A stretch of DNA of 64,000 nt from Bdellovibrionia bacterium (lineage in GTDB: Bacteria > Bdellovibrionota > Bdellovibrionia > Bdellovibrionales > JAGQZY01), in the NCBI GenBank assembly GCA_030427805.1, contig JAUICP010000002.1, positions 62,001 to 126,000 on the forward strand, given 5' to 3'. Every line of letters begins with the position of its first letter. The first letter of the stretch is position 1. Both the position numbers and the translations under genes were made by a program. The notes below the pieces were generated by a model. The model worked only from the letters and a program-made list of their open reading frames with translations, had not been told where the DNA came from and searched no databases. Below are positions 1 to 64,000 of the stretch, piece by piece.

Positions 1-466
1 GGACCTAAAGAGCGCTGAAGCCCGCTTTAAAAAAGCCATAGAAGTATTAAAGGAGCAAGAGGGCGTTGCTAAAGATCGAATCGCTTCGATCGGCTACTGT
101 TTTGGAGGTGGACTCTCAATTGAAATGGCCCGGCGAGGTGTTGACCTTAGAGCTGTGGCCTCTTTTCACGGAAGTCTCTCCACTCAAAACCCTGCACAAA
201 AAGGTAAGGTCAAAGCCAAAATCCTTGTACTCAATGGAGAAGCAGACCCTCTCGTCTCTGCCGATTCTGTGAAAGACTTCAAAAAAGAAATGAAATCGGC
301 TGGTGTCGACATGAAATACGTCGGCTATGAAAAAGCGAAACACGCCTTCACTAATCCTGGGGCTACCAAATTGGGGAAAAAATTTAATATTCCATTGGCC
401 TACGACAAGACGGCCGACACCAAGTCTTGGGATGAAATGAAAAGCTTTTTCAAAAAGAACCTCTAA
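1..466 (+). CDS. dienelactone hydrolase family protein (5' end outside window)
   Basis: The reading frame is open from base 2, so the start lies upstream. The visible 154 residues are the C-terminal part of an alpha/beta hydrolase of the dienelactone hydrolase family. The nucleophile elbow is GYCFGG with Cys in place of Ser, which is the family hallmark. The acid residue is probably the Asp in NGEADPL and the histidine the one in KHAF near the end. The family hydrolyses lactones or esters in the cytoplasm or periplasm; the substrate cannot be told from sequence. A rho-independent terminator follows at once, so this is the last gene of its transcript. Confidence 0.85.
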   Translation, partial: DLKSAEARFKKAIEVLKEQEGVAKDRIASIGYCFGGGLSIEMARRGVDLRAVASFHGSLSTQNPAQKGKVKAKILVLNGEADPLVSADSVKDFKKEMKSAGVDMKYVGYEKAKHAFTNPGATKLGKKFNIPLAYDKTADTKSWDEMKSFFKKNL

Positions 467-485
467 TTCGTCACCTTCAAGTTAG

Positions 486-519
486 GCCGAAAAGTCTCTC
501 ACTTTTCGGCTCCATTTTT
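486..519 (+). terminator. rho-independent terminator after the dienelactone hydrolase gene
   Basis: A perfect 9-bp stem GCCGAAAAG / CTTTTCGGC (486-494 and 502-510) encloses a 7-nt loop and is followed by a T-rich stretch. It lies 20 nt after the stop codon. Confidence 0.85.
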
Positions 520-621
520 GATTTCTCTCGCTAGACCTTAATCCTACTTTTTAGACCCAAGTTTCAACTCCCTAGTGAATTTTACCCCTTCTCGTGGGAT
601 GATATTGGGACAGGAGTATCA

Positions 622-1248
622 ATGGGAAAAGTGTCCTTTCTTAAGTTTTTTTGCATCTCTCTATTGTTTTTTTCAAGCCTCGCACTTGCCAAAGGTAAGT
701 CTACCGAAGAGGATGATTCGATTCCTGCTGACCTGGTCGAAAACGAAATATACGATGACTCCCCTTTTGTAGAACCCAGTGTTGAAAGCCACTTCAGTGT
801 CCGCGGAAAACAGTTTGAAGCCTCCTTAGAAGGCTTTGGAACATACCTATCGAACTTAAAGAAGGCTGACCCCAAATCTTATAATAAGGTTCAAGGAGAC
901 TACCAGGAGCTCATTAAACAACGAGATAAAGCTGTCACTTGGAGTCTTTATATGGGGGGAGCAGGTGCTTTGACCATGATCGCAGGACTTACTTTTCTTC
1001 AGTCCGAAGAAACCGATGCCAATAATCAAACGGAGCGAAAACCAAACCTCGCCCTCGTTGGCGGTGGTTTTCTACTCGGCTTCGTTGGCTCCATGGTCTA
1101 TCTATACATGAATCCCCAAGAACCCGAATATCTAGATTTTATAAGAAAGCACAACAAAGCTCTCGACAGTAAAAATCATATTCAATGGGATTTGGGATAC
1201 AATCCGAAGACAAAAAGCCCAAGCCTCATCTTTGCGATGGACTTCTAA
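622..1248 (+). CDS. envelope protein with signal peptide and two hydrophobic segments, unknown function
   Basis: Not a family I recognise. The 208-residue product starts with a clear signal peptide (basic MGKVSFLK, hydrophobic core to about residue 22, cleavage near LALAKG). A charged region follows to about residue 105, then two hydrophobic segments at roughly 110-128 and 145-165 separated by a short polar loop with ETDANNQTE. The C-terminus (QWDLGY...) is polar. A GGAG element 7-8 nt before the ATG supports the start. It stands alone between a terminator upstream and the convergent chemotaxis operon downstream. The layout fits an inner-membrane-anchored periplasmic protein, but no catalytic motif is visible. 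Confidence 0.75.
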   Translation: MGKVSFLKFFCISLLFFSSLALAKGKSTEEDDSIPADLVENEIYDDSPFVEPSVESHFSVRGKQFEASLEGFGTYLSNLKKADPKSYNKVQGDYQELIKQRDKAVTWSLYMGGAGALTMIAGLTFLQSEETDANNQTERKPNLALVGGGFLLGFVGSMVYLYMNPQEPEYLDFIRKHNKALDSKNHIQWDLGYNPKTKSPSLIFAMDF

Positions 1249-1282
1249 AATCTACTCCAATTTTTTGCTTACGAATTACTAC

Positions 1283-3157
1283 CTATGCCGTCTTTGAACG
1301 ACCGCTATAGGTTCCACGCTTAGACACGGAGTTTACAATAAACTTTCTAATGGCTTCAGGCGAACCACTATAGGTCGAAGCACCAAGTTCATCAGCTTTT
1401 CTGGGCATGCCATAGATAACACATGAAGTGCGATTTTGCGTTATTGTTAAAGCACCCTTCTTTTTTAATTCAGCCATTCCTTGTGCACCATCGCGGCCCA
1501 TGCCCGTCAGTAAAATCGACCAAACAGAGCTTCCAAAATTTAAACAAGATCTAAAAAGAACATCGACGCTGGGCCGATGTGAATTCATCGGCGCTGTAAA
1601 ACTCTCATTAACAAAATAGTCACCACTTTTTCTACGATAAAGAGACACGTGGCAATCCTTAACCGTCGAATAAATATGCCCTGGCTTCAGAGGCTTAGTG
1701 ATATCTCCCTGCTTGAGTCCCGATATCTTACACAAGCCATCGAGAAAACTTTGAGCAAAGGAGGTTTCAATATGCTGAACGACAACAATCGGTGGAGTGT
1801 TGGCCGGCATCGACTTAAAGAGTCTATGAAGGGCATCAACCCCTCCAGTACTGGCTCCTACAACTATAGCTCTAGGTAAATCGTGTGTTAGTGCTTTTGA
1901 AATATCTTTAGCTTGCATGTCTTTGACTCGCTCAGAAACATCTTTAAATACAATTCCTAAAACGATTTCACGCAATTTTTCTTTTTCTTCATTGAGAAGA
2001 CGCTTATTAATAAATTCTTGAGCACCGTAGTTAACAGACTCCAAAACCTGTTGGGCGACTTCACGATTGGCATCCGTCAAGAGGACCACAGGAATTCGCA
2101 CTCCCCGAGCTCGTATCTCCTTAAGCCAATCAATTCCGTTTTTGTCCGGCATATGAATGTCGAGAGAAATGAGGTCGATTTTTTCTTTTCTCAGTACGGC
2201 ATCGGCTTCATTAGTGTTCAGTGCCGTATGAATCTCTATACCCCTGCCAGACAAGGCATTACTAACCATTTTAATGATCGTCGGAGAGTCATCGACAATC
2301 AATATTCGAATTTTTGCTTTTTTCGAAGAAACCCTTTCATCTTTCAAATAAATGGACTGCTTCTGAGGGTGCAGAAGCGGAGGTACCTTTTTAAATATCT
2401 CGCTGGTACCCGCAATAAAAAAGGCTCCCGGCTTAATCGCCTTTGAGAACTGAGTAAGTACTCTCGCAATGAGTAGCTCATTAAAGTAAATAAAAACGTT
2501 TCGGCACATGATCAAATCGTAATGATCATCCTCAAGCTTCATCGGAATAGCTAAATTCTTTTTATAAAAGCGACATCGCTTCCGAATTTCAGGAATCACA
2601 GTGAATTGCCCTTGGGCTCGCCCCCTGCCTCGCAAAAGGAAACCACTATACTCCTGAGGGATCCGTGAAATTTCATCAATGGGGTAGATAGCCCGAGCAG
2701 CCGTTTTAAGTGAGATCGTATCAATATCGAAAGCACTAATCTCGTATTCAAATTTTGGGTATATTCGACGGATCGTCTCTAGAACAACTCCCAAGGTATA
2801 GACTTCTTGCCCTGTTGAACAGGCCGCGCTGAGTGCTCTAAAGGGAGTTTTTTGATACATACCTCTTGAAGCTCTCTTTTTGATCTCTTGAAGCAAATAG
2901 GAAAAATGATTAGTTTCTCTAAACCAATCTGTCTTATGTATCGTTACATTCGAAATAAAGAGTTCAAATTCTTGCGCATCTTCGGCAATATAAGCGAAGT
3001 ATTGGGCCAGACTCTTGGCTCCGAGAGTCCTCATTCTCAGCTGGACAAAATTGATGACGTGGTTGATCCAACTTGGATCCTCCTTGTCATAGGACGTTAG
3101 CGTTCTAACTACATCCTTGAGTTCACGTAGGTCTTTTGCCGAGAAGAAATTTGCCAT
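1283..3157 (-). CDS. CheR-REC-CheB fusion: receptor methyltransferase, receiver and methylesterase in one chain
   Basis: The 624-residue chain joins both adaptation enzymes of chemotaxis. Residues 1 to about 275 are CheR: the N-terminal helical domain has KTDWFRE and the SAM-binding site reads SAACSTGQE. Residues about 283-405 are a receiver with LIVDDSP and phospho-acceptor Asp in LDIHMP. Residues about 425-610 are the CheB methylesterase with its triad: Ser in GASTGG, His in VQHIE and Asp in TGMGRDGA. All key residues are present, so both activities look intact. It would methylate and demethylate/deamidate receptor glutamates. It begins 3 nt after cheW and ends the MCP-cheA-cheW operon. CheB-CheR hybrids are known, usually with CheB first and PAS domains; a full CheR followed by a full REC-CheB is not the common order. 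Confidence 0.93.
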   Translation of the reverse strand: MANFFSAKDLRELKDVVRTLTSYDKEDPSWINHVINFVQLRMRTLGAKSLAQYFAYIAEDAQEFELFISNVTIHKTDWFRETNHFSYLLQEIKKRASRGMYQKTPFRALSAACSTGQEVYTLGVVLETIRRIYPKFEYEISAFDIDTISLKTAARAIYPIDEISRIPQEYSGFLLRGRGRAQGQFTVIPEIRKRCRFYKKNLAIPMKLEDDHYDLIMCRNVFIYFNELLIARVLTQFSKAIKPGAFFIAGTSEIFKKVPPLLHPQKQSIYLKDERVSSKKAKIRILIVDDSPTIIKMVSNALSGRGIEIHTALNTNEADAVLRKEKIDLISLDIHMPDKNGIDWLKEIRARGVRIPVVLLTDANREVAQQVLESVNYGAQEFINKRLLNEEKEKLREIVLGIVFKDVSERVKDMQAKDISKALTHDLPRAIVVGASTGGVDALHRLFKSMPANTPPIVVVQHIETSFAQSFLDGLCKISGLKQGDITKPLKPGHIYSTVKDCHVSLYRRKSGDYFVNESFTAPMNSHRPSVDVLFRSCLNFGSSVWSILLTGMGRDGAQGMAELKKKGALTITQNRTSCVIYGMPRKADELGASTYSGSPEAIRKFIVNSVSKRGTYSGRSKTA

Positions 3158-3160
3158 CTA

Positions 3161-3652
3161 CTAACTTGCATTCTTTTTAACACTTTTTTGAATTTCCAAC
3201 ATTCCATCAGTATCAAAGATGGAATTTAACTCCACAATGGTCATTAAACTTTCTCTAACTCGAGCAATTCCTTTGAAGTAGTCCATTTTTTGGGCATTTT
3301 TAATTCTTACATTCAGATCAATCTGATCATCTTTGATCTCAACAACTGACACGACTTTGTCGACGATAAAAGCAATGGGTCCCTGATCACTCTCATGCAC
3401 CAAATATCGCATTTGCTTGTGATCCTCAACGTGGACGCCAAATTTCATTCTTAAATCTAGAACTCCAATCACCTCTCCGCGTACATTTATGATTCCTCTA
3501 AAGCAATTTATCGTGTTTGCAATTGGGTAGATTTCAAAGGGTTCGAGAACCTCTCTTACCGAAAGAATTTTCGAGGCCATCAACTCATCGCCAACCTGAA
3601 ATGACAAATAAGTATTCTGTGAGTCTTCTAATTCTAATACTTGTATACTCAT
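3161..3652 (-). CDS. cheW: CheW coupling protein
   Basis: A 163-residue single CheW domain, the normal size, that couples receptors to the CheA kinase. The typical elements are visible: the first strands with YLSFQVGDE, then VREVLEPFEI, the CFRGIINVRGEVIGVLDLR core and a later AFIVDKV. It lies 2 nt downstream of cheA and 3 nt upstream of the CheR-CheB fusion, so translation is probably coupled. No odd features. Confidence 0.95.
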   Translation of the reverse strand: MSIQVLELEDSQNTYLSFQVGDELMASKILSVREVLEPFEIYPIANTINCFRGIINVRGEVIGVLDLRMKFGVHVEDHKQMRYLVHESDQGPIAFIVDKVVSVVEIKDDQIDLNVRIKNAQKMDYFKGIARVRESLMTIVELNSIFDTDGMLEIQKSVKKNAS

Positions 3653-3654
3653 AA

Positions 3655-5490
3655 CTAACCTACCAAATTAAATACTTTTTCAACAATCGAATTGAGGTCT
3701 AACACCATACCAGGCCTTCCATCCGCTAAGATCGTTGACCCTTTATAAAATGGAACTGACTTATTTGTTCCAGATAAACTTCGAATAAAAACCTGCTGTA
3801 CGTTAATGACTCGATCAAAGAGAAGTACATATTTTCTATTATTCTTCTCAACGATGAGGCCGTAGCGGATACCACTCTCTTCGCCTTCTTTTGGCGCCAT
3901 CCCCTTCATTGTTCGCGGGTAAAAGTCAGATAGATTCGCCACTTCAGCAACTTCACCGCGAAGGTCCACAAAGCTTCTTCCACTTTTTCTAATCTTAATA
4001 TCGTATTCCTCGACATCGATGATTTCCAAGATCTCCGCTTGCGGTACGGCGTAATTCGAAGTGCCCAAGCGCAAAACTATCGAATCAATGAGACTCAAAC
4101 TCGTTGGAATGTCGATCTGAAATTCAGTTCCCTTACCCTGTTCTGAAGAAATACTGATCTGGCCACCTAGTTCATTGAGGGCATCTCTAACGATATCCAT
4201 CCCGACACCACGGCCCGAGTACTTAGTCACTTCTTCTTTTGTCGAAAGCTGTGGATGGAAAATTAACTGATGTATGTGCTTATCAGAAAGGCTTTGCGGA
4301 TTCTCAACCAATCCCCGAGCCATTGCTTTTTCTAGGATTTTTTCGGTGTTTAATCCCTTACCGTCATCTTTGATATAAATTCGTACCGAGGATGAGTTCT
4401 GGATCGCTGTTACTTCGAGAAGTCCCGTCGGAGACTTTCCAATGGCTTCTCTCTCTTCACTCGTTTCAAGTCCGTGATCGATTGCGTTTCTCACAATATG
4501 AGTCAATGGTTCGATAATTCGATCGAGAATGATCTTATCCATTTCAATCTCTTCACCTGCCGTTTCGACTCTGACGACTTTACCCAAGTCCCTTGCCGCA
4601 TCTCGAGCGACCCGAGCCAGACGCTGAATCGTAGAGCGAGCCGGTTGAAGGCGTAAGGATAGAGAAAAATCTTGGATCTCTGTAATCGTCTTAGAAAGAC
4701 TTTCAATCGCAGAAACTGATGGTTTATCCCCGAGAGTTCCATTTCTATTTGAAAAGTCGAGGATCGATTTTTGAATCGTCAGCTCCCCCACACTCATGAG
4801 TAGCTTTTCAATTTTTTCTGCCTTTACTCGCACGGACTCAGAAAAAACAATCTTCTTTTGCCGAGCAATTCTCTCAGCTTCATCAATTTTATTGTCTGTG
4901 ATCGAAGCGGTATTAAATGTCTCTTCCGCTGCTGGCTTCGGAGCCGCTTCAGGAGCTTGCGCTTGTTCTTGCGGAGCTTGGTCAGCCACTTCGTCCGCAG
5001 CTTGGAGCTGCTCACTGACTTCAGGCTCTTCAGCAATAGATACCTTCGATATATCAATCTGTTCGTCGCTTCTAGAACTTCGTACGACTTCAGCTTTCTG
5101 ATCGAGAGCATTAAATCCTCGCTTTAAGACAAGGTCTCTTTCCTTCTGAGGCATTTGAAAATCAGGGTCCGCACCAATACCCGCGATCCACTCGCTCAGT
5201 AAACGGTGAACGTCTAAAAAGTATCGAACGACATTGTCATTAAAACTTTCAGGGTTTCTTTTTAAGGCATTGATCACATCTTCGACATCGTGAATGAAGT
5301 GACCGTAATCGTCTAAACCACAGGCCTTCGAAGTCCCTTTAAGGTTATGAGCAATCCTAAAGAGATCATCTATTACTTTTTGCGAATAGCTCGAATCGTC
5401 AAGCTCAAGGCACAGAGATTCCCAGGCATCTAACTGTTCGATAGCCTCTTCAATAAAACACTCTAAAATCTCTCTATCAATCATGCTCAC
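3655..5490 (-). CDS. cheA: CheA chemotaxis histidine kinase
   Basis: The 611-residue protein has an N-terminal HPt domain with the phospho-accepting His48 in AHNLKGT. An acidic, Ala/Pro/Gln-rich linker (about 165-200) sits where the CheY-binding P2 domain is normally found; no folded P2 is apparent. Next come the dimerisation helices, the ATPase with N box VRNAIDHG and G boxes DDGKGL and GRGVGMDIV, and a C-terminal CheW-like domain that docks to receptors. The start is GTG at 5490 with AGGAT 8 nt before it; the ATG two codons later is the alternative. It follows the MCP gene by 10 nt. Missing P2 suggests slower or less selective phosphotransfer to the receiver of the fused CheB or to a CheY encoded elsewhere. 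Confidence 0.95.
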   Translation of the reverse strand: MSMIDREILECFIEEAIEQLDAWESLCLELDDSSYSQKVIDDLFRIAHNLKGTSKACGLDDYGHFIHDVEDVINALKRNPESFNDNVVRYFLDVHRLLSEWIAGIGADPDFQMPQKERDLVLKRGFNALDQKAEVVRSSRSDEQIDISKVSIAEEPEVSEQLQAADEVADQAPQEQAQAPEAAPKPAAEETFNTASITDNKIDEAERIARQKKIVFSESVRVKAEKIEKLLMSVGELTIQKSILDFSNRNGTLGDKPSVSAIESLSKTITEIQDFSLSLRLQPARSTIQRLARVARDAARDLGKVVRVETAGEEIEMDKIILDRIIEPLTHIVRNAIDHGLETSEEREAIGKSPTGLLEVTAIQNSSSVRIYIKDDGKGLNTEKILEKAMARGLVENPQSLSDKHIHQLIFHPQLSTKEEVTKYSGRGVGMDIVRDALNELGGQISISSEQGKGTEFQIDIPTSLSLIDSIVLRLGTSNYAVPQAEILEIIDVEEYDIKIRKSGRSFVDLRGEVAEVANLSDFYPRTMKGMAPKEGEESGIRYGLIVEKNNRKYVLLFDRVINVQQVFIRSLSGTNKSVPFYKGSTILADGRPGMVLDLNSIVEKVFNLVG

Positions 5491-5500
5491 GGCTTATATC

Positions 5501-7033
5501 CTACTTAAAGTCTTTGTAGATATCTTCGTCATCACCTGTAATTTCAGCTCCCTCAACACCCTTGTTCTTTGACAAAAGTTTTTCTTTCGCTGAACTCAAA
5601 CTAGATACATTGTCCGGAAGTTGAGGAGCTTTTTTCTTTCTCGGCTCATCATCGGATGAAAAACTAGCTGTCTTATTTTCTTTTGGCTTTTGCACGGTAT
5701 TATTAAAATCGGCAATGAGGCGGTATATGGCAGCGCTTTGTTGATTTGACTTCTTAGAAATAGTCTCAACATCATTTGTTCGCGATTGTTGTTTATCAAT
5801 TGCCTCTTTTAATGTATCGAGCGCGACGGAAACTTCTGCAATTCCCTTTTCTTGCTCTTTATTAGCCTCTGTAAAGTTATCAACATTTTCAACCAACCTA
5901 CCAATGTTGTTCGAGATCTCCTCAAACATCTCCATCGAACGAGTTGAAATTTCCGTTCCGTCCTTAACTCTTTGCTCAACTTCCCTTACAATGCTTGTTA
6001 CTTTCTCACTACTCTTACTCAGCAATCCGCTAATATCCTTCGATGCCATCCCCGACATTTCAGCAAGCTTCGAAACTTCTTGAGCAACAACAGCAAAGCC
6101 CTTTCCATATTGTCCGGCTCTCGCAGCCTCGATCGAAGCGTTAAAAGAGAGCAACTGGGTTTTCGAAACAATTTCGTTAATGATTTCAGTTTGCCCCTTA
6201 ATTTCGGTAATCACTTCATTAATCTCATCAAGTTGGATCGCTGCTCTGTTAATTTCTTCCATACCGTTATGCATGTCATGCATAATACCCTTACCAACTT
6301 CGGAACTCTTTCGGATGTCGTTCGCCGTTGACTTTCCTTCTTCAATTTTCTCAGAAGTCTGACGAATCATGGCTCTCATCTCACTCATGGTAGACACAAT
6401 CTCCTGAGACGAAGTTGATTGCTCCGATGCCCCGTCGAGAATGTCCTTTGCGAATGTACGCAACTGGGTCGAGTGCTTTCTATTTTCTCGAAGGAAGCGC
6501 TTTAACTTTCCGACGACAAGTTCTATTTTTGAATTCGAACTACTGTAAGTACCTACTGATAAAATGACTGCTACAACATACCCGAATACTATAATTCCGA
6601 ACCACAACCAAAAGCTAGAAGGTGAGGCGTAAGCTTTCTCAAGAGTGCTCTCGTTAAATCCAATCGTGATTGACCCTTTATTTTCTCCACCTAGAATGAG
6701 TTTATTCTTATGCTCATAGGCGTTATCAGCATTTTCATTGGCCGAAAAGTAGTCTCCGTTTTTGTTGGTGATCTCGATTGATCGAATAAAGCCGTTTTGA
6801 GTTAGTTCCTTGAGAACTGGGGTAACTTGATCACTTTCACCAGCATCGATGGCCCCTTCTAGGGAGGCGAGGCGATTAAACACAGTTTGAAACTCTGGTT
6901 TTAATGCAGCATTCAAAGATTGCTTAAATTGGCTGTACATTGACCACAAGCCAAAAATTAATAACAAAAAAAATAATAGGTGAATAATAGAACCACCTAT
7001 CTTAAGTTTTGAAAAGCTAACACCAAACATCAC
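5501..7033 (-). CDS. methyl-accepting chemotaxis protein
   Basis: A 510-residue transmembrane chemoreceptor. Transmembrane helices lie at about 12-33 and 141-163 and enclose a roughly 105-residue periplasmic sensor with no recognised ligand-binding fold. The cytoplasmic part is a long coiled coil. The signalling hairpin tip contains [19 protein letters not shown], close to the near-invariant consensus. The tail after about residue 450 is charged and low-complexity (PRKKKAPQ) and ends ...IYKDFK rather than in a CheR-tethering NWETF-type pentapeptide. It is the first gene of the operon with cheA, cheW and the adaptation fusion, and is likely the cognate receptor. Confidence 0.93.
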
Positions 7034-7317
7034 TTGTTCCTTACTACGATGCTAAAAGTCGAACCCTTATCAACACTAGTGTATAGCTATTTGGACGTCT
7101 TGAAATCGGCCTATTAGACCTGATTTTCAGCGAGCAGCAAGAATCATTACCAATGCCCAGCGGAAAATTCTACCTAGATCTAGACGGCGATTAACTGGAC
7201 TGTATCACACCGAAACGGGGTCTAGCGATACCCGTAACTCTTCAACGTAATTTAAGACTATTTTTCGTGACTATTTCATAAAAAATGGCAAAATTTAAGT
7301 CTCACCAGGAGTTTAGG

Positions 7318-7809
7318 TTGGAACAAGATAATATGTCGACGCTACAAAATCCAGACTTCCAAAAGGCTTTTATCGAGGGAGTCAACGAGACTCTTCGGAT
7401 GATGGCCGAGTTGAATCCGGTACAAGGTGAGATTGCAATTAGAGATCAATTTGAATGTCAGGGTGACGTCACTGGGATGATCGGTATGGCCTCGGACCAT
7501 GCCAGTGGAACAGTGACAATCAGTTTTGAAAAATCGACTCTTTTAGCCATTGTTTCTAAAGTTGTTGGCACTAATCTTACTGACTTAGATGACATGGCTT
7601 TGGAAGGAGTGGGTGAGCTATCAAATATGATCTACGGAACGGCTCGAGCAAAGCTCAATGATAAGGGCTGGAAGTTCCAAATGGCCCTACCAACAGTGAT
7701 TACAGGTGATTATCAAATTTCTTCACTGCACAAAGGACCGACACTAATTATTCCGTTTACTGTCCCAGACCTTGGCAATTTATTTGTCGAAATTACGGTT
7801 CACCCTTAG
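7318..7809 (+). CDS. CheX-like chemotaxis phosphatase domain protein
   Basis: The C-terminal 150 residues match the CheX/CheC-type fold, with the active-site pattern E-x-x-N in GELSNMIYG and repeated aliphatic strands. CheX removes phosphate from CheY-P, so it would end the signal of the neighbouring CheA. It is transcribed divergently from the MCP operon, about 280 nt away. I place the start at TTG 7318 because a perfect AGGAG stands 6 nt before it. The ATG at 7285 has no ribosome binding site, and the ATG at 7333 has AGGAG 21 nt upstream. Length is then 163 residues, usual for the family. Similar domains also occur in non-chemotaxis regulators, so partner assignment is inference. Confidence 0.85.
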   Translation: MEQDNMSTLQNPDFQKAFIEGVNETLRMMAELNPVQGEIAIRDQFECQGDVTGMIGMASDHASGTVTISFEKSTLLAIVSKVVGTNLTDLDDMALEGVGELSNMIYGTARAKLNDKGWKFQMALPTVITGDYQISSLHKGPTLIIPFTVPDLGNLFVEITVHP

Positions 7810-7844
7810 CACTCATCCTAAAATTAACATTTATTGAAATTGTG

Positions 7845-8846
7845 CTATTGCAGTAGTTGTTTCATCAAACTCTCATAGGTTTGAACCATTTCGCCCACTT
7901 CATCTTTTCGAATTTTTTCGTTAGCCGTGTGGGCATCCAAAATAGATCCAGCGCCAATTAAAAAAGCGGTCCCTTGAAAATCAAAGTAGGGAATGTCCGT
8001 GTGAAACGAAACAACCTTCGAATCGACTCCATCGACAACACCAAGAGCCATTGGCTCACTCATAGAAAGAACTTCAAGATCAATCCCATCGTCGACAAGT
8101 TCCGAAACACGATTTTTAACAAAATCTAATTGGTCAGCTACTCTCATTACAACTTCTGCTTCGCATGAGTCGGCTAAAATGTTTCCCGCTATTCCACCCT
8201 TGAGACGTCCGATATTCAAAGTCGTCTTGCCAATGATCTCTGAATCAGGCCACTCTTCTGCCGTTAGCCTATTCAAGATCGGCAACATCTTATGGATGGC
8301 GGAACTACCGGCTTCGGGGTAACCAGAATGACAAGCTACTCCAGAAGCTCGCAAAATAAACCTATAGTATCCTTTTTGCCTAGACGCTAATTTTAAATCC
8401 GTTGGCTCAGCGACGATCAAGAACTCCGGATTTAGCTTGAGCTCATTGGATTTTTTTATGCCGACATGATCAACTTCTTCACCGACTACATAGAGCAAGC
8501 CAATATCATCAAATCCAGCTTCCAACACACTTTCCGCGGCAAAAACCTGGGCAGCAATTAGGGCTTTGGTATCGCAGGCCCCCCTGCCATAAATATAGTT
8601 TTCATCTTCACTATGGGGATAAAAGGGCGGAACTGTGTCTATGTGGCTATTTAGCAAAAGTCTTGGTTTCTTATTGCTCCCTCGCCAGGCAAAAAGGTTG
8701 GGGCGATCCTGGGTCACCCATTGAAACTCACAATTCCAACCCCGCCCCTCTAAATAGTTCTTTAGATATTCAGCACAAGCCCGCTCGTTCCCAGAGATGC
8801 TCTCAATATTTATCAAGTTTTTAGCCAACTCAAAAACCTGTTCCAT
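7845..8846 (-). CDS. M20-family metallopeptidase (ArgE/DapE/carboxypeptidase type)
   Basis: Cytoplasmic zinc-dependent deacylase or peptidase of family M20, 333 residues. Metal ligands and catalytic motifs are in order: SHIDTVPP, GRGACDTK, GEEVDHVG, the EPTD region, and a final DAHTANE that supplies the last His. The dimerisation domain sits between. The class includes acetylornithine deacetylase, succinyl-diaminopimelate desuccinylase and LysK; the substrate cannot be fixed here. The frame extends to a GTG at 8888 with no ribosome binding site, whereas ATG 8846 has GGGGGA about 7 nt before it, so I use 8846. It stands alone and converges on the CheX-like gene. Confidence 0.9.
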   Translation of the reverse strand: MEQVFELAKNLINIESISGNERACAEYLKNYLEGRGWNCEFQWVTQDRPNLFAWRGSNKKPRLLLNSHIDTVPPFYPHSEDENYIYGRGACDTKALIAAQVFAAESVLEAGFDDIGLLYVVGEEVDHVGIKKSNELKLNPEFLIVAEPTDLKLASRQKGYYRFILRASGVACHSGYPEAGSSAIHKMLPILNRLTAEEWPDSEIIGKTTLNIGRLKGGIAGNILADSCEAEVVMRVADQLDFVKNRVSELVDDGIDLEVLSMSEPMALGVVDGVDSKVVSFHTDIPYFDFQGTAFLIGAGSILDAHTANEKIRKDEVGEMVQTYESLMKQLLQ

Positions 8847-9028
8847 AGCAAAATCCCCCGCATTCGAGACTGACCACTCTCTATTCACCTGTCAATCAAT
8901 GCTCGCGGCAAAAATTGTTAGCCAGGATCTATCCCAATAATTTCAGCAACTTAGCCGCGGCCAAGTAGGTACAGAGTTTTCAATATAGGGGTGTAAGGGA
9001 GTAAAAAGGTTATTTGGGAGTACTACAT

Positions 9029-9862
9029 ATGCAGACAGCAGAGAAATTGTTTTTCCACGGCGGCCCAGGTATCAATTCAGTTCCTGAACAACAGATTGTT
9101 TTTCCTTATCTTAAAAAACAAGGGCGTTTCCTCCACTGCTGGAGCGAGCCTTCAAGGCTTCGCCCTAACGGAGACAAACTCAATCTCAATAGCCCATTTA
9201 TGAGCTGGTACCAGTCGGCAGAAAACTACATTAAGTCATTTATCGAAAAGGGACAAAAGGTCCACCTCATTGCCCACTCGTTTTCAGCACTTCCGATATG
9301 TTATCTTGCACAAAAATATCAGAAGCATATTCGACAGCTCACTTTGATTTCACCCATTTTGGATATCAATACCTTCAATCGAAGAATGATTGAACTGAGC
9401 ATCGCGGATTGGTCCGTCCATAAATCAGCTGATGCAATACGACTTTCTGAATTAAAGGAACTTTCTGAGTCTTCGTTCGACTCGCCAATAGAAACGGCTC
9501 TAGAGACTATCTACTTTTCGAACCAGGCATCGAGACTCTTCTTTGAAAAACAAACTACTAAGACGCTCTGGCACTTTTATCTTCACCAATCCCAGAATTT
9601 AGCTTTAGACCAGTTCAATTGGCGCCATATTATGAAAGACTATTGCTCACTTGGCTTATCAACTATTTTTAAGTCGAGCTTAGATATCCCCACTTGGATC
9701 ATCAAAGGTGAAAGAGATCAGCTTTGCGAAACTGATGAATTGGAGTACTTCGGGAAAGTCAATTTCCATCACGCCCAGCTGCTCCAAATCAGGAACTGTT
9801 CCCATTATGTTCACCTCGAGGACCCCAGATTTTTAGTGAATTGCGAAATAGCCTTTCATTAA
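9029..9862 (+). CDS. alpha/beta hydrolase
   Basis: A 277-residue alpha/beta-hydrolase fold protein. The oxyanion-hole motif HGGPG lies near the N-terminus. The nucleophile elbow is AHSFS, so the usual G-x-S-x-G is relaxed. The acid is in GERDQ and the histidine in CSHYVHLEDP, giving a full triad. Family members are peptidases, esterases and lipases; HGGPG is common in proline iminopeptidase relatives, but overall similarity is too thin for that call. ATG 9029 has GGGAG 8 nt upstream, better than a TTG at 9014. No signal peptide, so cytoplasmic. Confidence 0.8.
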   Translation: MQTAEKLFFHGGPGINSVPEQQIVFPYLKKQGRFLHCWSEPSRLRPNGDKLNLNSPFMSWYQSAENYIKSFIEKGQKVHLIAHSFSALPICYLAQKYQKHIRQLTLISPILDINTFNRRMIELSIADWSVHKSADAIRLSELKELSESSFDSPIETALETIYFSNQASRLFFEKQTTKTLWHFYLHQSQNLALDQFNWRHIMKDYCSLGLSTIFKSSLDIPTWIIKGERDQLCETDELEYFGKVNFHHAQLLQIRNCSHYVHLEDPRFLVNCEIAFH

Positions 9863-9993
9863 TCGAGCAAGCGAATCCCCGCATATATTGGAGTGTTCCA
9901 AGTATTACGAAACGCTCCAAATTTACTCTTAAATTACTTGGACATGCCCCCCTTACTGAGTAAGAATCTTAAGGTCACTAAATGGGGGATATT

Positions 9994-10611
9994 ATGAAAT
10001 CGCGTGTTTTTAGTATTAAATTACTCTTGTTAGGCCTATTGGTTATGGGTTTAAGCGGATGTGCTTCTCTTTCTGAAGAAGAGTGCAAGGTTGCTGACTG
10101 GCAAGACATTGGTCGTAGAGATGGTGAAAAGGGTGAAAAAACCGATCGTTTCTATAGTCATGTTAAAGCCTGTTCTGAATATGGCATCAAGCCTGACCGC
10201 AACCTCTACAATCAAGGAAGAGAAATGGGTTTGAAAACCTACTGTACTCCTGATAACGGACGAAGAATGGGTGAAAGCGGCCGCAGCTATGGACGTGTCT
10301 GCCCTAAGGGTCTCGAAAGAGGGTTTTTAGCTCAATATAAAATAGGAAAGAAAATCTACGGTCTTAAATCTGAAATCCGCAGTCTTTCTAATGAAATTGC
10401 GAGAGTTGAAAAAAGCATGGACGACCCAAAAACAAATAGAGTCGATCAAGTTAAACTTCGCTATAAGTTTAAAGAACTCACTAAAAAGAAGAGTGATAAA
10501 GAGCGCGACCTCGCTCTAGCAGAAAACCAATCGCCTGCTCCAGTCACAGGAAACAGTGGTGGCAATAGCTATCGATCAACACCTCCTTCTGCTTCTGATC
10601 TAGCAAAATAA
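9994..10611 (+). CDS. DUF2799-family lipoprotein
   Basis: A 204-residue lipoprotein with lipobox LSGC at about residue 22-25. The mature part has the DUF2799 pattern: W-x-x-x-G-x-x-D-G near the start, a conserved H-x-x-A-C, then repeated [13 protein letters not shown] and [11 protein letters not shown] segments with G-x-x-x-G spacing. The last 90 residues are a charged coiled coil followed by a Ser/Pro-rich tail. The function of DUF2799 is unknown; it is an envelope protein of Gram-negative bacteria. The ATG at 9994 has GGGGGAT 5 nt upstream; an ATG 4 codons earlier is less well placed. The HIT gene begins 1 nt after its stop, so the two are probably co-transcribed. Confidence 0.85.
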
Positions 10612-10612
10612 A

Positions 10613-10954
10613 ATGGCCACAATTTTCGATAAAATAATTAATAAAGAAATACCAGCAGAGATCGTCTTCGAAGATGATCTCTGCCTCGCTTTTAGGGATA
10701 TTGCTCCGCAAGCTCCCTGCCATATTCTTTTGATTCCAAAGAAGCCAATTGAATCCATGGCCACGGTGGAAAATTCCGATAAAGAAATTCTCGGGCATCT
10801 TATGCTAAAGGCTTCTGAAATAGCTAAGGACCAGGGCCTCTCCGAAGAGGGATTTCGCTTGGTTGCGAACACCAATCAATATGGTGGCCAAAGTGTCTAC
10901 CATCTTCACTTTCACATTCTTGGCGGTCGACAAATGACCTGGCCTCCAGGCTAA
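10613..10954 (+). CDS. HIT-family nucleotide-binding protein (HINT type)
   Basis: A 113-residue histidine-triad protein. The C-terminal motif [10 protein letters not shown] holds the catalytic triad HxHxH, and the N-terminus [14 protein letters not shown] is typical of the HINT branch. These dimeric enzymes hydrolyse purine nucleoside phosphoramidates or acyl-adenylates in the cytoplasm. The size is that of bacterial HinT. It follows the DUF2799 lipoprotein by one base and converges on pdxH. Confidence 0.93.
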
Positions 10955-10990
10955 ACGCCTCCACCAAAACACGAAGAAACTAATGGTCTC

Positions 10991-11599
10991 CTAGGGAGCT
11001 AGTCTTTGTATTTTCCACACGTTATTTTCTAACCGATACTCAAAGCGATCATGAAATCGAAATTCCCGCTCCTGCCAAAATTCAAATCTAATGGGAGTGA
11101 GCTGATAGCCCCCCCAATAGTCAGGACACTGTATATCTTCGCCAGGGTACTCCCTATCTACCTTTTGATGAAGTTCTTCTAATTGAGCGCGCGAATCGAC
11201 TCTATGACTTTGCGGAGACGCAATGGCAGAAATCCGACTTCCGCGAATTCGCGAAGAAAAATACTTTTGAGAATCTTCCTTTGTCGTTCGCTTAACATTA
11301 CCAATTATTCTTACTTGCCGATGTTCAGGCGAAGTCCAATGGAAAACGAGTGATGCCTTTGGATGGGCATCCAGTTGCTTTCCTTTGGCGCTCTCATAAT
11401 TTGTATAAAATTTAAATACTTCTTCATTGTAATCTTTGAGAAGTACAATTCGAGTTTCGGGGTAAGAGTCACTGTTCACAGAAGCCAGAGTCATTGGCGT
11501 TGGGTCGATTCCAGAGTCCTGGGCCTTTTTAAACCAAGTGTCGAAGCTCTTGAATGGGTTTTCAGACAATCCAATCAAACTGTATTCATTTGCACTCAT
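10991..11599 (-). CDS. pdxH: pyridoxamine/pyridoxine 5'-phosphate oxidase
   Basis: A 202-residue FMN-dependent oxidase that makes pyridoxal 5'-phosphate from PMP or PNP, the last step of B6 synthesis and salvage. Family landmarks are visible: NPFKSFDTWF at the N-terminus, SKG-like FYTNYESAKGKQL for FMN, VRIIGNVKR, SRIRGSRI, and the C-terminal RFHDRFEYR ... KIQRLAP substrate loop. Length and both ends match the family. The ATG is preceded by GGAGG at good spacing. Single-gene unit, convergent with the HIT gene. Confidence 0.96.
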   Translation of the reverse strand: MSANEYSLIGLSENPFKSFDTWFKKAQDSGIDPTPMTLASVNSDSYPETRIVLLKDYNEEVFKFYTNYESAKGKQLDAHPKASLVFHWTSPEHRQVRIIGNVKRTTKEDSQKYFSSRIRGSRISAIASPQSHRVDSRAQLEELHQKVDREYPGEDIQCPDYWGGYQLTPIRFEFWQEREFRFHDRFEYRLENNVWKIQRLAP

Positions 11600-11684
11600 C
11601 GGACCTCCATAAAGGTGAAGATTTAAAAAATCTTCTGTTCCACGATCAATTTATTTTCTAAGATAAGCTGACTAGGAGGCATTC

Positions 11685-12119
11685 GTGGCAGACACCTCGC
11701 ATTCAAAAACCGTCTACTTCAAACCCGGTGATATTATCATCCGCGATAAAAGTCCAGGCCTATCACTCTTTATCGTCAACAAGGGGCAAATACATGTTTT
11801 TAAAGAAACCAGCGACGGTCAGAAGCTTAGCCTCGGGATAGTAAACTCGGGCGAATACCTGGGAGAGATTGCTCTCTTTGGCGATCGCCCCCACCAAGCG
11901 AGTGCCGAAGCCCTCACAGAAGTTGAGTGCATTGAGATCTCAGCTAAAGCTATTAAAGATCAAATTAAGGGCGCTCCAAAGTGGTTGGTTGCCCTCACTC
12001 AGGGCTTAGTAGAGAGACTTTTAAAGTCTAATGAACTGCTTAGAAAACACGGAATTGTTGATAAAAACCTCTATGAGCGCGTACAAAATATAAAAGCAAA
12101 ATATAAAGAGTCTGAATAA
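11685..12119 (+). CDS. cyclic-nucleotide-binding-fold protein, possibly not nucleotide-binding
   Basis: A 144-residue stand-alone CRP-type beta barrel with a C-terminal helical region and no DNA-binding domain. The phosphate cassette reads GEYLGEIALFGDRPHQASAEA. In CRP an Arg stands just before the Ser-Ala and binds the cyclic phosphate; here the aligned residues are Q-A-S-A, so the Arg appears to be lost. It may bind another ligand or act as a scaffold. The start is GTG with AGGAGG 5 nt upstream. Its stop shares one base with the thiL ATG, so the two are translationally coupled, and a PilZ gene follows. Confidence 0.85.
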   Translation: MADTSHSKTVYFKPGDIIIRDKSPGLSLFIVNKGQIHVFKETSDGQKLSLGIVNSGEYLGEIALFGDRPHQASAEALTEVECIEISAKAIKDQIKGAPKWLVALTQGLVERLLKSNELLRKHGIVDKNLYERVQNIKAKYKESE

Positions 12120-13048
12120 TGAGCTCGATCGAATCTCGGTTTCACGAGTGGCTTCACGAAACGCAAGATGACCCGAGCATAGACATTAGAGATGATGCCG
12201 CCTACTTCCCTAACTCTATCCACCCATTTTCTTTGAGTGCAAAAGATCTATTTGTTGAAGACCTTCATTTTAGAAGAAGTTATTGGAGCTACGAAGACAT
12301 AGGCTACAAAGCTTGTCTTCGCTCCATTTCTGACATCTATGCCATGAACGGAGAACCAGAGCACATTTTGCTAGGGATTTCTCATACGAAAAATCAAAAT
12401 CTCGAAGAGCTCAAGAAAATCACCACCGGAGTTCGTCAGTGCTGTATAGATTATAATTGTAAATTAGTCGGTGGAGATACTAACGAAAATGACAGCCGAC
12501 TTTTTCTGAGTGTCTCCGCACTCGGTGGAACTGAATCACCGATACTACAGTCGACGGCTAAAGAAGGCGACACCATTTATTTTTGTGGCGAATTAGCACT
12601 CCCGTTTTTAAGTCTTTATCACTTAGAAAACTCGATAGACCTGCCAAGAGGTTTAGAGGCTAAAAATTTCTTCAGGACCCGATTACCAATCTCTTCTTTT
12701 GAAAAATTCAAAAACAAGTACCCCGTTAACGCTTTAACAGATGTGACCGATGGGCTCATTGAAGAGCTCACGCGAATCAGTCGAAAATCAAAGGTCTCTA
12801 GCACTATTGATTTTGAAAAAATTGTTTCTTTTACAAACTTGAGCCATATCAGAATCGCAAAGGAATTGGGCCTATCTCTGACAGAAGTTCTTCTCAAAGG
12901 CGGAGAAGAATATGGCTTTTTGTTTACATCACCCCACTACGTAGAGGATCTCAACTATTGCTATCCCATTGGATCGATTAGAGATGGAACGCTCCACAAT
13001 GAAGTCATTCTCCCCGACCAAGGTCCGAAGGACTTCTCTAGTTTTTAG
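12119..13048 (+). CDS. thiL: thiamine-monophosphate kinase
   Basis: A 309-residue ThiL/PurM-fold ATP-dependent kinase that phosphorylates thiamine phosphate to the active diphosphate. Signatures include RDDAA near residue 22, the KDLFVEDLHF metal/substrate segment, GYKACLRSISDIYAM, VGGDTN, and TDVTDGLIEE. These correspond to known ThiL metal-binding aspartates. Sequence is divergent (NGEPEH where others have G-x-x-P), but length is normal. The first base of the start codon is the last base of the upstream cNMP-fold gene's stop. No other thiamine genes are nearby. Confidence 0.9.
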   Translation: MSSIESRFHEWLHETQDDPSIDIRDDAAYFPNSIHPFSLSAKDLFVEDLHFRRSYWSYEDIGYKACLRSISDIYAMNGEPEHILLGISHTKNQNLEELKKITTGVRQCCIDYNCKLVGGDTNENDSRLFLSVSALGGTESPILQSTAKEGDTIYFCGELALPFLSLYHLENSIDLPRGLEAKNFFRTRLPISSFEKFKNKYPVNALTDVTDGLIEELTRISRKSKVSSTIDFEKIVSFTNLSHIRIAKELGLSLTEVLLKGGEEYGFLFTSPHYVEDLNYCYPIGSIRDGTLHNEVILPDQGPKDFSSF

Positions 13049-13082
13049 TTGGGAAAGAGTCCGAAAACTCCGATAAAGACCT

Positions 13083-13652
13083 ATGGGAGATTCGTCTGCA
13101 AAAAAATTATCCGAGTTTATTCCTCGTTCGGTTCGCTACGTGATCCGACCGGAAGATAACAGAGTTATTAGATTTGCAAAAAAACGCCTTCGAAAACGCT
13201 CCTATCACTCTGACATCGTCAATGTTTCTGAAACCGGCATGTTGTTCACTATTGACCGCTCGGAACTCTTAAAAAAAGACGAACTTGTAATGGTTCAATT
13301 CAAAGGACCAGCGCTTGGCGAAATTGCCACCTATGCGAAAGTTGTCCGAACTGAACGATTTGAAGAGTGGAATCCACGTTGGGGAAAAAGAAAAAAGTTT
13401 CGCGTGGCCATTCAATTCGAAGACATGTACGACGGACTCAATTTCGAGCTAAGACAAGGAATCACAGATCGAATTTCGAGCCAAATTCGCGAACAAAAAA
13501 AAGAGCGCCTAAAAGCGAGACGCTCATGGATTTTGAAAAATTACAAAATGCTTCTTGGTTTAGTTTTCGTTAGCATTGGCTTTTTAGCAATAAACTCTTT
13601 TATGAGTCTCATCCCCCGGATTTCACTGTACCTAAAAAGCCTATTCTTTTAA
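13083..13652 (+). CDS. PilZ-domain protein with C-terminal membrane anchor
   Basis: A 189-residue protein. Residues about 20-125 look like a PilZ c-di-GMP receptor: RLRKR gives the RxxxR motif and NVSETG the second (D/N)xSxxG motif. A basic, helical stretch (REQKKERLKARR) follows, and a transmembrane helix at about 158-180 ends the protein. It would place c-di-GMP sensing at the inner membrane. It lies 34 nt after thiL and is probably in one transcript with the cNMP-fold gene. Its stop overlaps by 3 bp with the stop of the convergent lipoprotein gene. Confidence 0.8.
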   Translation: MGDSSAKKLSEFIPRSVRYVIRPEDNRVIRFAKKRLRKRSYHSDIVNVSETGMLFTIDRSELLKKDELVMVQFKGPALGEIATYAKVVRTERFEEWNPRWGKRKKFRVAIQFEDMYDGLNFELRQGITDRISSQIREQKKERLKARRSWILKNYKMLLGLVFVSIGFLAINSFMSLIPRISLYLKSLFF

Positions 13653-14191
13653 TCAATACATTCACCTGTCACAGGGTGCCTGTGACGAACTTCCGATTCC
13701 ATATACTCACTGTAAGTCACATTAACATACAAGGTTCCTCGCTCTCCAACATAGGGCGAGTGAGTGCAATGGCGACTTCCATTGTGATCGACGTAAGTTT
13801 CATCGCAATAGAAAAACTCGTACTCTATTTCATTGAGTCCTCTCTCCACATGAAGATTAAAAAGACTCGGGGAAAGATCTATATAAAAATGATAATTAGT
13901 ATCTCCATGCTTCGAATCCATTGTCGTATAATTGTAGTAATTGGCGTACAAAAAGTTAGACCTGCGGTCTGGCTGAATTGACACTCTTTTCGTTGGCGAA
14001 TTGACAGTTACGATATCGTCACTCACAAGAAAACCATCACAATCATAGGTAATTTGCCTTTGAAAGGTTCTCGTTAAATGAACCTGTTCAGGATTGTAAG
14101 GACTATCATTATCTTTATCTAAATGTTGCGCCTCACAGGCCATCAAAAACAAACATGCTAAAAGTAAATAGATTTTGTTTAGTGTTTTCAT
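13649..14191 (-). CDS. lipoprotein of unknown function
   Basis: I do not recognise the family. Starting at ATG 14191, which has GGGGAG 8 nt upstream, the 180-residue product has a lipoprotein signal with lipobox LMAC. The mature chain is rich in Tyr, His and Asp and predicted to be beta-rich (YANYYNYTT, YHFYIDL, YVNVTYSEY). Four cysteines besides the lipid one (in YDCDG, FYCDE, RHCTH, GECID) could pair in the periplasm. An upstream ATG at 14218 lacks a ribosome binding site. It follows the HExxH/barrel gene by about 30 nt and may share its transcript. Confidence 0.75.
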   Translation of the reverse strand: MKTLNKIYLLLACLFLMACEAQHLDKDNDSPYNPEQVHLTRTFQRQITYDCDGFLVSDDIVTVNSPTKRVSIQPDRRSNFLYANYYNYTTMDSKHGDTNYHFYIDLSPSLFNLHVERGLNEIEYEFFYCDETYVDHNGSRHCTHSPYVGERGTLYVNVTYSEYMESEVRHRHPVTGECID

Positions 14192-14224
14192 AAGAACACT
14201 CCCCGCGTTAAAAAACAAGTCGTA

Positions 14225-15577
14225 TTAAATTGCTAAACTAAAGGACAAACCAACATGTCCCTGGCCAGAACCTTGGCCCATTAAATCACCTATAAAATCA
14301 AGATTGGCAGATTCCGTAGAGTCGACAACCCATCGACCAAAAAGATTAACCTGCCAATCATCTCCATACCATTGAAACTCAGGCCCAAAGGCAACGATTC
14401 GATACCTTCCAGTATCAATATCATCTACCGTGACACCGGATCTCTTGTAAGAAGCCGCCAGAGAGAGCTCGGCAAAACCACCAAAAGAAAACTCTCTGTA
14501 GTACCAACCGGCCGATACACTCGCACGCGTTACAGCTCCAAATTCGTAATTGACAATTTCATCTTCAAATCGCTGTTCGCTCTCACCACCAAAAGAGTAA
14601 CTCAATTGATTTCTGAAATAAAAAGTTTCCGTGTAGCGGATGAGGCTCACTCCAAGAGTTAGAACATCTCTTCCTACTGGAGAGTCTTTAACCTCTGAGT
14701 CAGATACCGTAGAAACAGAAAAACGGCCAAAAACCTCTAAGTCAAAATTGCTCAACTCAGTTAATAAGTAGTTCCCCATAAAAGCAAAGGGCCCCAAATA
14801 ACTGCTCTCTTCAAGAACGATATATGATAACTCAGCGCCAAAACCAAAAGTATTCTCCCCTTTTCCAAAAGGATACAAATAGCTTTCAAATGAGTGAGTC
14901 GATGCAATCGGAAAACTACTTTCAACATCTGGCTTTTGAAATGCTTTAAAACTATAGGTCACTTGGGCTGGTCTTTGCGGCCCCATTCTTTTGCGATCAA
15001 AACGACTCTCTAAGATCATTTTGTCACTAATATACTTGCTTGCTACTTTTCTGATTCGATCATTGGTCGCATCGGGAGAAGTAATAGACAGAGTGAGATG
15101 ACTAACAATTTCTTCGTTCTCACGAATTTTTCTGGGCAATGACCGGTGAAGCGCTTCGTGAATATGCAAGGAAATCAGCTGCTCCTTACTCAACTCCAAT
15201 GACTTTGGAAAAAAGCGAGTCGGAGCATAGGGCTCAGCAAATGTTCGAGCGTAAACATACTTCCCATCTTTAGATGATTCCATTCCTTTATCGAAGGCGT
15301 ATTTCGCTTCAGCATTTTTATCGGCTATAAAAAGCTTAGCTCGCTCCACCTCTGGAAGAAGGTTACCCATTCCGGAAATAGAAGAAAGGTTAAGTCTTCT
15401 TACAAGAGCCGCTGCCTCTTTTTGCGTATCTACAAGAATGCCCTCGTGGACGCGCTTAAAGCCTTCCAAATCATTGCCATCATCACCGTTACCAACTCTC
15501 GTTGCGGAGGCAAATGCCTGTTGAGCTATTAAAGAACCCATCAAAAAAGTAATTAAGAGAAAACTAATTTTTTTCAT
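14225..15577 (-). CDS. secreted HExxH-motif protein with C-terminal outer-membrane beta-barrel-like domain
   Basis: The 450-residue product starts with a signal peptide (MKKISFLLITF...QAFA). Residues about 25-190 form a soluble region holding SLHIHEALHRSLP, an HExxH zinc-type motif, followed within 20 residues by E-N-E-E. The rest, from about residue 200, alternates polar and hydrophobic residues and ends GHVGLSFSLAI, like an outer-membrane barrel of 10 or more strands. It could be a surface or periplasmic metalloprotease on a barrel; catalysis is inference. The start 15577 lies inside the last codons of the TIGR02147 gene (14-bp overlap), so the regulator and this gene are translated together. 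Confidence 0.75.
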   Translation of the reverse strand: MKKISFLLITFLMGSLIAQQAFASATRVGNGDDGNDLEGFKRVHEGILVDTQKEAAALVRRLNLSSISGMGNLLPEVERAKLFIADKNAEAKYAFDKGMESSKDGKYVYARTFAEPYAPTRFFPKSLELSKEQLISLHIHEALHRSLPRKIRENEEIVSHLTLSITSPDATNDRIRKVASKYISDKMILESRFDRKRMGPQRPAQVTYSFKAFQKPDVESSFPIASTHSFESYLYPFGKGENTFGFGAELSYIVLEESSYLGPFAFMGNYLLTELSNFDLEVFGRFSVSTVSDSEVKDSPVGRDVLTLGVSLIRYTETFYFRNQLSYSFGGESEQRFEDEIVNYEFGAVTRASVSAGWYYREFSFGGFAELSLAASYKRSGVTVDDIDTGRYRIVAFGPEFQWYGDDWQVNLFGRWVVDSTESANLDFIGDLMGQGSGQGHVGLSFSLAI

Positions 15578-16391
15578 TTTCACTTCCTTGCCCACGTGTA
15601 ATTTTGAACAATGCCATCTCCAAATGGAAGACCTCTTGGGCCTTTTTTGTTCTGGATTTGGAATACTTTGTTACCAACTGGTCCTGAAACTCGACAATCT
15701 CAAGGCGAATGGCCTCTAAGTCCTCGGGATGACAGGCAAAACCAACACCTGAAATATCTCGATCCTGTACCGGATTCATCTCTAGCGCATAGAGTGCTTT
15801 TTTCATCATCTGCCTATGATAATTTCGCACAGCATCCGAGGGGATTCCCGATGGGCTCAAGACAAAGTCCTTGGCTCCAACAAATTGTCCTGCCTCATTT
15901 TTAGAGACGATTTTCATTCTCAATAAGCGCTCCATCGCAATTTGTGCTTCGACTTTGGTGATTCCTAAGCGACTCGATATATATTGAGCATCCCAAATAA
16001 ATCCATCACAGTCGACCAAGTTGAGAATCGCAAAATAATACCAGTCAGAAACAATGTGAAAAACATCTTCAGAAAGAGTTCCCTGATCAACTGGTTCCTC
16101 TTCTTGAAGGTTTTCGAGCATTTCTCCTTCACCCGATTTTCGAGACTTATCAACTTGCGCTAAATGAACGAGATATTTGGTTTCAGTAGAATTGAAACCC
16201 ATTGCCTTCGAAATTCTAAGGGCTGATTTCAATGACAGGGATCGCTTATCTCGAAGGAGCTCAGAGAGTTCACCGGGGCTCAATCCCAAACTTCTGGCAA
16301 ATGCCCTTTGGGAATACCTTTGGTTGACCTTTATCCTTCGGTCTAGCTCTGATTTCAAAAATTCTTTAACGGTCTTAGCTTGTAAAATCAT
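15564..16391 (-). CDS. TIGR02147-family regulator (DUF4423)
   Basis: A 275-residue protein of the TIGR02147 family, typical of Bdellovibrio-like and Fibrobacter genomes. The N-terminal 75 residues are a Cro/C1-type helix-turn-helix: RYSQRAFARSLGLSPGELSELLRD, then LKSALRISKAMGF. A linker leads to a C-terminal winged-helix-like domain (DWYYFAILNL, RLGITKVEAQIAMERLL). Family members are thought to be transcription regulators. The start codon has no strong ribosome binding site. It overlaps the downstream HExxH/barrel gene, which is its likely functional partner, and a 16-bp palindrome lies about 57 nt upstream. Confidence 0.88.
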   Translation of the reverse strand: MILQAKTVKEFLKSELDRRIKVNQRYSQRAFARSLGLSPGELSELLRDKRSLSLKSALRISKAMGFNSTETKYLVHLAQVDKSRKSGEGEMLENLQEEEPVDQGTLSEDVFHIVSDWYYFAILNLVDCDGFIWDAQYISSRLGITKVEAQIAMERLLRMKIVSKNEAGQFVGAKDFVLSPSGIPSDAVRNYHRQMMKKALYALEMNPVQDRDISGVGFACHPEDLEAIRLEIVEFQDQLVTKYSKSRTKKAQEVFHLEMALFKITRGQGSENEKN

Positions 16392-16447
16392 AATATCTTA
16401 ACTATGACCCACTCCCCGGCTAAAGACAAAAGCTTCTGGATCAAGCT

Positions 16448-16463
16448 GTTCCAGGCCTGGAAC
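16448..16463. promoter_or_regulatory. 16-bp perfect palindrome, candidate operator upstream of the TIGR02147 gene
   Basis: GTTCCAGGCCTGGAAC is its own reverse complement over 16 bp. It lies 57 nt upstream of the regulator's start codon, in the short intergenic region towards slyD. A second, weaker palindrome, AAATGTAAACATTT, is at 16510-16523. Autoregulation is inference. Confidence 0.45.
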
Positions 16464-16561
16464 TAGAGGAAATATGCCTGTTAAGTGCCTAATATTAATA
16501 AACAAATTGAAATGTAAACATTTTCACAGAAGACGTTTAAAAGCGATACAAAAAGGCTTTA

Positions 16562-17047
16562 TTAGGCTTTCTCTGACTCCACGGACTTAGGTCGACCGCT
16601 TTGCAGTTCCTCCGGAGTCGCCTTGCGTACATCTAAGACTCTCACATCAAAAATGAGCTCTGCTCCACTGAGTGGATGATTTCCGTCAGCAATCACATCC
16701 TGATCCCCAACTTCGAGAATCGTTAATGTCACTGGCTTGCCCTGGGGCCCTTGAGTTTGAAATTTAACACCTGGTTTGAGCTCTATCCCCGGAGAAAAGT
16801 GAGCTAGGGGAATTTTTACCACGAGGTCTTGCCTAAATTCACCAAAGCCCTCTTTGGGGGACACTTCAATTTTAGAAGAAAAACCAGAGGTTTGATCCTG
16901 AAGAACCTTTTCGACCTTTTCCAGGATCACTCCGATTCCAAAAATAAATTCGAGTGGATTATCGGGAGTTCTTTCATCGAGAGTTTGCCCTTGATTATCA
17001 ATAATTTGATAACTCATTTTCACAACGCAGTTTTTATCTATCCTCAC
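16562..17047 (-). CDS. FKBP-type peptidyl-prolyl isomerase, SlyD-like
   Basis: A 161-residue SlyD-type isomerase that speeds prolyl isomerisation and acts as a chaperone. The FKBP strands appear as VVKMSYQIIDNQGQTLDER and PLEFIFGIG, and the insert-in-flap domain as SKIEVSPKEGFGE ... GVKFQTQGPQG. Strands of the FKBP core close with GAELIFDVRVLDVRKAT. The histidine-rich metal-binding tail of E. coli SlyD is absent. Translation starts at GTG with GGGAG upstream. It follows aat by 23 nt in a recQ-aat-slyD run. Confidence 0.92.
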   Translation of the reverse strand: MRIDKNCVVKMSYQIIDNQGQTLDERTPDNPLEFIFGIGVILEKVEKVLQDQTSGFSSKIEVSPKEGFGEFRQDLVVKIPLAHFSPGIELKPGVKFQTQGPQGKPVTLTILEVGDQDVIADGNHPLSGAELIFDVRVLDVRKATPEELQSGRPKSVESEKA

Positions 17048-17070
17048 GGAGGCTCCCTTTACATTAGTAA

Positions 17071-17718
17071 TTATATAAATTGAATATTTGGGTCTGATTT
17101 TTTAAGGCGCTCAAGAAAATCATTGCGAACAATGTACTTACCACCGAAAGACTCAGTAATGGGGGTTACCATTTGAATATCAACCCAACTACAATTTCTT
17201 TTCTTTAAATGCTCAACCAATTGTATGAGACAAAACTTAGAAGCGTGGCTCTTTTTGAAAAACATACTTTCCGCACTAAAAACACCTCGCATGAATACAC
17301 CGTAAAGACCACCAACAATCTCTCCCTCATCCCAACACTCGATACTATGGGCATAACCTGCCCTGTGAAACTCCTCATAGGCGTCGATCATTTCGGGTAG
17401 GATCCAAGTGCCACTTTCATTTTTACGAAAGGATTGGGCACAGTTTTCGATGACGTGACGAAAGCTTGTATCAATCCGCAACTCAAAATTCTCTTTTTTA
17501 AGATATCGACTCAGTCGACTGGGGACTTTAAAGTCAGAAAAATCAATGATCCCCCTATTGACCGGAGAAAACCAAAGCATGGGAAGACCAGGCTGTGGCC
17601 ACGGAAAAACCCCGATTTCGTAGGCACTCTTCAAATTCTCTAAAGAGAGGTCTCCACCAATTACCAAGAGACCATCATCATCTGTTTGCCTGGGATCAGG
17701 AAATAAAATTTGCGACAT
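17071..17718 (-). CDS. aat: leucyl/phenylalanyl-tRNA--protein transferase
   Basis: A 215-residue GNAT-fold transferase that adds Leu or Phe to N-terminal Arg or Lys and thereby makes N-degrons for ClpS/ClpAP. Hallmarks are GLLVIGGDLSLENL, AYEIGVFPW, MLWFSPVNRGII, then AHSIECW, GGLYGVFMRGVFSAESMF and the C-terminal WVDIQ. Length is normal. It begins 7 nt after recQ and ends 23 nt before the SlyD-like gene. No clpS or clpA lies in the window. Confidence 0.96.
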   Translation of the reverse strand: MSQILFPDPRQTDDDGLLVIGGDLSLENLKSAYEIGVFPWPQPGLPMLWFSPVNRGIIDFSDFKVPSRLSRYLKKENFELRIDTSFRHVIENCAQSFRKNESGTWILPEMIDAYEEFHRAGYAHSIECWDEGEIVGGLYGVFMRGVFSAESMFFKKSHASKFCLIQLVEHLKKRNCSWVDIQMVTPITESFGGKYIVRNDFLERLKKSDPNIQFI

Positions 17719-17725
17719 AGATTAA

Positions 17726-19168
17726 TTATTGCCTCAAACAGTTATCACAATTGCCACAATCTTCTGTCGTGGCCATTCCAAAATAATTATAAATATAGCG
17801 CTTTCGGCACTCTTCAAGTTTAATAAACTCAGTCATTTCATAAAGTTTATGCCTCTGGGCTTTAATTCTCGCTTCAAAATCATCTTGCTCCAAGTACTCG
17901 TCGGGAAGCTCACCTATGATCTCCCACTCCCTTGGATTATTGTGACCCGCCAAACAGTCCCAGCGCTCTAAAAGATTTATTGCCGTTTCTAAACGAAAAT
18001 CCCGCGAATGATAAAAGTGCAATTGATTGCGCAGAAACTCGTAGCCTTCTTGCCTGGCTCGATCGATATTATTTTTTATAAGAGCATATACACTGCGAAT
18101 AAACTCAGGTTCTGGATTGGCCCACTTTAAAAAATCCATTTGAATACTGATGTCATCCCCATCGTAGAGAAGAACACAATCGGCTGGCTGACCATCTCGG
18201 CCCGCCCGCCCGATTTCCTGGTAATAAGCTTCAATGGATCCTGGCATCTCGGCGTGAATCACCATGCGAACATTTTCTTTGTCGACACCTAAACCAAATG
18301 CAGGAGTCGCCAAAATAATGTCGTCTTTAGATTCAATAAATCGTTCTTGCGCTCTCTTGCGATCGCGATCTTTCATTTGTCCGTGGTAAGTGTGGTAACT
18401 GATGCCCAGGCGAGATATTTCACTGGCGAATTTCTTCAGACTCTGAATCAAAGAAAAGTAGACAATGATCGGCCCTTGGCATTGATGCTTGAGCGCCATA
18501 AAGGCCTGAATCTTTTGATCGAGGCCATAGAGATCGATGATTTCGACCTTGAGGTTGGGGCGTTCCATACCCGAATTAAAAACTTGGGTGTCCCCTGGAA
18601 GGTCCAACATCTGAACAATGTCTTTTTGCACTTGTTCGGTAGCCGTGGCCGTCAACGCCATGGTCTGTGGAGAGCCGAGTTTTTTTCTCTGCTCACCCAA
18701 TCTCGAATAATCCGGTCTAAAATCATGTCCCCACTGAGAAACACAATGGGCTTCATCAATGACGAATAGGCCTATTTCAGCCTTTTCAAGGGCCTCCCAA
18801 AATTCGGGTTTTCTAAATCGTTCGGGCGTCACATAGAGAAGCTCCAATTCACCCGCTGCTAATTTTCGATAACCCTTCTCTCGATCGGCCTGACTCATTC
18901 CAGAGTTGATCGCGGCAACCTTAAAGCCACGCTTTTTTGCCTGGTCCACTTGGTCCTTCATAAGGGCAATGAGAGGAGAGATGACCAGGGTCAGCCCCGG
19001 CTTCATTCGAGCTGGAAGCTGAAAACACAGGCTCTTACCCATACCAGTTGGCATCAGCGTAAGAGAGTGGCCCCCTGCTAAACAATGATCGACCACTTTT
19101 TCTTGGTCGCCCCGGAACTGATCGAAGCCAAAGACTTCCTTAAGCGCCTTCAACGACTCAACTGACAT
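17726..19168 (-). CDS. recQ: RecQ-family DNA helicase, short form without winged-helix and HRDC domains
   Basis: A superfamily 2, 3'-5' DNA helicase of 480 residues. Walker A is PTGMGKS, Walker B DEAH is in VIDEAHCVSQWGHDFRPDY, the motif after it is TALTATA, and the arginine-finger motif is QEIGRAGRDG. The zinc-binding subdomain at the end (CRKRYIYNYFG ... CGNCDNC) closes the protein three residues before the stop. The RQC winged helix and the HRDC domain of E. coli RecQ are therefore missing; such short RecQ forms are known in several phyla. ATG 19168 is preferred over an in-frame GTG one codon earlier. First gene of recQ-aat-slyD. Confidence 0.92.
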   Translation of the reverse strand: MSVESLKALKEVFGFDQFRGDQEKVVDHCLAGGHSLTLMPTGMGKSLCFQLPARMKPGLTLVISPLIALMKDQVDQAKKRGFKVAAINSGMSQADREKGYRKLAAGELELLYVTPERFRKPEFWEALEKAEIGLFVIDEAHCVSQWGHDFRPDYSRLGEQRKKLGSPQTMALTATATEQVQKDIVQMLDLPGDTQVFNSGMERPNLKVEIIDLYGLDQKIQAFMALKHQCQGPIIVYFSLIQSLKKFASEISRLGISYHTYHGQMKDRDRKRAQERFIESKDDIILATPAFGLGVDKENVRMVIHAEMPGSIEAYYQEIGRAGRDGQPADCVLLYDGDDISIQMDFLKWANPEPEFIRSVYALIKNNIDRARQEGYEFLRNQLHFYHSRDFRLETAINLLERWDCLAGHNNPREWEIIGELPDEYLEQDDFEARIKAQRHKLYEMTEFIKLEECRKRYIYNYFGMATTEDCGNCDNCLRQ

Positions 19169-19501
19169 CACTTCCCTCTCTGACGCGTTTCATAAAATTC
19201 ACCCAATCCACTTAAAAAATCGAGAGATCGAAGCTCCAATTGCCTAAGCTTTTGACAGGAGCCGAAATTGAGGGCCTTTTCAGCCCTAAACCCTAACAAT
19301 TCAAACATATTATCACAGAAATCCGCTATTTAGTGCTGGTCATTCTGGCTTAGTTTTTGTACAAAAGCTTCTTTAATATAGAAAGCAAAATCTTGAACTG
19401 GCGCTCAGCTAGCTCGGGAGCCCCGGTCGGTTCCTTCTTTGAAGGCCTGGCGGGAGATTTTTAGAATAAAAATTTAACTACATAAAAAGAGGAATTGTTC
19501 C
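19169..19501. other. 333-bp intergenic region between recQ and fusA
   Basis: Divergent promoter region. No ORF with a ribosome binding site is seen. A small hairpin AGGGC-(7)-GCCCT lies at about 19271-19287. A GC-rich stretch around 19405-19455 contains CCTTC-TTT-GAAGG and could fold in the fusA leader. A TTGACA at 19252 lacks a matching -10. The fusA ribosome binding site is GAGGAA about 6 nt before its ATG. Confidence 0.5.
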
Positions 19502-21628
19502 ATGGCAAAGAAATGGGAACTGGAAAAAGTTCGTAACATTGGTATTTCTGCTCATATCGACTCGGGTAAAACAACCCTAACAGAGCGTATCCTTTTCTAC
19601 ACAGGTCGAATCCACGCGATTCACGATGTTCGTGGTAAAGACGGTGTTGGAGCAAAAATGGATTCCATGGAACTTGAAAGAGAGCGTGGGATTACAATTC
19701 AATCGGCCGCCACTAACGTTTACTGGGGTGACACGAACATCAATATTATTGATACTCCCGGGCACGTTGACTTTACCGTTGAAGTTGAAAGAGCTCTTCG
19801 AGTACTCGATGGAGCGATTCTCGTTCTTTGCGGAACATCTGGAGTTCAATCACAATCGATCACTGTTGACCGACAGATGAAGCGATACAATGTTCCCCGT
19901 CTTGCTTTCGTAAACAAACTCGACCGTCAAGGATCTGATCCCGTTCGAGTTATGGAACAACTTAGAGAAAAACTCAGACACAACGCTGTAATGTATCAAC
20001 TTCCAATTGGTGAAGAAGACAATTTCTCAGGCGTTGTCGATTTAATTACTATGCGTGCTTACTATTTTGATGGCGCCAATGGTGAAAATATTCGCGAAGA
20101 AGACATCCCTGCTGATATGGTCGATCGTTGTAATGAATTCCGCGAGCAACTCATCGAAAAGGCCGCTGACTTTGACGATGACCTCGCCATGAAATTCCTC
20201 GAAGGTGAGCACGATCAAATTACAAATGACGAGATTAAAGCTGCCATCCGTAAAGGTGTTCTTAGCCTCAATCTTACACCGGTTTTCTGTGGATCCGCTT
20301 TTAAGAACAAAGGTGTTCAGTTGCTTCTTAATGCAGTTAGAGAGTACCTTCCGAATCCAAAAGAAATCGATAACCACGCCCTTGATCTCGACAAGAACGA
20401 AGAAGAAGTTACCGTTGAAACTGATGATTCAAAACCACTTGTCGCTCTTGCTTTTAAACTCGAAGATGGTCGTTATGGTCAGCTTACTTATATGAGAATT
20501 TACCAAGGGACGATGAACAAAGGTGACTTTATCATCAATACGACTAACCAGAAGAAGGTTAAAGTTCCTCGTCTTGTGAAAATGCACTCGGACGATATGG
20601 AAGATGTGGACGTGGCATACGCTGGAGACATCGTCGCACTCTTTGGTGTCGACTGTGCTTCAGGTGATACTTTCACTGATGGAACGATCAACTGGGCCAT
20701 GTCATCAATGTTTGTTCCTGACGCCGTTATTTCCTTGGCCGTCAGACCCAAAGATAAGTCCGGCGAAGCAAACTTCTCCAAAGCACTGCAGAAGTTTCGT
20801 AAAGAAGATCCTACGTTCCGCGTTCACAGAGACGAAGAGTCGAATGAAACCATCATCTCTGGGATGGGTGAGCTTCACCTCGATGTTTACGTTGAGAGAA
20901 TGAAGCGTGAATTTAAATGTGAAGTTGTTACTGGTGCCCCTCAGGTTGCCTATCGTGAGACAATTGGCCAAGCTGCTGATTACGATTACACTCACAAAAA
21001 GCAAACTGGTGGTTCAGGTCAGTTCGCAAAAGTTGTTGGTAAGATGATCCCGATTGAAAAATCTGATGATCCTACTGAAGAAACTAAGAACTACGAATTT
21101 GTCGATAATATTACCGGTGGACGTATTCCAAAAGAATACATTCCTGCGGTTGATAAGGGTTACCAAGAGGCTCTTGCAAAAGGAACTCTCATTGGCTTCC
21201 CGATTGTTAACGTCCGCATGGAACTTGATGACGGTGCCTACCATGATGTCGATTCGTCTGAAATGGCCTTCCGTATTTGTGCGGTTCAAGCTTTTAGACA
21301 AGCCTATGAAAAAGCAAAACCAACGGCCCTTGAACCATTAATGAAACTTGAAGTTTCCGCTCCTGAAGAATTCCAAGGTGCTGTTATGGGTCAGGTGAAC
21401 CAACGACGTGGAATGATTTCAGGTACTACGACCCAAGAAGGCTTTGTGACTGTTGAAGCAGAAGTTCCACTTTCTGAAATGTTTGGTTACTCAACTGAAC
21501 TACGATCAGCGACTCAAGGTAAGGGTGAATTCACTATGGAATTTTCTCGCTACGCACCTGTTCCTAGAAATGTGCAAGAAGAACTCGTTAAGGCTTATCA
21601 AGAAGAAAAAGCAAAAGCCAATAAGTAA
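19502..21628 (+). CDS. fusA: elongation factor G, mitochondrial-like spdEFG1 type
   Basis: A 708-residue translational GTPase that moves tRNAs and mRNA through the ribosome. The P-loop is AHIDSGKTT (17-25), where standard EF-G has AHIDAGKTT. It is followed by [20 protein letters not shown] and [10 protein letters not shown]3 is DTPGHVDF and G4 NKLDR. The RGKDGVGA-x-MDSM signature marks the EF-G1 of mitochondria and the spdEFG1 group of spirochaetes, planctomycetes and delta-proteobacteria-like phyla, not the str-operon EF-G. Domains II-V are complete. The gene is monocistronic with its own terminator, away from rpsL/rpsG/tuf. In that lineage spdEFG1 does translocation and a partner spdEFG2 does recycling; no partner is seen here. 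Confidence 0.93.
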
Positions 21629-21656
21629 GATTCTTCTCAATTACCAAAAACTAATA

Positions 21657-21686
21657 AGCCCGAGTTTTTTAACTCGGGCTTTTTTA
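21657..21686 (+). terminator. rho-independent terminator of fusA
   Basis: A perfect 10-bp stem AGCCCGAGTT / AACTCGGGCT with a TTTT loop, followed by TTTTTATTT. It starts 28 nt after the stop codon. Confidence 0.92.
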
Positions 21687-21733
21687 TTTCCTATTCAGAA
21701 ATATACTCCCAATGTCGTTGAACTTTAGAGAGT

Positions 21734-22615
21734 CTACTCAGGTAATTGAGTACAGGCTTCGTAAGGGGTTAAAGCGTCAGAAAAAGAATGGCAAACTCCA
21801 TTGGGATCACGATAGGAATCAACGAAGAAATATTGTTGATCTTGATTAGTCCAATAGACAATACCTTGACCAAATTCAGTATTCATTTCATCGCAGGTCT
21901 GCCCAGCTTTTTTATACAAAGTTGGCCCCTTACAGTTGGGATCGTAATAAAAGGTGTAAGCTCCCTGTGGAGTTTCACCGGACCTAAAGTTTGCGCAGGC
22001 ATATTCTGCCGTTTGGTGCCCCACTTCCATGCACGACCCATTGATCTTAAGCGATGTCACTTTAGCGCTAGGATCTCTAATAACTTCACAAGAATCGATC
22101 GGACCAACTCTTATGGGCTCACCCGTACAATCGTTTTCACCGAACATCCAAAGGACTGGGTTCTGTGTGTTCTCAGCTTGAACAGGAACTACTCTTTCTT
22201 CAACTTTAACATCGACATCAACAGAGTAAGTCGTCGCTTCGGCCGTTTCAAATGGCGTAATTTCTGTAAAAGAGCGACAGCTTATTGGGCCGTTAATAAT
22301 GTTTTCAAAAGAAAAATCGGGAGAGCTAAATTGGTTGCGAAAAAAAGCCAGAGCTTCTAATTCCGAAGAAACCTGAACATCGGCAACCCACCAGCGCGTT
22401 TGACTGGTTCGTTGTTGAGTGAGGCACTTGTTTACTAAATCGGCTCCATCATCGGTGGTTACTGGCACAAAAGATCCTGTGTCGGTACGATAACAAACAC
22501 TCATGACACAATTCTTTAACCCTAAAGAGTCTGAGCCTTCCACCACGGCCCAAGACCGTGACATTCCAGTCAATGTACTCAACAAAGCGACAATCACAAA
22601 CCAACTTGCCTTCAT
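21734..22615 (-). CDS. secreted cysteine-rich protein of unknown function
   Basis: No recognised family. The 293-residue product has a signal peptide ending near SRSWA. About 13 cysteines are spread over the mature chain (NCVMSVCY, NKCLTQQ, ISCRSF, NDCTGE, SCEVIRD, GSCMEV, YACANF, NCKGP, QTCDEM, VCHSF, EACTQL), so several disulfides and an extracytoplasmic location are likely. The second half, with YYDPNCKGPTLY and YFFVDSYRDPNG, may be a repeat of the middle part. GGAG stands 8 nt before the ATG. Transcribed alone, convergent with fusA. Confidence 0.75.
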   Translation of the reverse strand: MKASWFVIVALLSTLTGMSRSWAVVEGSDSLGLKNCVMSVCYRTDTGSFVPVTTDDGADLVNKCLTQQRTSQTRWWVADVQVSSELEALAFFRNQFSSPDFSFENIINGPISCRSFTEITPFETAEATTYSVDVDVKVEERVVPVQAENTQNPVLWMFGENDCTGEPIRVGPIDSCEVIRDPSAKVTSLKINGSCMEVGHQTAEYACANFRSGETPQGAYTFYYDPNCKGPTLYKKAGQTCDEMNTEFGQGIVYWTNQDQQYFFVDSYRDPNGVCHSFSDALTPYEACTQLPE

Positions 22616-22861
22616 AAAACCAACTCCATATTGAAGATGCGATGCATTATATGTAAAACTTACTCGAATTCAACTTCTTTTAAAATGGAATGAAGAGGTG
22701 CTGAGGAGCCCTATACTCACTGAATCTCAGATAATATAGGAACCATATATTCAAAAATTACCTCCGGAAAAGGGCTATAAATAAGACCGAAAATAACGAA
22801 AAGCCTAATTGCAAGTCCCTGAAAACATGGATATAACTTCGATCAATTAAGAGGGGGAACC

Positions 22862-23407
22862 GTGATTCTGTCTGACAAGACTCTAAACTCGATGATCGAG
22901 ACAGGCGAGCTCGTCTGTGAACCGTTAACAACCGACTCCATTCAACCGGCAAGTATTGACTGCCGCCTCGGCACTCACTTTCTTTTGGTAGAAAACCACG
23001 CCATGGATACCATCAAAATGGACGAAGAAATTAAATATCGAGAAGTCGACAGTGACACGATAACGATTCCACCCCAGTCTTTTCTTCTGGCGACGACTAT
23101 GGAATATGTCAAAGTTCCAGATGACGTTACTGCTTTTGTTGAAGGACGCAGTTCGATTGGCCGCATGGGCTTGTTCATCCAAAATGCCGGATGGGTTGAC
23201 CCTGGTTTTGAAGGGCGAATTACACTAGAACTCTACAATGCAAACTCACTTCCGATTCAACTCAAGGCAGGCCGCAGAGTTTGCCAACTTGTATTTTGCA
23301 AAATGGATCAGAAAGCATTGACTCCTTATCGCGGAAAATACCAAGGCCAAACCGAAAGTGTTGGGTCTCGAGTTTTTGACGACTCTGAAGTTAATAAAAC
23401 TCTGTGA
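22862..23407 (+). CDS. dcd: dCTP deaminase
   Basis: A 181-residue trimeric enzyme of the dUTPase/Dcd fold that deaminates dCTP to dUTP. Seen are QPASIDCRLG, the core VEGRSSIGRMGLFIQNAGWVD, PGFEGRITLELYN with the catalytic Glu, and the C-terminal GKYQGQTES lid. The AGWVDPGFEGRITLE segment resembles bifunctional dCTP deaminase/dUTPases, but this cannot be settled by eye. The start is GTG with GAGGGGGA upstream. It is first of a tight run with the CNNM-type gene (14 nt) and cutA (4-bp overlap). Confidence 0.94.
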   Translation: MILSDKTLNSMIETGELVCEPLTTDSIQPASIDCRLGTHFLLVENHAMDTIKMDEEIKYREVDSDTITIPPQSFLLATTMEYVKVPDDVTAFVEGRSSIGRMGLFIQNAGWVDPGFEGRITLELYNANSLPIQLKAGRRVCQLVFCKMDQKALTPYRGKYQGQTESVGSRVFDDSEVNKTL

Positions 23408-23421
23408 GATTCGCTTAAACT

Positions 23422-24468
23422 ATGACTCTTTTAATTGTTTATTTTTGTCTAGCTATCATAGCTTCCTTTTTGTGCTCAATCCTAGAGGCCGTTATTTTGT
23501 CGGTTTCTCCCGCCTACATCGCGGTTAGTGCTAAAAAAGGTCGACGTAGCGGCCAAATGCTTAAAAGTCTAAAAGCAAATATCGATCGACCCTTAGCCGC
23601 CATCTTGACTTTGAACACCATTGCTCACACTTTTGGAGCCGCTGGTGTCGGGGCTCAAGTGGATCGCGTTTTTGGCGAAATCTATCTCAGTATTGCCTCA
23701 GTTATTTTAACTCTCGCTGTGCTTATCTTTTCAGAAATCATTCCGAAGACGATTGGTGCTTCTAACTGGAAAAAACTGGCTCCAGCCTGTGCCTTCCTCA
23801 TTCATTATCTCATTATTCTCCTCTACCCTTTTGTCCTCTTATCGGAGGCTCTCAGTAAAGTACTAAAACGTGAGGATCATAAGAAACTCACTCGCGAGGA
23901 GATGATTGAAACCGCTGAACTCGGTGCGAGTGAAGGAACATTAAAGAGAAAAGAAACGGCTATCATCAAAAACCTTCTACTTCTTTCTAATGTTTACGTT
24001 TACGATATTATGACTCCGAGGTCCGTTGTTATGAGCCTCGATGGCGACCTTACGGTTGGTGAAGTCATGGATCAGTACAAACCGATCCGTTATTCGCGAA
24101 TCCCAGTCTATAAAGAAAACCTAGACAACATCGTTGGTGTCATTCACCGCTATAAGATTTTAGAGGCGACTTCTCACGACAAGCATAATGTGAAGCTCAC
24201 AGAGCTAATGACGCCTATTCACTCTGTGCCCGAAGATCTTCCCGTTTCGGCGTGTTTAGATCAACTCATCCACAGGCAAGAACACATCTTTTTAGTTATT
24301 GATGAATACGGTGGAACGATGGGAATCGTAACCCTTGAGGATGCCATCGAAACATTACTCGGTGTCGAAATCGTCGACGAATTTGATTCTGTGGCCGACC
24401 TTAGACAGTACGCTCTTGAACAGTGGAAGTCTCGCAAACGCAGTCGCGACGGACTGAAGAAACCATGA
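23422..24468 (+). CDS. CNNM/DUF21 membrane protein with CBS pair (HlyC/CorC-like ion transporter)
   Basis: A 348-residue inner-membrane protein. Residues 1-150 are the DUF21/CNNM domain with four hydrophobic segments, the NTIAHTFGAAGVG signature and FSEIIPKTIGA. Residues about 185-325 are a CBS domain pair (IMTPRSVVMSL, RYSRIPVYKEN, LIVDEYGG-like FLVIDEYGGTMGIVTLEDAIE). The C-terminal CorC_HlyC cap found in many relatives is missing; the chain ends 25 residues after the CBS pair in a basic tail. Relatives export Mg2+ or regulate divalent cations. Its neighbour cutA also concerns metal tolerance. The stop overlaps cutA by 4 bp (ATGA). Confidence 0.9.
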   Translation: MTLLIVYFCLAIIASFLCSILEAVILSVSPAYIAVSAKKGRRSGQMLKSLKANIDRPLAAILTLNTIAHTFGAAGVGAQVDRVFGEIYLSIASVILTLAVLIFSEIIPKTIGASNWKKLAPACAFLIHYLIILLYPFVLLSEALSKVLKREDHKKLTREEMIETAELGASEGTLKRKETAIIKNLLLLSNVYVYDIMTPRSVVMSLDGDLTVGEVMDQYKPIRYSRIPVYKENLDNIVGVIHRYKILEATSHDKHNVKLTELMTPIHSVPEDLPVSACLDQLIHRQEHIFLVIDEYGGTMGIVTLEDAIETLLGVEIVDEFDSVADLRQYALEQWKSRKRSRDGLKKP

Positions 24469-24788
24469 GCCAAGGCTTAGAGTTACTCTATGTTCCCATT
24501 GGGACTAAAGAGGATGCGAGCCAACTTGCGCGAAAACTCCTCAAGAAAAAACTAATCGCTTGCGCAAATATTATTTCCAACATGACTTCGATTTACGAGT
24601 GGCAGGGAACGATCGAAGAAGAATCTGAATGGGTCGTCATCTTTAAAACCTCTTCCGATAAGTCCCAAGAGTGCATGACAGAAATCGAATCACTCCACCC
24701 TTACGATACACCTTGCGTTCTAAAACTATCCGCCTCGGACTGTAACCCCGCTTACCGCGATTGGGTTTTTAATCAGCTCGAGTCCTAA
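24465..24788 (+). CDS. cutA: CutA divalent-ion tolerance protein
   Basis: A 107-residue trimeric CutA1 protein: YVPIGTKEDASQLARKLLKKKLIACANI, then SIYEWQGTIEEESEWVVIFKTS and HPYDTPCVLKL. The length and order match the family, linked genetically to copper tolerance, biochemical role unsettled. The start ATG overlaps the stop of the CBS-domain gene in an ATGA quartet, so translation is coupled. The upstream in-frame extension overlaps the previous gene and was not used. Confidence 0.95.
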   Translation: MSQGLELLYVPIGTKEDASQLARKLLKKKLIACANIISNMTSIYEWQGTIEEESEWVVIFKTSSDKSQECMTEIESLHPYDTPCVLKLSASDCNPAYRDWVFNQLES

Positions 24789-24941
24789 GACGCTGTTTAA
24801 TTTATTTCCACTACTAAAATGTTCTACGTAGCGTTCTAATAAAACGACGTTCTACTCCTGATTATTTCCAGCTCGACAGAAATCTTTGGGGCCCTTTTTG
24901 CAATTTGAATTGGTTGGAAATGGGTAGTGAGGAGATATGTT

Positions 24942-26309
24942 ATGCGAAGTACTTTTAGGAGTGTCAGTAAATATTGTTTCATTTTGAGTCTACTAGTGAG
25001 CGGGTTAAATTCCTACGCCCAAGGGCAAGACAGCGACGGCGATGGCATTGTACAGGTTTTTGATTCAATGCAGGAGCTTGAGAGTTCAGGGGCATACAAA
25101 ATGGTAGCGGTTCTCAATGCTGAAAACGAAAATTACCGGTACGGACTTGACCCAAAAACCATCGCATTAAGGGATCACAGTGATCTTATTATTGGCTCTG
25201 ATTTAGAGGTACTTCCTGGTGTTCTAAGAACCAATAGGGATATTCTTGTCCATAGAATTCAAATGATGGCCTACAACCTACCTGCCGGTAAGAAATCGGC
25301 CGATCAATGCGTGTTCGTTCGCACCCACGGGGGTATCGACCCAGGCCCTACTGAAATTGCATGCCGCTTTTCAAGAACGACAAATGGGGGATTTGAATTC
25401 ACACTTGATTTCCCTGTCGGTTTATTTATCCCAGAAAATACATCCATTGGTTGTCCCATTGGAATTACTAGTTACGGAAAAAAATGGAGCCAAGAGGAAC
25501 TCGATCAAACTCGTTTAAAATGTGTCATTAGTTATAAGAACTATCAAACAGGACAGGCCTTCGCGCAGATTGTACGGCTCCCCTATTTAGATACATTTTC
25601 TAAAGGCCCTAATTTCATGCCGCAAGGGGCGTTCTACGCAGTCAACTCTCCAAATCATCCCCTCCACATTATTGGAATTCAGACTTTCAATGCTCAACAA
25701 TATGCGGAAAAGAAAGGTGCAAACGGTAATGTTATTAACGAGGTCTCCCTTTCCGTTCAAGCCTGCATAAAACTGAAAGAATCGACTGGTGATGAAAGTC
25801 GCCATTGTGGGCATCGAGCCTACGAAAGTAATTTTGCAGATTATGAACCTGAAGCTTTTAAACAAGTTGATGTTAAATTAAATTCAGGGACAGTCCACGC
25901 TGATTGTATGGTTGAGTCCGCCAACTCTGATATCAAACAGATGAACGGCGATTGTGCCATCTATTTGCTGATCGCTCGTCCAGAGGGAACCCCTCGGCCT
26001 ATGTCCGCAAGCCTTCTCTATCACAACCATCGTTTTTCGAACCGACACTTTCTGGTAAATCACTATTGCGAATATCTCATTTTTGATGCGGGCCCATATG
26101 CGTTTTCAAACCTTAGGTTCCCGTCTGGAATCACTGGAGCAGGGCAACTAGTTCTCGATCAATTTATAGAGAAAACACCACTCGAACCTTGGGTGAGCAT
26201 TAGAAATGACTTTTGGGTCTATGACTTTCCTTATCAAATTGATAAGGATGAGCTGATTCGCCAAAACAACTGTCGCAACCTCATGGTGCGGGATAATTTC
26301 ATCTACTAG
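24942..26309 (+). CDS. secreted protein of unknown function
   Basis: Unrecognised. From ATG 24942, which has GAGGAG 7 nt upstream, the 455-residue product begins with a basic stretch and signal peptide (about residues 1-30, SYAQGQD at the cleavage region). DSDGDG just after could bind calcium. The rest is mixed alpha/beta with several Cys in extracytoplasmic style (DQCVF, IACRF, GCPIG, KCVIS, QACIKL, RHCGH, DCMVES, DCAIYL, HYCEYL, NNCRNL). No enzymatic motif found. Transcribed alone and convergent with the small membrane protein gene. Confidence 0.75.
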   Translation: MRSTFRSVSKYCFILSLLVSGLNSYAQGQDSDGDGIVQVFDSMQELESSGAYKMVAVLNAENENYRYGLDPKTIALRDHSDLIIGSDLEVLPGVLRTNRDILVHRIQMMAYNLPAGKKSADQCVFVRTHGGIDPGPTEIACRFSRTTNGGFEFTLDFPVGLFIPENTSIGCPIGITSYGKKWSQEELDQTRLKCVISYKNYQTGQAFAQIVRLPYLDTFSKGPNFMPQGAFYAVNSPNHPLHIIGIQTFNAQQYAEKKGANGNVINEVSLSVQACIKLKESTGDESRHCGHRAYESNFADYEPEAFKQVDVKLNSGTVHADCMVESANSDIKQMNGDCAIYLLIARPEGTPRPMSASLLYHNHRFSNRHFLVNHYCEYLIFDAGPYAFSNLRFPSGITGAGQLVLDQFIEKTPLEPWVSIRNDFWVYDFPYQIDKDELIRQNNCRNLMVRDNFIY

Positions 26310-26312
26310 TCA

Positions 26313-26435
26313 TTAAGACGCTGGCCATAGGCTGTTTAGTAAAACGAACATTCCTATGGTCATGCTCGCTAAAATGACAAAGAGTATAAGAGTTTGCCTC
26401 CGAAATGTTCTAGGAACTGTTTTCACCTTGTCCAT
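26313..26435 (-). CDS. 40-residue single-span membrane protein
   Basis: The frame opens further upstream, but ATG 26435 is preceded by GGAGGAAACC, an excellent ribosome binding site at 5 nt, so the true product is 40 residues: a basic N-terminus (MDKVKTVPRTFRRQ) and one hydrophobic helix of about 22 residues ending NSLWPAS. Positive-inside topology predicts a cytoplasmic N-terminus. No known family. It faces pyrE divergently. Confidence 0.65.
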   Translation of the reverse strand: MDKVKTVPRTFRRQTLILFVILASMTIGMFVLLNSLWPAS

Positions 26436-26602
26436 GGTTTCCTCCAAACAATACCCACTCTCTTCTCTAGCGAAGCCTGTGCCAGCTCTATTCAAATTAA
26501 TTGTACTTGAGCAATTTTTGCGAAGCATTATCAGTGTCGTTTCGTCTCTAGTTAGCGTATCTAGAGTCATTTCGTCCTATTACCTATTGATAAGGAGTTT
26601 CT

Positions 26603-27130
26603 GTGACTAAGTCCGATCTTGCCAAAGCCATCTACGAATGCGCCCATCTCACGGGAGAGTTTTTATTGAGATCCGGACAAACTTCCAATGAGTACTTCGA
26701 CAAGTACCAATTTGAAGCCCGTCCAGAACTTCTCAACGAAATTGCTGAACACCTCAAGGAACTCATACCCCAAGGAACAGAACTCCTTGGTGCCCTTGAA
26801 ATGGGCGGAATTCCCGTGGCTACCGCTCTTTCTTTAAAAACCGGAATTCCAGTGGTTTTTGTGCGCAAGGAAGCAAAAAAATACGGTACCTGTAAATTCG
26901 CTGAAGGTCCGAACATCAAAGGTAAAAAACTTTGTATTATTGAAGACGTTATTACGACGGGCGGTCAGGTAGAGATATCTACAAATGATTTGCGCGGTGA
27001 AGGGGCGTCCATCGACCATGTTCTGTGTGTTATTGATCGCTCAAAAGGACAGACCGAAAAAATAGAGCGAGCTCAATTGAAGCTCGCTTCTCTATTTACG
27101 ATTGATGATTTAAAAAGACACCTATCTTAA
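26603..27130 (+). CDS. pyrE: orotate phosphoribosyltransferase
   Basis: A 175-residue type I phosphoribosyltransferase that makes orotidine 5'-phosphate from orotate and PRPP. The PRPP-binding motif is LCIIEDVITTGG; the N-terminal SGQTSNEYFDKY region and GALEMGGIPVA and VRKEAKKYGT (flexible catalytic loop) fit OPRTase. GTG start with AAGGAG 6-7 nt upstream. Its last 9 bp overlap the end of the convergent secreted-protein gene. No other pyr genes are in the window. Confidence 0.93.
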   Translation: MTKSDLAKAIYECAHLTGEFLLRSGQTSNEYFDKYQFEARPELLNEIAEHLKELIPQGTELLGALEMGGIPVATALSLKTGIPVVFVRKEAKKYGTCKFAEGPNIKGKKLCIIEDVITTGGQVEISTNDLRGEGASIDHVLCVIDRSKGQTEKIERAQLKLASLFTIDDLKRHLS

Positions 27131-27862
27131 GACTTCTGTCGATCGAGTTCCAACTCCTGGAGTAACATCATCTAAGACATCATCAATATCGATGGGGTTT
27201 CCTTCAATTCTTCCTGAAACCGGAATCTCCAACTCGTAATCAGTAGGAACATCCACGTCGACGACAATAGGGTCCGCTGGTCCGTTAACATTTACGGTGT
27301 GAGTTGTACTCGACATACTCTTCATACCCTTGTAGACGAAAAAGCCGAGTAGGGCTACGCCTGCTCCAATTAAGATTCCCGTCCAAGGAATATCAGCGTG
27401 AGCTTGGTCAACAAAGAGTCCTAAAAGTGAGGGCGGGAGTTGGTCATTTTTACTGTAAAGTCTTCTTAGTTTTCTAAGAGCTAATTGGTACTCCTCTAAA
27501 TCACTTTCACTGAGGGGAACACCATTGACTGAGGCAAAGTTATTTTTCTTGCCCGGAAAAGTAACTCGAGTCGTTCTCCCTTGTACTTTAATGACGATCT
27601 CTTTTTCACTATATTTGATGTCGACAGGATCATTCATCTGGCTCATGGGAATATTCTGATCGTAATACCGCCGTGATTTCCCTTGAAGCATGGGGGTGAT
27701 TTTCTGCAACAAGCCTCTGAGGGTTGGCTTTACTTTGGCATCGAGTTCTAACTCGGCCATAACTCTTTTTGTTGATACCTTCTTCTGAGTACTTGCTAAC
27801 ACTGGAGCACCAGTCAAAGATTGAAATAGAAGTACTGCGAGAAACACTTTAAAAGTTCTCAT
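27122..27862 (-). CDS. secreted or membrane protein of unknown function
   Basis: Not a family I know. From ATG 27862 (AGGG upstream) the 246-residue product has a signal peptide (MRTFKVFLAVLLFQSLTGAPVLAS). A basic region follows, then about residues 70-150 mixed, and a hydrophobic segment at about residues 157-178 (IPWTGILIGAGVALLGFFVYKGM). The C-terminal 65 residues are acidic and beta-like (VDVDVPTDYELEIPVSG). A 10-codon longer start is possible. The C-terminus overlaps pyrE by 9 bp on the opposite strand. Confidence 0.7.
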   Translation of the reverse strand: MRTFKVFLAVLLFQSLTGAPVLASTQKKVSTKRVMAELELDAKVKPTLRGLLQKITPMLQGKSRRYYDQNIPMSQMNDPVDIKYSEKEIVIKVQGRTTRVTFPGKKNNFASVNGVPLSESDLEEYQLALRKLRRLYSKNDQLPPSLLGLFVDQAHADIPWTGILIGAGVALLGFFVYKGMKSMSSTTHTVNVNGPADPIVVDVDVPTDYELEIPVSGRIEGNPIDIDDVLDDVTPGVGTRSTEVLR

Positions 27863-28027
27863 TGGTCTAACCCTTTTTTTATCACTCTCCAATGCACTCT
27901 CGCATTAGAGTTATTCCATACACCTCTTTATAAAAGCAAAGCCGGTGCCAGCCCTCAAAACCACTTAAATAAAAGAACTTAGCCACCGATTGACTATTCT
28001 TATGACAGCTCTCAAACAATAATTGCG

Positions 28028-28052
28028 CCCCTGTCTCATTATGAGACAGGGG
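28028..28052. promoter_or_regulatory. 25-bp near-perfect palindrome with core TGTCTCATTATGAGACA
   Basis: Two 12-bp arms flank one base; the inner 17 bp are TGTCTCATTATGAGACA. It lies about 165 nt upstream of the secreted-protein gene at 27862. Two similar 17-mers, each with two differences, occur at 51750-51766 and 63346-63362, which favours a protein-binding site over a simple hairpin. It could also act as a weak hairpin in a leader. Confidence 0.5.
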
Positions 28053-28070
28053 TAAAAGCTTTAAACCCAC

Positions 28071-28100
28071 AAAAAAAGAGGAGCCAATGACTCCTCTTTT
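28071..28100 (-). terminator. rho-independent terminator of the methyltransferase operon
   Basis: Perfect 10-bp stem AAAAGAGGAG / CTCCTCTTTT (28074-28083, 28091-28100), 7-nt loop. On the minus strand it ends in TTTTTTT and lies about 50 nt past the stop of the gene ending at 28152. Confidence 0.88.
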
Positions 28101-28151
28101 CGTATTAAAATTCAGACTGTATTAAAGCTTATGCGCTAGCAAATGAAGCTT

Positions 28152-29000
28152 CTACTTCGCCTTTTCAGCCGCGATGTAAGCAACCCAAGCTTCGCACTCT
28201 TCACCTTCAGTAACGCGCTTGAAGTTTCCGTCCCCTTCACCGTCGTCGGTTGTACCTTCCCAGTAAAAGTGGACTTTCTCAAAACCCACTTCTTCGAGAA
28301 TATCTTTGAGCTCTGGAAGAGACCACATTCTCCAGTCGTAACTGAAGACTTTTTCACGCTTTTTAGAACCCTTTTGTTTAAAGTGAATGTAGAACTGAGC
28401 GTAGTTGGTAAGTGGATCATAGCTATCCTGATCCCAGAAATAACTAAAACCATCGTGCTCGGTTTCTTCTTCGTTGGCCTCCATACACTGGCTACCACCA
28501 AAAGCATCCAACAAGAGGATTCCCGACTTTTTAAGGGTATTAAAACAATTTTGAAAATAAGCCTTGAGGAGCTCACGCTCTTTAAAAATAAAGTAAGAAA
28601 AATTCAAGGCTGCGATAATATGTGCCTTTGGAAGTTCTGGATCCAAAACATTGGCTTTGAGAATTTCGATTCGCTTTTGCTCGTCTTCCTTTAGTTTAGA
28701 AAAGTAATTTTCAAAACCGTACTCGATCGGTTCCGGATCAAGGTCAACACCTATAGCTTTGTACTGAGGATCAAGTTTCGACCACTCACAACACAAAGAA
28801 AAGGTCCCGCAAAAATCTTCTCTAAATAGTTTTGCTTCTTTACCTTTGAGCTCTTTGTAGGTTTTCTTGAAAAACTTAACGTCGATATCAGGAGATTGAA
28901 CGCTCTTTTTGTACAACTTGTACTTATCAAATCCTAACTCTTCTTCTTTTTTCTTCAAACGTTTCGACACGGCTTCGTCTCTTCTCACTGGTTCTAACAT
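28152..29000 (-). CDS. class I SAM-dependent methyltransferase
   Basis: A 282-residue cytoplasmic methyltransferase. Motif I is degenerate (REDFCGTFSLCCEW), followed by the acidic loop AIGVDLDPEP, the post-I segment NVLDPELPKAHIIAALNFSY, and motif-like GILLLDAFGG. Substrate unknown. The start codon ATG shares its A with the TGA of the E1 beta gene, so it is the fourth gene of the 2-oxoacid dehydrogenase operon; a terminator follows. Whether it acts on a metabolite of that pathway is open. Confidence 0.85.
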   Translation of the reverse strand: MLEPVRRDEAVSKRLKKKEEELGFDKYKLYKKSVQSPDIDVKFFKKTYKELKGKEAKLFREDFCGTFSLCCEWSKLDPQYKAIGVDLDPEPIEYGFENYFSKLKEDEQKRIEILKANVLDPELPKAHIIAALNFSYFIFKERELLKAYFQNCFNTLKKSGILLLDAFGGSQCMEANEEETEHDGFSYFWDQDSYDPLTNYAQFYIHFKQKGSKKREKVFSYDWRMWSLPELKDILEEVGFEKVHFYWEGTTDDGEGDGNFKRVTEGEECEAWVAYIAAEKAK

Positions 29001-30055
29001 CAAGGTACCTCTTCAAGTAATTCACTGAGTTCTCTTTCGATATCCCGCTCTTGAGGGACAGAGTTCTCTTCTAGGTTCGCATGGAGTCCAATACCCGGCA
29101 AATTTTTTCCTGCCAAAACTCTGGGACGTGCCATCAATTCATAAAATAATTCCTGAGTGCATCGATAAACGAGATGTTCAGCGAAGTTGGTCACTTCAGT
29201 ATCTTCATTAAGAAACAGAACCCTACCCGTTTTTGAAATCGAAGATTTAATTAAGCTCCAATCATAGGGATAGATTGACCTTAAATCGATCACCTCAATC
29301 GATCGTCCTTGGTCTCTCATTCGATCGGCAACCGTATTAGCCATCAGCACATGGCGACCATAGGTCACAATCGTCGCATCAGTTCCTTCTCGAGTCACTT
29401 TACCCTGACCAATGGGAACTTCGTAAATTTCAGTATTAGGCCATTTCGCCTTCCAATTGCTTCGATCACCAATCGGCGCATCGATCATGGCTTTAAGCTC
29501 TTTTTCAGACTCGGGCTCCCCTGGAATCAGCTCTTCTCCGCGAACTCGGAGCAATGCTTTTGGTTTCAAAAACATCACCGGATTCGGGTCTTTGATCGCC
29601 GAAATCAACAAGCCGTAGGCATCTAAGGCATTCGAAGGCATGACGACCTTCCAACCGGGAAGTCTCGATGCCCATGCATCAAAAGAGTGGGAGTGATAAA
29701 TACTCCCTCGAATTCCCGCTCCTACTGGAGTCATTAGAGTAATAGGCAAATTGTAATTACCATTGGTCGCCCAATAGGTATTTCCAGCCATTTTCAACAA
29801 ATCAATAGTATTGAAGATGTAATCACAGAACTGAATTTCAGCGACCGCTCTATCTCCTGCGAGTCCTAAACCAATAGCCGCCCCAACGATTCCTCGTTCA
29901 TCCAGGGGGGCATTCCAAGTATTTTCCAACCCCTGTGTCGCCGTGAAAACTCCGCCCAAAGGCATGCCGACATCTTGTCCAAAAATATCTGTAACACCCA
30001 ATTGGGTTTCACCAACATGAAGGGCCATTCGAATTGCTTGTGCCATATTAGCCAT
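29000..30055 (-). CDS. branched-chain 2-oxoacid dehydrogenase E1 beta subunit
   Basis: A 351-residue transketolase-fold beta chain of a 2-oxoacid dehydrogenase E1. Family elements are GVFTATQGL, the NAPLDERGIVGAAIGLGLAG segment, AEIQFCDYIFN, SHSFDAWASRLPGWKVVMPSN and EVIDLRSIYPYDW. It joins the alpha chain to decarboxylate a branched-chain 2-oxoacid with thiamine diphosphate. The ATG overlaps the E1 alpha stop by one base (TAATG). No E2 or E3 genes are in the window, so the complex must be completed from another locus. PDH-type E1 beta is a close alternative. Confidence 0.92.
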   Translation of the reverse strand: MANMAQAIRMALHVGETQLGVTDIFGQDVGMPLGGVFTATQGLENTWNAPLDERGIVGAAIGLGLAGDRAVAEIQFCDYIFNTIDLLKMAGNTYWATNGNYNLPITLMTPVGAGIRGSIYHSHSFDAWASRLPGWKVVMPSNALDAYGLLISAIKDPNPVMFLKPKALLRVRGEELIPGEPESEKELKAMIDAPIGDRSNWKAKWPNTEIYEVPIGQGKVTREGTDATIVTYGRHVLMANTVADRMRDQGRSIEVIDLRSIYPYDWSLIKSSISKTGRVLFLNEDTEVTNFAEHLVYRCTQELFYELMARPRVLAGKNLPGIGLHANLEENSVPQERDIERELSELLEEVP

Positions 30056-31221
30056 TAGAACTTCCTCCAATCAGCGTTTTCATTATCCACCCAGACGTTA
30101 TCCCAAATCGTGTCGGCCTGGGGGTCTGCTTCTGTTCTTACTTTTTCTGCAACAGATCGCGCTTCTTCTTGATATTGATCATGGCGCTCTTTAATGAGTT
30201 CTTTAGTTAAAATACCGTGGCGTAAAAGCTTATCTTCAAAAAGCTCAATACAACAAACATCACCTGTAGGATTGGCGCCCGAGGCCGAAGAGTGACCGTA
30301 GAGTCTTGAAACTTCAAACTCAGCAAGAACGGGCAAGCCATTTCTGCGGATGTAATACATATCATCCTGAATGGCCAAATAGGTCTCAATGGGATCATTA
30401 CCGTTGTAGTAACCAGTTCGCATGCCAAACGCCCGTCCACGATCGGCGATATATTTTTCACCGTGCTGACTTCCATAATCCGTCGAAATCCCCCAACGAT
30501 TATTTTGCACAGTAATATACATGGGAAGTTCAAATCCAGGGCGACTGGACCAAATCAAACTGGACGCAAAATCACCTTCTGCCGTTCCCGCATCACCGCC
30601 ACTGACAATACTAATCCCTTTGTTTCCACGGCGACGTTGGGCGATGGCCGTTCCAATTGCAGCTGAGTACTGAACCTCAATCGGCGAAGTTACGGGAACA
30701 ATATTCCACTCTGGAAAACAGTAGTGGTTAGAAAAATTACGTCCTCCCGTGCAGGGATCAGTCGCTTTATTCATTATCAATCGAATCGCAGGCTCCATCT
30801 CCATACCCATGGCAATAAGAGTTGGGGTGCATCTGTAGTGTAAGTGGGAGTAGTCATACTCTGGCCCTTGACCTTTTTGAATTTGCATACCGAGAGCTAC
30901 CCCAAAGGCTTCTTCACCAGGAGCACCGATCCAGAAGTAAGCATCCCCTCTCTTGTAGATTTGAATCATACGCTCTTCTAGCTTGCGGCTTTTGACCATA
31001 AGGTCGTGCATGCCAAGGAGAGTTTCCTTATCCAATTCCAAGGATCCGAGTTTTTTCTTGGGAGGTTGTTTGGAAGTCGTGGTTTTTTTACGGCTTGTTG
31101 TTTTTTTAGCCGCCGATTTTTTCGTCGCTTTTTTAGTGGCCGACTTTTTAGCCTTTTTCGACTTGCTTCGAGAAGGGCTCGAGGTCTTACCCTTCTTTTT
31201 AGAGGCTTTCTTACGCGTCAT
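30055..31221 (-). CDS. 2-oxoacid dehydrogenase E1 alpha with lysine-rich N-terminal extension
   Basis: A 388-residue alpha chain. Residues about 1-57 are a histone-H1-like tail of Lys, Ala, Ser and Thr (KKASKKKGKT..., ATKKATKKSAAKK), absent from known E1 alpha proteins. From about residue 58 it is a normal thiamine-diphosphate E1 alpha: GAPGEEAFGVALG, YDYSHLHYR, TGGRNFSNHY, and the ThDP/Mg site GGDAGTAEGDFA ... QNNRWGIST. The ATG has GGAGG upstream at good spacing, and the tail is in frame and continuous. Product pairs with the overlapping E1 beta. Branched-chain rather than pyruvate specificity is likely but not certain. Confidence 0.9.
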   Translation of the reverse strand: MTRKKASKKKGKTSSPSRSKSKKAKKSATKKATKKSAAKKTTSRKKTTTSKQPPKKKLGSLELDKETLLGMHDLMVKSRKLEERMIQIYKRGDAYFWIGAPGEEAFGVALGMQIQKGQGPEYDYSHLHYRCTPTLIAMGMEMEPAIRLIMNKATDPCTGGRNFSNHYCFPEWNIVPVTSPIEVQYSAAIGTAIAQRRRGNKGISIVSGGDAGTAEGDFASSLIWSSRPGFELPMYITVQNNRWGISTDYGSQHGEKYIADRGRAFGMRTGYYNGNDPIETYLAIQDDMYYIRRNGLPVLAEFEVSRLYGHSSASGANPTGDVCCIELFEDKLLRHGILTKELIKERHDQYQEEARSVAEKVRTEADPQADTIWDNVWVDNENADWRKF

Positions 31222-31264
31222 TAAAATCTCCTCCGATAGAACCTATAGAGGTAATTCCGGAGGC

Positions 31265-33019
31265 TTAGGAAGTCAATTCAACTGATGATTGTTCTTCTTT
31301 TGCAGGCTTTACAGACTCCACTTGAGAAGGCTTTTCCGCACCTGTCTTTTCGCTCGCAAATTGATCTGCTGACCAATGCTTAGGCATCGCCTTAAGCGCC
31401 TTAGAAAACTCCCTGTCGATTTCCTGAAGAGCCGACTTCAATTGGCCGGGGGAGAAATCTTGGTGCTTGTAGGTAAGGGCTGCCATCTTCATGATTTCTG
31501 ACACGGCACCCAATATTCGATGGGAGTCCTCTAGTGCCAGGTAACTCCAGTCCTGTCCTTTTTTCTCAGCTCTGTAGAAACTCGTCAGCTTACGATCCAA
31601 CTTTTTGGCCATTTTCTTGAGGATCTTGAGCAAATATTTGGGCGGGTTCATGCCTCCGCCCATATTCTTGAGTTTGGTTTTATTGGCACTTGAATGCCTT
31701 TCAAGCAACGAGTTGAGCTGATCCTGAACCTTGTGATTCGTTCGCTCCCAGAAACTAAAATCATAGGAAGACTTCTCATACTGCAGGCGCAAAAGATCCT
31801 CAAATATCTCACGCATGACAAAAGACTCAATGCAGTGAAGCTCAATCCCCGAAAGACTTATGGCTCGAGTCACCCTCGAAAGTTCAAAGAGTTTTCGCGA
31901 GCGATAAAGCTCCTGGGGACTGATTTTTTGCAGACTCGACACAATAAATTTGTGAAGTTTTTCCCCAAAGTAGAAGCGCAAAAGAAGCTTTTCCCAGTCC
32001 TCAATTTCTTCGCTCGACAGAAACAAATGTACGATGTTTTTTATTTCTGAAAAATCGTCGACGTTTTTTTTCAGGTTTTCTCTTTCTCTAAGTGAATGGT
32101 AGGCACTATTTTCTTCGAGAGAAATAGCCTCTTCAAGCAACTTCAACAAATACAAAGTTTCACCTTCGAGTTGATTTGCAAAAAACTTTCGATAGAGATC
32201 GAAACCCCGTCCAAGGCCCCCAATGATTCGATGTTTTGAAAGCTCTACTTTTTGGAAGCGAACTAAAAACTGCCCTTCCAATTCTTGAATTGAAAGAGAT
32301 TGCATGGGTTGGACAGAAACACCCGGTGTCCCTTGGTCGACATAAAACACTGACAGGCCTTCTTTTTTTGTACTCGTCGCTGGTGTTTTAGCCCACACAA
32401 AGAAGCCGCTGCACTGATCTGCATCGCGAACAAATTCGCAGTGTCCATCGAGTATAAAGCGCTGCCCATCTCTCGAGGGTAGAGCGAGGATATGATAGGA
32501 GTCCACGTACTGACTCGGACCAGGGGCGCAAATTCCTATATTACTTCCCTCTAAAAGGTGATCCAGGACTCTGTCCTTTGTCTCTGAAGACTTCATTTCA
32601 GAGACAATACTAAACACTCCAGAGAAACAATCCTGCATGTACTTATAAGCTACCAGTGGCGAGTACTCGAAGATGGCTGAAAAAACCTGGTGGTAGAGAC
32701 CAAAAGATTCCCCTTGGCCACCCAGCTCTTCGGGGATGTGGGTGTTAATCCAAGCCTGACTTGCCAGAAGCTCTTTAATCGCCTTCCAACGGTTATCGTA
32801 GGATTCACTCGATAGAAGAATTCTCTTTAACAATGGAAACAACTGCTCCCACTCACGTTCTTTGGCAGAACTCATGGGAGCGAAATAGTTATTGGAGCTA
32901 ATACTTGGGAGGCGGCCCTGAATCAGTCGGCGAATTGGGCCCTTTAAGTCCTTGCGGTTGGGCAGTGGAAAAAACTGACCTAAAACAAAATTCTGATTTT
33001 CAAAATTACTGACCTTCAT
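31265..33019 (-). CDS. divergent acyl-CoA dehydrogenase-like protein
   Basis: A 584-residue protein. The N-terminal half resembles acyl-CoA dehydrogenases: INTHIPEELGGQG, AYKYMQDCFSGVF, ICAPGPSQ, a middle beta-domain stretch (FILDGHCEFVRDADQCSGFFVWAKT, GLSVFYVDQGTPGVSVQ) and HRIIGGLGRGFDLY. The C-terminal half is helical but lacks the usual FAD/CoA motifs and any obvious catalytic Glu, with a basic GGGMNPPKYLLKILKKMAKK stretch and a Glu/Lys-rich tail. It may be a remnant or a specialised, possibly inactive, member. It lies 43 nt upstream of E1 alpha on the same strand, in line with branched-chain catabolism. Confidence 0.7.
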   Translation of the reverse strand: MKVSNFENQNFVLGQFFPLPNRKDLKGPIRRLIQGRLPSISSNNYFAPMSSAKEREWEQLFPLLKRILLSSESYDNRWKAIKELLASQAWINTHIPEELGGQGESFGLYHQVFSAIFEYSPLVAYKYMQDCFSGVFSIVSEMKSSETKDRVLDHLLEGSNIGICAPGPSQYVDSYHILALPSRDGQRFILDGHCEFVRDADQCSGFFVWAKTPATSTKKEGLSVFYVDQGTPGVSVQPMQSLSIQELEGQFLVRFQKVELSKHRIIGGLGRGFDLYRKFFANQLEGETLYLLKLLEEAISLEENSAYHSLRERENLKKNVDDFSEIKNIVHLFLSSEEIEDWEKLLLRFYFGEKLHKFIVSSLQKISPQELYRSRKLFELSRVTRAISLSGIELHCIESFVMREIFEDLLRLQYEKSSYDFSFWERTNHKVQDQLNSLLERHSSANKTKLKNMGGGMNPPKYLLKILKKMAKKLDRKLTSFYRAEKKGQDWSYLALEDSHRILGAVSEIMKMAALTYKHQDFSPGQLKSALQEIDREFSKALKAMPKHWSADQFASEKTGAEKPSQVESVKPAKEEQSSVELTS

Positions 33020-33104
33020 ATCTATCCCTCATAAGCATGTATTTAATGATTAAATGGGGGCTCGATGAGGTCAAAGAAGCCATGACGATGCCGCGCTTTG
33101 ACAT

Positions 33105-33131
33105 ACAAAAAAAGGGAGCAAATGCTCCCTT
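33105..33131 (-). terminator. rho-independent terminator after the Prc-like protease gene
   Basis: 9-bp stem AAGGGAGCA / TGCTCCCTT with a 2-nt loop; minus-strand T-run of seven. It lies about 25 nt past the stop of the upstream gene and before the acyl-CoA dehydrogenase-like gene, separating the two transcripts. Confidence 0.88.
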
Positions 33132-33156
33132 CTGACATCTCAATTTGTTTAAAAAA

Positions 33157-35319
33157 CTACATGCCGACTTTCTTTTTCTTTTTATTTTCGTCAGCAAGTT
33201 TTAAGGGGACCTGACCTTGATGGTCGATCATGTCGATAAGAACCAAGGCTGCCTCTTGAATATCCTCTCGTTTAAGGTATTCAGCGAGCTTCTCCTCTTT
33301 ACTAAAATTCTTTTTCTTATCGATTTCTGCCTTCTTTTCTTTTTGCTCAGAGAGTGACTCTCCAATCGTAACAATTCGTCCACGCTTTTCTGACTTTTTC
33401 AAATCATCAAGGATTTCCGTGAACTTTTCGCTCGCAGCGACTCTTAACTTTGATCGCTGTTTGATAATCGGCAGGATACTCTCATCAACTTCATTCCACT
33501 TGTCTTTTCCAGACTTCACAAAAGCACTTTTAGAAATAAATGGCTTTATCTTTCTTGGAGGAAGAGAAAAGTCGAGACTCTTCTCTCCGACATCATCAGT
33601 TGCTAAAGCACTCGGAAGAACGACATCGGCATCAACACCACGGTGTTGAGTAGAGTTTCCGCCAGGAGTAAAGAACATTCCAACGGTCACTTTGATCGCT
33701 CCAAGCCCCGGAGGCAAAGAAACGACCTGCTGAATACTTCCTTTCCCAAAAGTATGATCAGAACCGACAACGATAGCTCTTTTGTAATCCTTTAAAGTTC
33801 CAGCAACAATTTCAGAAGCCGAAGCACTCACGCGCGAAGTAAGAACCACGAGGGGACCATTCCAGTCGACATCTTCGTCATCGTCCTTAAGACGAACTGG
33901 CGCTTGCGAGTAACCGTTTGATTTAGCCGATTGAGTAACGACATTCCCTGTTTTAAAAAACAGACCCGCCAAACTCACAGCATCGTCGAGACTTCCACCA
34001 CCGTTGGTAGAAAGATCTAAGAGAACACCGTCAACCTTTTCGCGACGGGCCTCTTTGAGAAGTTTTTTAACATCCGCCGCACAAGATCTTCCGCCCCTGC
34101 GGGAGTCGGCATAGAACGATGGAAGGTTAATGACCGCAATTTTTCTTTTTACACCGTTTGGTGCTTTTTCAATATAGCTAATCGAAGCCGCTTCATCCTC
34201 AAGTTTAATTTTATCTCTCGTCAGCGTAACAATGAGAGTTTCAGAAGCTCCACCCTCTCTTCTAAGAAGTTTCAAACGAACTTTTGACCCTTTAGGACCA
34301 CGGATTTTCTTAACGACATCTCGAAGATCCATCTCAACAACGTTTTCAATGGGCTGTTCTTTGCCTTCTTCAATCTGTCCCACACCAATGATTTTATCTT
34401 GGCTTTTAATAAGACCCGATTTTTTGGCCGCTCCACCGGAAATCAATTGTTCAACGACGGTAAATCCATCTTCTGAACTAAGAGTCGCACCAATTCCTTC
34501 AAGCTCAAGACGCATACTAATTTCAAAATCCTCTAGGACATCCTTTGAAAAGTAGCTCGAGTGAGGATCAAGGGCACGGGCAAATGAATCGAGATAGTTT
34601 GAAAAAATATCTTCCTGACTCACTTCACCGATTCTCTTAAGCGCGCGATCGTATTTTTTGATAACTGATTCTTTGGCTTTTTCAAGGCTTTCACCAGCCG
34701 CCATATTGTTTGAAACCTGAAACTGAAGATACTTCTTATGGTAGTTTCTCGATTCAGCAACGGATTTTCCATAATCCCGAACATCGGGATCAAGATTGAT
34801 TTTAGTTTTCTTATCGAGTTTAAAGCCCTTTTTCAAATAACTCTTAACGAACTTAACCCGCTCGTTAACTCGATCTTCGTAAACTTTACGGGCTGAGGTC
34901 AGGTCACTACACTCTTTCCTTTTGATTTTTCCGAAGAGCCCCCTCTCCACCGCTGCCTTAGCCGTTTTAGACTTGGCACTTTTCAATGCATTTTTAATCG
35001 ACTCCGAGTCGCGGCTGAGAATCTTTTTAATCTTATTGTAATCAGCCTTAGTGAGATAAAGTTTAAAAGGATCCAATTTTTTAATGTACTGCTCGGTCGT
35101 TCGCTCAGCTAATTCAGGATCAAACTCGTCGTACTGAATATGTTGATGAAGGAAACCTTGGGCAATCACATTGAGATGCTTACAACTTAAACCCACCTTC
35201 GAAACAAAAGAAAAGTTTCTGCGTTGTGCATGTGACTCAACACTGAGTAATCCAATCACAAAAACAAATGAAAGGATCCCAAGGGCTTGAAATTTCATTT
35301 TTGGATTTCGCTTGAACAT
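33157..35319 (-). CDS. carboxy-terminal processing protease, Prc-like (S41)
   Basis: A 720-residue periplasmic protease with a signal peptide (residues about 1-32, VESHAQ). A long N-terminal helical domain follows. A PDZ domain lies near about 240-330 (IGATLSSEDG, GGAAKKSGLIKSQDKIIGVGQ). The S41 core has LTSRVSASASEIVAG with the catalytic Ser and TFGKGSIQ with the catalytic Lys. A C-terminal basic helical domain matches the Prc/Tsp tail. It trims or degrades envelope proteins, such as penicillin-binding-protein or lipoprotein C-termini. GGAAGG stands about 6 nt before the ATG. Transcribed alone. Confidence 0.9.
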   Translation of the reverse strand: MFKRNPKMKFQALGILSFVFVIGLLSVESHAQRRNFSFVSKVGLSCKHLNVIAQGFLHQHIQYDEFDPELAERTTEQYIKKLDPFKLYLTKADYNKIKKILSRDSESIKNALKSAKSKTAKAAVERGLFGKIKRKECSDLTSARKVYEDRVNERVKFVKSYLKKGFKLDKKTKINLDPDVRDYGKSVAESRNYHKKYLQFQVSNNMAAGESLEKAKESVIKKYDRALKRIGEVSQEDIFSNYLDSFARALDPHSSYFSKDVLEDFEISMRLELEGIGATLSSEDGFTVVEQLISGGAAKKSGLIKSQDKIIGVGQIEEGKEQPIENVVEMDLRDVVKKIRGPKGSKVRLKLLRREGGASETLIVTLTRDKIKLEDEAASISYIEKAPNGVKRKIAVINLPSFYADSRRGGRSCAADVKKLLKEARREKVDGVLLDLSTNGGGSLDDAVSLAGLFFKTGNVVTQSAKSNGYSQAPVRLKDDDEDVDWNGPLVVLTSRVSASASEIVAGTLKDYKRAIVVGSDHTFGKGSIQQVVSLPPGLGAIKVTVGMFFTPGGNSTQHRGVDADVVLPSALATDDVGEKSLDFSLPPRKIKPFISKSAFVKSGKDKWNEVDESILPIIKQRSKLRVAASEKFTEILDDLKKSEKRGRIVTIGESLSEQKEKKAEIDKKKNFSKEEKLAEYLKREDIQEAALVLIDMIDHQGQVPLKLADENKKKKKVGM

Positions 35320-35479
35320 TAAGTGCCTTCCTTTATCGAGGTCTCAAGGCTATATGATAGCATAAGCTCTAACCAGTAGCCGTAGAACTAATCGGATAAA
35401 TCCCATTCTGCCTTTGGCTTTTAAATATAATTAGGTTCAGTTCAAAAGTTTTACAGGGTTTTACTAAAGGTGGGTTGCG

Positions 35480-35525
35480 TTAAGGCTCTAATCGCCTTAA
35501 TTTTTAAACAGGAGATGTTTAAAAA
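35480..35525. repeat. two adjacent inverted repeats between two minus-strand genes
   Basis: TTAAGGC-(7)-GCCTTAA (35480-35500) followed by TTTTT looks like a plus-strand terminator. It overlaps TTTTTAAACA-(5)-TGTTTAAAAA (35501-35525), a 10-bp AT-rich inverted repeat running into the stop of the HAD-like gene. No plus-strand gene lies upstream to be terminated. Confidence 0.4.
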
Positions 35526-36451
35526 AGTTCCAATTGTCTAATATCGATACGTCCATCGTCTTCGAGGAAGTCCAAAAAGACCTCCCACTTTTTCATTCCA
35601 CCTCGACGAGTGTCGATAACGAAAAACGAAAAGTGTGGATATTCCTTCTTAAGTTCAAGCATTACTTCAAAGATCAATTGGATATTCTTAGGGTCATCGT
35701 CTGACATTCCAAAACGGTGAGGCTTATGCTCCCCATATTCTTGAATGGCGATCTCGACACTTTTCTGAATTGCCATTTTTTTGAGCAAAGCCACATTGGT
35801 CTCTCCTGGGCGGCCCAAATCGACTTGGACATCCTGATTCGTCACCGGAAAAAGACTCAGGTAATTGGGTTCGTGGGGCAAAAAGCCCATCTTAACAAGT
35901 CTCTTAATCCCCTTTTTAATGGTGTCCGGGTGGTGCCCCCGGGCCGTAATCACTGAGGTGGGTCTGCGATTGAGGACAGCGTGATAAAAGCAATTCCAAG
36001 AAGGGCCTTTCCATTCAAACTCTGGAGCCCTAACAGCTTTTAACAAATCCTTTTCAAACTGCTCTTTTAAGCCCAAAACCTTGCGCGTTCCTGGTCGATA
36101 ACGGTCTCTAAATGACTGAAAACTCCCAGTATTTTCGTATTTGAGCTGATAGTCCTTATAGGGTCCCGACTTTCCGATGGTACTGTGATATTGAGCGTAC
36201 TCTCCGCTTGTCAGCGGAATCCTCTCACCTGTTTTTTGGTGGAAGATGTAAATCGGGGTCGAAAGAAAAGCGACGTTATCGTCGAAATCGAAAAAGTAGA
36301 AACTGCGCCCTCCCTTATCATAATTACGATCTTGATAAACAGGCCTGGGGATATCCAGTTGGAGCTGGTTCCTTTTAAATGAGTCCAATTTTTTACCAAA
36401 GAGAAGACGTATCACGGGCCACTTTTTAGCTGAAATCGAAATAATTCGCAA
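35519..36451 (-). CDS. HAD-superfamily-like protein of unknown function
   Basis: A 310-residue protein with haloacid-dehalogenase-type motifs in the right order: YFFDFDDNVAFL (motif I, DxD), VITARGH (motif II) and GMSDDDPKNI (motif III/IV acidic pair). These suggest a magnesium-dependent phosphatase. The cap region between motif I and II is long and basic. The C-terminus FFVIDTRRGGMKKWEVFLDFL is unusual. It sits between the protease and topA on the minus strand with no close operon partner. Specificity unknown. Confidence 0.7.
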   Translation of the reverse strand: MRIISISAKKWPVIRLLFGKKLDSFKRNQLQLDIPRPVYQDRNYDKGGRSFYFFDFDDNVAFLSTPIYIFHQKTGERIPLTSGEYAQYHSTIGKSGPYKDYQLKYENTGSFQSFRDRYRPGTRKVLGLKEQFEKDLLKAVRAPEFEWKGPSWNCFYHAVLNRRPTSVITARGHHPDTIKKGIKRLVKMGFLPHEPNYLSLFPVTNQDVQVDLGRPGETNVALLKKMAIQKSVEIAIQEYGEHKPHRFGMSDDDPKNIQLIFEVMLELKKEYPHFSFFVIDTRRGGMKKWEVFLDFLEDDGRIDIRQLELF

Positions 36452-36524
36452 TGGAATGCAATTAGGATTGTAATATCAACAACTTAAGAAGGGCCCTAGG
36501 TGATTTAGGCCAAAGAAAGCCCCA

Positions 36525-39209
36525 TCAGGACTTCTTTTTGGTCTTAGTCGCTTTCTTTTTAGTCGCCTTCTTGGCCGTCTTTTTAGTCACCTTCTTAGTG
36601 GCTTTTTTGGCCGTCTTCTTCTTGGCTGTGGCTCCCGTCTTCTTCTTAGCCTTTTTCTTGGCTTTTGAAGCCATCTTAGGCTCTAGAAGCTCGATTGCCT
36701 TTTCTTTAGTAACATCAGCCGGCTCTAGGTCATCCGGAAGTGATATATTCACCTTACCGCATTTGACATAAGGACCGTACTTTCCAGACATTACGTTCAT
36801 GTCTTCATCGGTGTCAGGGTGTTTACCTAACTCTTTAAGAGGAGTGGCTTTTCCTCGCCCCTTCTTCGGTTCAGAAAGAATTTCTAAGGACCTTTTTAAA
36901 TCAATGGTAAACAAACTATCGCCCTTTGGAATCGACCTAAAGTCTCCATCGCAAACGATATAGGGGCCAAAACGACCAATACCAACCTTTACATCTTTTT
37001 CGGTATCAGGGTGTTGCCCCAAAGTCTTTGGTAGATCGAGAAGAAAAACAGCAAGCTCCATGTCTACATCTTCGGGTTCAATTCCCGCAGGAAGAGATGT
37101 TCGCTTGGGCTTATCCCCTTCATCCGAAGCATCACCCAACTGAACATAAGGACCGTAGCGACCATTAAGAACATAAATCGGCTGGCCCGATTCAGGGTGA
37201 TCACCAAGGGCATCTGTGCCGTTGATCTTTTGATCAATTAATTTGTTGGCAATTTCTTCGGTAATATCAGCTGGCGCTTGTTCAAAAGGCAAAGATGCAC
37301 AAACGTCTTCACCGTCTTCTTTTCGACAAACATAGGCACCATAGCGCCCTACGCGAAATTCAAGTTCTCCGAGGGGTTTAAAGCGAATGGACCTGGCTTC
37401 TTCGGCGTCGATCACCTCTTCTTTAGAGTCCACTTCAGACTTGAGTCCTTCATCCCCGAGGTAAAATTCTTTGAGGTACTGGTGGTAATCTAGATCCCCT
37501 TCTGCAATATCATCCAGAGAGTTTTCCATTTTGGACGTAAACTCTGAATCGACGTACTTAGGTAAATAATTAGAGAGCAGCTTTGAAACAATCATCGCCG
37601 TGAAAGTCGGCACTAGAGCATTTCCAGCCTTGTTAACATATCCTCTATTTAAGATCGTACTGATAATAGCAGCGTAAGTAGAAGGTCTTCCGATTCCTTC
37701 CTTTTCGAGGGTTTGAACGAGACTCGCTTCTGTAAAGCGCGCCGGTGGCTTGGTCTCGTGGTCGGTGGCTTTAGCCTCGATCACATTAATTTCGTCACCT
37801 TTGGCCATCTTCGGAAGGCGAACCTCTTTATCGTTAGTTGATTCGTCATCTGTGCTCTCGACATAGACCTTTAAGAATCCAGGAAACTCAATTGTCATGC
37901 CCGAGGCAGTAAATAAGTGGCCTTCACAATCAAAGCGAATACTCATTTGCTTTTGTTGAGAGTTCACCATCTGGGAAGCAATCGTCCGCTTCCAGATCAT
38001 TTCGTAAAGTTTTAAAGCCGGGCCGCGAAGTTTAGACTCTTCTGGGGGAGTCATTTCTGTACCAGCTGGACGTATCGCTTCGTGGGCCTCTTGAGCTCCT
38101 TTTGCCTTTTTCTTTTCATAGGTTCGAGGCGCATCAGGGAGATATTCTTTACCATAGGCGGCTTCGATTCTTCCCCGAGCGGCTTCGAGGGCTTCTTTTG
38201 AAAGAAAGGTCGAATCCGTTCTCATATAAGTAATAAGACCGCGTTCATAGAGGCTTTGGGCCACTTGCATCGCTTCCCTTGCACCCATCCCCAACTTTCT
38301 GTTGGCCTCTTGCTGTAAGGTCGAAGTAATAAACGGAGGCGCAGGCTTTCTAGAAACCGGTTTTTCTTCAACTTCGATCACTTTTAATTTCTTGCCTTCA
38401 ATAGACTTTAAAATAGCTTTGGCTTTCGTTTCGTCGAGATGAATTACTTCGGACTTTTTATTATCGAGAAGCTTTCCTGTTTCGCCGTCGAAGTCTTTAC
38501 CTGTGGCGACTTTCTTTGAGTCTGTTCCAATCAATCGCGCTTGAAACTGTGCTTTATCTTTTTCAGCTTGGACATTAAGCCCCCAATAACTGGAACGAAC
38601 AAATCGCAAACGGGCATGTTCCCGTTCAGCGATCAGGCGAACCGCCACACTTTGAACCCGTCCCGCTGAAAGGCCGTAGGCAACTTTCTTCCAAATGAGA
38701 GGCGACAAAGTGTAACCAACGAGTCGATCGAGGACCCGTCTTGTCTCTTGGGCTTTAACTAAATTGAAATCAATCTCTCTAAACTCATCAAGAGCTTTTT
38801 GAATCGCCGACTTCGTAATTTCGTGAAAGACCATTCGTTTCACAGGTACTTTAGGCTTTAGGACTTCCAATAAATGCCAACTGATCGATTCTCCCTCACG
38901 ATCTTCATCGGTTGCGAGAATGAGTTCATCAGCTTCTTTCAGAAGATCTTTTAAGGTTTTAACAACCTTGGTTTTATTTTTGGGAATGCAGTAAAGAGGC
39001 TCAAAATCCTTATCGACGTTAACCCCTAGCTTGGCCCAAGGCTCCTTTTTAACTTTTTCGGGAATATCCTTTGCCGATTGGGGAAGATCTCGGATGTGCC
39101 CCATGCAGGACTCGATCATAAACTCGTCACCGAGATATTTTTTTATCGTCTTTGCCTTCGTGGGAGACTCAACGACAACTAGTTTCTTGCTTCCAGTTTT
39201 TTTTGCCAT
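36525..39209 (-). CDS. topA: DNA topoisomerase I with lysine-rich C-terminal tail
   Basis: An 894-residue type IA topoisomerase that relaxes negative supercoils. The Toprim domain has VVESPTKAKTI and ATDEDREGE; the catalytic tyrosine is in LITYMRTDST; and QSVAVRLIAEREH is typical. The C-terminus carries three or four glycine/tyrosine repeats of the NGRYGPYVQ / GRFGPYIVC / GKYGPYVKCG type instead of zinc fingers. The last 45 residues are nearly pure Lys, Ala and Thr (KKKTAKKATKK...), as in many Bdellovibrionota-like and actinobacterial enzymes. Such tails bind DNA. Single gene. Confidence 0.96.
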   Translation of the reverse strand: MAKKTGSKKLVVVESPTKAKTIKKYLGDEFMIESCMGHIRDLPQSAKDIPEKVKKEPWAKLGVNVDKDFEPLYCIPKNKTKVVKTLKDLLKEADELILATDEDREGESISWHLLEVLKPKVPVKRMVFHEITKSAIQKALDEFREIDFNLVKAQETRRVLDRLVGYTLSPLIWKKVAYGLSAGRVQSVAVRLIAEREHARLRFVRSSYWGLNVQAEKDKAQFQARLIGTDSKKVATGKDFDGETGKLLDNKKSEVIHLDETKAKAILKSIEGKKLKVIEVEEKPVSRKPAPPFITSTLQQEANRKLGMGAREAMQVAQSLYERGLITYMRTDSTFLSKEALEAARGRIEAAYGKEYLPDAPRTYEKKKAKGAQEAHEAIRPAGTEMTPPEESKLRGPALKLYEMIWKRTIASQMVNSQQKQMSIRFDCEGHLFTASGMTIEFPGFLKVYVESTDDESTNDKEVRLPKMAKGDEINVIEAKATDHETKPPARFTEASLVQTLEKEGIGRPSTYAAIISTILNRGYVNKAGNALVPTFTAMIVSKLLSNYLPKYVDSEFTSKMENSLDDIAEGDLDYHQYLKEFYLGDEGLKSEVDSKEEVIDAEEARSIRFKPLGELEFRVGRYGAYVCRKEDGEDVCASLPFEQAPADITEEIANKLIDQKINGTDALGDHPESGQPIYVLNGRYGPYVQLGDASDEGDKPKRTSLPAGIEPEDVDMELAVFLLDLPKTLGQHPDTEKDVKVGIGRFGPYIVCDGDFRSIPKGDSLFTIDLKRSLEILSEPKKGRGKATPLKELGKHPDTDEDMNVMSGKYGPYVKCGKVNISLPDDLEPADVTKEKAIELLEPKMASKAKKKAKKKTGATAKKKTAKKATKKVTKKTAKKATKKKATKTKKKS

Positions 39210-39341
39210 ATTCTAATACCAACTTATTTCGCGCGAAGTCACGACTCGTTCTATCTATAATGTGTTTTAAAATGAAGGGTCTTGTAAAGCCATGCAAGTT
39301 GAAATTGTGACGCATAGTATTTTTGGAGGCGAGCAAAGCTT

Positions 39342-40133
39342 ATGAAAGCACTGCAAGAACTGGGAAAAAACCAGGTTGAGATATTATTTACCGACATTGA
39401 TGACACCTTGACTAATGAAGGGCGTCTCCACGCCAAAAGTTATGATTCGCTTTGGAAGCTCCACGACATGGGAATTTCTGTGGTACCCATCACCGGGCGA
39501 CCGGCCGGGTGGTGTGAGATGATTGCCAGACAATGGCCCGTCGCCGCCGTAATTGGCGAAAACGGTGCCTTTTATTTTTCTTACGATCAAAATAGCAAAA
39601 AAATGAAGCGCTTCTTTGTTCAGCAAGAAAGTGAACGAAAAATTAACAGACAAAAGCTCGATGCCATCGAGAAAGAAATTCTAAGGCTTGTCCCCGGCGC
39701 TGCTTTAGCCAGCGATCAATTTACGCGCCTCTTTGACCTGGCTATCGATTTTTGCGAAGACGTCCCACCATTGGCAAAAGAGCAAATCCAGGCCATTAAA
39801 AAAATTTTCGAAAAGCATGGGGCCACAGCAAAAATATCATCAATTCACGTCAATGGTTGGTTTGGAGATTACAATAAAGCCAGCACCTGCCTCACTTACC
39901 TGAAAAAGGAAACATCGGTCGATCCATCTAAAATGCAGTCGGCCTGTTGCTTCTGTGGAGATTCCCCCAATGATGAGCCCCTGTTTCAACAGTTTGAACT
40001 GTCGTTTGGCGTTGCAAACATCAAAGAGTTCGCCGACCAACTCAAACACGAACCTCAGTATGTGAGTCAAAAAAAAGGGGGCTTCGGCTTTGCCGAAATT
40101 GCAGAACGAATCATGGCAACTCGCACTTCCTAA
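39342..40133 (+). CDS. HAD-IIB family hydrolase
   Basis: A 263-residue phosphatase of the HAD superfamily type IIB (Cof, sucrose-phosphatase and mannosyl-3-phosphoglycerate phosphatase group). Motif I is FTDIDDTLT, motif II VVPITGRPAG, and motifs III/IV lie in NKAST and FCGDSPNDEPLF. A cap domain of about 100 residues separates II and III. The substrate is likely a sugar or glycerate phosphate but cannot be read from sequence. Divergent from topA and convergent with tex. Confidence 0.88.
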   Translation: MKALQELGKNQVEILFTDIDDTLTNEGRLHAKSYDSLWKLHDMGISVVPITGRPAGWCEMIARQWPVAAVIGENGAFYFSYDQNSKKMKRFFVQQESERKINRQKLDAIEKEILRLVPGAALASDQFTRLFDLAIDFCEDVPPLAKEQIQAIKKIFEKHGATAKISSIHVNGWFGDYNKASTCLTYLKKETSVDPSKMQSACCFCGDSPNDEPLFQQFELSFGVANIKEFADQLKHEPQYVSQKKGGFGFAEIAERIMATRTS

Positions 40134-40134
40134 A

Positions 40135-40166
40135 AATAAAAAAGACCCTTTGAACAAAGGGCCTTT
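40135..40166 (-). terminator. rho-independent terminator of tex
   Basis: 11-bp stem with one mismatch (40141-40151 and 40156-40166), 4-nt loop. On the minus strand it is followed by TTTATTTTT. It lies about 20 nt past the tex stop and may also serve the convergent HAD gene. Confidence 0.75.
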
Positions 40167-40188
40167 AACAAGTTTTGATTTATTAAAA

Positions 40189-42603
40189 TTAATTTCGCTT
40201 CGACTTACTATCTTTGCTATCACCAAGATCCGCAAGAGCAGCAAATGGGTTGTTGAAAGGATTTTTAGGTCGAGGCGGTCTCTTACCACCATCTTTTCGA
40301 CCACCGCCAGATCTTTTTCCAGCTCCCTTGCCCTGACCTTTTCCAGCTCCTTTGCCTCTCTTAGGTCCGCCGCCTTTACCAGATCGGTTGTCGTCCCTTT
40401 TACCGCCCGCCTTTGAGGCCTTAGGTGCCGTTAACTTCATGCTGAGTGAAATCTGACTCTTCTCGGTATCCACATCAAGTACCTTAACCTGTACCTGATC
40501 TCCAGGATTAACCACTTTTCTCGGGTCATCGACAAACTGATTAGAGATTTCAGAAATATGAACGAGGCCATCCTGATGAACACCGATATCAACAAAAGCA
40601 CCAAAGTTAGTCACATTAGTCACAATACCATTGCAAATCATATCTTTTTTCAGGTCGGAAACTTCGTTGATATCTTCTCTAAAAGAAAAAACTTTGTAGG
40701 GATCACGCGGATCTCTTCCCGGCTCCTCAAGTTCTTTAACAATATCGTCAAAGGTAAATTCACCGATAAGCTCAGCCCACTTGGTTCTCAAATCAAGAAG
40801 CTTCTTTGCTCCAGCGCCCACTAAATCAGAAACATTGACTCCGAGATCTCCCGCCATTTCTCGTACAGCTTGATATCGCTCTGGATGGACACCGGTCTTA
40901 TCGAGAAATACCTTTCCCTCTTGAATTCTCAAGAATCCAGCAGATTGCTCAAATACTTTTGACGAAAAGCGGGTTACGTTCATCAACTCATCTCTTTGTG
41001 TGAAGAGACCATTTGTCCTGCGATAGTCGACGATATTCTTAGCCAAAGCGGGACCAATTCCAGAAACGTAGCTGAGAAGTGATGCCGAAGAGGTATTCAA
41101 ATCAACACCGACCTTATTCACACTACTTTCAACCACTTCTGTGAGTTTCTTTTTTAACAGACTTTGCGAGACATCGTGCTGATACTGACCAACACCAATG
41201 CTCTTCGGTTCAATTTTAACCAATTCCGCCAATGGATCTTGAAGTCTTCGGGCAATTGAAATGGCGCCACGAACTGTAAGATCGAGATCGGGGAACTCTT
41301 CTCTTGCGACTTCTGATGCCGAGTACACACTCGCTCCAGATTCACTAATAAGAATGACCGGAATATCCCGTGCGAGTTCTTTTAAAATTTCTCGCAAAAA
41401 CTTTTCAGCTTCTCTTCCACCCGTTCCGTTACCAACAGCAACCGCTTCGATTTCGATTTGCTTGAGAACATCTTCAAACAGTTTTATGGCGCGCTCTTTA
41501 GCTTGGTCCCCTTGAATATGGAGAACAGTATGAGAAATATAATTTCCCTGCTTGTCTGTAAGCGCAACCTTACATCCCGTACGAATACCAGGGTCCACAC
41601 CTAACACACACTTATTGCCAAATGGACTCGCCAATAAAATCTTTCGTACATTTTCTGCAAAGACATCAATGGCGACAAGGTCGGCTTTTTCTTTGAGTTC
41701 CGAATGGATTTCATTAGTAATCGATGGCATTACGTGAACATTAAGAGAAGTTTTTGCAGCACTCTTTAGAACTTCATCCGCTATCGTATCTTTTTTAAGT
41801 ACAATTTCATTTTGGAATTTATTGAGAAGAGCTTCATCGTCGCCCTGAATAGAAACGGCAAGTTCACCCTCTTTCCAACCTCTACGCATCGCCAAGTAAC
41901 GGTGACTGGCTTTTCGCTCAAAAAGGTTTTTCACAGCCTCAGAATAGTCCTGGTACATTTCGTACTTAGAATTCGGCTTATACTTTTTACTGGCTTTCGA
42001 AACGACTTTACCTTCTTTATTGAGGTGGTCTCTTACAAAGTTTCTCAACTCAGTATTATTGTTAAGTCTTTCAACAATAATATCTTGCGCTCCTTTGAGG
42101 GCTTCGTCGTAGGTTGCAAACTTTTTAGAAGGATTAATATATTTCTTGGCCTCTACTTCGAGGGTCACTTCTGGCGTGACGTCACCCTTTCCGATTCCGA
42201 GTAACCAGTCGGCTAAAGGCTCTAACCCTGCTTCGCGGGCAATGGTCGCTTTTGTTTTCTTCTTTTTCTTGAAGGGGCGATAGAGCTCCTCAATTTCAGA
42301 AAGCTCCATGCTCTCTTCGAGGCGTTTCTTAAGTTCAGGAGTTAGGTTACCTTGCTTTTCGACTTCTTCGAGAACAAAAGTCTTTCTCTTAATCACTTCG
42401 TTAAAGGTTTCGAAGGAATCAATAACCGCTCTGATCTGCACCTCATCAAGATTACCCGTTTTTTCTTTTCGATAACGGGCAATGAAAGGAACCGTCCCTC
42501 CGTCTTCGACCAAACTTAAAACGGCTTGGGCTGACTTGAGGCTAATCTCTGGGTTGCGTGAAGTAAAATAGGAATCAAATCTCTTATCCATCACTACATC
42601 CAT
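40189..42603 (-). CDS. tex: Tex-family RNA-binding transcription accessory protein
   Basis: An 804-residue cytoplasmic Tex protein. From the N-terminus: helical Tex region (FIARYRKEKTGNLDEVQIR), the YqgF-like RNase-H fold with VLGVDPGIRTGCKVA, helix-hairpin-helix segments (LLSYVSGIGPALAKNIVDYR), and an S1 RNA-binding domain (GIVTNVTNFGAFVDIGVHQDGLVHISEIS). The last 75 residues are Gly/Lys/Arg-rich (KGGGPKRGKGAGK...), an RNA- or DNA-binding style tail longer than usual. Start uncertain between 42603 and ATG 42591, which has GGATG close by. Next gene downstream of infA. Confidence 0.95.
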   Translation of the reverse strand: MDVVMDKRFDSYFTSRNPEISLKSAQAVLSLVEDGGTVPFIARYRKEKTGNLDEVQIRAVIDSFETFNEVIKRKTFVLEEVEKQGNLTPELKKRLEESMELSEIEELYRPFKKKKKTKATIAREAGLEPLADWLLGIGKGDVTPEVTLEVEAKKYINPSKKFATYDEALKGAQDIIVERLNNNTELRNFVRDHLNKEGKVVSKASKKYKPNSKYEMYQDYSEAVKNLFERKASHRYLAMRRGWKEGELAVSIQGDDEALLNKFQNEIVLKKDTIADEVLKSAAKTSLNVHVMPSITNEIHSELKEKADLVAIDVFAENVRKILLASPFGNKCVLGVDPGIRTGCKVALTDKQGNYISHTVLHIQGDQAKERAIKLFEDVLKQIEIEAVAVGNGTGGREAEKFLREILKELARDIPVILISESGASVYSASEVAREEFPDLDLTVRGAISIARRLQDPLAELVKIEPKSIGVGQYQHDVSQSLLKKKLTEVVESSVNKVGVDLNTSSASLLSYVSGIGPALAKNIVDYRRTNGLFTQRDELMNVTRFSSKVFEQSAGFLRIQEGKVFLDKTGVHPERYQAVREMAGDLGVNVSDLVGAGAKKLLDLRTKWAELIGEFTFDDIVKELEEPGRDPRDPYKVFSFREDINEVSDLKKDMICNGIVTNVTNFGAFVDIGVHQDGLVHISEISNQFVDDPRKVVNPGDQVQVKVLDVDTEKSQISLSMKLTAPKASKAGGKRDDNRSGKGGGPKRGKGAGKGQGKGAGKRSGGGRKDGGKRPPRPKNPFNNPFAALADLGDSKDSKSKRN

Positions 42604-42647
42604 ATTTAATTTTTAGAGGTGAATATTAGGCGTTAACATAAATAAAT

Positions 42648-42866
42648 CTATTTATGACGATAAAGTATCAGACCATTTGTTGGGTCGTAGGGTGAAACCC
42701 CCACAGTCACTCGGTCCCCAACGACCACACGAATATTGAAGCGACGCATCTTACCGCATAAGCGAGCAATAATTTCCACTTCGTTTTCAAGTTGAATTTT
42801 GTAAATTCCGCCGGCAGCAACATCCACTACCTTGCCTTCTAACTGCGCTAAATCTTCTTTTGCCAT
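42648..42866 (-). CDS. infA: translation initiation factor IF-1
   Basis: A 72-residue OB-fold factor, the standard size when begun at ATG 42866. It reads MAKEDLAQLEGKVVDVAAGG, then LCGKMRRFNIRVVVGDRVTV and SPYDPTNGLILYRHK, with conserved KMR and SPYD segments. It binds the ribosomal A site during initiation. Sequence is somewhat divergent from enteric IF-1 (AAGGIYKIQLENEV), so it may be a second copy; this cannot be judged from one window. It sits between tex and the histone-like gene on the same strand. Confidence 0.95.
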   Translation of the reverse strand: MAKEDLAQLEGKVVDVAAGGIYKIQLENEVEIIARLCGKMRRFNIRVVVGDRVTVGVSPYDPTNGLILYRHK

Positions 42867-42933
42867 AGGCTCACTTTTGTACGACAGATCACGTCGATTC
42901 CTCAAGTTATTTTCTAGTCACCGGAAAAAGTTT

Positions 42934-43707
42934 TTAGCTTTTATAGTTAGAAATTAGGAACTTGATTCCGTCCTTAAAAAGGACTTCAAGGCGATCATTG
43001 GTATTAGAAAGTATATATCCCCAACCCAAAACCTTGTGCTCAATAGGAGTCTTCGCCTCGTATTGCTCGCGCATATTATAGGCTAAAGGTTTAATTTTCT
43101 TGGCTTTTTTATAGGTCTGCAACCACTTCTGACCCATTTTAGTGAGCTTCTCTTGGGCCAAACCTTTGAGGTGCATTTCTGCTTCCTCCATGGCCTTTGA
43201 AGTTTTCACCTTACTCTTCTCTTTAACCTTACCGGCAAGTTCAGATGACGCAGACCCCAAACTCATTGGAATTTCACGTACTTTTTTCTGACGAGTCACT
43301 TTCTTCAAAGAGCTCTTAGCGCGGCTTTCTTGCTTTTTCGAAACTCGAGGCTTCTTTGTAGCGGCTTCTTTGGTCTGAGCTGGAGAAACGGCTTTCTTAG
43401 CTCCTTTTTTGGGAGCTGCAGCTTTGCTCGCAGTCGTAGACTTAGCTGTTTTAGTCGCGGCCTTCGGGTTAGTAGCAGGCTTTTTGCTCGCAGTTTTCTT
43501 GCTCGCAACCTTCTTAGTCACCTTTTTTGTAGTTTTAGTGGCCGTGGCTTTCTTAGGAGCTTTTGTAGCGGCTTTTTTGGCTGGTTTTCGCGTAGCGGCT
43601 TTCTTTTTAGCCACTGTCTTTTTAGCTACTTGCTTCGTCGCCTTCTTTTTTGACGTCGTTTTTTTAGCTGAAGACTTCTTTTTTGTTGCCTTTTTGGTCC
43701 TAGCCAT
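42934..43707 (-). CDS. histone-H1-like lysine/alanine-rich protein with Tudor-like C-terminal segment
   Basis: A 257-residue protein. Residues 1 to about 150 are a Lys/Ala/Thr low-complexity tail made of K-K-A/T-type repeats, like bacterial H1 proteins. Residues about 160-205 are helical. The last 45 residues (TPIEHKVLGWGYILSNTNDRLEVLFKDG...) resemble the small Tudor-like domain at the end of PcrA/UvrD helicases, which has H-x(2-3)-G-x-G-V and V-x-F-x-x-G. That domain contacts RNA polymerase. ATG 43707 is chosen because GGAGGGGG lies 2-5 nt before it. It would compact DNA and perhaps meet transcription; the second part is inference. Confidence 0.75.
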   Translation of the reverse strand: MARTKKATKKKSSAKKTTSKKKATKQVAKKTVAKKKAATRKPAKKAATKAPKKATATKTTKKVTKKVASKKTASKKPATNPKAATKTAKSTTASKAAAPKKGAKKAVSPAQTKEAATKKPRVSKKQESRAKSSLKKVTRQKKVREIPMSLGSASSELAGKVKEKSKVKTSKAMEEAEMHLKGLAQEKLTKMGQKWLQTYKKAKKIKPLAYNMREQYEAKTPIEHKVLGWGYILSNTNDRLEVLFKDGIKFLISNYKS

Positions 43708-43847
43708 GGCCCCCTCCACATAAACTAATTAGATTTGTTAGTTCTAGGTTAATCTGTTTCTAAACACAAGGTTAATAAAGCTATTTTTTTATACAAATGG
43801 CGTCTTGTGTAATAGGATGTCGAATTGTCTTTTAGAAGGGGAATTCC

Positions 43848-44921
43848 GTGTCGAGAAAACTACTCAAAACTGCAAAACTCGAAGACTTAATGGCTAACTA
43901 TCCCGAGCATATTGCAGAGGTTCTCGGCGAAAAAAATTCTGAGGTTTCTGACCTGATTCACCCCAATGAATCAAACCACCAAGCCATTTCATTTGTCACA
44001 AATCCCAAGTTTTTGAAAGACGCCATCGCTGGTGAAAAGGGAATACTCGTAGTATCGCAGGGCTCCAAGATCGAAGACTGTCCCCCTACCGTAAAAAGCC
44101 TCGTTCTATCTCCCAATCCAGAATGGTTGATGGCGGAATTTTTTAACGACTACATTCTTCGAACTCCCTATCGAAATCAAGACACGGAAGAAGGTGTTCA
44201 CCCAACGGCCATCGTACACCCGACGGCTCAATTAGGTGACGGGGTCACCGTTGGTCCGAACGCATTCGTGGGAGCCAATGTCACTTTAGGAGATCACTGT
44301 ACGGTTGGGGCTAACGCCGTCGTCGAGACCGGTGCCCAGGTGGGAGCGGGGTCCTGTTTACATCCGCTCTCTTATATCGGTCACCACTGCATCCTCGGAC
44401 AAAATGTAGAAATCCAGCCCAACGCGGTCATAGGTGCTGAAGGTTATGGCTATGCCCACAACCGCAAAGGTGAACATAAGAGAATTCCTCATATCGGAAT
44501 CGTGCGGATTGGCGACAACGCACAAATCGGTGCCAATTGCGCTATTGACCGAGCCACCGTCGATGAAACAGTCATTGGCGAAGGGACTCGTTTAGATAAC
44601 CAGTGCCATATCGCCCACAACTGCAAGATCGGTAAAAACTGTTTGATTACTGCACAGTTCGTTGTTGCTGGCTCTGCAACCATTGGTGACAACTTTATCT
44701 GCGGTGGAAAAACCGTTGTTGCTGGCCACAAAACAATTACTGATAACGTTAACTTTGCCGCCATGTCGGTTGCTGCCAATGATGTTAAAGAACCAGGACG
44801 CTATGGTGGTTACCCATTACAACCCCTTAATGATTATTTAAAAACCACGGCGACTCGAGCTCACCTCGTTGAGATGAGAAAGAACATTAACAAATTAATG
44901 AAGGCTGTTTTTAAAGACTAA
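43848..44921 (+). CDS. lpxD: UDP-3-O-acylglucosamine N-acyltransferase
   Basis: A 357-residue trimeric acyltransferase that adds the N-linked acyl chain in lipid A synthesis. The N-terminal uridine-binding domain is followed by a left-handed beta helix of hexapeptide repeats (VHPTAIVHPTAQLGDGVTVGPNAFVGANVTLG). The active-site His is in HIAHNCKIG. GYGYAHNRKGEHKRIPHIG and the C-terminal helix (AHLVEMRKNINKL) match the family. The gene is away from any lpxA/fabZ cluster. GTG start with AAGGGG upstream. Ends with an 11-bp overlap with the convergent MBL-like gene. Confidence 0.95.
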   Translation: MSRKLLKTAKLEDLMANYPEHIAEVLGEKNSEVSDLIHPNESNHQAISFVTNPKFLKDAIAGEKGILVVSQGSKIEDCPPTVKSLVLSPNPEWLMAEFFNDYILRTPYRNQDTEEGVHPTAIVHPTAQLGDGVTVGPNAFVGANVTLGDHCTVGANAVVETGAQVGAGSCLHPLSYIGHHCILGQNVEIQPNAVIGAEGYGYAHNRKGEHKRIPHIGIVRIGDNAQIGANCAIDRATVDETVIGEGTRLDNQCHIAHNCKIGKNCLITAQFVVAGSATIGDNFICGGKTVVAGHKTITDNVNFAAMSVAANDVKEPGRYGGYPLQPLNDYLKTTATRAHLVEMRKNINKLMKAVFKD

Positions 44922-45765
44922 CAAAGTTTTTGGCGATACCTCGAAGGAGATCGAAGTTTTCTTCAAGGGAAGTATGGCTGGGAATTTCCATCCAGTCGAA
45001 ATTCTTCCGACAATAACTAAATTCAACCTCTGGATTGATCAAAGCTTTTAAGTAATCAATGAAGAGTTGTAACTCGGTACTCGTAGCCACTTCACCTTCG
45101 ATCGGAATAAACTGATAATCAGCATAGGCAGCGACTATTTTCTCTAATTGGGCGATCCAGTTTCTAACATCCATCCCCTCTTGAATTCTAAGAACAGGGT
45201 GAATCTGGTTATAAAAAAGGCCACCGAGAAAAACGAGTTTCCTTTCGGGTAAAACAACATAGAGGTCAGAAGCCGAGTAAGACTGGTTCACATGCTGTAT
45301 TTTCACCACTTCTTTTTCAATTGTCAGTTCGAGCTCCTGATCAACTGGGATTTCTTCGAATGAAAATTTTTGCAGAACCTCAGGTGCAAAAAGTTTTTTC
45401 ATAGAAAACTCAGCACTCTTTGGATAGTAAACTTTTTCAATGGGATTCTCACAGGCTTGCAAAAAGTGAACATTATCTAAAAAGAAGTTAGTGAGTATTA
45501 AATGATTCACGTTTTCGGCGGCTTCAAGCTTTCCCGCCTGTACAAATTTATCAAATGCTTTTTGGTGACCTGGGTTGATCAGAAGATTCGATTCTCCACT
45601 TTTGATGTAGCCCAGAATAGAAGTTCCCCCAAGTTGAATCGAAAAATCCTTATCAACTTCAACGACTTTCGTAGGAAAAACATAGCGATTGGCTGGTTTT
45701 ATATATTGCACTGATGTTCCCATAAACAAGCCGTAAACCATTCGCAAAAATTCATCTAAATTCAC
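44911..45765 (-). CDS. metallo-beta-lactamase-fold protein without the usual metal ligands
   Basis: A 284-residue protein that reads like a metallo-beta-lactamase scaffold: TSILGYIKSGESNLLINPG (strands), LILTNFFLDNVHF where HxHxDH is expected, KLVFLGGLFYNQIHPV where LLFxGDxL occurs, and FIPIEGEV where the last His motif lies. The zinc-binding His and Asp residues are mostly gone, so it is probably not a hydrolase. Starts ATG 45765, following the DUF2156 gene by 10 nt on the same strand. I rate the fold call as a pattern match, not proof. Confidence 0.6.
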   Translation of the reverse strand: MNLDEFLRMVYGLFMGTSVQYIKPANRYVFPTKVVEVDKDFSIQLGGTSILGYIKSGESNLLINPGHQKAFDKFVQAGKLEAAENVNHLILTNFFLDNVHFLQACENPIEKVYYPKSAEFSMKKLFAPEVLQKFSFEEIPVDQELELTIEKEVVKIQHVNQSYSASDLYVVLPERKLVFLGGLFYNQIHPVLRIQEGMDVRNWIAQLEKIVAAYADYQFIPIEGEVATSTELQLFIDYLKALINPEVEFSYCRKNFDWMEIPSHTSLEENFDLLRGIAKNFVSL

Positions 45766-45775
45766 AATTCGATCC

Positions 45776-46747
45776 TCATTTATTACTAAATGGCAGTCGC
45801 CAATTAAAGCTCACCCGAGCCATTGCCGCAAATGCCTTAATTGGACTCATTGATTGTTCATAGAACAAGTATCTCGTCTTTTTATCGGTGCTACCAAACT
45901 TGGATTTATAATAGTTCAACCCCTGGGCCGAGTAACTCGGCAATACGTATTGACCCATTTTAACGAGGGACTCCCAAGGGAGACGCCAGTCGAGCTCATC
46001 AAAAGGGTTGAGACCAAAACTAAACTCCAAGACTCCCCTTTCTTTGTAGTTTTGCAAAACGTGCACAATGAGCGCGTCTAGAGCAAACTTATCCCCTTGC
46101 GGGTTTTGAATCAGATGATCTAGGTAATAGGCTTTGCCCGATTTGTAGGGCAAGAGACTCACATAGGCCGACACTTGATCTCCTTCGAGGAGAACCCACC
46201 AGTCCTCAATAGAAGATATCTCGTCAAAATCGGGAGCTTGATTGCTGATGATAAACTCGACCTCGAGCAGAGGCTTCTGATTCTTCCACTCTTGAAAGCA
46301 TTCTAAGAGCTTCTCCCCTGCACACTCTCTTTTTTTAAATTCCTCTAGCCTTAATATTTCAAAGTTTTTTCGCCGTTTGTGATTAATGGCTCTTCGAGAC
46401 TCCGAAAACTCAGCTCCCTTTAAGTCCCAATTCTTGAGATCGACTATCGAAGATGTTCCACAAGGGACGAATACTCCTTCACTCCACGAAAAGGTCTCTG
46501 AGGTATAGTATCCACAGATTTTTAGATTCTTTTTACGAGAGTCTCTAACAAAGTCCTGCCATACCCCCATTGGTTCATTAAAATCAAATGGCTCGCCAGC
46601 AACAACTCTCATGCCCCCCACCTCGCGGTAGGCGACGATTCCTCGATCGGACTCAAAGTAACTCAAGTCCCGTATAAGAATTGAGGAATTCACGGGAAAT
46701 CCCGTGTGCTGAATGACTTTTTCTTTGAATGACTGAGTTAATGACAT
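45776..46747 (-). CDS. DUF2156 family (phosphatidylglycerol lysyltransferase C-terminal-like) protein
   Basis: A 323-residue GNAT-like protein of the DUF2156 group, the C-terminal domain of aminoacyl-phosphatidylglycerol synthases such as MprF. Seen are GGMRVVAGEPF, a SRRAINHKRR basic helix, YYLDHLIQNP and LEFSFGLNPFDE. No membrane helices are present, so it is a soluble stand-alone domain. The ATG 46747 abuts the U-tract of the hppA terminator, with no ribosome binding site; GTG at codon 18 has GGGA 5-6 nt before it and may be the true start. Co-transcribed with the MBL-like gene. Confidence 0.8.
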   Translation of the reverse strand: MSLTQSFKEKVIQHTGFPVNSSILIRDLSYFESDRGIVAYREVGGMRVVAGEPFDFNEPMGVWQDFVRDSRKKNLKICGYYTSETFSWSEGVFVPCGTSSIVDLKNWDLKGAEFSESRRAINHKRRKNFEILRLEEFKKRECAGEKLLECFQEWKNQKPLLEVEFIISNQAPDFDEISSIEDWWVLLEGDQVSAYVSLLPYKSGKAYYLDHLIQNPQGDKFALDALIVHVLQNYKERGVLEFSFGLNPFDELDWRLPWESLVKMGQYVLPSYSAQGLNYYKSKFGSTDKKTRYLFYEQSMSPIKAFAAMARVSFNWRLPFSNK

Positions 46748-46775
46748 AAAAAAACCGAGCTTTTAACAGCTCGGT
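46747..46775 (-). terminator. rho-independent terminator of hppA touching the next start codon
   Basis: 8-bp stem ACCGAGCT / AGCTCGGT (46754-46761, 46768-46775), 6-nt loop, followed on the minus strand by seven T and then directly ATG of the DUF2156 gene. Confidence 0.85.
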
Positions 46776-46803
46776 TTTAGCAAAGTTTCTTTTAATCAGC
46801 AAA

Positions 46804-48861
46804 TTAAGCAATGATTGCAGCTAAGAGAAGGGCCACAATTGACATTAACTTAATAAGAATATTCATCGCAGGACCTGTAGTATCCTTGAACGGGTCACCC
46901 ACAGTATCACCAGTTACAGTTGCTGAGTGAGTTTCAGAGCCTTTACCGTGACCTTCGAGTTCGCCTTTCTCAACGTACTTCTTAGCATTATCCCAAGCAC
47001 CACCGGCGTTTGACATAAGAAGGGCAATAACAACACCCGTAAGAAGAGCACCAGCGAGCATTCCACCAAGGGCTGCCGCACCAAGTACGAAACCAACAAT
47101 TGTCGGGGCAAGTACAGCGATAATTCCAGGAAGGATCATCTCACGAAGGGCAGCGTTGGTAGAGATAGCAACACAACGAGCCGTATCTGGCTTTCCAGTT
47201 CCTTCGAGAAGGCCTGGGATTTCTTTAAACTGACGACGAATCTCCGTCACCATATCAGTGGCTGCTTTACCAACTGATTGCATGGTCAAGGCACCGGCCC
47301 ACAAAGGAACAACGGCACCGAGAAGAAAACCAATAACCACAAGTGGGTTTGTAATGTCCATAGAAAGAGCTTCTTCACCACGAGCCAAACGAACAGCGTT
47401 CACAGAAGCACCGTAAGCAACGAAAAGGGCAAGAGCCGTAAGAGCAGCAGAACCGATGGCAAAACCTTTACCAATCGCAGCTGTCGTGTTTCCGATCGCA
47501 TCGAGACCATCAGTGATCTTACGAACGTCAGGACCAAGACCCGCCATTTCTGAGATACCACCGGCGTTATCAGCAACAGGACCGTAGGCATCGATTGTCA
47601 TTGTAACACCAACAGTTGCAAGCATTCCAACGGCAGCCATGGCAATTCCGTAAAGACCAGCTGTTTCGAATGAAACGTAGATAGCACCACAAATGAGAAG
47701 AAGAGGAACAACACAAGACTCGAGACCAACAGCAAAACCAGTAATGATGTTTGTTGCAGGACCCGTCTTAGAGGCTTCAGCGATTTTCATCACAGGGCCC
47801 TTAGCCGTGTAGTACTCAGTCACCATTCCGATGGCAAGACCGGCAACGGTACCGGCAATGATTGGCCAGAAAACATTCCAAGTAAAACCAAACATTTGCA
47901 GACAAACAGCCACACCGACTAAGAATAGGACGGCGGCAGAATATTCTGAGGCACTCAATGCTTTCGCAGGATCTTTAGCGCCTTTGAAAACATTCATAAG
48001 ACCGATACCAATTACAGAAGAAACAAGACCAACTACGGCGAGAACGAGAGGAAGACCCATAAGAGCTTTTTGTCCAGCGACGTATTCACCAGTAAATAGA
48101 ATTCCCACAGAATCAGCCGTCATCGTCGCAGCGATCGCAACCGCAGCAACCATGGCTCCTACATAGGATTCGAAAATATCAGCACCCATCCCAGCAACGT
48201 CACCAACGTTGTCACCAACGTTATCGGCAATCACACCAGGGTTACGGGGATCATCTTCTGGAATACCGGCTTCAACTTTACCAACAAGGTCAGAACCAAC
48301 GTCGGCCGCTTTTGTGAAGATACCTCCACCGATACGAGCAAAAAGAGCGATACTTGATGCACCCATTGAGAAACCAGAAATCACACTAGAAGTTTCAGGA
48401 TACTGACCCCAAAGAAAGTAGAAAACACCGAGACCGAGTAAACCAAGACTGGCTACCGAAAGTCCCATTACCGCTCCACCTTGGAAGGCAACAAGTAGTG
48501 CTTTTGAAACTCCACCGTCTTTTGCAGCAGCAGCAGTTCTCACGTTACTCTTCGTTGCAGACTTCATTCCGATAAAACCGGCCAAGCCCGATGCGAAGGC
48601 ACCAAAGACAAAGGCAACCGAAGTTTGCCAACCATTATCTCCTACAAAGGAAAGGGCAATCGCTACTAAAATTACAAAGAAGATAAGAATCTTGTATTCA
48701 GAGCGCAAAAAGGTCATTGCACCTAAGTGAATTTGATCACCAATTTCAACCATTTTGGCATTTCCTGCCGGTTGCTTGATAACCATCATATACAGCCCTA
48801 AAGCAACAATTAAGCCCACGGCACCGGCCGCTGGAGCTATCATTCCAATACTCTCGATCAT
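46804..48861 (-). CDS. hppA: membrane-bound K+-dependent pyrophosphatase (ion-pumping)
   Basis: A 685-residue integral membrane enzyme with about 16 helices that couples PPi hydrolysis to H+ or Na+ pumping. The catalytic [19 protein letters not shown] loop and the later [14 protein letters not shown] segment are intact. At the position that separates the two classes the sequence is GNTTAA, as in K+-dependent enzymes, rather than GNTTKA. Choice between proton and sodium pumping is not safe by eye. ATG preceded by GGAG. A strong terminator follows. It would recover energy from biosynthetic PPi, which suits a prey-dependent growth burst; that last point is inference. Confidence 0.97.
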
Positions 48862-49019
48862 TAGGTCGACTCCTTATTCAAAATCGCTCGTTTTATTTAA
48901 TTTAAACAACATTGACTCACTCAGGCAGGCTCTAAAGTCAACGAAAATTCAGGTGAATATTAAATCTCCCTAGGGTAAACAAGGGCTACAAATTACATAG
49001 AAATCAACTGGAGGTCCCT

Positions 49020-49490
49020 ATGTCCTATCAATTGTACAACTGGATTCACGTATTTGGCCTTTTTGTCATATTCGCTAGCCTCGGTGGCATCAGTATCTAT
49101 GCTGCGACTGGAGGAGAGAAGGCCGCGTTTAAATATCGAAGAGCCCTCGCTTTAGCACATGGTGTTATGATGGTGCTTGTTTTAGTAGCAGGCTTCGGAC
49201 TCATGGCTCGAGCCAACTATAAGTTCACGGAAAACCCTTGGATCTATCTCAAACTTCTTATCTGGTTGGGTGTCGGTGTCTTCCCCGCCTTCGTTTGGCG
49301 CATGAAAAACAAAGGCCTAATGCTTTTCTGGGCTCTTCTCCTGTTGGGAGTAATTGGCAGCTACACGGCCATCTTTAAGTTTTCAGCTCCCCAGTTTAAG
49401 AAGCCTGCATCTATCGAAATGAATATCGATGTGAATATCGCTACTGGTTTTGACGGAATGAAAAGGATTCCGTCAGAAAAGATTGCTTAG
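49020..49490 (+). CDS. four-helix membrane protein of unknown function
   Basis: A 156-residue inner-membrane protein with four hydrophobic helices at about 7-28, 44-65, 75-93 and 103-122, then a polar C-terminus. The first helix has a His (NWIHVFGLF), the second another (LALAHGVMM), and both recur in this type of small membrane protein, but I cannot assign the family. Ribosome binding site GGAGG 5 nt before ATG. Transcribed divergently from hppA. Confidence 0.75.
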   Translation: MSYQLYNWIHVFGLFVIFASLGGISIYAATGGEKAAFKYRRALALAHGVMMVLVLVAGFGLMARANYKFTENPWIYLKLLIWLGVGVFPAFVWRMKNKGLMLFWALLLLGVIGSYTAIFKFSAPQFKKPASIEMNIDVNIATGFDGMKRIPSEKIA

Positions 49491-49598
49491 CCCTGTAAAA
49501 AATAGAGAAAGCTTTTCAATCAACGAAATTACTCTTCATTTTTTAATCACATGGTGGTTCTTTAGGACCACCTAAACAGGTTCTAATGGAGGTTCAAG

Positions 49599-50276
49599 AT
49601 GTTCAAACGTGTATTAATTGCTTTCCTTTTTGCCCTACTCCCCCTTACAAGTTTCGCTCAAAGTATGACAGACCAAGAGCTTTTCAATGTAATGCGTGAA
49701 TCAGCTGGCGAAAAAGTTTCTGATCAAGAAATCGAAAATATTATTACAACTCTCGCTAACCAAGGCGCAAAAGTAGAAGGTATTGCTTCTTTCTCTGCCT
49801 GGGATGCATCATTCTTTTTTGATGTCGATACTCACGACATTTCTGTCACTTATGTTGACGGTCAAACTGGTCAACTCACAACTGACGACACTTCTTTCGA
49901 AGTTAAAGTCAAAGAAGGTGGACTCGTTGTTGGTCTTACTTACAAGTACAACTGGATTTTCTTTTTAAGCCCCGTTTCTTTAGGAACTCTTAATGGCTTA
50001 AATATCGGTGGCCCTCTTTTTGGTCGCGGAATTGGCGGATCGCTTTCTCCGGGTCTTGTTGCTGGTACTGTTAACGCTGTTAACGGAAAAGGCATGACTG
50101 TGATCATGGCATCTGTTGGTGTTGGTCTTGCAGAAGAAGGTATTCGTTTTCCAAGACTTGAGTTCTCACTCCGTGAAGGTGTCGAAGCCCTTCAAGGTGG
50201 CGAGCTGAGTAATGAGAATATGCCAGTGAGCGATGACATGCCTGTTAACCCAAGAGTAGGTGGCAGCAGAATGTAA
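49599..50276 (+). CDS. secreted protein of unknown function
   Basis: A 225-residue protein with signal peptide MFKRVLIAFLFALLPLTSFAQS. The mature part has an acidic first region, a beta-rich middle (SFFFDVDTHDISVTYVDG), then glycine-rich hydrophobic strands (GLNIGGPLFGRGIGGSLSPGLVAGTV) that could be membrane-inserting. Ends with an acidic Met/Pro tail. No recognised family. A bidirectional terminator follows. Ribosome binding site TGGAGG just upstream. Confidence 0.75.
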   Translation: MFKRVLIAFLFALLPLTSFAQSMTDQELFNVMRESAGEKVSDQEIENIITTLANQGAKVEGIASFSAWDASFFFDVDTHDISVTYVDGQTGQLTTDDTSFEVKVKEGGLVVGLTYKYNWIFFLSPVSLGTLNGLNIGGPLFGRGIGGSLSPGLVAGTVNAVNGKGMTVIMASVGVGLAEEGIRFPRLEFSLREGVEALQGGELSNENMPVSDDMPVNPRVGGSRM

Positions 50277-50293
50277 TTTCAGCAAGTGCGCTG

Positions 50294-50327
50294 ATAGCGA
50301 GTAACGTTGTAAAAGTTACTTCGCTAG
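50294..50327. repeat. imperfect hairpin AGCGAGTAAC / GTTACTTCGCT
   Basis: About 10 paired bases with a one-base bulge and a loop near 9 nt. It lies immediately before the main terminator. Possibly a second stem-loop stabilising the 3' end. Confidence 0.4.
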
Positions 50328-50331
50328 AAAC

Positions 50332-50367
50332 AAAAAAGCCTTATCGAATTCGATAAGGCTTTTTTTA
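50332..50367. terminator. bidirectional rho-independent terminator
   Basis: A 24-bp perfect palindrome (50337-50360) with flanking A-run and T-run, so it works on both strands. It serves the secreted-protein gene at 50276 and the pectate lyase gene ending at 50370. Confidence 0.9.
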
Positions 50368-50369
50368 TT

Positions 50370-51770
50370 TTACCAACGACAAGAGGCTGTACAACTGGAG
50401 CCGGGCTCCCAAAGGGCGACACCATCGGTTTTTCGCCCCGCAAGCTCTTTAACGTAGGTTCGACAGGCACTACAGGTTCCCCAGCCTTCGTAGTATCCCA
50501 TGATACTGGGAATACTACACTGGTCATCTCTTTCATTGTTAATGACACCATTGAGCCCGACATCTTTGGACTCGACACCACAGCCCGTTGAATCAGCAAA
50601 GTGAAAGATTTGTTTTTTATTGGTGTAAGAGGCGGCGTTATACCAGTTAGCCCCAGAGTAAAGTCTTCCGGCCTCTTTTGCTCCAGCAAACCAATCACTG
50701 GGTTTCTCCACTCTATTGTTTACTGCGTGAGCTTTGGCTCCCCCCCATATAAATGGTGTTCGATTATCAACTTCGAAGTAGTTTCTTATGACAGAAACTT
50801 CGGTATTCAAGCAGTTATCATTCTCGTCGTCAGAGAGAGCACATCCAATAATAATTCCATGCCCTTCGCTAAAGCCATCTGCACACACTGGGTTGCGACG
50901 ATTTAGAATCTTACTATGGGATATAGTCGTTCGATTTTTGCCCGTCGGACTCTGTGAAGCAGTGACCGAAATAGCCTCATCAGGTACGCCCAGAATAACA
51001 ACGTGGTCTATCCAAACGCGATCCGCATTTCTAACATTGATTCCATCCTGCCCGTCAGGCCAATCATCGTCTGGGTCACCTCCAGCAACACAACATGTGG
51101 AAGGGTCTTGTTCGTCATCCACGCAGAACGAATAGGGGTACTTCATATACTTGATTCCAATATTATGAATAATAATATCGGTAACATCTTTGACCTGGAG
51201 CCCGTAATCTTTGATTGTAATATTAGCGCCACGCCCATCTATAACTCGATGACTTCGTTTTATCCACAGTGTTTCAGTTAAATGAATCACTCGATCCACA
51301 TCTGATATAATCCACACAGGCGCACCATAGTCGGTACTCACAGCCGTCTTTAAATTATAGGGTGAATTCTCTAAACTCGAACAAAGTTTAAAAGTTTTGA
51401 TGGCTTTTGATCGATTCGAAGACCACGACTTTGCCGCTGCTCCCATTCGGTTTTCAATCAAACTATCAAAATCGATATCTGCCACATCCCGTGGGTCGAC
51501 GTCATTAATTCCGCATGAAAGATTGGCTCGAGTGATCGTACCTCCACTACTGGCGCTCACCTCTCGATTGATTCTATCGTTTATTTCACTTTTAATATCC
51601 TGTACTTCTGTTAACGAAGAAAATTCGTCCGCTATTTGCTCCCCAGAGTCTGAACAGTTTTGAAAGAGAAGAACAAAAGGAACAACCCCAACCAGTAGAA
51701 GTACCTTCTTTATTCGAATCCTGATTTGTTTTAAAAATAAAAGAACTATTGTCTCGTTATGAAACACCAT
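50370..51770 (-). CDS. pectate-lyase-family (PL1-like) lipoprotein
   Basis: A 466-residue protein with a lipoprotein signal ending LLFQNC. The mature part carries PL1/Amb-allergen beta-helix signatures: DGRGANITI, IIIHNIGI, DGQDGINVRNADRVWIDHV and DEAISVTASQSP with NRTTISHS. These match the substrate-binding Asp and WIDH region of polysaccharide lyase family 1. Several cysteines in the second half suggest disulfides (CVDDE, TCCVAG, GCALS, NCLN). It would cut acidic polysaccharide at the cell surface; the true substrate is unclear. ATG 51770 has AGGGGG about 7 nt upstream; codons 2-7 contain a copy of the 17-bp palindrome. Confidence 0.82.
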   Translation of the reverse strand: MVFHNETIVLLFLKQIRIRIKKVLLLVGVVPFVLLFQNCSDSGEQIADEFSSLTEVQDIKSEINDRINREVSASSGGTITRANLSCGINDVDPRDVADIDFDSLIENRMGAAAKSWSSNRSKAIKTFKLCSSLENSPYNLKTAVSTDYGAPVWIISDVDRVIHLTETLWIKRSHRVIDGRGANITIKDYGLQVKDVTDIIIHNIGIKYMKYPYSFCVDDEQDPSTCCVAGGDPDDDWPDGQDGINVRNADRVWIDHVVILGVPDEAISVTASQSPTGKNRTTISHSKILNRRNPVCADGFSEGHGIIIGCALSDDENDNCLNTEVSVIRNYFEVDNRTPFIWGGAKAHAVNNRVEKPSDWFAGAKEAGRLYSGANWYNAASYTNKKQIFHFADSTGCGVESKDVGLNGVINNERDDQCSIPSIMGYYEGWGTCSACRTYVKELAGRKTDGVALWEPGSSCTASCRW

Positions 51771-51893
51771 CGATACGCCCCCTAATAACCATTTTTTACC
51801 TAAAACCCGTTATTAGAGAATGCAATTAGGGATCCACTTGAAGTCCAATTCACCGGAGTTGAGTGACCAAGCACCCAACAATCGAATACTAGG

Positions 51894-53021
51894 TTATTTC
51901 AATTCGTATTTTAAGAATCGGCATTCAATGGGGCCATTGAAAACTTGAAAACGACCGGAGGCCTTTAATCGAAGGGCTGGAGTTAACTCTTTATTTCCAG
52001 CCAAAATCCAAGCCGTCCACCCTTTAAAATTAGCCTTAAGCGAATGAGCCAAATTTTTATAGGTGTCCTGAAGCTCGTACTCATCTCCTCCGATGCGGAC
52101 TCCATAAGGAGGGTTTGTAACGATCAAACCCCTTGGACAAGGCGGGGTAAACTCGACCACATCTCTTCGCACAAATTCAATCATGTCTTCTACGCCGGCG
52201 GCCTTAGCGTTGGCCTTAGCGGCACGAACCGCTCTACCGTTGATATCAAAACCATAGAACTTAACCGGAAGCTCTGTCACTTCTTGCTCGATTGCCTTAT
52301 TCACTTCTTCGTCCCAAGCGTCGGCTTGAAAGTTTTTAAGCTTTTGGCAAACAAACTTCTTTCGCATAGTTCCTGGAGCAATTTGTCTGGCCCATAAAGC
52401 CGCTTCAATAAGAATCGTCCCCGAACCACACATGGGATCAACTACTGAAACATCACCTTTGTAACCAGCAATTGCCAAAATACCGGCAGCAATATGCTCC
52501 TTTAAAGGGGCTTCTGTCGGATCCGATCGGTAGCCTCTTTTGAAAAGAGACTCACCCGTAGTATCAATACTCACATTGTAATTGTTTTTGTTTCCTCGAA
52601 CATAAACACGAAGAGCTGCACTCTCGTGGTCGACGTCAGGTCGACGGTCGTACTTGGCCCAAAACTGGTCGACCACAGCGTCTTTGGTTTTCATAGCCAA
52701 AAGGCGCTGATCTTTAAAACAACAGTTTTTAACTGAAGCTTCGACCAGCATGGTTTGATCGACATCAATGTACTTGGTGAAGTCGTGTTTCTTAAAGTTG
52801 TTGTAAAATTCATCTTGGTTGTAGGCCGTAAAATCGAGAACGGAATAGAGGATTCTCGAGGCAATTCGACTACAAAGATTTATACGATAGCAAGCGGCCC
52901 AACTCCCCTCAAAATCGACACTTGAGGGGCCTTTATCTGTGACCTTAACACCCAATTCCTTCAACTCTTCTTCTAGAACATCCACTAAACCACGGGAAGT
53001 CGTCGCTACAAACTTGGGCAT
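51894..53021 (-). CDS. THUMP-domain RNA methyltransferase, RlmL N-domain-like
   Basis: A 375-residue methyltransferase. The N-terminal THUMP domain (residues about 45-165) has FVATTSRGLVDVLEEEL and INLCSRIASRI; the Rossmann part has DPMCGSGTILIEAA, the acidic FYGFDINGRAV and the catalytic NPPYG. It corresponds to the m2G half of RlmL, which methylates G2445 of 23S rRNA; the separate RlmK half is absent, as in many bacteria. Ribosome binding site is AGAGAG-like. Starts 21 nt after the ETF-QO gene on the same strand. Confidence 0.92.
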   Translation of the reverse strand: MPKFVATTSRGLVDVLEEELKELGVKVTDKGPSSVDFEGSWAACYRINLCSRIASRILYSVLDFTAYNQDEFYNNFKKHDFTKYIDVDQTMLVEASVKNCCFKDQRLLAMKTKDAVVDQFWAKYDRRPDVDHESAALRVYVRGNKNNYNVSIDTTGESLFKRGYRSDPTEAPLKEHIAAGILAIAGYKGDVSVVDPMCGSGTILIEAALWARQIAPGTMRKKFVCQKLKNFQADAWDEEVNKAIEQEVTELPVKFYGFDINGRAVRAAKANAKAAGVEDMIEFVRRDVVEFTPPCPRGLIVTNPPYGVRIGGDEYELQDTYKNLAHSLKANFKGWTAWILAGNKELTPALRLKASGRFQVFNGPIECRFLKYELK

Positions 53022-53042
53022 CTTACTCTCTCTTGAGGCTCT

Positions 53043-54767
53043 TTAAACCTCAGTGTAATTCGGCCCTCCACCGCCTTCGGGGAGAGTCCAATCAATATTG
53101 TCAAACGGACACTTTAAATCACAGGTCTGACAATGAATACAATTAGTATAGTTAATTTGCAGCTGTAATTTATCGTTTTGCCCCTCTTTTGGAATCATTT
53201 CATACACATTGGCCGGGCAAAAGTGATTACAAGGGCTATTATACTTGCTCGAACAGACATCGGAACAAATCGAAGCATCTTGCAGCCTGAGGTGGTTCGG
53301 CGAATCTTCATCGTGGCCCGTTGCCGTCATGTAAACACTGCTGAGCTTGTCGTAGAAAAGCTCATTGTCAGGCTTGGGCAGTTGATTATCTTCGTGTTCA
53401 AGCCCCTTTGGCCCCCAGACATCGATGACAGGCTCTGTACTCTCATGATCCTTATGTTCGACCGCAAGGCGGTTACCAAAGCTCCAACCACCTGTAAGCT
53501 CCTGAAGAGCCAATTCTGGGGCCGATGCGACCAACCCCTTGCTGAGGGTTTGGTGAAAATTTCGAGTCTTCCAGAGTTCTTTTTTAACAAAGCTCTCGTC
53601 GATTCGATCTTTATAACTTCTTAACTGAGACTCTGAAAAATCTTCAGCAATCATGGCATCGAGAGCCGTTTCAGCGGCCAACATACCGGACTTCATTGCC
53701 AAATGAATGCCTTTTAGCTTTTTCACATCGACCATGGCAGCGGCATCTCCCGCCACGAGCATGCCGTGATGGAAGAGTCTCGGCATAGAGAACCATCCAC
53801 CAGCTGGTAGAGTCTTACCGCCATAGGCGATCACCCTTCCACCCTTGAGCATCTTTTGCATGAAAGGATGGGTCTTCCACTTTTGCAACTCTCTGTGAAC
53901 ATCTAAAAGAGGGTCCTCAGAGTCGAGGTAAGCGACAATTCCAATACTGATTTGATCGTTGGGCATGGTGTAGATCCAAGACCCACCAATTGATTTATCT
54001 AGGGGAAAGCCCGCCGTGTGAATGACTTTTCCAGGCTCTACCGTCCCTGCAGGCATTTGGATAATTTCTTTACAACCGAGTTCAAAACTCTTTGGGTTGC
54101 GACCTGATCTCAAACCCAATTTCTTTTCGACCCTTTTAAAGAGGGGCGAATTTGTACCATCGGCAAAAATGGTGAGCTTTGATTTTATAATCATGCCCGC
54201 TTCAAAGTTGTCTTTTGGCTTACCGTCTTTATCGAGGCCGCGGTCACCGGTTCGTACACCAATGACTTCATCGTTTTCTCCGTACAGACATTCTACTGCG
54301 GCAAAACCAGGGAATATATTAACGCCCATAGCTTCGGCTTGTTCACCGAGCCAGCGATTTACTTTTGAAATAGAAACAATGTGGTTTCCGATGTTGTGAA
54401 ACGGAGGTGGAGTCACCGGCGCTTTAATAGCCATTTCTTTGGTGAGATAGTAAACCGCATCTTCTTTGGCATCGCACTCAATGGGACACCCCTTTTCTTT
54501 GTAGTCGGGTATCATTTCTTGAAGCGAACGTGGATTCATAACCGCACCAGACAAACTATGGGCACCAATTTCTGAACCTTTTTCGAGAACAACAATCATG
54601 GGCTCTTCAATGGCTTGGCCCTGTTTACCGCCCGAAGCGATGGCTTCGTTATGTTGATTGATTAAGTTCTGTAAATGGTAGGCGGCTGAAAGTCCGGCAC
54701 TTCCTCCGCCGACAATCAGTACATCACAATCCATTTCTTCGCGTTCAATTGCATCCAACTGGTCCAT
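53043..54767 (-). CDS. electron-transfer flavoprotein:ubiquinone oxidoreductase
   Basis: A 574-residue membrane-associated FAD and [4Fe-4S] enzyme that passes electrons from ETF to quinone during fatty-acid and amino-acid breakdown. The FAD motif is VLIVGGGSAGLSAA at the N-terminus; the quinone/FAD regions follow (GIHLAMKSGMLAAE); and the cluster ligands are in CIHCQTCDLKCP near the end, with further Cys in CSDVC. ATG 54767 has GGAGG 3-4 nt upstream; an earlier in-frame start is not supported. Adjacent rlmL-like gene 21 nt downstream. It fits with the branched-chain oxoacid and acyl-CoA genes elsewhere in the window. Confidence 0.95.
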   Translation of the reverse strand: MDQLDAIEREEMDCDVLIVGGGSAGLSAAYHLQNLINQHNEAIASGGKQGQAIEEPMIVVLEKGSEIGAHSLSGAVMNPRSLQEMIPDYKEKGCPIECDAKEDAVYYLTKEMAIKAPVTPPPFHNIGNHIVSISKVNRWLGEQAEAMGVNIFPGFAAVECLYGENDEVIGVRTGDRGLDKDGKPKDNFEAGMIIKSKLTIFADGTNSPLFKRVEKKLGLRSGRNPKSFELGCKEIIQMPAGTVEPGKVIHTAGFPLDKSIGGSWIYTMPNDQISIGIVAYLDSEDPLLDVHRELQKWKTHPFMQKMLKGGRVIAYGGKTLPAGGWFSMPRLFHHGMLVAGDAAAMVDVKKLKGIHLAMKSGMLAAETALDAMIAEDFSESQLRSYKDRIDESFVKKELWKTRNFHQTLSKGLVASAPELALQELTGGWSFGNRLAVEHKDHESTEPVIDVWGPKGLEHEDNQLPKPDNELFYDKLSSVYMTATGHDEDSPNHLRLQDASICSDVCSSKYNSPCNHFCPANVYEMIPKEGQNDKLQLQINYTNCIHCQTCDLKCPFDNIDWTLPEGGGGPNYTEV

Positions 54768-54884
54768 AAATCCTCCAAGATCTAGAGACGATAGCGGATT
54801 GAAAGCCAAATGACAAATACAAAAAGCGCACTGTCATCTGGCTAACTACTTGAAATTATGAATAATTTTTCGGACTTTTGCAGC

Positions 54885-55550
54885 CTACCAACCGCGCCCG
54901 CGACCACCTCGGCCCCTGCCGCCGCCACCTCGTCGACCACCTGCTAGAACAATCTGGTCCACATCGCTTTGCTCGAGGAGCTGAGCTTTGTACTCGATCC
55001 CTTGGGATTCAATTCGGCCAACAAATGCACTTAAGTGGTTATAAGAACCGTTCATTAAATTCGTATAGACTTGTTTCACATCGCGCTCACTTGAGGCATT
55101 AATTTCGTGTCGCAAATCACCAATATCAAGTTCTTCGACATAGGCACCAACGTAAAGTGCATCTAATGCGGACTGGTTCCCCCGAGCAACAAGGTTATTA
55201 TACCAGTTTTGAATTTTTGGGTTTACGAACTCACCGATGGCTGTGTTTGCCGCCGGGTCCTCGTAATTGTACTTATTCAGCAAGAACTTTACGGCATTCG
55301 TATGAGTTTGCTCGGAGTCTTTAATGTTATTAAAAATTCGACTCCCCCATCGCTCGTAAAGTTTAATATAGACATCCCGGGCGAGCTTCTCTTCTTCGCG
55401 CACAAACTGTAGTGAATCGAGGGTCAGGTTTCCGCTCGCTACTAATTTCTCTAAATCACTTGCGATCGCTGCTTGAGTTAATGGAATACTAGCAACCGTT
55501 GTTGCTAGTGCTTTTTGGCCAATGTTTTTAAAAAACTCTCTGCGTTTCAT
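54885..55550 (-). CDS. Tat-exported DUF2202 ferritin-like protein with Gly/Arg-rich tail
   Basis: A 221-residue protein with a twin-arginine-type signal (KRREFFKN then a hydrophobic stretch to about residue 30). The mature domain is DUF2202: FVREEEKLARDVY, SEQTHTNAV, YVEELDIGDLRHE and GSYNHLSAF, giving Glu/His ligands of a four-helix diiron fold. Such proteins may bind metal, function otherwise unknown. The last 17 residues are Gly/Arg repeats (GGRRGGGGRGRGGRGRGW), a nucleic-acid-binding-like tail rare in exported proteins. AGGAGGA stands 8 nt before the ATG. Confidence 0.88.
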   Translation of the reverse strand: MKRREFFKNIGQKALATTVASIPLTQAAIASDLEKLVASGNLTLDSLQFVREEEKLARDVYIKLYERWGSRIFNNIKDSEQTHTNAVKFLLNKYNYEDPAANTAIGEFVNPKIQNWYNNLVARGNQSALDALYVGAYVEELDIGDLRHEINASSERDVKQVYTNLMNGSYNHLSAFVGRIESQGIEYKAQLLEQSDVDQIVLAGGRRGGGGRGRGGRGRGW

Positions 55551-55634
55551 GAAGTATTCCTCCTATGGCCCACTCTTAACTAAAGAATAGCAAATTGAGG
55601 AAAATTTCAATATCAGCAGAATTATAAACAATTA

Positions 55635-56045
55635 CTATTGAGTTTTTTCTTCGGCTTTTTCTCCGGTGCTTTCGCCGACAGCAACATCTTCTTCGATTTC
55701 GCGAATGACTTCGCGGTAGACCATCTTATGGGTCCAGTAAACAGTTGGCCTTGGTAGGTCTTCTTGGACTGTAATGGGCTGCTCATCTCTTCCGCCTTCG
55801 TAGGGGCGAGAGAGGTTTTGCATGTCATCAATACTCGCTGGTCTCCGTCCGAGCTTACCCGACTTAAGAGCTTGGAGGGTTTCATCGGTCGCTTGCCAAT
55901 CAATATCAAAAAGGTGCTCGCCCCGAGGATACACATAGGGGTCATAAAATTGTGTCGATACAAAGCCAGACTCTTCAGCGTAAACTGAAAGACTGATAAA
56001 AAAGACACCCACTAAAATGACTGAGGATTTGATCACCGTTCCCAT
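55635..56045 (-). CDS. secreted protein of unknown function
   Basis: A 136-residue product with a signal peptide (about residues 1-23, SVYAEE). The mature chain is acidic and Tyr/Pro-rich at first (STQFYDPYVYPRG), later charged and Glu-rich at the end (EIEEDVAVGESTGEKAEEKTQ). No Cys. Its likely promoter region contains a half-conserved TGTCTCAT element at 56115. Weak ribosome binding site. Confidence 0.65.
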   Translation of the reverse strand: MGTVIKSSVILVGVFFISLSVYAEESGFVSTQFYDPYVYPRGEHLFDIDWQATDETLQALKSGKLGRRPASIDDMQNLSRPYEGGRDEQPITVQEDLPRPTVYWTHKMVYREVIREIEEDVAVGESTGEKAEEKTQ

Positions 56046-56128
56046 AAGAAGCTTATCGGAAGCGACTTACCGCAGCCTTAAGACCAATGTCTATTCTCAA
56101 AATTTTTTGGACCTTGTCTCATAACGAA

Positions 56129-57025
56129 TCAATTGAGATCGAAATGATTCTTTATTTTGTAAAAGGATTGATCTTTGACATGATCCTGCATCGGTAAGGA
56201 CCGGCGTACTTTTTCAATCTCTGAATAATGCAATGTCTGATTGAGAACTAATTTCCCACCGTCTTGATCAAAATGAGGACCCTGTTTTAGCACCTCTCCC
56301 CAAGGCGAAACGACAAGAGATTGCCCCCAACTCGTTCGCTCTTTATCACCCTTGGGAGATTTATGATATCCCCCTTGAGCGGCCGAAGCGACATAACACT
56401 GAAGCTCTACGGCCCTTGCCCTGTTGAGTAATTCCCAATGGGCCTTTCCCGTTGGAACAGTAAAAGCCGCCGGAAAAAATACCAGATCGACTTTTTCGCG
56501 AAAGAATAAACGAATCAATTCAGTAAATCGAATATCGTAACAAATTCCAAAGCCCAATTTCCAACCTTTAAACTGAGCTGTTGCCAGCCCATCTCCAAAG
56601 TTAAATGTATCGGACTCTTTTATAACAAGTTCAGGTAGCTCTAAGTCGAAGAGATGAGTCTTTTTATAAACAACGTCCCTTTTACCATCGGCGTGAATCC
56701 AAAGAGTGACATTATCGACTCGGGATTCTTTAGACCCCTCTTGCCTGAGCGGCACCCCTCCCAAATGAAAGGCCACTTTATTTTTGCTTGCAAACTCAGA
56801 CAATTGATCGAAACAATCGTGGTTTTCAGGGACTCCAAAATTTTCTGGGGATGTAATCTTATACTGTAGACAGTTTTCTGGAAGAGAAATTAAGTCTTTT
56901 TCTTGAAGATCGGGAATGGAACTTATTTTAGCTTTAATTTGCTCAAGGTTATCTTCAATCGATTCTGTCGATTGAAGCTGAACCACTGAGATATTTAGAT
57001 TTTCTTGGGGACTATTCGTCGACAT
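56129..57025 (-). CDS. carbon-nitrogen hydrolase (nitrilase superfamily, Nit1/omega-amidase-like)
   Basis: A 298-residue amidase. The catalytic triad is Glu in SLPENCL, Lys in YKKTHLFD and Cys in GICYDIRF, all in family contexts. It probably hydrolyses an amide such as deaminated glutathione or alpha-ketoglutaramate. Starts inside the end of a small secreted-protein gene, with a 14-bp overlap at 57012-57025, so the two may be coupled. Confidence 0.92.
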   Translation of the reverse strand: MSTNSPQENLNISVVQLQSTESIEDNLEQIKAKISSIPDLQEKDLISLPENCLQYKITSPENFGVPENHDCFDQLSEFASKNKVAFHLGGVPLRQEGSKESRVDNVTLWIHADGKRDVVYKKTHLFDLELPELVIKESDTFNFGDGLATAQFKGWKLGFGICYDIRFTELIRLFFREKVDLVFFPAAFTVPTGKAHWELLNRARAVELQCYVASAAQGGYHKSPKGDKERTSWGQSLVVSPWGEVLKQGPHFDQDGGKLVLNQTLHYSEIEKVRRSLPMQDHVKDQSFYKIKNHFDLN

Positions 57026-57326
57026 GGTTTTCTATAGAAGCCTTAGGAACCGGTCGGCACTTCCAATTGGCCTCTTCTAAATTACCGCGAATATTTTCAA
57101 CAAATCCGATGCAACCCTTAAGACTCACACCTGTACCGACTATGCGCGGCACGCCCGCTTTCGTGTAGGTGGTCGCACAGTTTTTTCCATCATCGGTTGT
57201 AATATGAATCGTTCGAACCATTTTGGCGTGTTTACAGAGAATGTATTCAACTGGTTCAAGCTTTTTTACCGCGAAACTGGGAATTGAGATCAATAGAAAT
57301 AAAATAGAGATATATATTTTGATCAT
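57012..57326 (-). CDS. small secreted protein of unknown function
   Basis: A 104-residue product with signal peptide MIKIYISILFLLISIPSFA. Four Cys in the mature chain (ILCKH, KNCATT, KGCIG, WKCRP) and a GVSLKGC strand suggest a small disulfide-stabilised domain. GGGGAGGG stands upstream of ATG. Overlaps the nitrilase gene by 14 bp. Confidence 0.75.
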   Translation of the reverse strand: MIKIYISILFLLISIPSFAVKKLEPVEYILCKHAKMVRTIHITTDDGKNCATTYTKAGVPRIVGTGVSLKGCIGFVENIRGNLEEANWKCRPVPKASIENHVDE

Positions 57327-57400
57327 TATTACCCTCCCCTTTTTAACAAATATAGAGAGGGCTTTTAAAAATAGAAAGGACTTTCTGACTTTTAGGAAAA

Positions 57401-57667
57401 TTATGCTTTTTTGGCAGCTTTTTTAGTGGCTTTCTTTTTAGCCTTTTTCTTCTTAGCAGCCTGGATAAGTGCGACATTTGAGTAGTCGATATATCCTTCA
57501 GTCTTAATGAGCTGATTTTCCTTCTTGTCGAGCTTAGTTTGGATCTGAACGCCCTGAACGCGAACCTTCATTTTCTGAGGGTTTACATCGAGAACTGTTC
57601 CAGTCTTCCCTTTATCTTTACCCGCAATTACTTTGACCTCGAGGCCTTTTTTGATCTTAAGTTTCAT
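57401..57667 (-). CDS. rplX: ribosomal protein L24 with lysine/alanine tail
   Basis: An 88-residue L24: KGLEVKVIAGKDKGKTGTVLDV (KOW motif), VQGVQIQTK and EGYIDYSNVALI. The last 17 residues are Lys/Ala only (KKKKAKKKATKKAAKKA). L24 normally sits in the S10-spc operon; here it follows rpmB by 10 nt, far from other operon members. It starts assembly of the large subunit at the 5' end of 23S rRNA. Could be a second copy. Confidence 0.93.
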   Translation of the reverse strand: MKLKIKKGLEVKVIAGKDKGKTGTVLDVNPQKMKVRVQGVQIQTKLDKKENQLIKTEGYIDYSNVALIQAAKKKKAKKKATKKAAKKA

Positions 57668-57677
57668 TTTTTACCCT

Positions 57678-57974
57678 CTACTGCTTCTTTGCCGCTTTTG
57701 TAATGCGGGTTTTAAGGCGCTTCTTAAAGCTGAGAGCTCTTTTAGAGAGAAGGCCATCTTTCTGATTCAGAAGATATTTATCAAAACCACCGGTATGTTC
57801 GATGGATCGAATCGTGCTCGTGGCGACATTCAACTGAACAAATTCGTTAAGCGTTGGGCTAAATAGGCGTTTTTTCTGAACATTTGCCATCGCTCTCGAC
57901 TTGGTTTTAATATTCGAGTGGCTGACTAAATTTTTAGAAACTGGGCCTTTACCAGTTAATTCACAGATTGCCAC
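57678..57974 (-). CDS. rpmB: ribosomal protein L28
   Basis: A 98-residue L28: ICELTGKGPVSKNLVSHSNIKTKSRAM, FSPTLNEFVQLNVATSTIRSIEHTGG. One Cys only, so it is not the CxxC zinc-binding form. Longer than the usual 78 residues because of a basic C-terminal helix. Starts GTG with GGGAGG upstream. Co-transcribed with rplX. Confidence 0.93.
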   Translation of the reverse strand: MAICELTGKGPVSKNLVSHSNIKTKSRAMANVQKKRLFSPTLNEFVQLNVATSTIRSIEHTGGFDKYLLNQKDGLLSKRALSFKKRLKTRITKAAKKQ

Positions 57975-58107
57975 GTTCGACCTCCCGATCTAAAATCTCT
58001 TAACTACATGAGATTACTAATTAAATTAAAGAGCTACGGGCTATTCGTGCCCAAAAGCTATGCAGCGTCAGCTCATTAGAGTTCAAGGTTATAAATGAAA
58101 AAGACAC

Positions 58108-58136
58108 TTGTTGGCAACCGAAAAATATCGTATAAG
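58108..58136 (+). promoter_or_regulatory. candidate sigma70-type promoter for rpsR
   Basis: TTGTTG (58108-58113), 17-nt spacer, TATAAG (58131-58136), 136 nt before the rpsR ATG. Plausible spacing but a weak -35; not tested. Confidence 0.35.
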
Positions 58137-58272
58137 ACCCACTTTAATGAAGATGTCGTCTCTTCTTCAATAGATCGTGGCTGAGAGCCTCGTTGATCTG
58201 ATCAGGTAAGATTAGACCGCGATTTGAAAAAATTAGAACGACATTTGCTGAGTTTAAGATAAGGAAAGCACA

Positions 58273-58554
58273 ATGAACATTTTCAAAAAACAGTTGCGAT
58301 CTAAATACAGAGCCGAGTACCCAAGTCAGTTTATTTTTGACTACAAAGATCCCGTGACTCTTTCTCGCTTTATCAGTGAAGGTGGAAAAGTAACTCCTTC
58401 TCGAATTAGCAAACTGAGCATGTCTCAGCAAAGAACTCTTGCTCGTGAAATTAAAAAAGCCCGTAATCTGGCTCTTCTTCCTTCTGGATCTGACGCCTAC
58501 GATAATTTCTACGGAGCAGAGCAAGTCTCTCCAAAGCCTTTTAGCTTCGAGTAG
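58273..58554 (+). CDS. rpsR: ribosomal protein S18
   Basis: A 93-residue S18: [50 protein letters not shown], very close to the consensus in spacing. It has an N-terminal basic stretch and an extra 20-residue C-terminus. AAGGAAAG precedes ATG. Normally grouped with rpsF, ssb and rplI; here it stands alone and divergent from L28. A strong terminator follows. Confidence 0.93.
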
Positions 58555-58583
58555 TTCTGAGTTTTATATTTTAGATTTTACTA

Positions 58584-58617
58584 ACTCATGGTTTTTGCGA
58601 ACCATGAGTTTTTTTAT
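58584..58617 (+). terminator. rho-independent terminator of rpsR
   Basis: 10-bp perfect stem ACTCATGGTT / AACCATGAGT, 6-nt loop, T-run of seven. Confidence 0.92.
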
Positions 58618-58673
58618 GCCTTTTTCAGCCAGCTTAAGGAATCGTTCTTTTTACTAACTACCGTTAGAGGCGC

Positions 58674-59102
58674 TTAGCTCTTGGCTTCTAAGCTTTTGTG
58701 CTTTCTTCCACCAAAACGGAAGCTATCAATCAAAGCACCTACGATTAAAAGAGTATAAATCCACTCAGCAGCACGGTGGAGAATTTGCCCCAGAGTAAAG
58801 AACTGCACCTGTCCCGATGATGGAAACATATAGAGTTCTTGGGCAAATCCAGTGATGTGAATGATGAGTAAAGGACCGGCGGTAACGAAAAGATGGATGA
58901 GTCCCATCCAAAAAATCAGAGTCTTGCGCCAAAGTGCTGACTTCAAGCCGGGGTAGACAATGGCAATCCCAATGGAAACAAAAAGAGCACCCGCCACTTT
59001 CGGAGCCCAAAAACTCGGAACAAATCTAAAGATCTGTACAACGACAAATGTGGTGACCACTAAGACTGCGAGCCAAATACGTGCTTTCCAGCGAATTTCC
59101 AT
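58674..59102 (-). CDS. four-helix inner-membrane protein of unknown function
   Basis: A 142-residue protein with about four hydrophobic segments (residues 8-28, 33-52, 62-86 and 103-126) and a basic C-terminus (FGGRKHKSLEAKS). Two histidines in membrane-facing stretches (LIHLF, IIHITG) and RAAEWIY. No known family. Weak ribosome binding site. Single gene facing the small gene at 59252. Confidence 0.7.
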   Translation of the reverse strand: MEIRWKARIWLAVLVVTTFVVVQIFRFVPSFWAPKVAGALFVSIGIAIVYPGLKSALWRKTLIFWMGLIHLFVTAGPLLIIHITGFAQELYMFPSSGQVQFFTLGQILHRAAEWIYTLLIVGALIDSFRFGGRKHKSLEAKS

Positions 59103-59154
59103 GGCTACTAGGCTGCCTTAAATCCGAATCACTGTCCAGGTCCGATTCAGTAAA

Positions 59155-59183
59155 TTCTGTCTTCGGATTAAAGCGCTTATAAT
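59155..59183 (+). promoter_or_regulatory. candidate promoter with TATAAT -10 for the 66-residue gene
   Basis: TTCTGT (59155-59160), 17-nt spacer, TATAAT (59178-59183). An 8-bp inverted repeat AATCCGAA / TTCGGATT (59121-59128 and 59162-59169) flanks the -35, a possible repressor site. Confidence 0.4.
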
Positions 59184-59205
59184 CAAACTCTGGCCCGGGA
59201 CTTAG

Positions 59206-59248
59206 GGTCCTAAGACTTGCAAGGGTGATCCTCCATCAGCAAGGAGGA
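59206..59248 (+). promoter_or_regulatory. leader hairpins, one covering the ribosome binding site of the 66-residue gene
   Basis: The first hairpin is CTTAGG-GT-CCTAAG; then TCCTCC-(8 nt)-GGAGGA (59229-59234, 59243-59248) pairs the whole Shine-Dalgarno core AAGGAGG with an upstream CCTCC. This would shut translation until melted or bound. Confidence 0.5.
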
Positions 59249-59251
59249 ACT

Positions 59252-59452
59252 ATGAGATCTGAAAAAATTAAAAGTCAGCTAAAGAGTTTTGGTCTTAATC
59301 ACAATGAATGGCTGGTTAAATGCCCGCCCCTCAGTGGACACTTTAGGATCATGCACAAAACTATCAAAGATCTACAAATGAAAGGACGTCTCAACCGCCC
59401 CGGTGGCTCGATTATAAAAAACCTAATGATCACTGGAGATTTAGCAAGCTAA
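59252..59452 (+). CDS. small basic protein of unknown function (66 residues)
   Basis: ATG 59252 has AAGGAGG 4-5 nt upstream, an almost full-consensus site, so the gene is likely real. The product has 12 Lys/Arg among 66 residues, predicted helix-turn-helix-like composition (SQLKSFGLNHNEWLVKCPPL, TIKDLQMKGRLNRPGGSIIKNLM) and one Cys. No family recognised. Its stop overlaps by 4 bp with the convergent gene at 59449. Confidence 0.6.
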   Translation: MRSEKIKSQLKSFGLNHNEWLVKCPPLSGHFRIMHKTIKDLQMKGRLNRPGGSIIKNLMITGDLAS

Positions 59453-60054
59453 CGATAGGACTCGCAGCGAACTGACATTATCGATCGGTTCCAAGTCTCG
59501 GTTCGCCCCAATTTATCGCTCCCCGGAAGAGTCACAAAAAGTTCTTCTCGAAGAGCTTCCCAGTTTTTTTCGCCAAAAAGTCGAATGACCTGGTTTTTAA
59601 GGCGGCAATAGATGGCAATCTCTGAACCAGAAAGCCAGCCGTTTCTAGAGGAATAGGATACTGGGGGCTTATTTCCCCAGGCGAGCTCAGTCATTAATTT
59701 TAAAGTCGTAAACAAATACTTTTTCACCTGGGACCCAACGGCCGAGCCACACTCTCCCGGCAAAGCCTTGAGGTCCCTATTTATTCGCTTAAGTTCTCTA
59801 AAGAACGCAAAACAGCCACCCATGGAATTGGAGTGAGCACACTCAGCGAGGGACTTCTTAATTTTGGGTTCGAAGGTCTGCCCCATTCGGCGCTCTTGAT
59901 AAAGGTAACCTTCTTGGTTCTTCTCGAAAATTTCAATTTGAATATCACAAAGAGTTTTTGGTGGCTCAATAATCGTAATGAGAAAGAGACCGGCACCAAT
60001 GCCAAGCAATCCAAGTAGACCTTTAGGTAATGAAGCAATTAAGCGTTCTATCAT
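59449..60054 (-). CDS. membrane-anchored protein of unknown function
   Basis: A 201-residue product with an N-terminal hydrophobic helix (residues about 9-29, LLGLLGIGAGLFLITII) and a soluble domain with five Cys (TLCDI, AECAHS, GCFAF, GECGSA, YCRLK). Ends RCESYR. No known family. Its ATG has no clear ribosome binding site. Same strand as the two envelope genes upstream. Confidence 0.65.
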   Translation of the reverse strand: MIERLIASLPKGLLGLLGIGAGLFLITIIEPPKTLCDIQIEIFEKNQEGYLYQERRMGQTFEPKIKKSLAECAHSNSMGGCFAFFRELKRINRDLKALPGECGSAVGSQVKKYLFTTLKLMTELAWGNKPPVSYSSRNGWLSGSEIAIYCRLKNQVIRLFGEKNWEALREELFVTLPGSDKLGRTETWNRSIMSVRCESYR

Positions 60055-60096
60055 ATTGTTATTATAGACGAGCTTGGACTAAGAATGCAAAAGGCC

Positions 60097-60606
60097 TTAT
60101 TTGACCGCTTTACCACAACTCCCCAGAGTTTCCGGATTTATTGGGTTTTTAGCTTTCCAGCCCGTTTGCACCCAAGAACTTCGGTCTTTAGGACAGAAAA
60201 AGATTCGGTACTTATTATCAACCTTATAAATTCGCGCCAAATGGGCTAGCTGCTCAAAGGCCGATTTGAGGTTACGACGTCGAATCTCATCCTGAGTCGT
60301 CTGCGTGAGCTCAAGACGACTTTTGGCCGCATCTAAAATTTTATTGAGATGACTTCGTGAATACTCCTCAATCACCAGGGATGCCGATTTAGCATCATCA
60401 ATTTGCTTGAGAGTCTGGTTAAGGCTTGCCGTAATTTCATTTTCATTTTGATTATAAAAAGAGGTCTGTAGGTCCACAGTTTGACCGAGAAGTTCATTTA
60501 CTTCTTGGGTCAGGCTTTCATCTAAAACAATGGCCCGGCGAGCATCGGCCGAGTTTATGTAAAAGCTGAAGAAAAAACCGAGAGAAACTGTGATAACAAA
60601 TTTCAT
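60097..60606 (-). CDS. secreted protein with metal-site-like C-terminal CP...W.Q...NP...CG motif
   Basis: A 169-residue product with a signal peptide ending SADA. The mature part is helical (four helix-like segments of about 25 residues). The last 35 residues, FFCPKDRSSWVQTGWKAKNP then SCGKAVK, echo the DUF3347/CusB-like ending CPM-x-x-x-W-x-Q...NPYYG...CG, which binds copper in relatives, but the Met is Lys here. Two Cys only. The similarity may be the common fold of that end. ATG preceded by GGGGAT. Confidence 0.6.
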   Translation of the reverse strand: MKFVITVSLGFFFSFYINSADARRAIVLDESLTQEVNELLGQTVDLQTSFYNQNENEITASLNQTLKQIDDAKSASLVIEEYSRSHLNKILDAAKSRLELTQTTQDEIRRRNLKSAFEQLAHLARIYKVDNKYRIFFCPKDRSSWVQTGWKAKNPINPETLGSCGKAVK

Positions 60607-60730
60607 ACATCCCCACTTAATACCAACATCTTGTTATCGGACTTGAGATTCCATTACATTAATCGAGGGGACTATTTGAAACAATTAATATTTGGTAAAT
60701 ATCAGGGACTGCCCAATATTTCTTCACTTT

Positions 60731-62095
60731 CTAGAACTTTACGAGCATCGATGCAAATACCTGAAAAATCACGTTTTCTGCGGGGGTCGAGGCTTCTTTT
60801 AAGGCGGCCCCTGGAAGAAATGCTGACAATCGAATTCGAGAGTTAAAACCGTAGTCATAATCTTGATCAAACCACAAATCGAACTCCGACCCAAGATCTC
60901 CTTCGTCGGCCTTGAGCGCACTTCCGAGTGCTAAATTGTAATTAGAGCCTAATGTGACGGCACCACCTGGATTGGATTTACTAAAATTAAGGTATTCAAA
61001 ACCGAGTAAGGACGAATCGTAAAAGCTAAATTGAAAACCAACACGATAATACATGAGATTTCCCCAGCGAAGAACATCCATTCGCCCGGCATTTTCATGG
61101 AGGTTGTAATAGAGGCTCTGGTAGGTCGAAACATTCTGCCCGAGAAGCTGACTATCCTGTCCTCCAGAGTCTTTGTGAAATCCAAGCCAGAAGTTAAAGT
61201 TGTAAAGATCCGGAAGGGGTATGGAGAATTCGATATCCATAAGACTCCCCTCGAAATTTTGTTCGAAATTTGTAGAGGCGTCGATTTTACCTTTTTGTTT
61301 TCCAAATTGCTTTGCCAAAGCGACATCAAAATTAAAAATTCCAATAAAGCCCTTAAATCCGATACTCAAGTGCTGCAAGTTTACTTTTGGAGAAGTGGGA
61401 AAGACGCCATTATCAATGGTTTCATCCCGGACAAATTGCGCAAAGTGAAAGTTAAAACGGGTGAGGTTTTCAGGAAGATCCTTGAGGTCACCATTAATTA
61501 TATAGAGATTGGATTCGGGGTCATTCGTTAAAAAGCCAGCTACAGTCCCTTGCTTAAGTTCGGCGAGCTTTACCAGGTAGAGATCAAAAAAGGCAAAATC
61601 CGTTTCGAAGGCAAATCGAGTTCCATCAAAAACATAGGGCACTTGCTCGTAGGGATTAGCCGCAAAAAACTTTTCATCAGAGATGTTAATTTCAAAGCGC
61701 CCAAAATAAATATTGAGACTATCGTTTGGCTTCCACCAACCGTAGAATAGGTTCACAAGAAAGGCATCCGTTGTTTGCTGTGGGTCCTGACTCTGCCCTA
61801 GGACACCGGTGTAAAGAAGTCGAGCTTTCGAGTAGATTCTCTCGCCCTTTTGAACTTTGAAATCGATCAGTCCCCGCGCCTCGAAATTTGCAATTTCGTC
61901 ATTGGCTCCGTCGACACCACTTGGGTTTTCGAACTTTCTGTATCGCAGCCGGTATTCGCCCGTTGGGATAAAATCAACTTCTTGGGGTTTTTCTTCTTCA
62001 ACTTTTGTTTGCGCCACTCGCCGAGGAGTTTGGGCAAAGACCGAAAACGAAAATAGAGATAGAATTAAAATTGTGAAAAGTACTCGAGCTGTCAT
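60731..62095 (-). CDS. outer-membrane beta-barrel protein (alginate-export/porin-like)
   Basis: A 454-residue protein with signal peptide (MTARVLFTILILSLFSFSVFAQ). A proline/glutamate linker follows and then alternating strands typical of an 18-strand-class barrel: YFGRFEINISDEKFFAAN, FDLYLVKLAE, NFHFAQFVRD and a final VIFQVFASMLVKF ending in Phe, as outer-membrane proteins do. The GEYRLRYRKFENP and YFGR elements match alginate-export barrels. Start taken at ATG 62095 because it opens the signal peptide; the ATG 12 codons upstream has no better site. Substrate unknown. Confidence 0.8.
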   Translation of the reverse strand: MTARVLFTILILSLFSFSVFAQTPRRVAQTKVEEEKPQEVDFIPTGEYRLRYRKFENPSGVDGANDEIANFEARGLIDFKVQKGERIYSKARLLYTGVLGQSQDPQQTTDAFLVNLFYGWWKPNDSLNIYFGRFEINISDEKFFAANPYEQVPYVFDGTRFAFETDFAFFDLYLVKLAELKQGTVAGFLTNDPESNLYIINGDLKDLPENLTRFNFHFAQFVRDETIDNGVFPTSPKVNLQHLSIGFKGFIGIFNFDVALAKQFGKQKGKIDASTNFEQNFEGSLMDIEFSIPLPDLYNFNFWLGFHKDSGGQDSQLLGQNVSTYQSLYYNLHENAGRMDVLRWGNLMYYRVGFQFSFYDSSLLGFEYLNFSKSNPGGAVTLGSNYNLALGSALKADEGDLGSEFDLWFDQDYDYGFNSRIRLSAFLPGAALKEASTPAENVIFQVFASMLVKF

Positions 62096-62192
62096 ATCTA
62101 TATAATATCGACTGCACCTGAGCTCTTGCATTTCTTTCAGCGCAACTTGTCCTAGGTCCGAGGCTTGATTTGCCTTCGGACTAAAGTATGAA

Positions 62193-63221
62193 TTACTGCA
62201 CGATCGTGTAAATAGCCAGGTGGTCGGAACCAGCGAAAGGTATTACTTTGCCCAGTTTAACCTTAAGACCTCGGGTAAAAGCGTGATCAATACTCGTACC
62301 GGGAAGTTTATTACTGTGCTGGGAGATCGCTGTCGCTCTGGCAGTCCTGATAACACTCTCGCCAAAGAAGTTTCGCAAGATCTTATAGGGCTTACTATTG
62401 GCGTAAACTTTTATCGGACCAAAGCTAAAAAGTTTTATCTTTTTTGGCGCATTAAAGTCGCCAATCACTAAAGCTCTTTTTAAATTGCCATAATTTCGCC
62501 CCAATGCCTGGGCATGGAGATAGGTGGGATTTCTTTTGCCATTAAGAAGTTGCCAGCCCGTGCGAAGCTTTCCACGGCAAACACCCATAACAATCCAAGG
62601 GTTGGGAAAGTGGGTGGTCACGATATTATAGTTTTGACGAAACCGAGTGACCTGAAATTTCACCGACGGAAAGGCATAACGCTCTTTTATTAAACTATCA
62701 TCGGTAAGAAGCGGATGCTTACACCTTTTAAGGCGACTATCGTTCAGCCAGTTGCCAGCGGGCATTCGCTTTCTTTCAAGGTCTTTTAATGGGTAGCGGC
62801 TAAAAATGCGCAGACCATTTTCTCCATGATGGGGTGTATATCTAAAAATCGTGTGTTGATAGTCATAGTGGGATTTCAAGAACTCTAAGGTTCCCTCTTG
62901 TTTTTCTTTTACTGCCCCGGGGCAATACTCACCCAAGATAAGAATGTCTGGCTTTAATAGCGGAAACTCTAAAAGAGCTTCGATATTATCTAAAGTATGG
63001 TTGGGGTTTTCATTGAATTTTTTTCGAGCCTGACTGTACTTATCGAGATTTCTCTCGTACATACACCCGATATTCCACCAAACAACCTTTAGTCCTTTGG
63101 TGTCAGCAACACTGGTTCGCCAACCAGGGGCTTTACTAACATCATTTCTATATACAAATTGTTGAGAATATGCCGTGGGCATATACAAAACCATGAGTAC
63201 GAAAATCCATTTCACTCTCAT
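62193..63221 (-). CDS. secreted endonuclease/exonuclease/phosphatase (EEP) family protein
   Basis: A 342-residue protein starting with a signal peptide (MRVKWIFVLMVLYMPTAYS). EEP-fold motifs are VVWWNIGC, ILGEYCPG (metal Glu), VTTHFPN, VIGDFNAP, SIDHAF and GSDHLAI. This superfamily includes nucleases, sphingomyelinases and inositol phosphatases; the last two motifs supply the general base. Exported location suits prey-DNA or lipid breakdown, which is inference. A 14-codon upstream start is less likely. Confidence 0.82.
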   Translation of the reverse strand: MRVKWIFVLMVLYMPTAYSQQFVYRNDVSKAPGWRTSVADTKGLKVVWWNIGCMYERNLDKYSQARKKFNENPNHTLDNIEALLEFPLLKPDILILGEYCPGAVKEKQEGTLEFLKSHYDYQHTIFRYTPHHGENGLRIFSRYPLKDLERKRMPAGNWLNDSRLKRCKHPLLTDDSLIKERYAFPSVKFQVTRFRQNYNIVTTHFPNPWIVMGVCRGKLRTGWQLLNGKRNPTYLHAQALGRNYGNLKRALVIGDFNAPKKIKLFSFGPIKVYANSKPYKILRNFFGESVIRTARATAISQHSNKLPGTSIDHAFTRGLKVKLGKVIPFAGSDHLAIYTIVQ

Positions 63222-63570
63222 AACATTTAACCCGTATTCAGTTTTTAGTAATAACTCTCTCACTCTTTAAATCTAGAAAACGTGAAACCTTTTGAACGTA
63301 CTTACTATTATGTTCTCAATCCCTAGTAGTGATGCACAAGGGATGTGTCTCATTTTGAAACACTCAGCTCTAATAATTTCGTTTTAATGTCAATCTCTTC
63401 GGCTGAGCGCCCTTTATTGTCACTCGCGCTGTTTTTCCAAATTCGTTTTCGTTAGCACACTAAACTCGTTGAATAACTTTACAGGTGAGTTATTCCTGAT
63501 GCTCTATGTACTGTAATTTCCCGTAAAAAGATCAGATCGAGGAATGTTTATTGCTCACTAATACTATGCG
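63222..63570. other. 349-bp divergent intergenic region
   Basis: No coding sequence seen. Contains TGTCTCATTTTGAAACA at 63346-63362 (two differences from the palindrome at 28032), and an 8-bp inverted repeat GAATAACT-(9)-AGTTATTC at 63471-63495. Both could be regulatory for the divergent genes on each side. Confidence 0.45.
63346..63362. promoter_or_regulatory. 17-bp palindrome-like element TGTCTCATTTTGAAACA
   Basis: Two mismatches from the perfect palindrome at 28032-28048. It lies between the divergent EEP-family and lipoprotein genes. Confidence 0.35.
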
Positions 63571-64000
63571 ATGAGTGGTAAACAACTAAATAAGTCTTTA
63601 TCTATATTAATAGTGAAATTTGCGGTGTTAGGCTTTTTCCTTTTCGGATTGAGTGGCTGCGCTACGCTTTTTCAAAATCGAAATAGACAAACACCACCAC
63701 CATCGAGTCACCAATTCCCTCCCCCACAAAATGATGAAGAAGTCATTCCTGCGGTCGCAGAGGGGCCCGAGGCCGAAGTTATACCGGCCGCATTGCCAGC
63801 AGTTGAAGTGACTCCCGAAAGAAACGCTGAAGAAGTGGGGAGCCCTGATCCTGAAGTGGCTGCATTGCCTCCGGCGCGAGACCCAGAGCCTGTAACACCC
63901 ATTCGTGTTCCCGAGCCTGAAAGGGTTGTACCAGAAGAGCCCCAAGGCTTTCCGACCAGTGGATGGACCTGCACTACGAATATGGCAAGCCTGAACCAGT
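63571..64000 (+). CDS. lipoprotein with Pro/Glu-rich region (3' end outside window)
   Basis: Open to the window end with no stop, 143 codons visible. The N-terminus is a lipoprotein signal with LSGC lipobox at residues about 29-32. From residue 45 to 130 the chain is a Pro/Glu/Ala/Val low-complexity spacer with PEP- and EVxP-type repeats, then GWTCTTN begins what may be a folded domain. No ribosome binding site is clear before ATG 63571. A spacer of this type often sets a domain away from the membrane. Confidence 0.7.
   Translation, partial: MSGKQLNKSLSILIVKFAVLGFFLFGLSGCATLFQNRNRQTPPPSSHQFPPPQNDEEVIPAVAEGPEAEVIPAALPAVEVTPERNAEEVGSPDPEVAALPPARDPEPVTPIRVPEPERVVPEEPQGFPTSGWTCTTNMASLNQ

Follow-up and report, generated by a model that had tools for sequence, protein, structure and literature searches.

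This locus raises the question of whether a small gene is controlled by a hairpin that covers its ribosome-binding site and, if so, how such a hairpin would be bypassed. The window (the whole stretch of 64,000 nucleotides analysed here, from an assembly of 4.5 Mb in 11 contigs) contains on its forward strand an open reading frame of 66 codons (59252-59452, ATG to TAA, protein P0001). The Shine-Dalgarno sequence AAGGAGG (59241-59247) is located four bases before the ATG, as the original prediction had stated. The upstream CCTCC, which the same prediction had placed in a 6-bp hairpin with this site, was recovered in a perfect 6-bp stem formed by a 5' arm TCCTCC (59229-59234) and a 3' arm GGAGGA (59243-59248, within the Shine-Dalgarno region), both on the forward strand. 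This stem has a loop of 8 nt and a folding energy of -9.8 kcal/mol (fold of 59225-59260), and its five inner pairs have a pairing probability of 1.0. Shuffles of the short leader equal or beat the energy of its own fold in 3.5% of cases. A Watson-Crick stem of at least 5 bp on the Shine-Dalgarno sequence was found in none of 32 other ORFs of the window (ORFs of at least 100 aa with automatically chosen starts, Shine-Dalgarno sequences of at least 5 nt, loops of 3-12).

As judged from sequence comparison, the small ORF is a real gene, because the differences from a sister genome are all in third codon positions (12/12, for 175 coding bases compared) and because 83 of the 143 genomes searched in the class contain a member of its family. 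This last count was obtained with a profile built on 51 sequences, which left 60 searched genomes without a match; 82 of the 83 genomes have a single match and one has an extra weak match (E 0.008). With a profile built on three orthologs, 78 of 140 genomes in the order had shown one match apiece. In the sister MAG (G001), the small gene is split at 59277/59278 by a contig break, between the end of C131 and the start of C200, and the two contigs do not overlap. Examination of 76 loci gave 72 with an ortholog, and the removal of 10 same-place duplicates left the 62 loci used below. The proteins, about 68 residues long, form a family within the order that is recognised by the motif FGLNPxxW and, more fully, by the pattern L..FGLNPxxW...H..D....G. 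A small basic protein had been predicted: P0001 is indeed basic (net charge +8), but this value is the maximum among the 62 orthologs, which range from -7 to +8, and basicity is not conserved.

The family shares the pattern GLNPxxW...H with DUF6906 (PF21847), but differs from it in that P0001 scores 16.7 bits, below the curated cut-off of 23.6. DUF6906 matches with E <= 0.1 were obtained for 7 of 51 orthologs (best 5e-4). A search of 290 genomes for DUF6906 returned one true member, at another locus, and no member of the small-ORF family; this true DUF6906 gene (L010, G176:C3:22168-22317) is separate from the copy of the small-ORF family in the same genome. An origin from a phage or a plasmid was considered and rejected: the top phage match (E 0.1) covers half of the protein, plasmid matches appear only at E >= 2, and viral contigs account for none of 53 pattern stretches. 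The top hit of a PDB profile search (E 0.013) is partial, covering residues 300-333 of an 841-residue chain, and was not accepted as homology. A structure predicted from the single sequence had a mean pLDDT of 61 and was left unused. As a guess, the small protein could be a regulator that acts at a particular stage of the predatory cycle.

The genomic context is well conserved. The gene of ribosomal protein bS18 (58273-58554) is located upstream on the same strand and is the presumed source of read-through transcription. Between it and the small gene lies a divergent gene of 142 aa (58674-59102, reverse strand; present in 51/62 loci), and downstream a convergent gene of 201 aa (59449-60054, reverse strand; 58/62 loci); neither has a Pfam match. 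At 59449-59452 the small gene and the convergent gene overlap by their stop codons. The genes of bL28 and bS18 adjoin the small gene in 60 of the 62 loci. In all 60 assignable loci the upstream side includes a co-directional gene, which is bS18 in 57 cases and the 201-aa gene in three. Five loci lack the divergent gene, and there the co-directional upstream gene is 144-281 nt from the small gene.

By eye, the bases that follow a TTGC element in the ortholog leaders complement the region from the Shine-Dalgarno sequence to the ATG, with sequences that differ between species. This pairing was evaluated with a swap test, where the 5' segment of each leader was paired with its own start region and compared with its pairing to the start regions of other species. 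The main windows extended from 0 to 14 after TTGC (the first base after TTGC being 0) and from ATG-15 to +3. The swap tests cover 55 of the 62 leaders, seven having no TTGC-type anchor, and the requirement of a 3-nt loop removes further leaders. In the choice of the promoter anchor, preference was given to GG; this fixes the frame and cannot favour pairing. For 47 leaders, native pairing reached -7.55 kcal versus -5.40 kcal after swapping, with a z of -6.6 and 0/5000 permutations as strong. The same z of -6.6 was obtained with 42 less redundant leaders, and values of -5.0 and -3.8 with the 24 leaders outside the genus designated g15 and the 18 leaders within it, respectively (0/5000 permutations in each case). 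With G+C-matched permutations (n=39) z was -5.9, and helices of at least 7 bp were present in 46% of native versus 15% of swapped combinations. The signal covers roughly the first 16 nt after TTGC and, around the ATG, positions -16 to +4. Pairing on the coding strand exceeds that on the other strand beyond the swaps (p 0.001), as expected since RNA permits G-U pairs. The leader of the window, where the 5' arm occupies positions 8-13 after TTGC, enters only some swap windows because its loop is short; it is not in the strongest ones and is included in the n=45 test. From these comparisons, a stem masking the ribosome-binding site is conserved by covariation in the relatives, its arms turning over while pairing is kept. 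The 'hairpin-gated' gene of the original prediction is thus matched by a stem kept despite sequence change. An unconserved or unstructured leader had been named there as the result that would speak against it; this was checked, and the stem is conserved.

The signal could in principle be an artefact, with kinship, common composition or the choice of windows mimicking pairing and the hairpin of the window arising from a chance match to a strong Shine-Dalgarno sequence. Several observations go in this direction. The swap windows were initially picked after inspection of the leaders. In an undirected scan of 381 window pairs, where the stem pair was the strongest, the background z had a standard deviation of 1.3 and an unrelated window pair reached -4.0 (-3.3 after G+C control). 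In a first control, made with 20 further sigma-54 leaders, p was 0.008; this set included one family member (L085), and the effect faded on enlargement: with 83 other sigma-54 leaders, of which 60 or 55 were testable, p was 0.17 and 0.11 (starts were called automatically, and 51 additional sites lacked a usable one). A general property of sigma-54 leaders was therefore rejected as the source of the pairing, since the enlarged control had no clear effect. A held-out set was made of 19 ortholog regions fetched after the windows had been fixed, of which 13 were anchored; dropped were one region without a start, one with a doubtful start and no anchor, and one without an anchor. The swap tests on this set gave p values of 0.067 (n=6), 0.047 (n=12) and 0.023 (n=9), all in the same direction, so that this small set agrees weakly with a covarying stem. 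Against an artefact stands the persistence of the signal when near-duplicates are removed, inside g15 or in the rest, and with G+C matching, never equalled in 5000 permutations. We consider this explanation very improbable.

What is the TTGC element that precedes the 5' arm? Promoters of sigma-54 (RpoN) have the consensus TGGCAC-N5-TTGCW, and their transcripts are expected to begin 12 nt downstream of the C in TTGC. The leaders resemble such promoters by the exactly spaced GG/GC core GG-N8-TTGC, detected in 40 of the 62 ortholog leaders (-82 to -22), and by the presence of rpoN in the genome of the window (G000:C1:274371-274850, E 2.9e-65). The core appears in 1/62 leaders on the other strand and in 2/321 regions before other ORFs of the same loci; it is missing from 22 of the 62 orthologs. 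Among the held-out leaders, 4/18 have it. The best sigma-54 match has strict GG and GC in 43 of 62 leaders, with a distance from TTGC to ATG of 29-66 nt in 42 of them and of 92 nt in one. In the TTGC-anchored alignment, GG and TTGC are prominent among the 23 leaders of g15 as well as among the 32 others, and rpoN was detected in 18 of 19 genomes checked, including the sister genome. These sequence features indicate a sigma-54-type promoter core in the relatives. The leaders differ from the standard form in that the box of g15 is mostly CGGC-N7-TTGCA and in that the -24 element of the window has GT in place of GG. As a separate observation, 42 of 43 canonical TGGCACN5TTGCW sites in five genomes end in TTGCT and one in TTGCA.

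In the window, the equivalent of the -12 element of the orthologs is TTGC(A) (59217-59220, forward strand). The position of the -24 GG (59207-59208) is degenerate, reading GT in this leader and GC in that of the sister, and the sigma-54 core was not recovered in the window itself (score 6.1, p 0.21 versus shuffles). By its sequence, the promoter of the genus of the window is eroded or altered; given the degenerate -24 element, another start or a weakened promoter may therefore be used. The transcription start predicted from the -12 element is 59232, and an mRNA beginning there would retain three of the six pairs of the hairpin. Tables of start sites accompany a published study of B. bacteriovorus (PMC3627812).

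Stems of -7 kcal or lower are formed by 31 of 48 leaders, and in these the position of the 5' arm was measured. Its centre is 8.0 nt after TTGC (sd 2.7) at any leader length, and loop length tracks leader length (rho 0.80). In the same leaders, 188 of 268 stem pairs precede the start predicted for sigma-54, and the swap test shows zero signal from 12 nt after TTGC onward. A stem located after the predicted start was rejected, with no signal over the following 12 nt. The 5' arm is thus, to the extent that these alignments can tell, tied to the promoter element and not to the start codon. The predominance of pairs before the predicted start suits a read-through lock, which needs an arm upstream of the start.

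Our preferred reading, to which we give a probability of about one half, is a sigma-54-coupled read-through lock on the ribosome-binding site of the small gene. The small gene is kept beside bL28 and bS18 and, in most relatives, has a sigma-54-type promoter, the bases from the -12 element to about +3 being the complement of the ribosome-binding region. An RNA entering from upstream, by presumed read-through from bS18 or from the next gene upstream or from a weak sigma-70 start, would carry both arms, and its ribosome-binding site would therefore be hidden. A sigma-54-started RNA would begin inside the 5' arm, would retain few pairs and would be translatable. Promoter and hairpin would jointly keep the protein off until a postulated sigma-54 activator fires. 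The sigma-54-type element had been missed by the original prediction; because it was found, the logic is likely to shift from a gate opened by ligand or temperature to a read-through lock, and the interpretation as tight control is supported in part.

Folding of the leaders is in line with such a lock to a variable degree. The start region becomes more open, with an unpaired fraction of 0.405 in the long RNA and of 0.547 in the RNA from the predicted start (50 leaders, with no length-matched control). Within the long RNA this region is less accessible with the native arm than with swapped ones (0.403 versus 0.439 unpaired, 30/45 leaders, p 0.008), but the leader of the window runs opposite, with 0.56 native versus 0.49 swapped. 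The Shine-Dalgarno sequence of the window is unpaired at 0.28 in RNAs beginning from 59190 to 59230, at 0.47 from 59232 and at 0.70 from 59234, so that the predicted start at 59232 would free it only partly in these models.

A true riboregulator was also considered. The mRNA would begin before the 5' arm, perhaps at a TATAAT-like site, and would always carry both arms; a protein, a small RNA, a metabolite or temperature would open the stem, and GG-N8-TTGC would be a part of the RNA or the promoter of something other than this mRNA. The covariation of the arm, which is RNA-like, and the location of part of the arm before the predicted sigma-54 start suit this explanation, as does the lack of a full -24 element in the genus of the window. 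The hexamer TATAAT (59178-59183, forward strand), proposed in the original prediction as a promoter, is present as a possible sigma-70 -10 element with no recognisable -35, and a -10-like hexamer is fixed at this place, 39 nt before TTGC, in the leader of the window and in most g15 leaders. However, it is TAAAAT in the sister, and the 32 anchored leaders from other genera than g15 show no conservation of it; a promoter scan found no sigma-70-type site on the forward strand here and a single site on the reverse strand, for 1.2 expected. The exact spacing of GG to TTGC suits a promoter more than an RNA loop, and no other part of the leader covaries clearly. The Rfam searches also speak against it: in the window no family reached the gathering score, and nine relatives gave only tRNA and sub-threshold matches away from the leader, none relevant, and a shared RNA motif or riboswitch was rejected on this basis. 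We regard a true riboregulator as rather unlikely.

Alternatively, the stem would be real but would merely tune translation or protect the 5' end of the mRNA, with no switch. The stems are modest on average (native mean -7.6 kcal), and leaders folded singly from the predicted start are only a little more stable than shuffles (mean z -0.55, 10/53 below 0.05; the leader of the window has z -2.3). The attachment of the arm to the promoter element and not to the start codon goes against this explanation, as does the lack of a clear effect in other sigma-54 leaders, and we hold it to be improbable.

The read-through lock resembles known systems. In the transposase genes of IS10, IS50 and IS200, transcription from outside folds the start away and the inner promoter begins past the 5' arm. 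The common point is that a read-through RNA would mask the start; the difference is that no mobile element is apparent here. For gene e of phage T4 (lysozyme), long early transcripts are reported to hide the start and late ones, lacking the 5' part of the structure, to be well translated (PMC3014915). In a similar way, the hairpin on the ribosome-binding site of I-TevI of T4 is described in its source as present only on longer transcripts (PMC2988022). By analogy, the T4 genes e, soc, 49 and I-TevI would be like the small gene in limiting the hairpin to longer transcripts and in having their own promoter produce an RNA without the 5' part. Unlike these, the gene studied here is cellular, syntenic and single-copy, its promoter is of sigma-54 type and not T4 late, its start is a predicted one, and its arm sequences turn over across an order.

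If the read-through lock is true, the early/late hairpin logic of T4 would exist in a cellular gene that an order of predatory bacteria conserves, and would there be coupled to sigma-54. Promoters of sigma-54 are already silent without their activator, and a second layer would point to a protein that is costly when mistimed. It would also provide a first handle on a conserved family of the Bdellovibrio order, and the swap test between species is a simple route to similar locks elsewhere. More tentatively, and with a probability that we place somewhat below even, the lock would be chromosomal and order-wide, the region melted by sigma-54 co-evolving with the ribosome-binding site so as to keep a potent small protein off in two layers, and a few other sigma-54 genes (e.g. 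L101) may share it. A narrow search of the open-licence literature returned no description of a sigma-54-coupled lock on a ribosome-binding site.

Other elements of the leader are less general. A second stem upstream of the hairpin, CTTAGG/CCTAAG, is present as predicted (59201-59214), but no ortholog counterpart was detected, and it falls in the most divergent stretch between the window and the sister: the leaders have no difference in 59103-59152, 13 in 59153-59227 and none in 59228-59277. The predicted 8-bp inverted repeat is also present, and is longer than described, with imperfect arms of 12 nt (59117-59128 and 59162-59173, 92% complementary) that are the same in the sister; it has no counterpart in the g15 alignment. 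The repeat (59117-59173) is a possible protein-binding or upstream activating site. The 50 bases identical in the sister (59103-59152) are located between the divergent genes and contain ATCCGAATC and GTCCGATTC as well as one of the two arms of the inverted repeat; from its sequence, this block could be an activator-binding site or the promoter of the divergent gene. In g15, a conserved block AGACAACTCAAG ... CTAGTCCA directly precedes the divergent gene and ends at its ATG (upstream alignments of L015-L037), and by its motifs it looks like the promoter of a nearly leaderless mRNA. Finally, in another sigma-54 gene, L101 (G030:C1:487337-487352, reverse strand; 490 codons as called), the leader tatcccttccatatatacaaggaagggatcc forms a 9-bp stem onto the ribosome-binding site, beginning just after TTGC.
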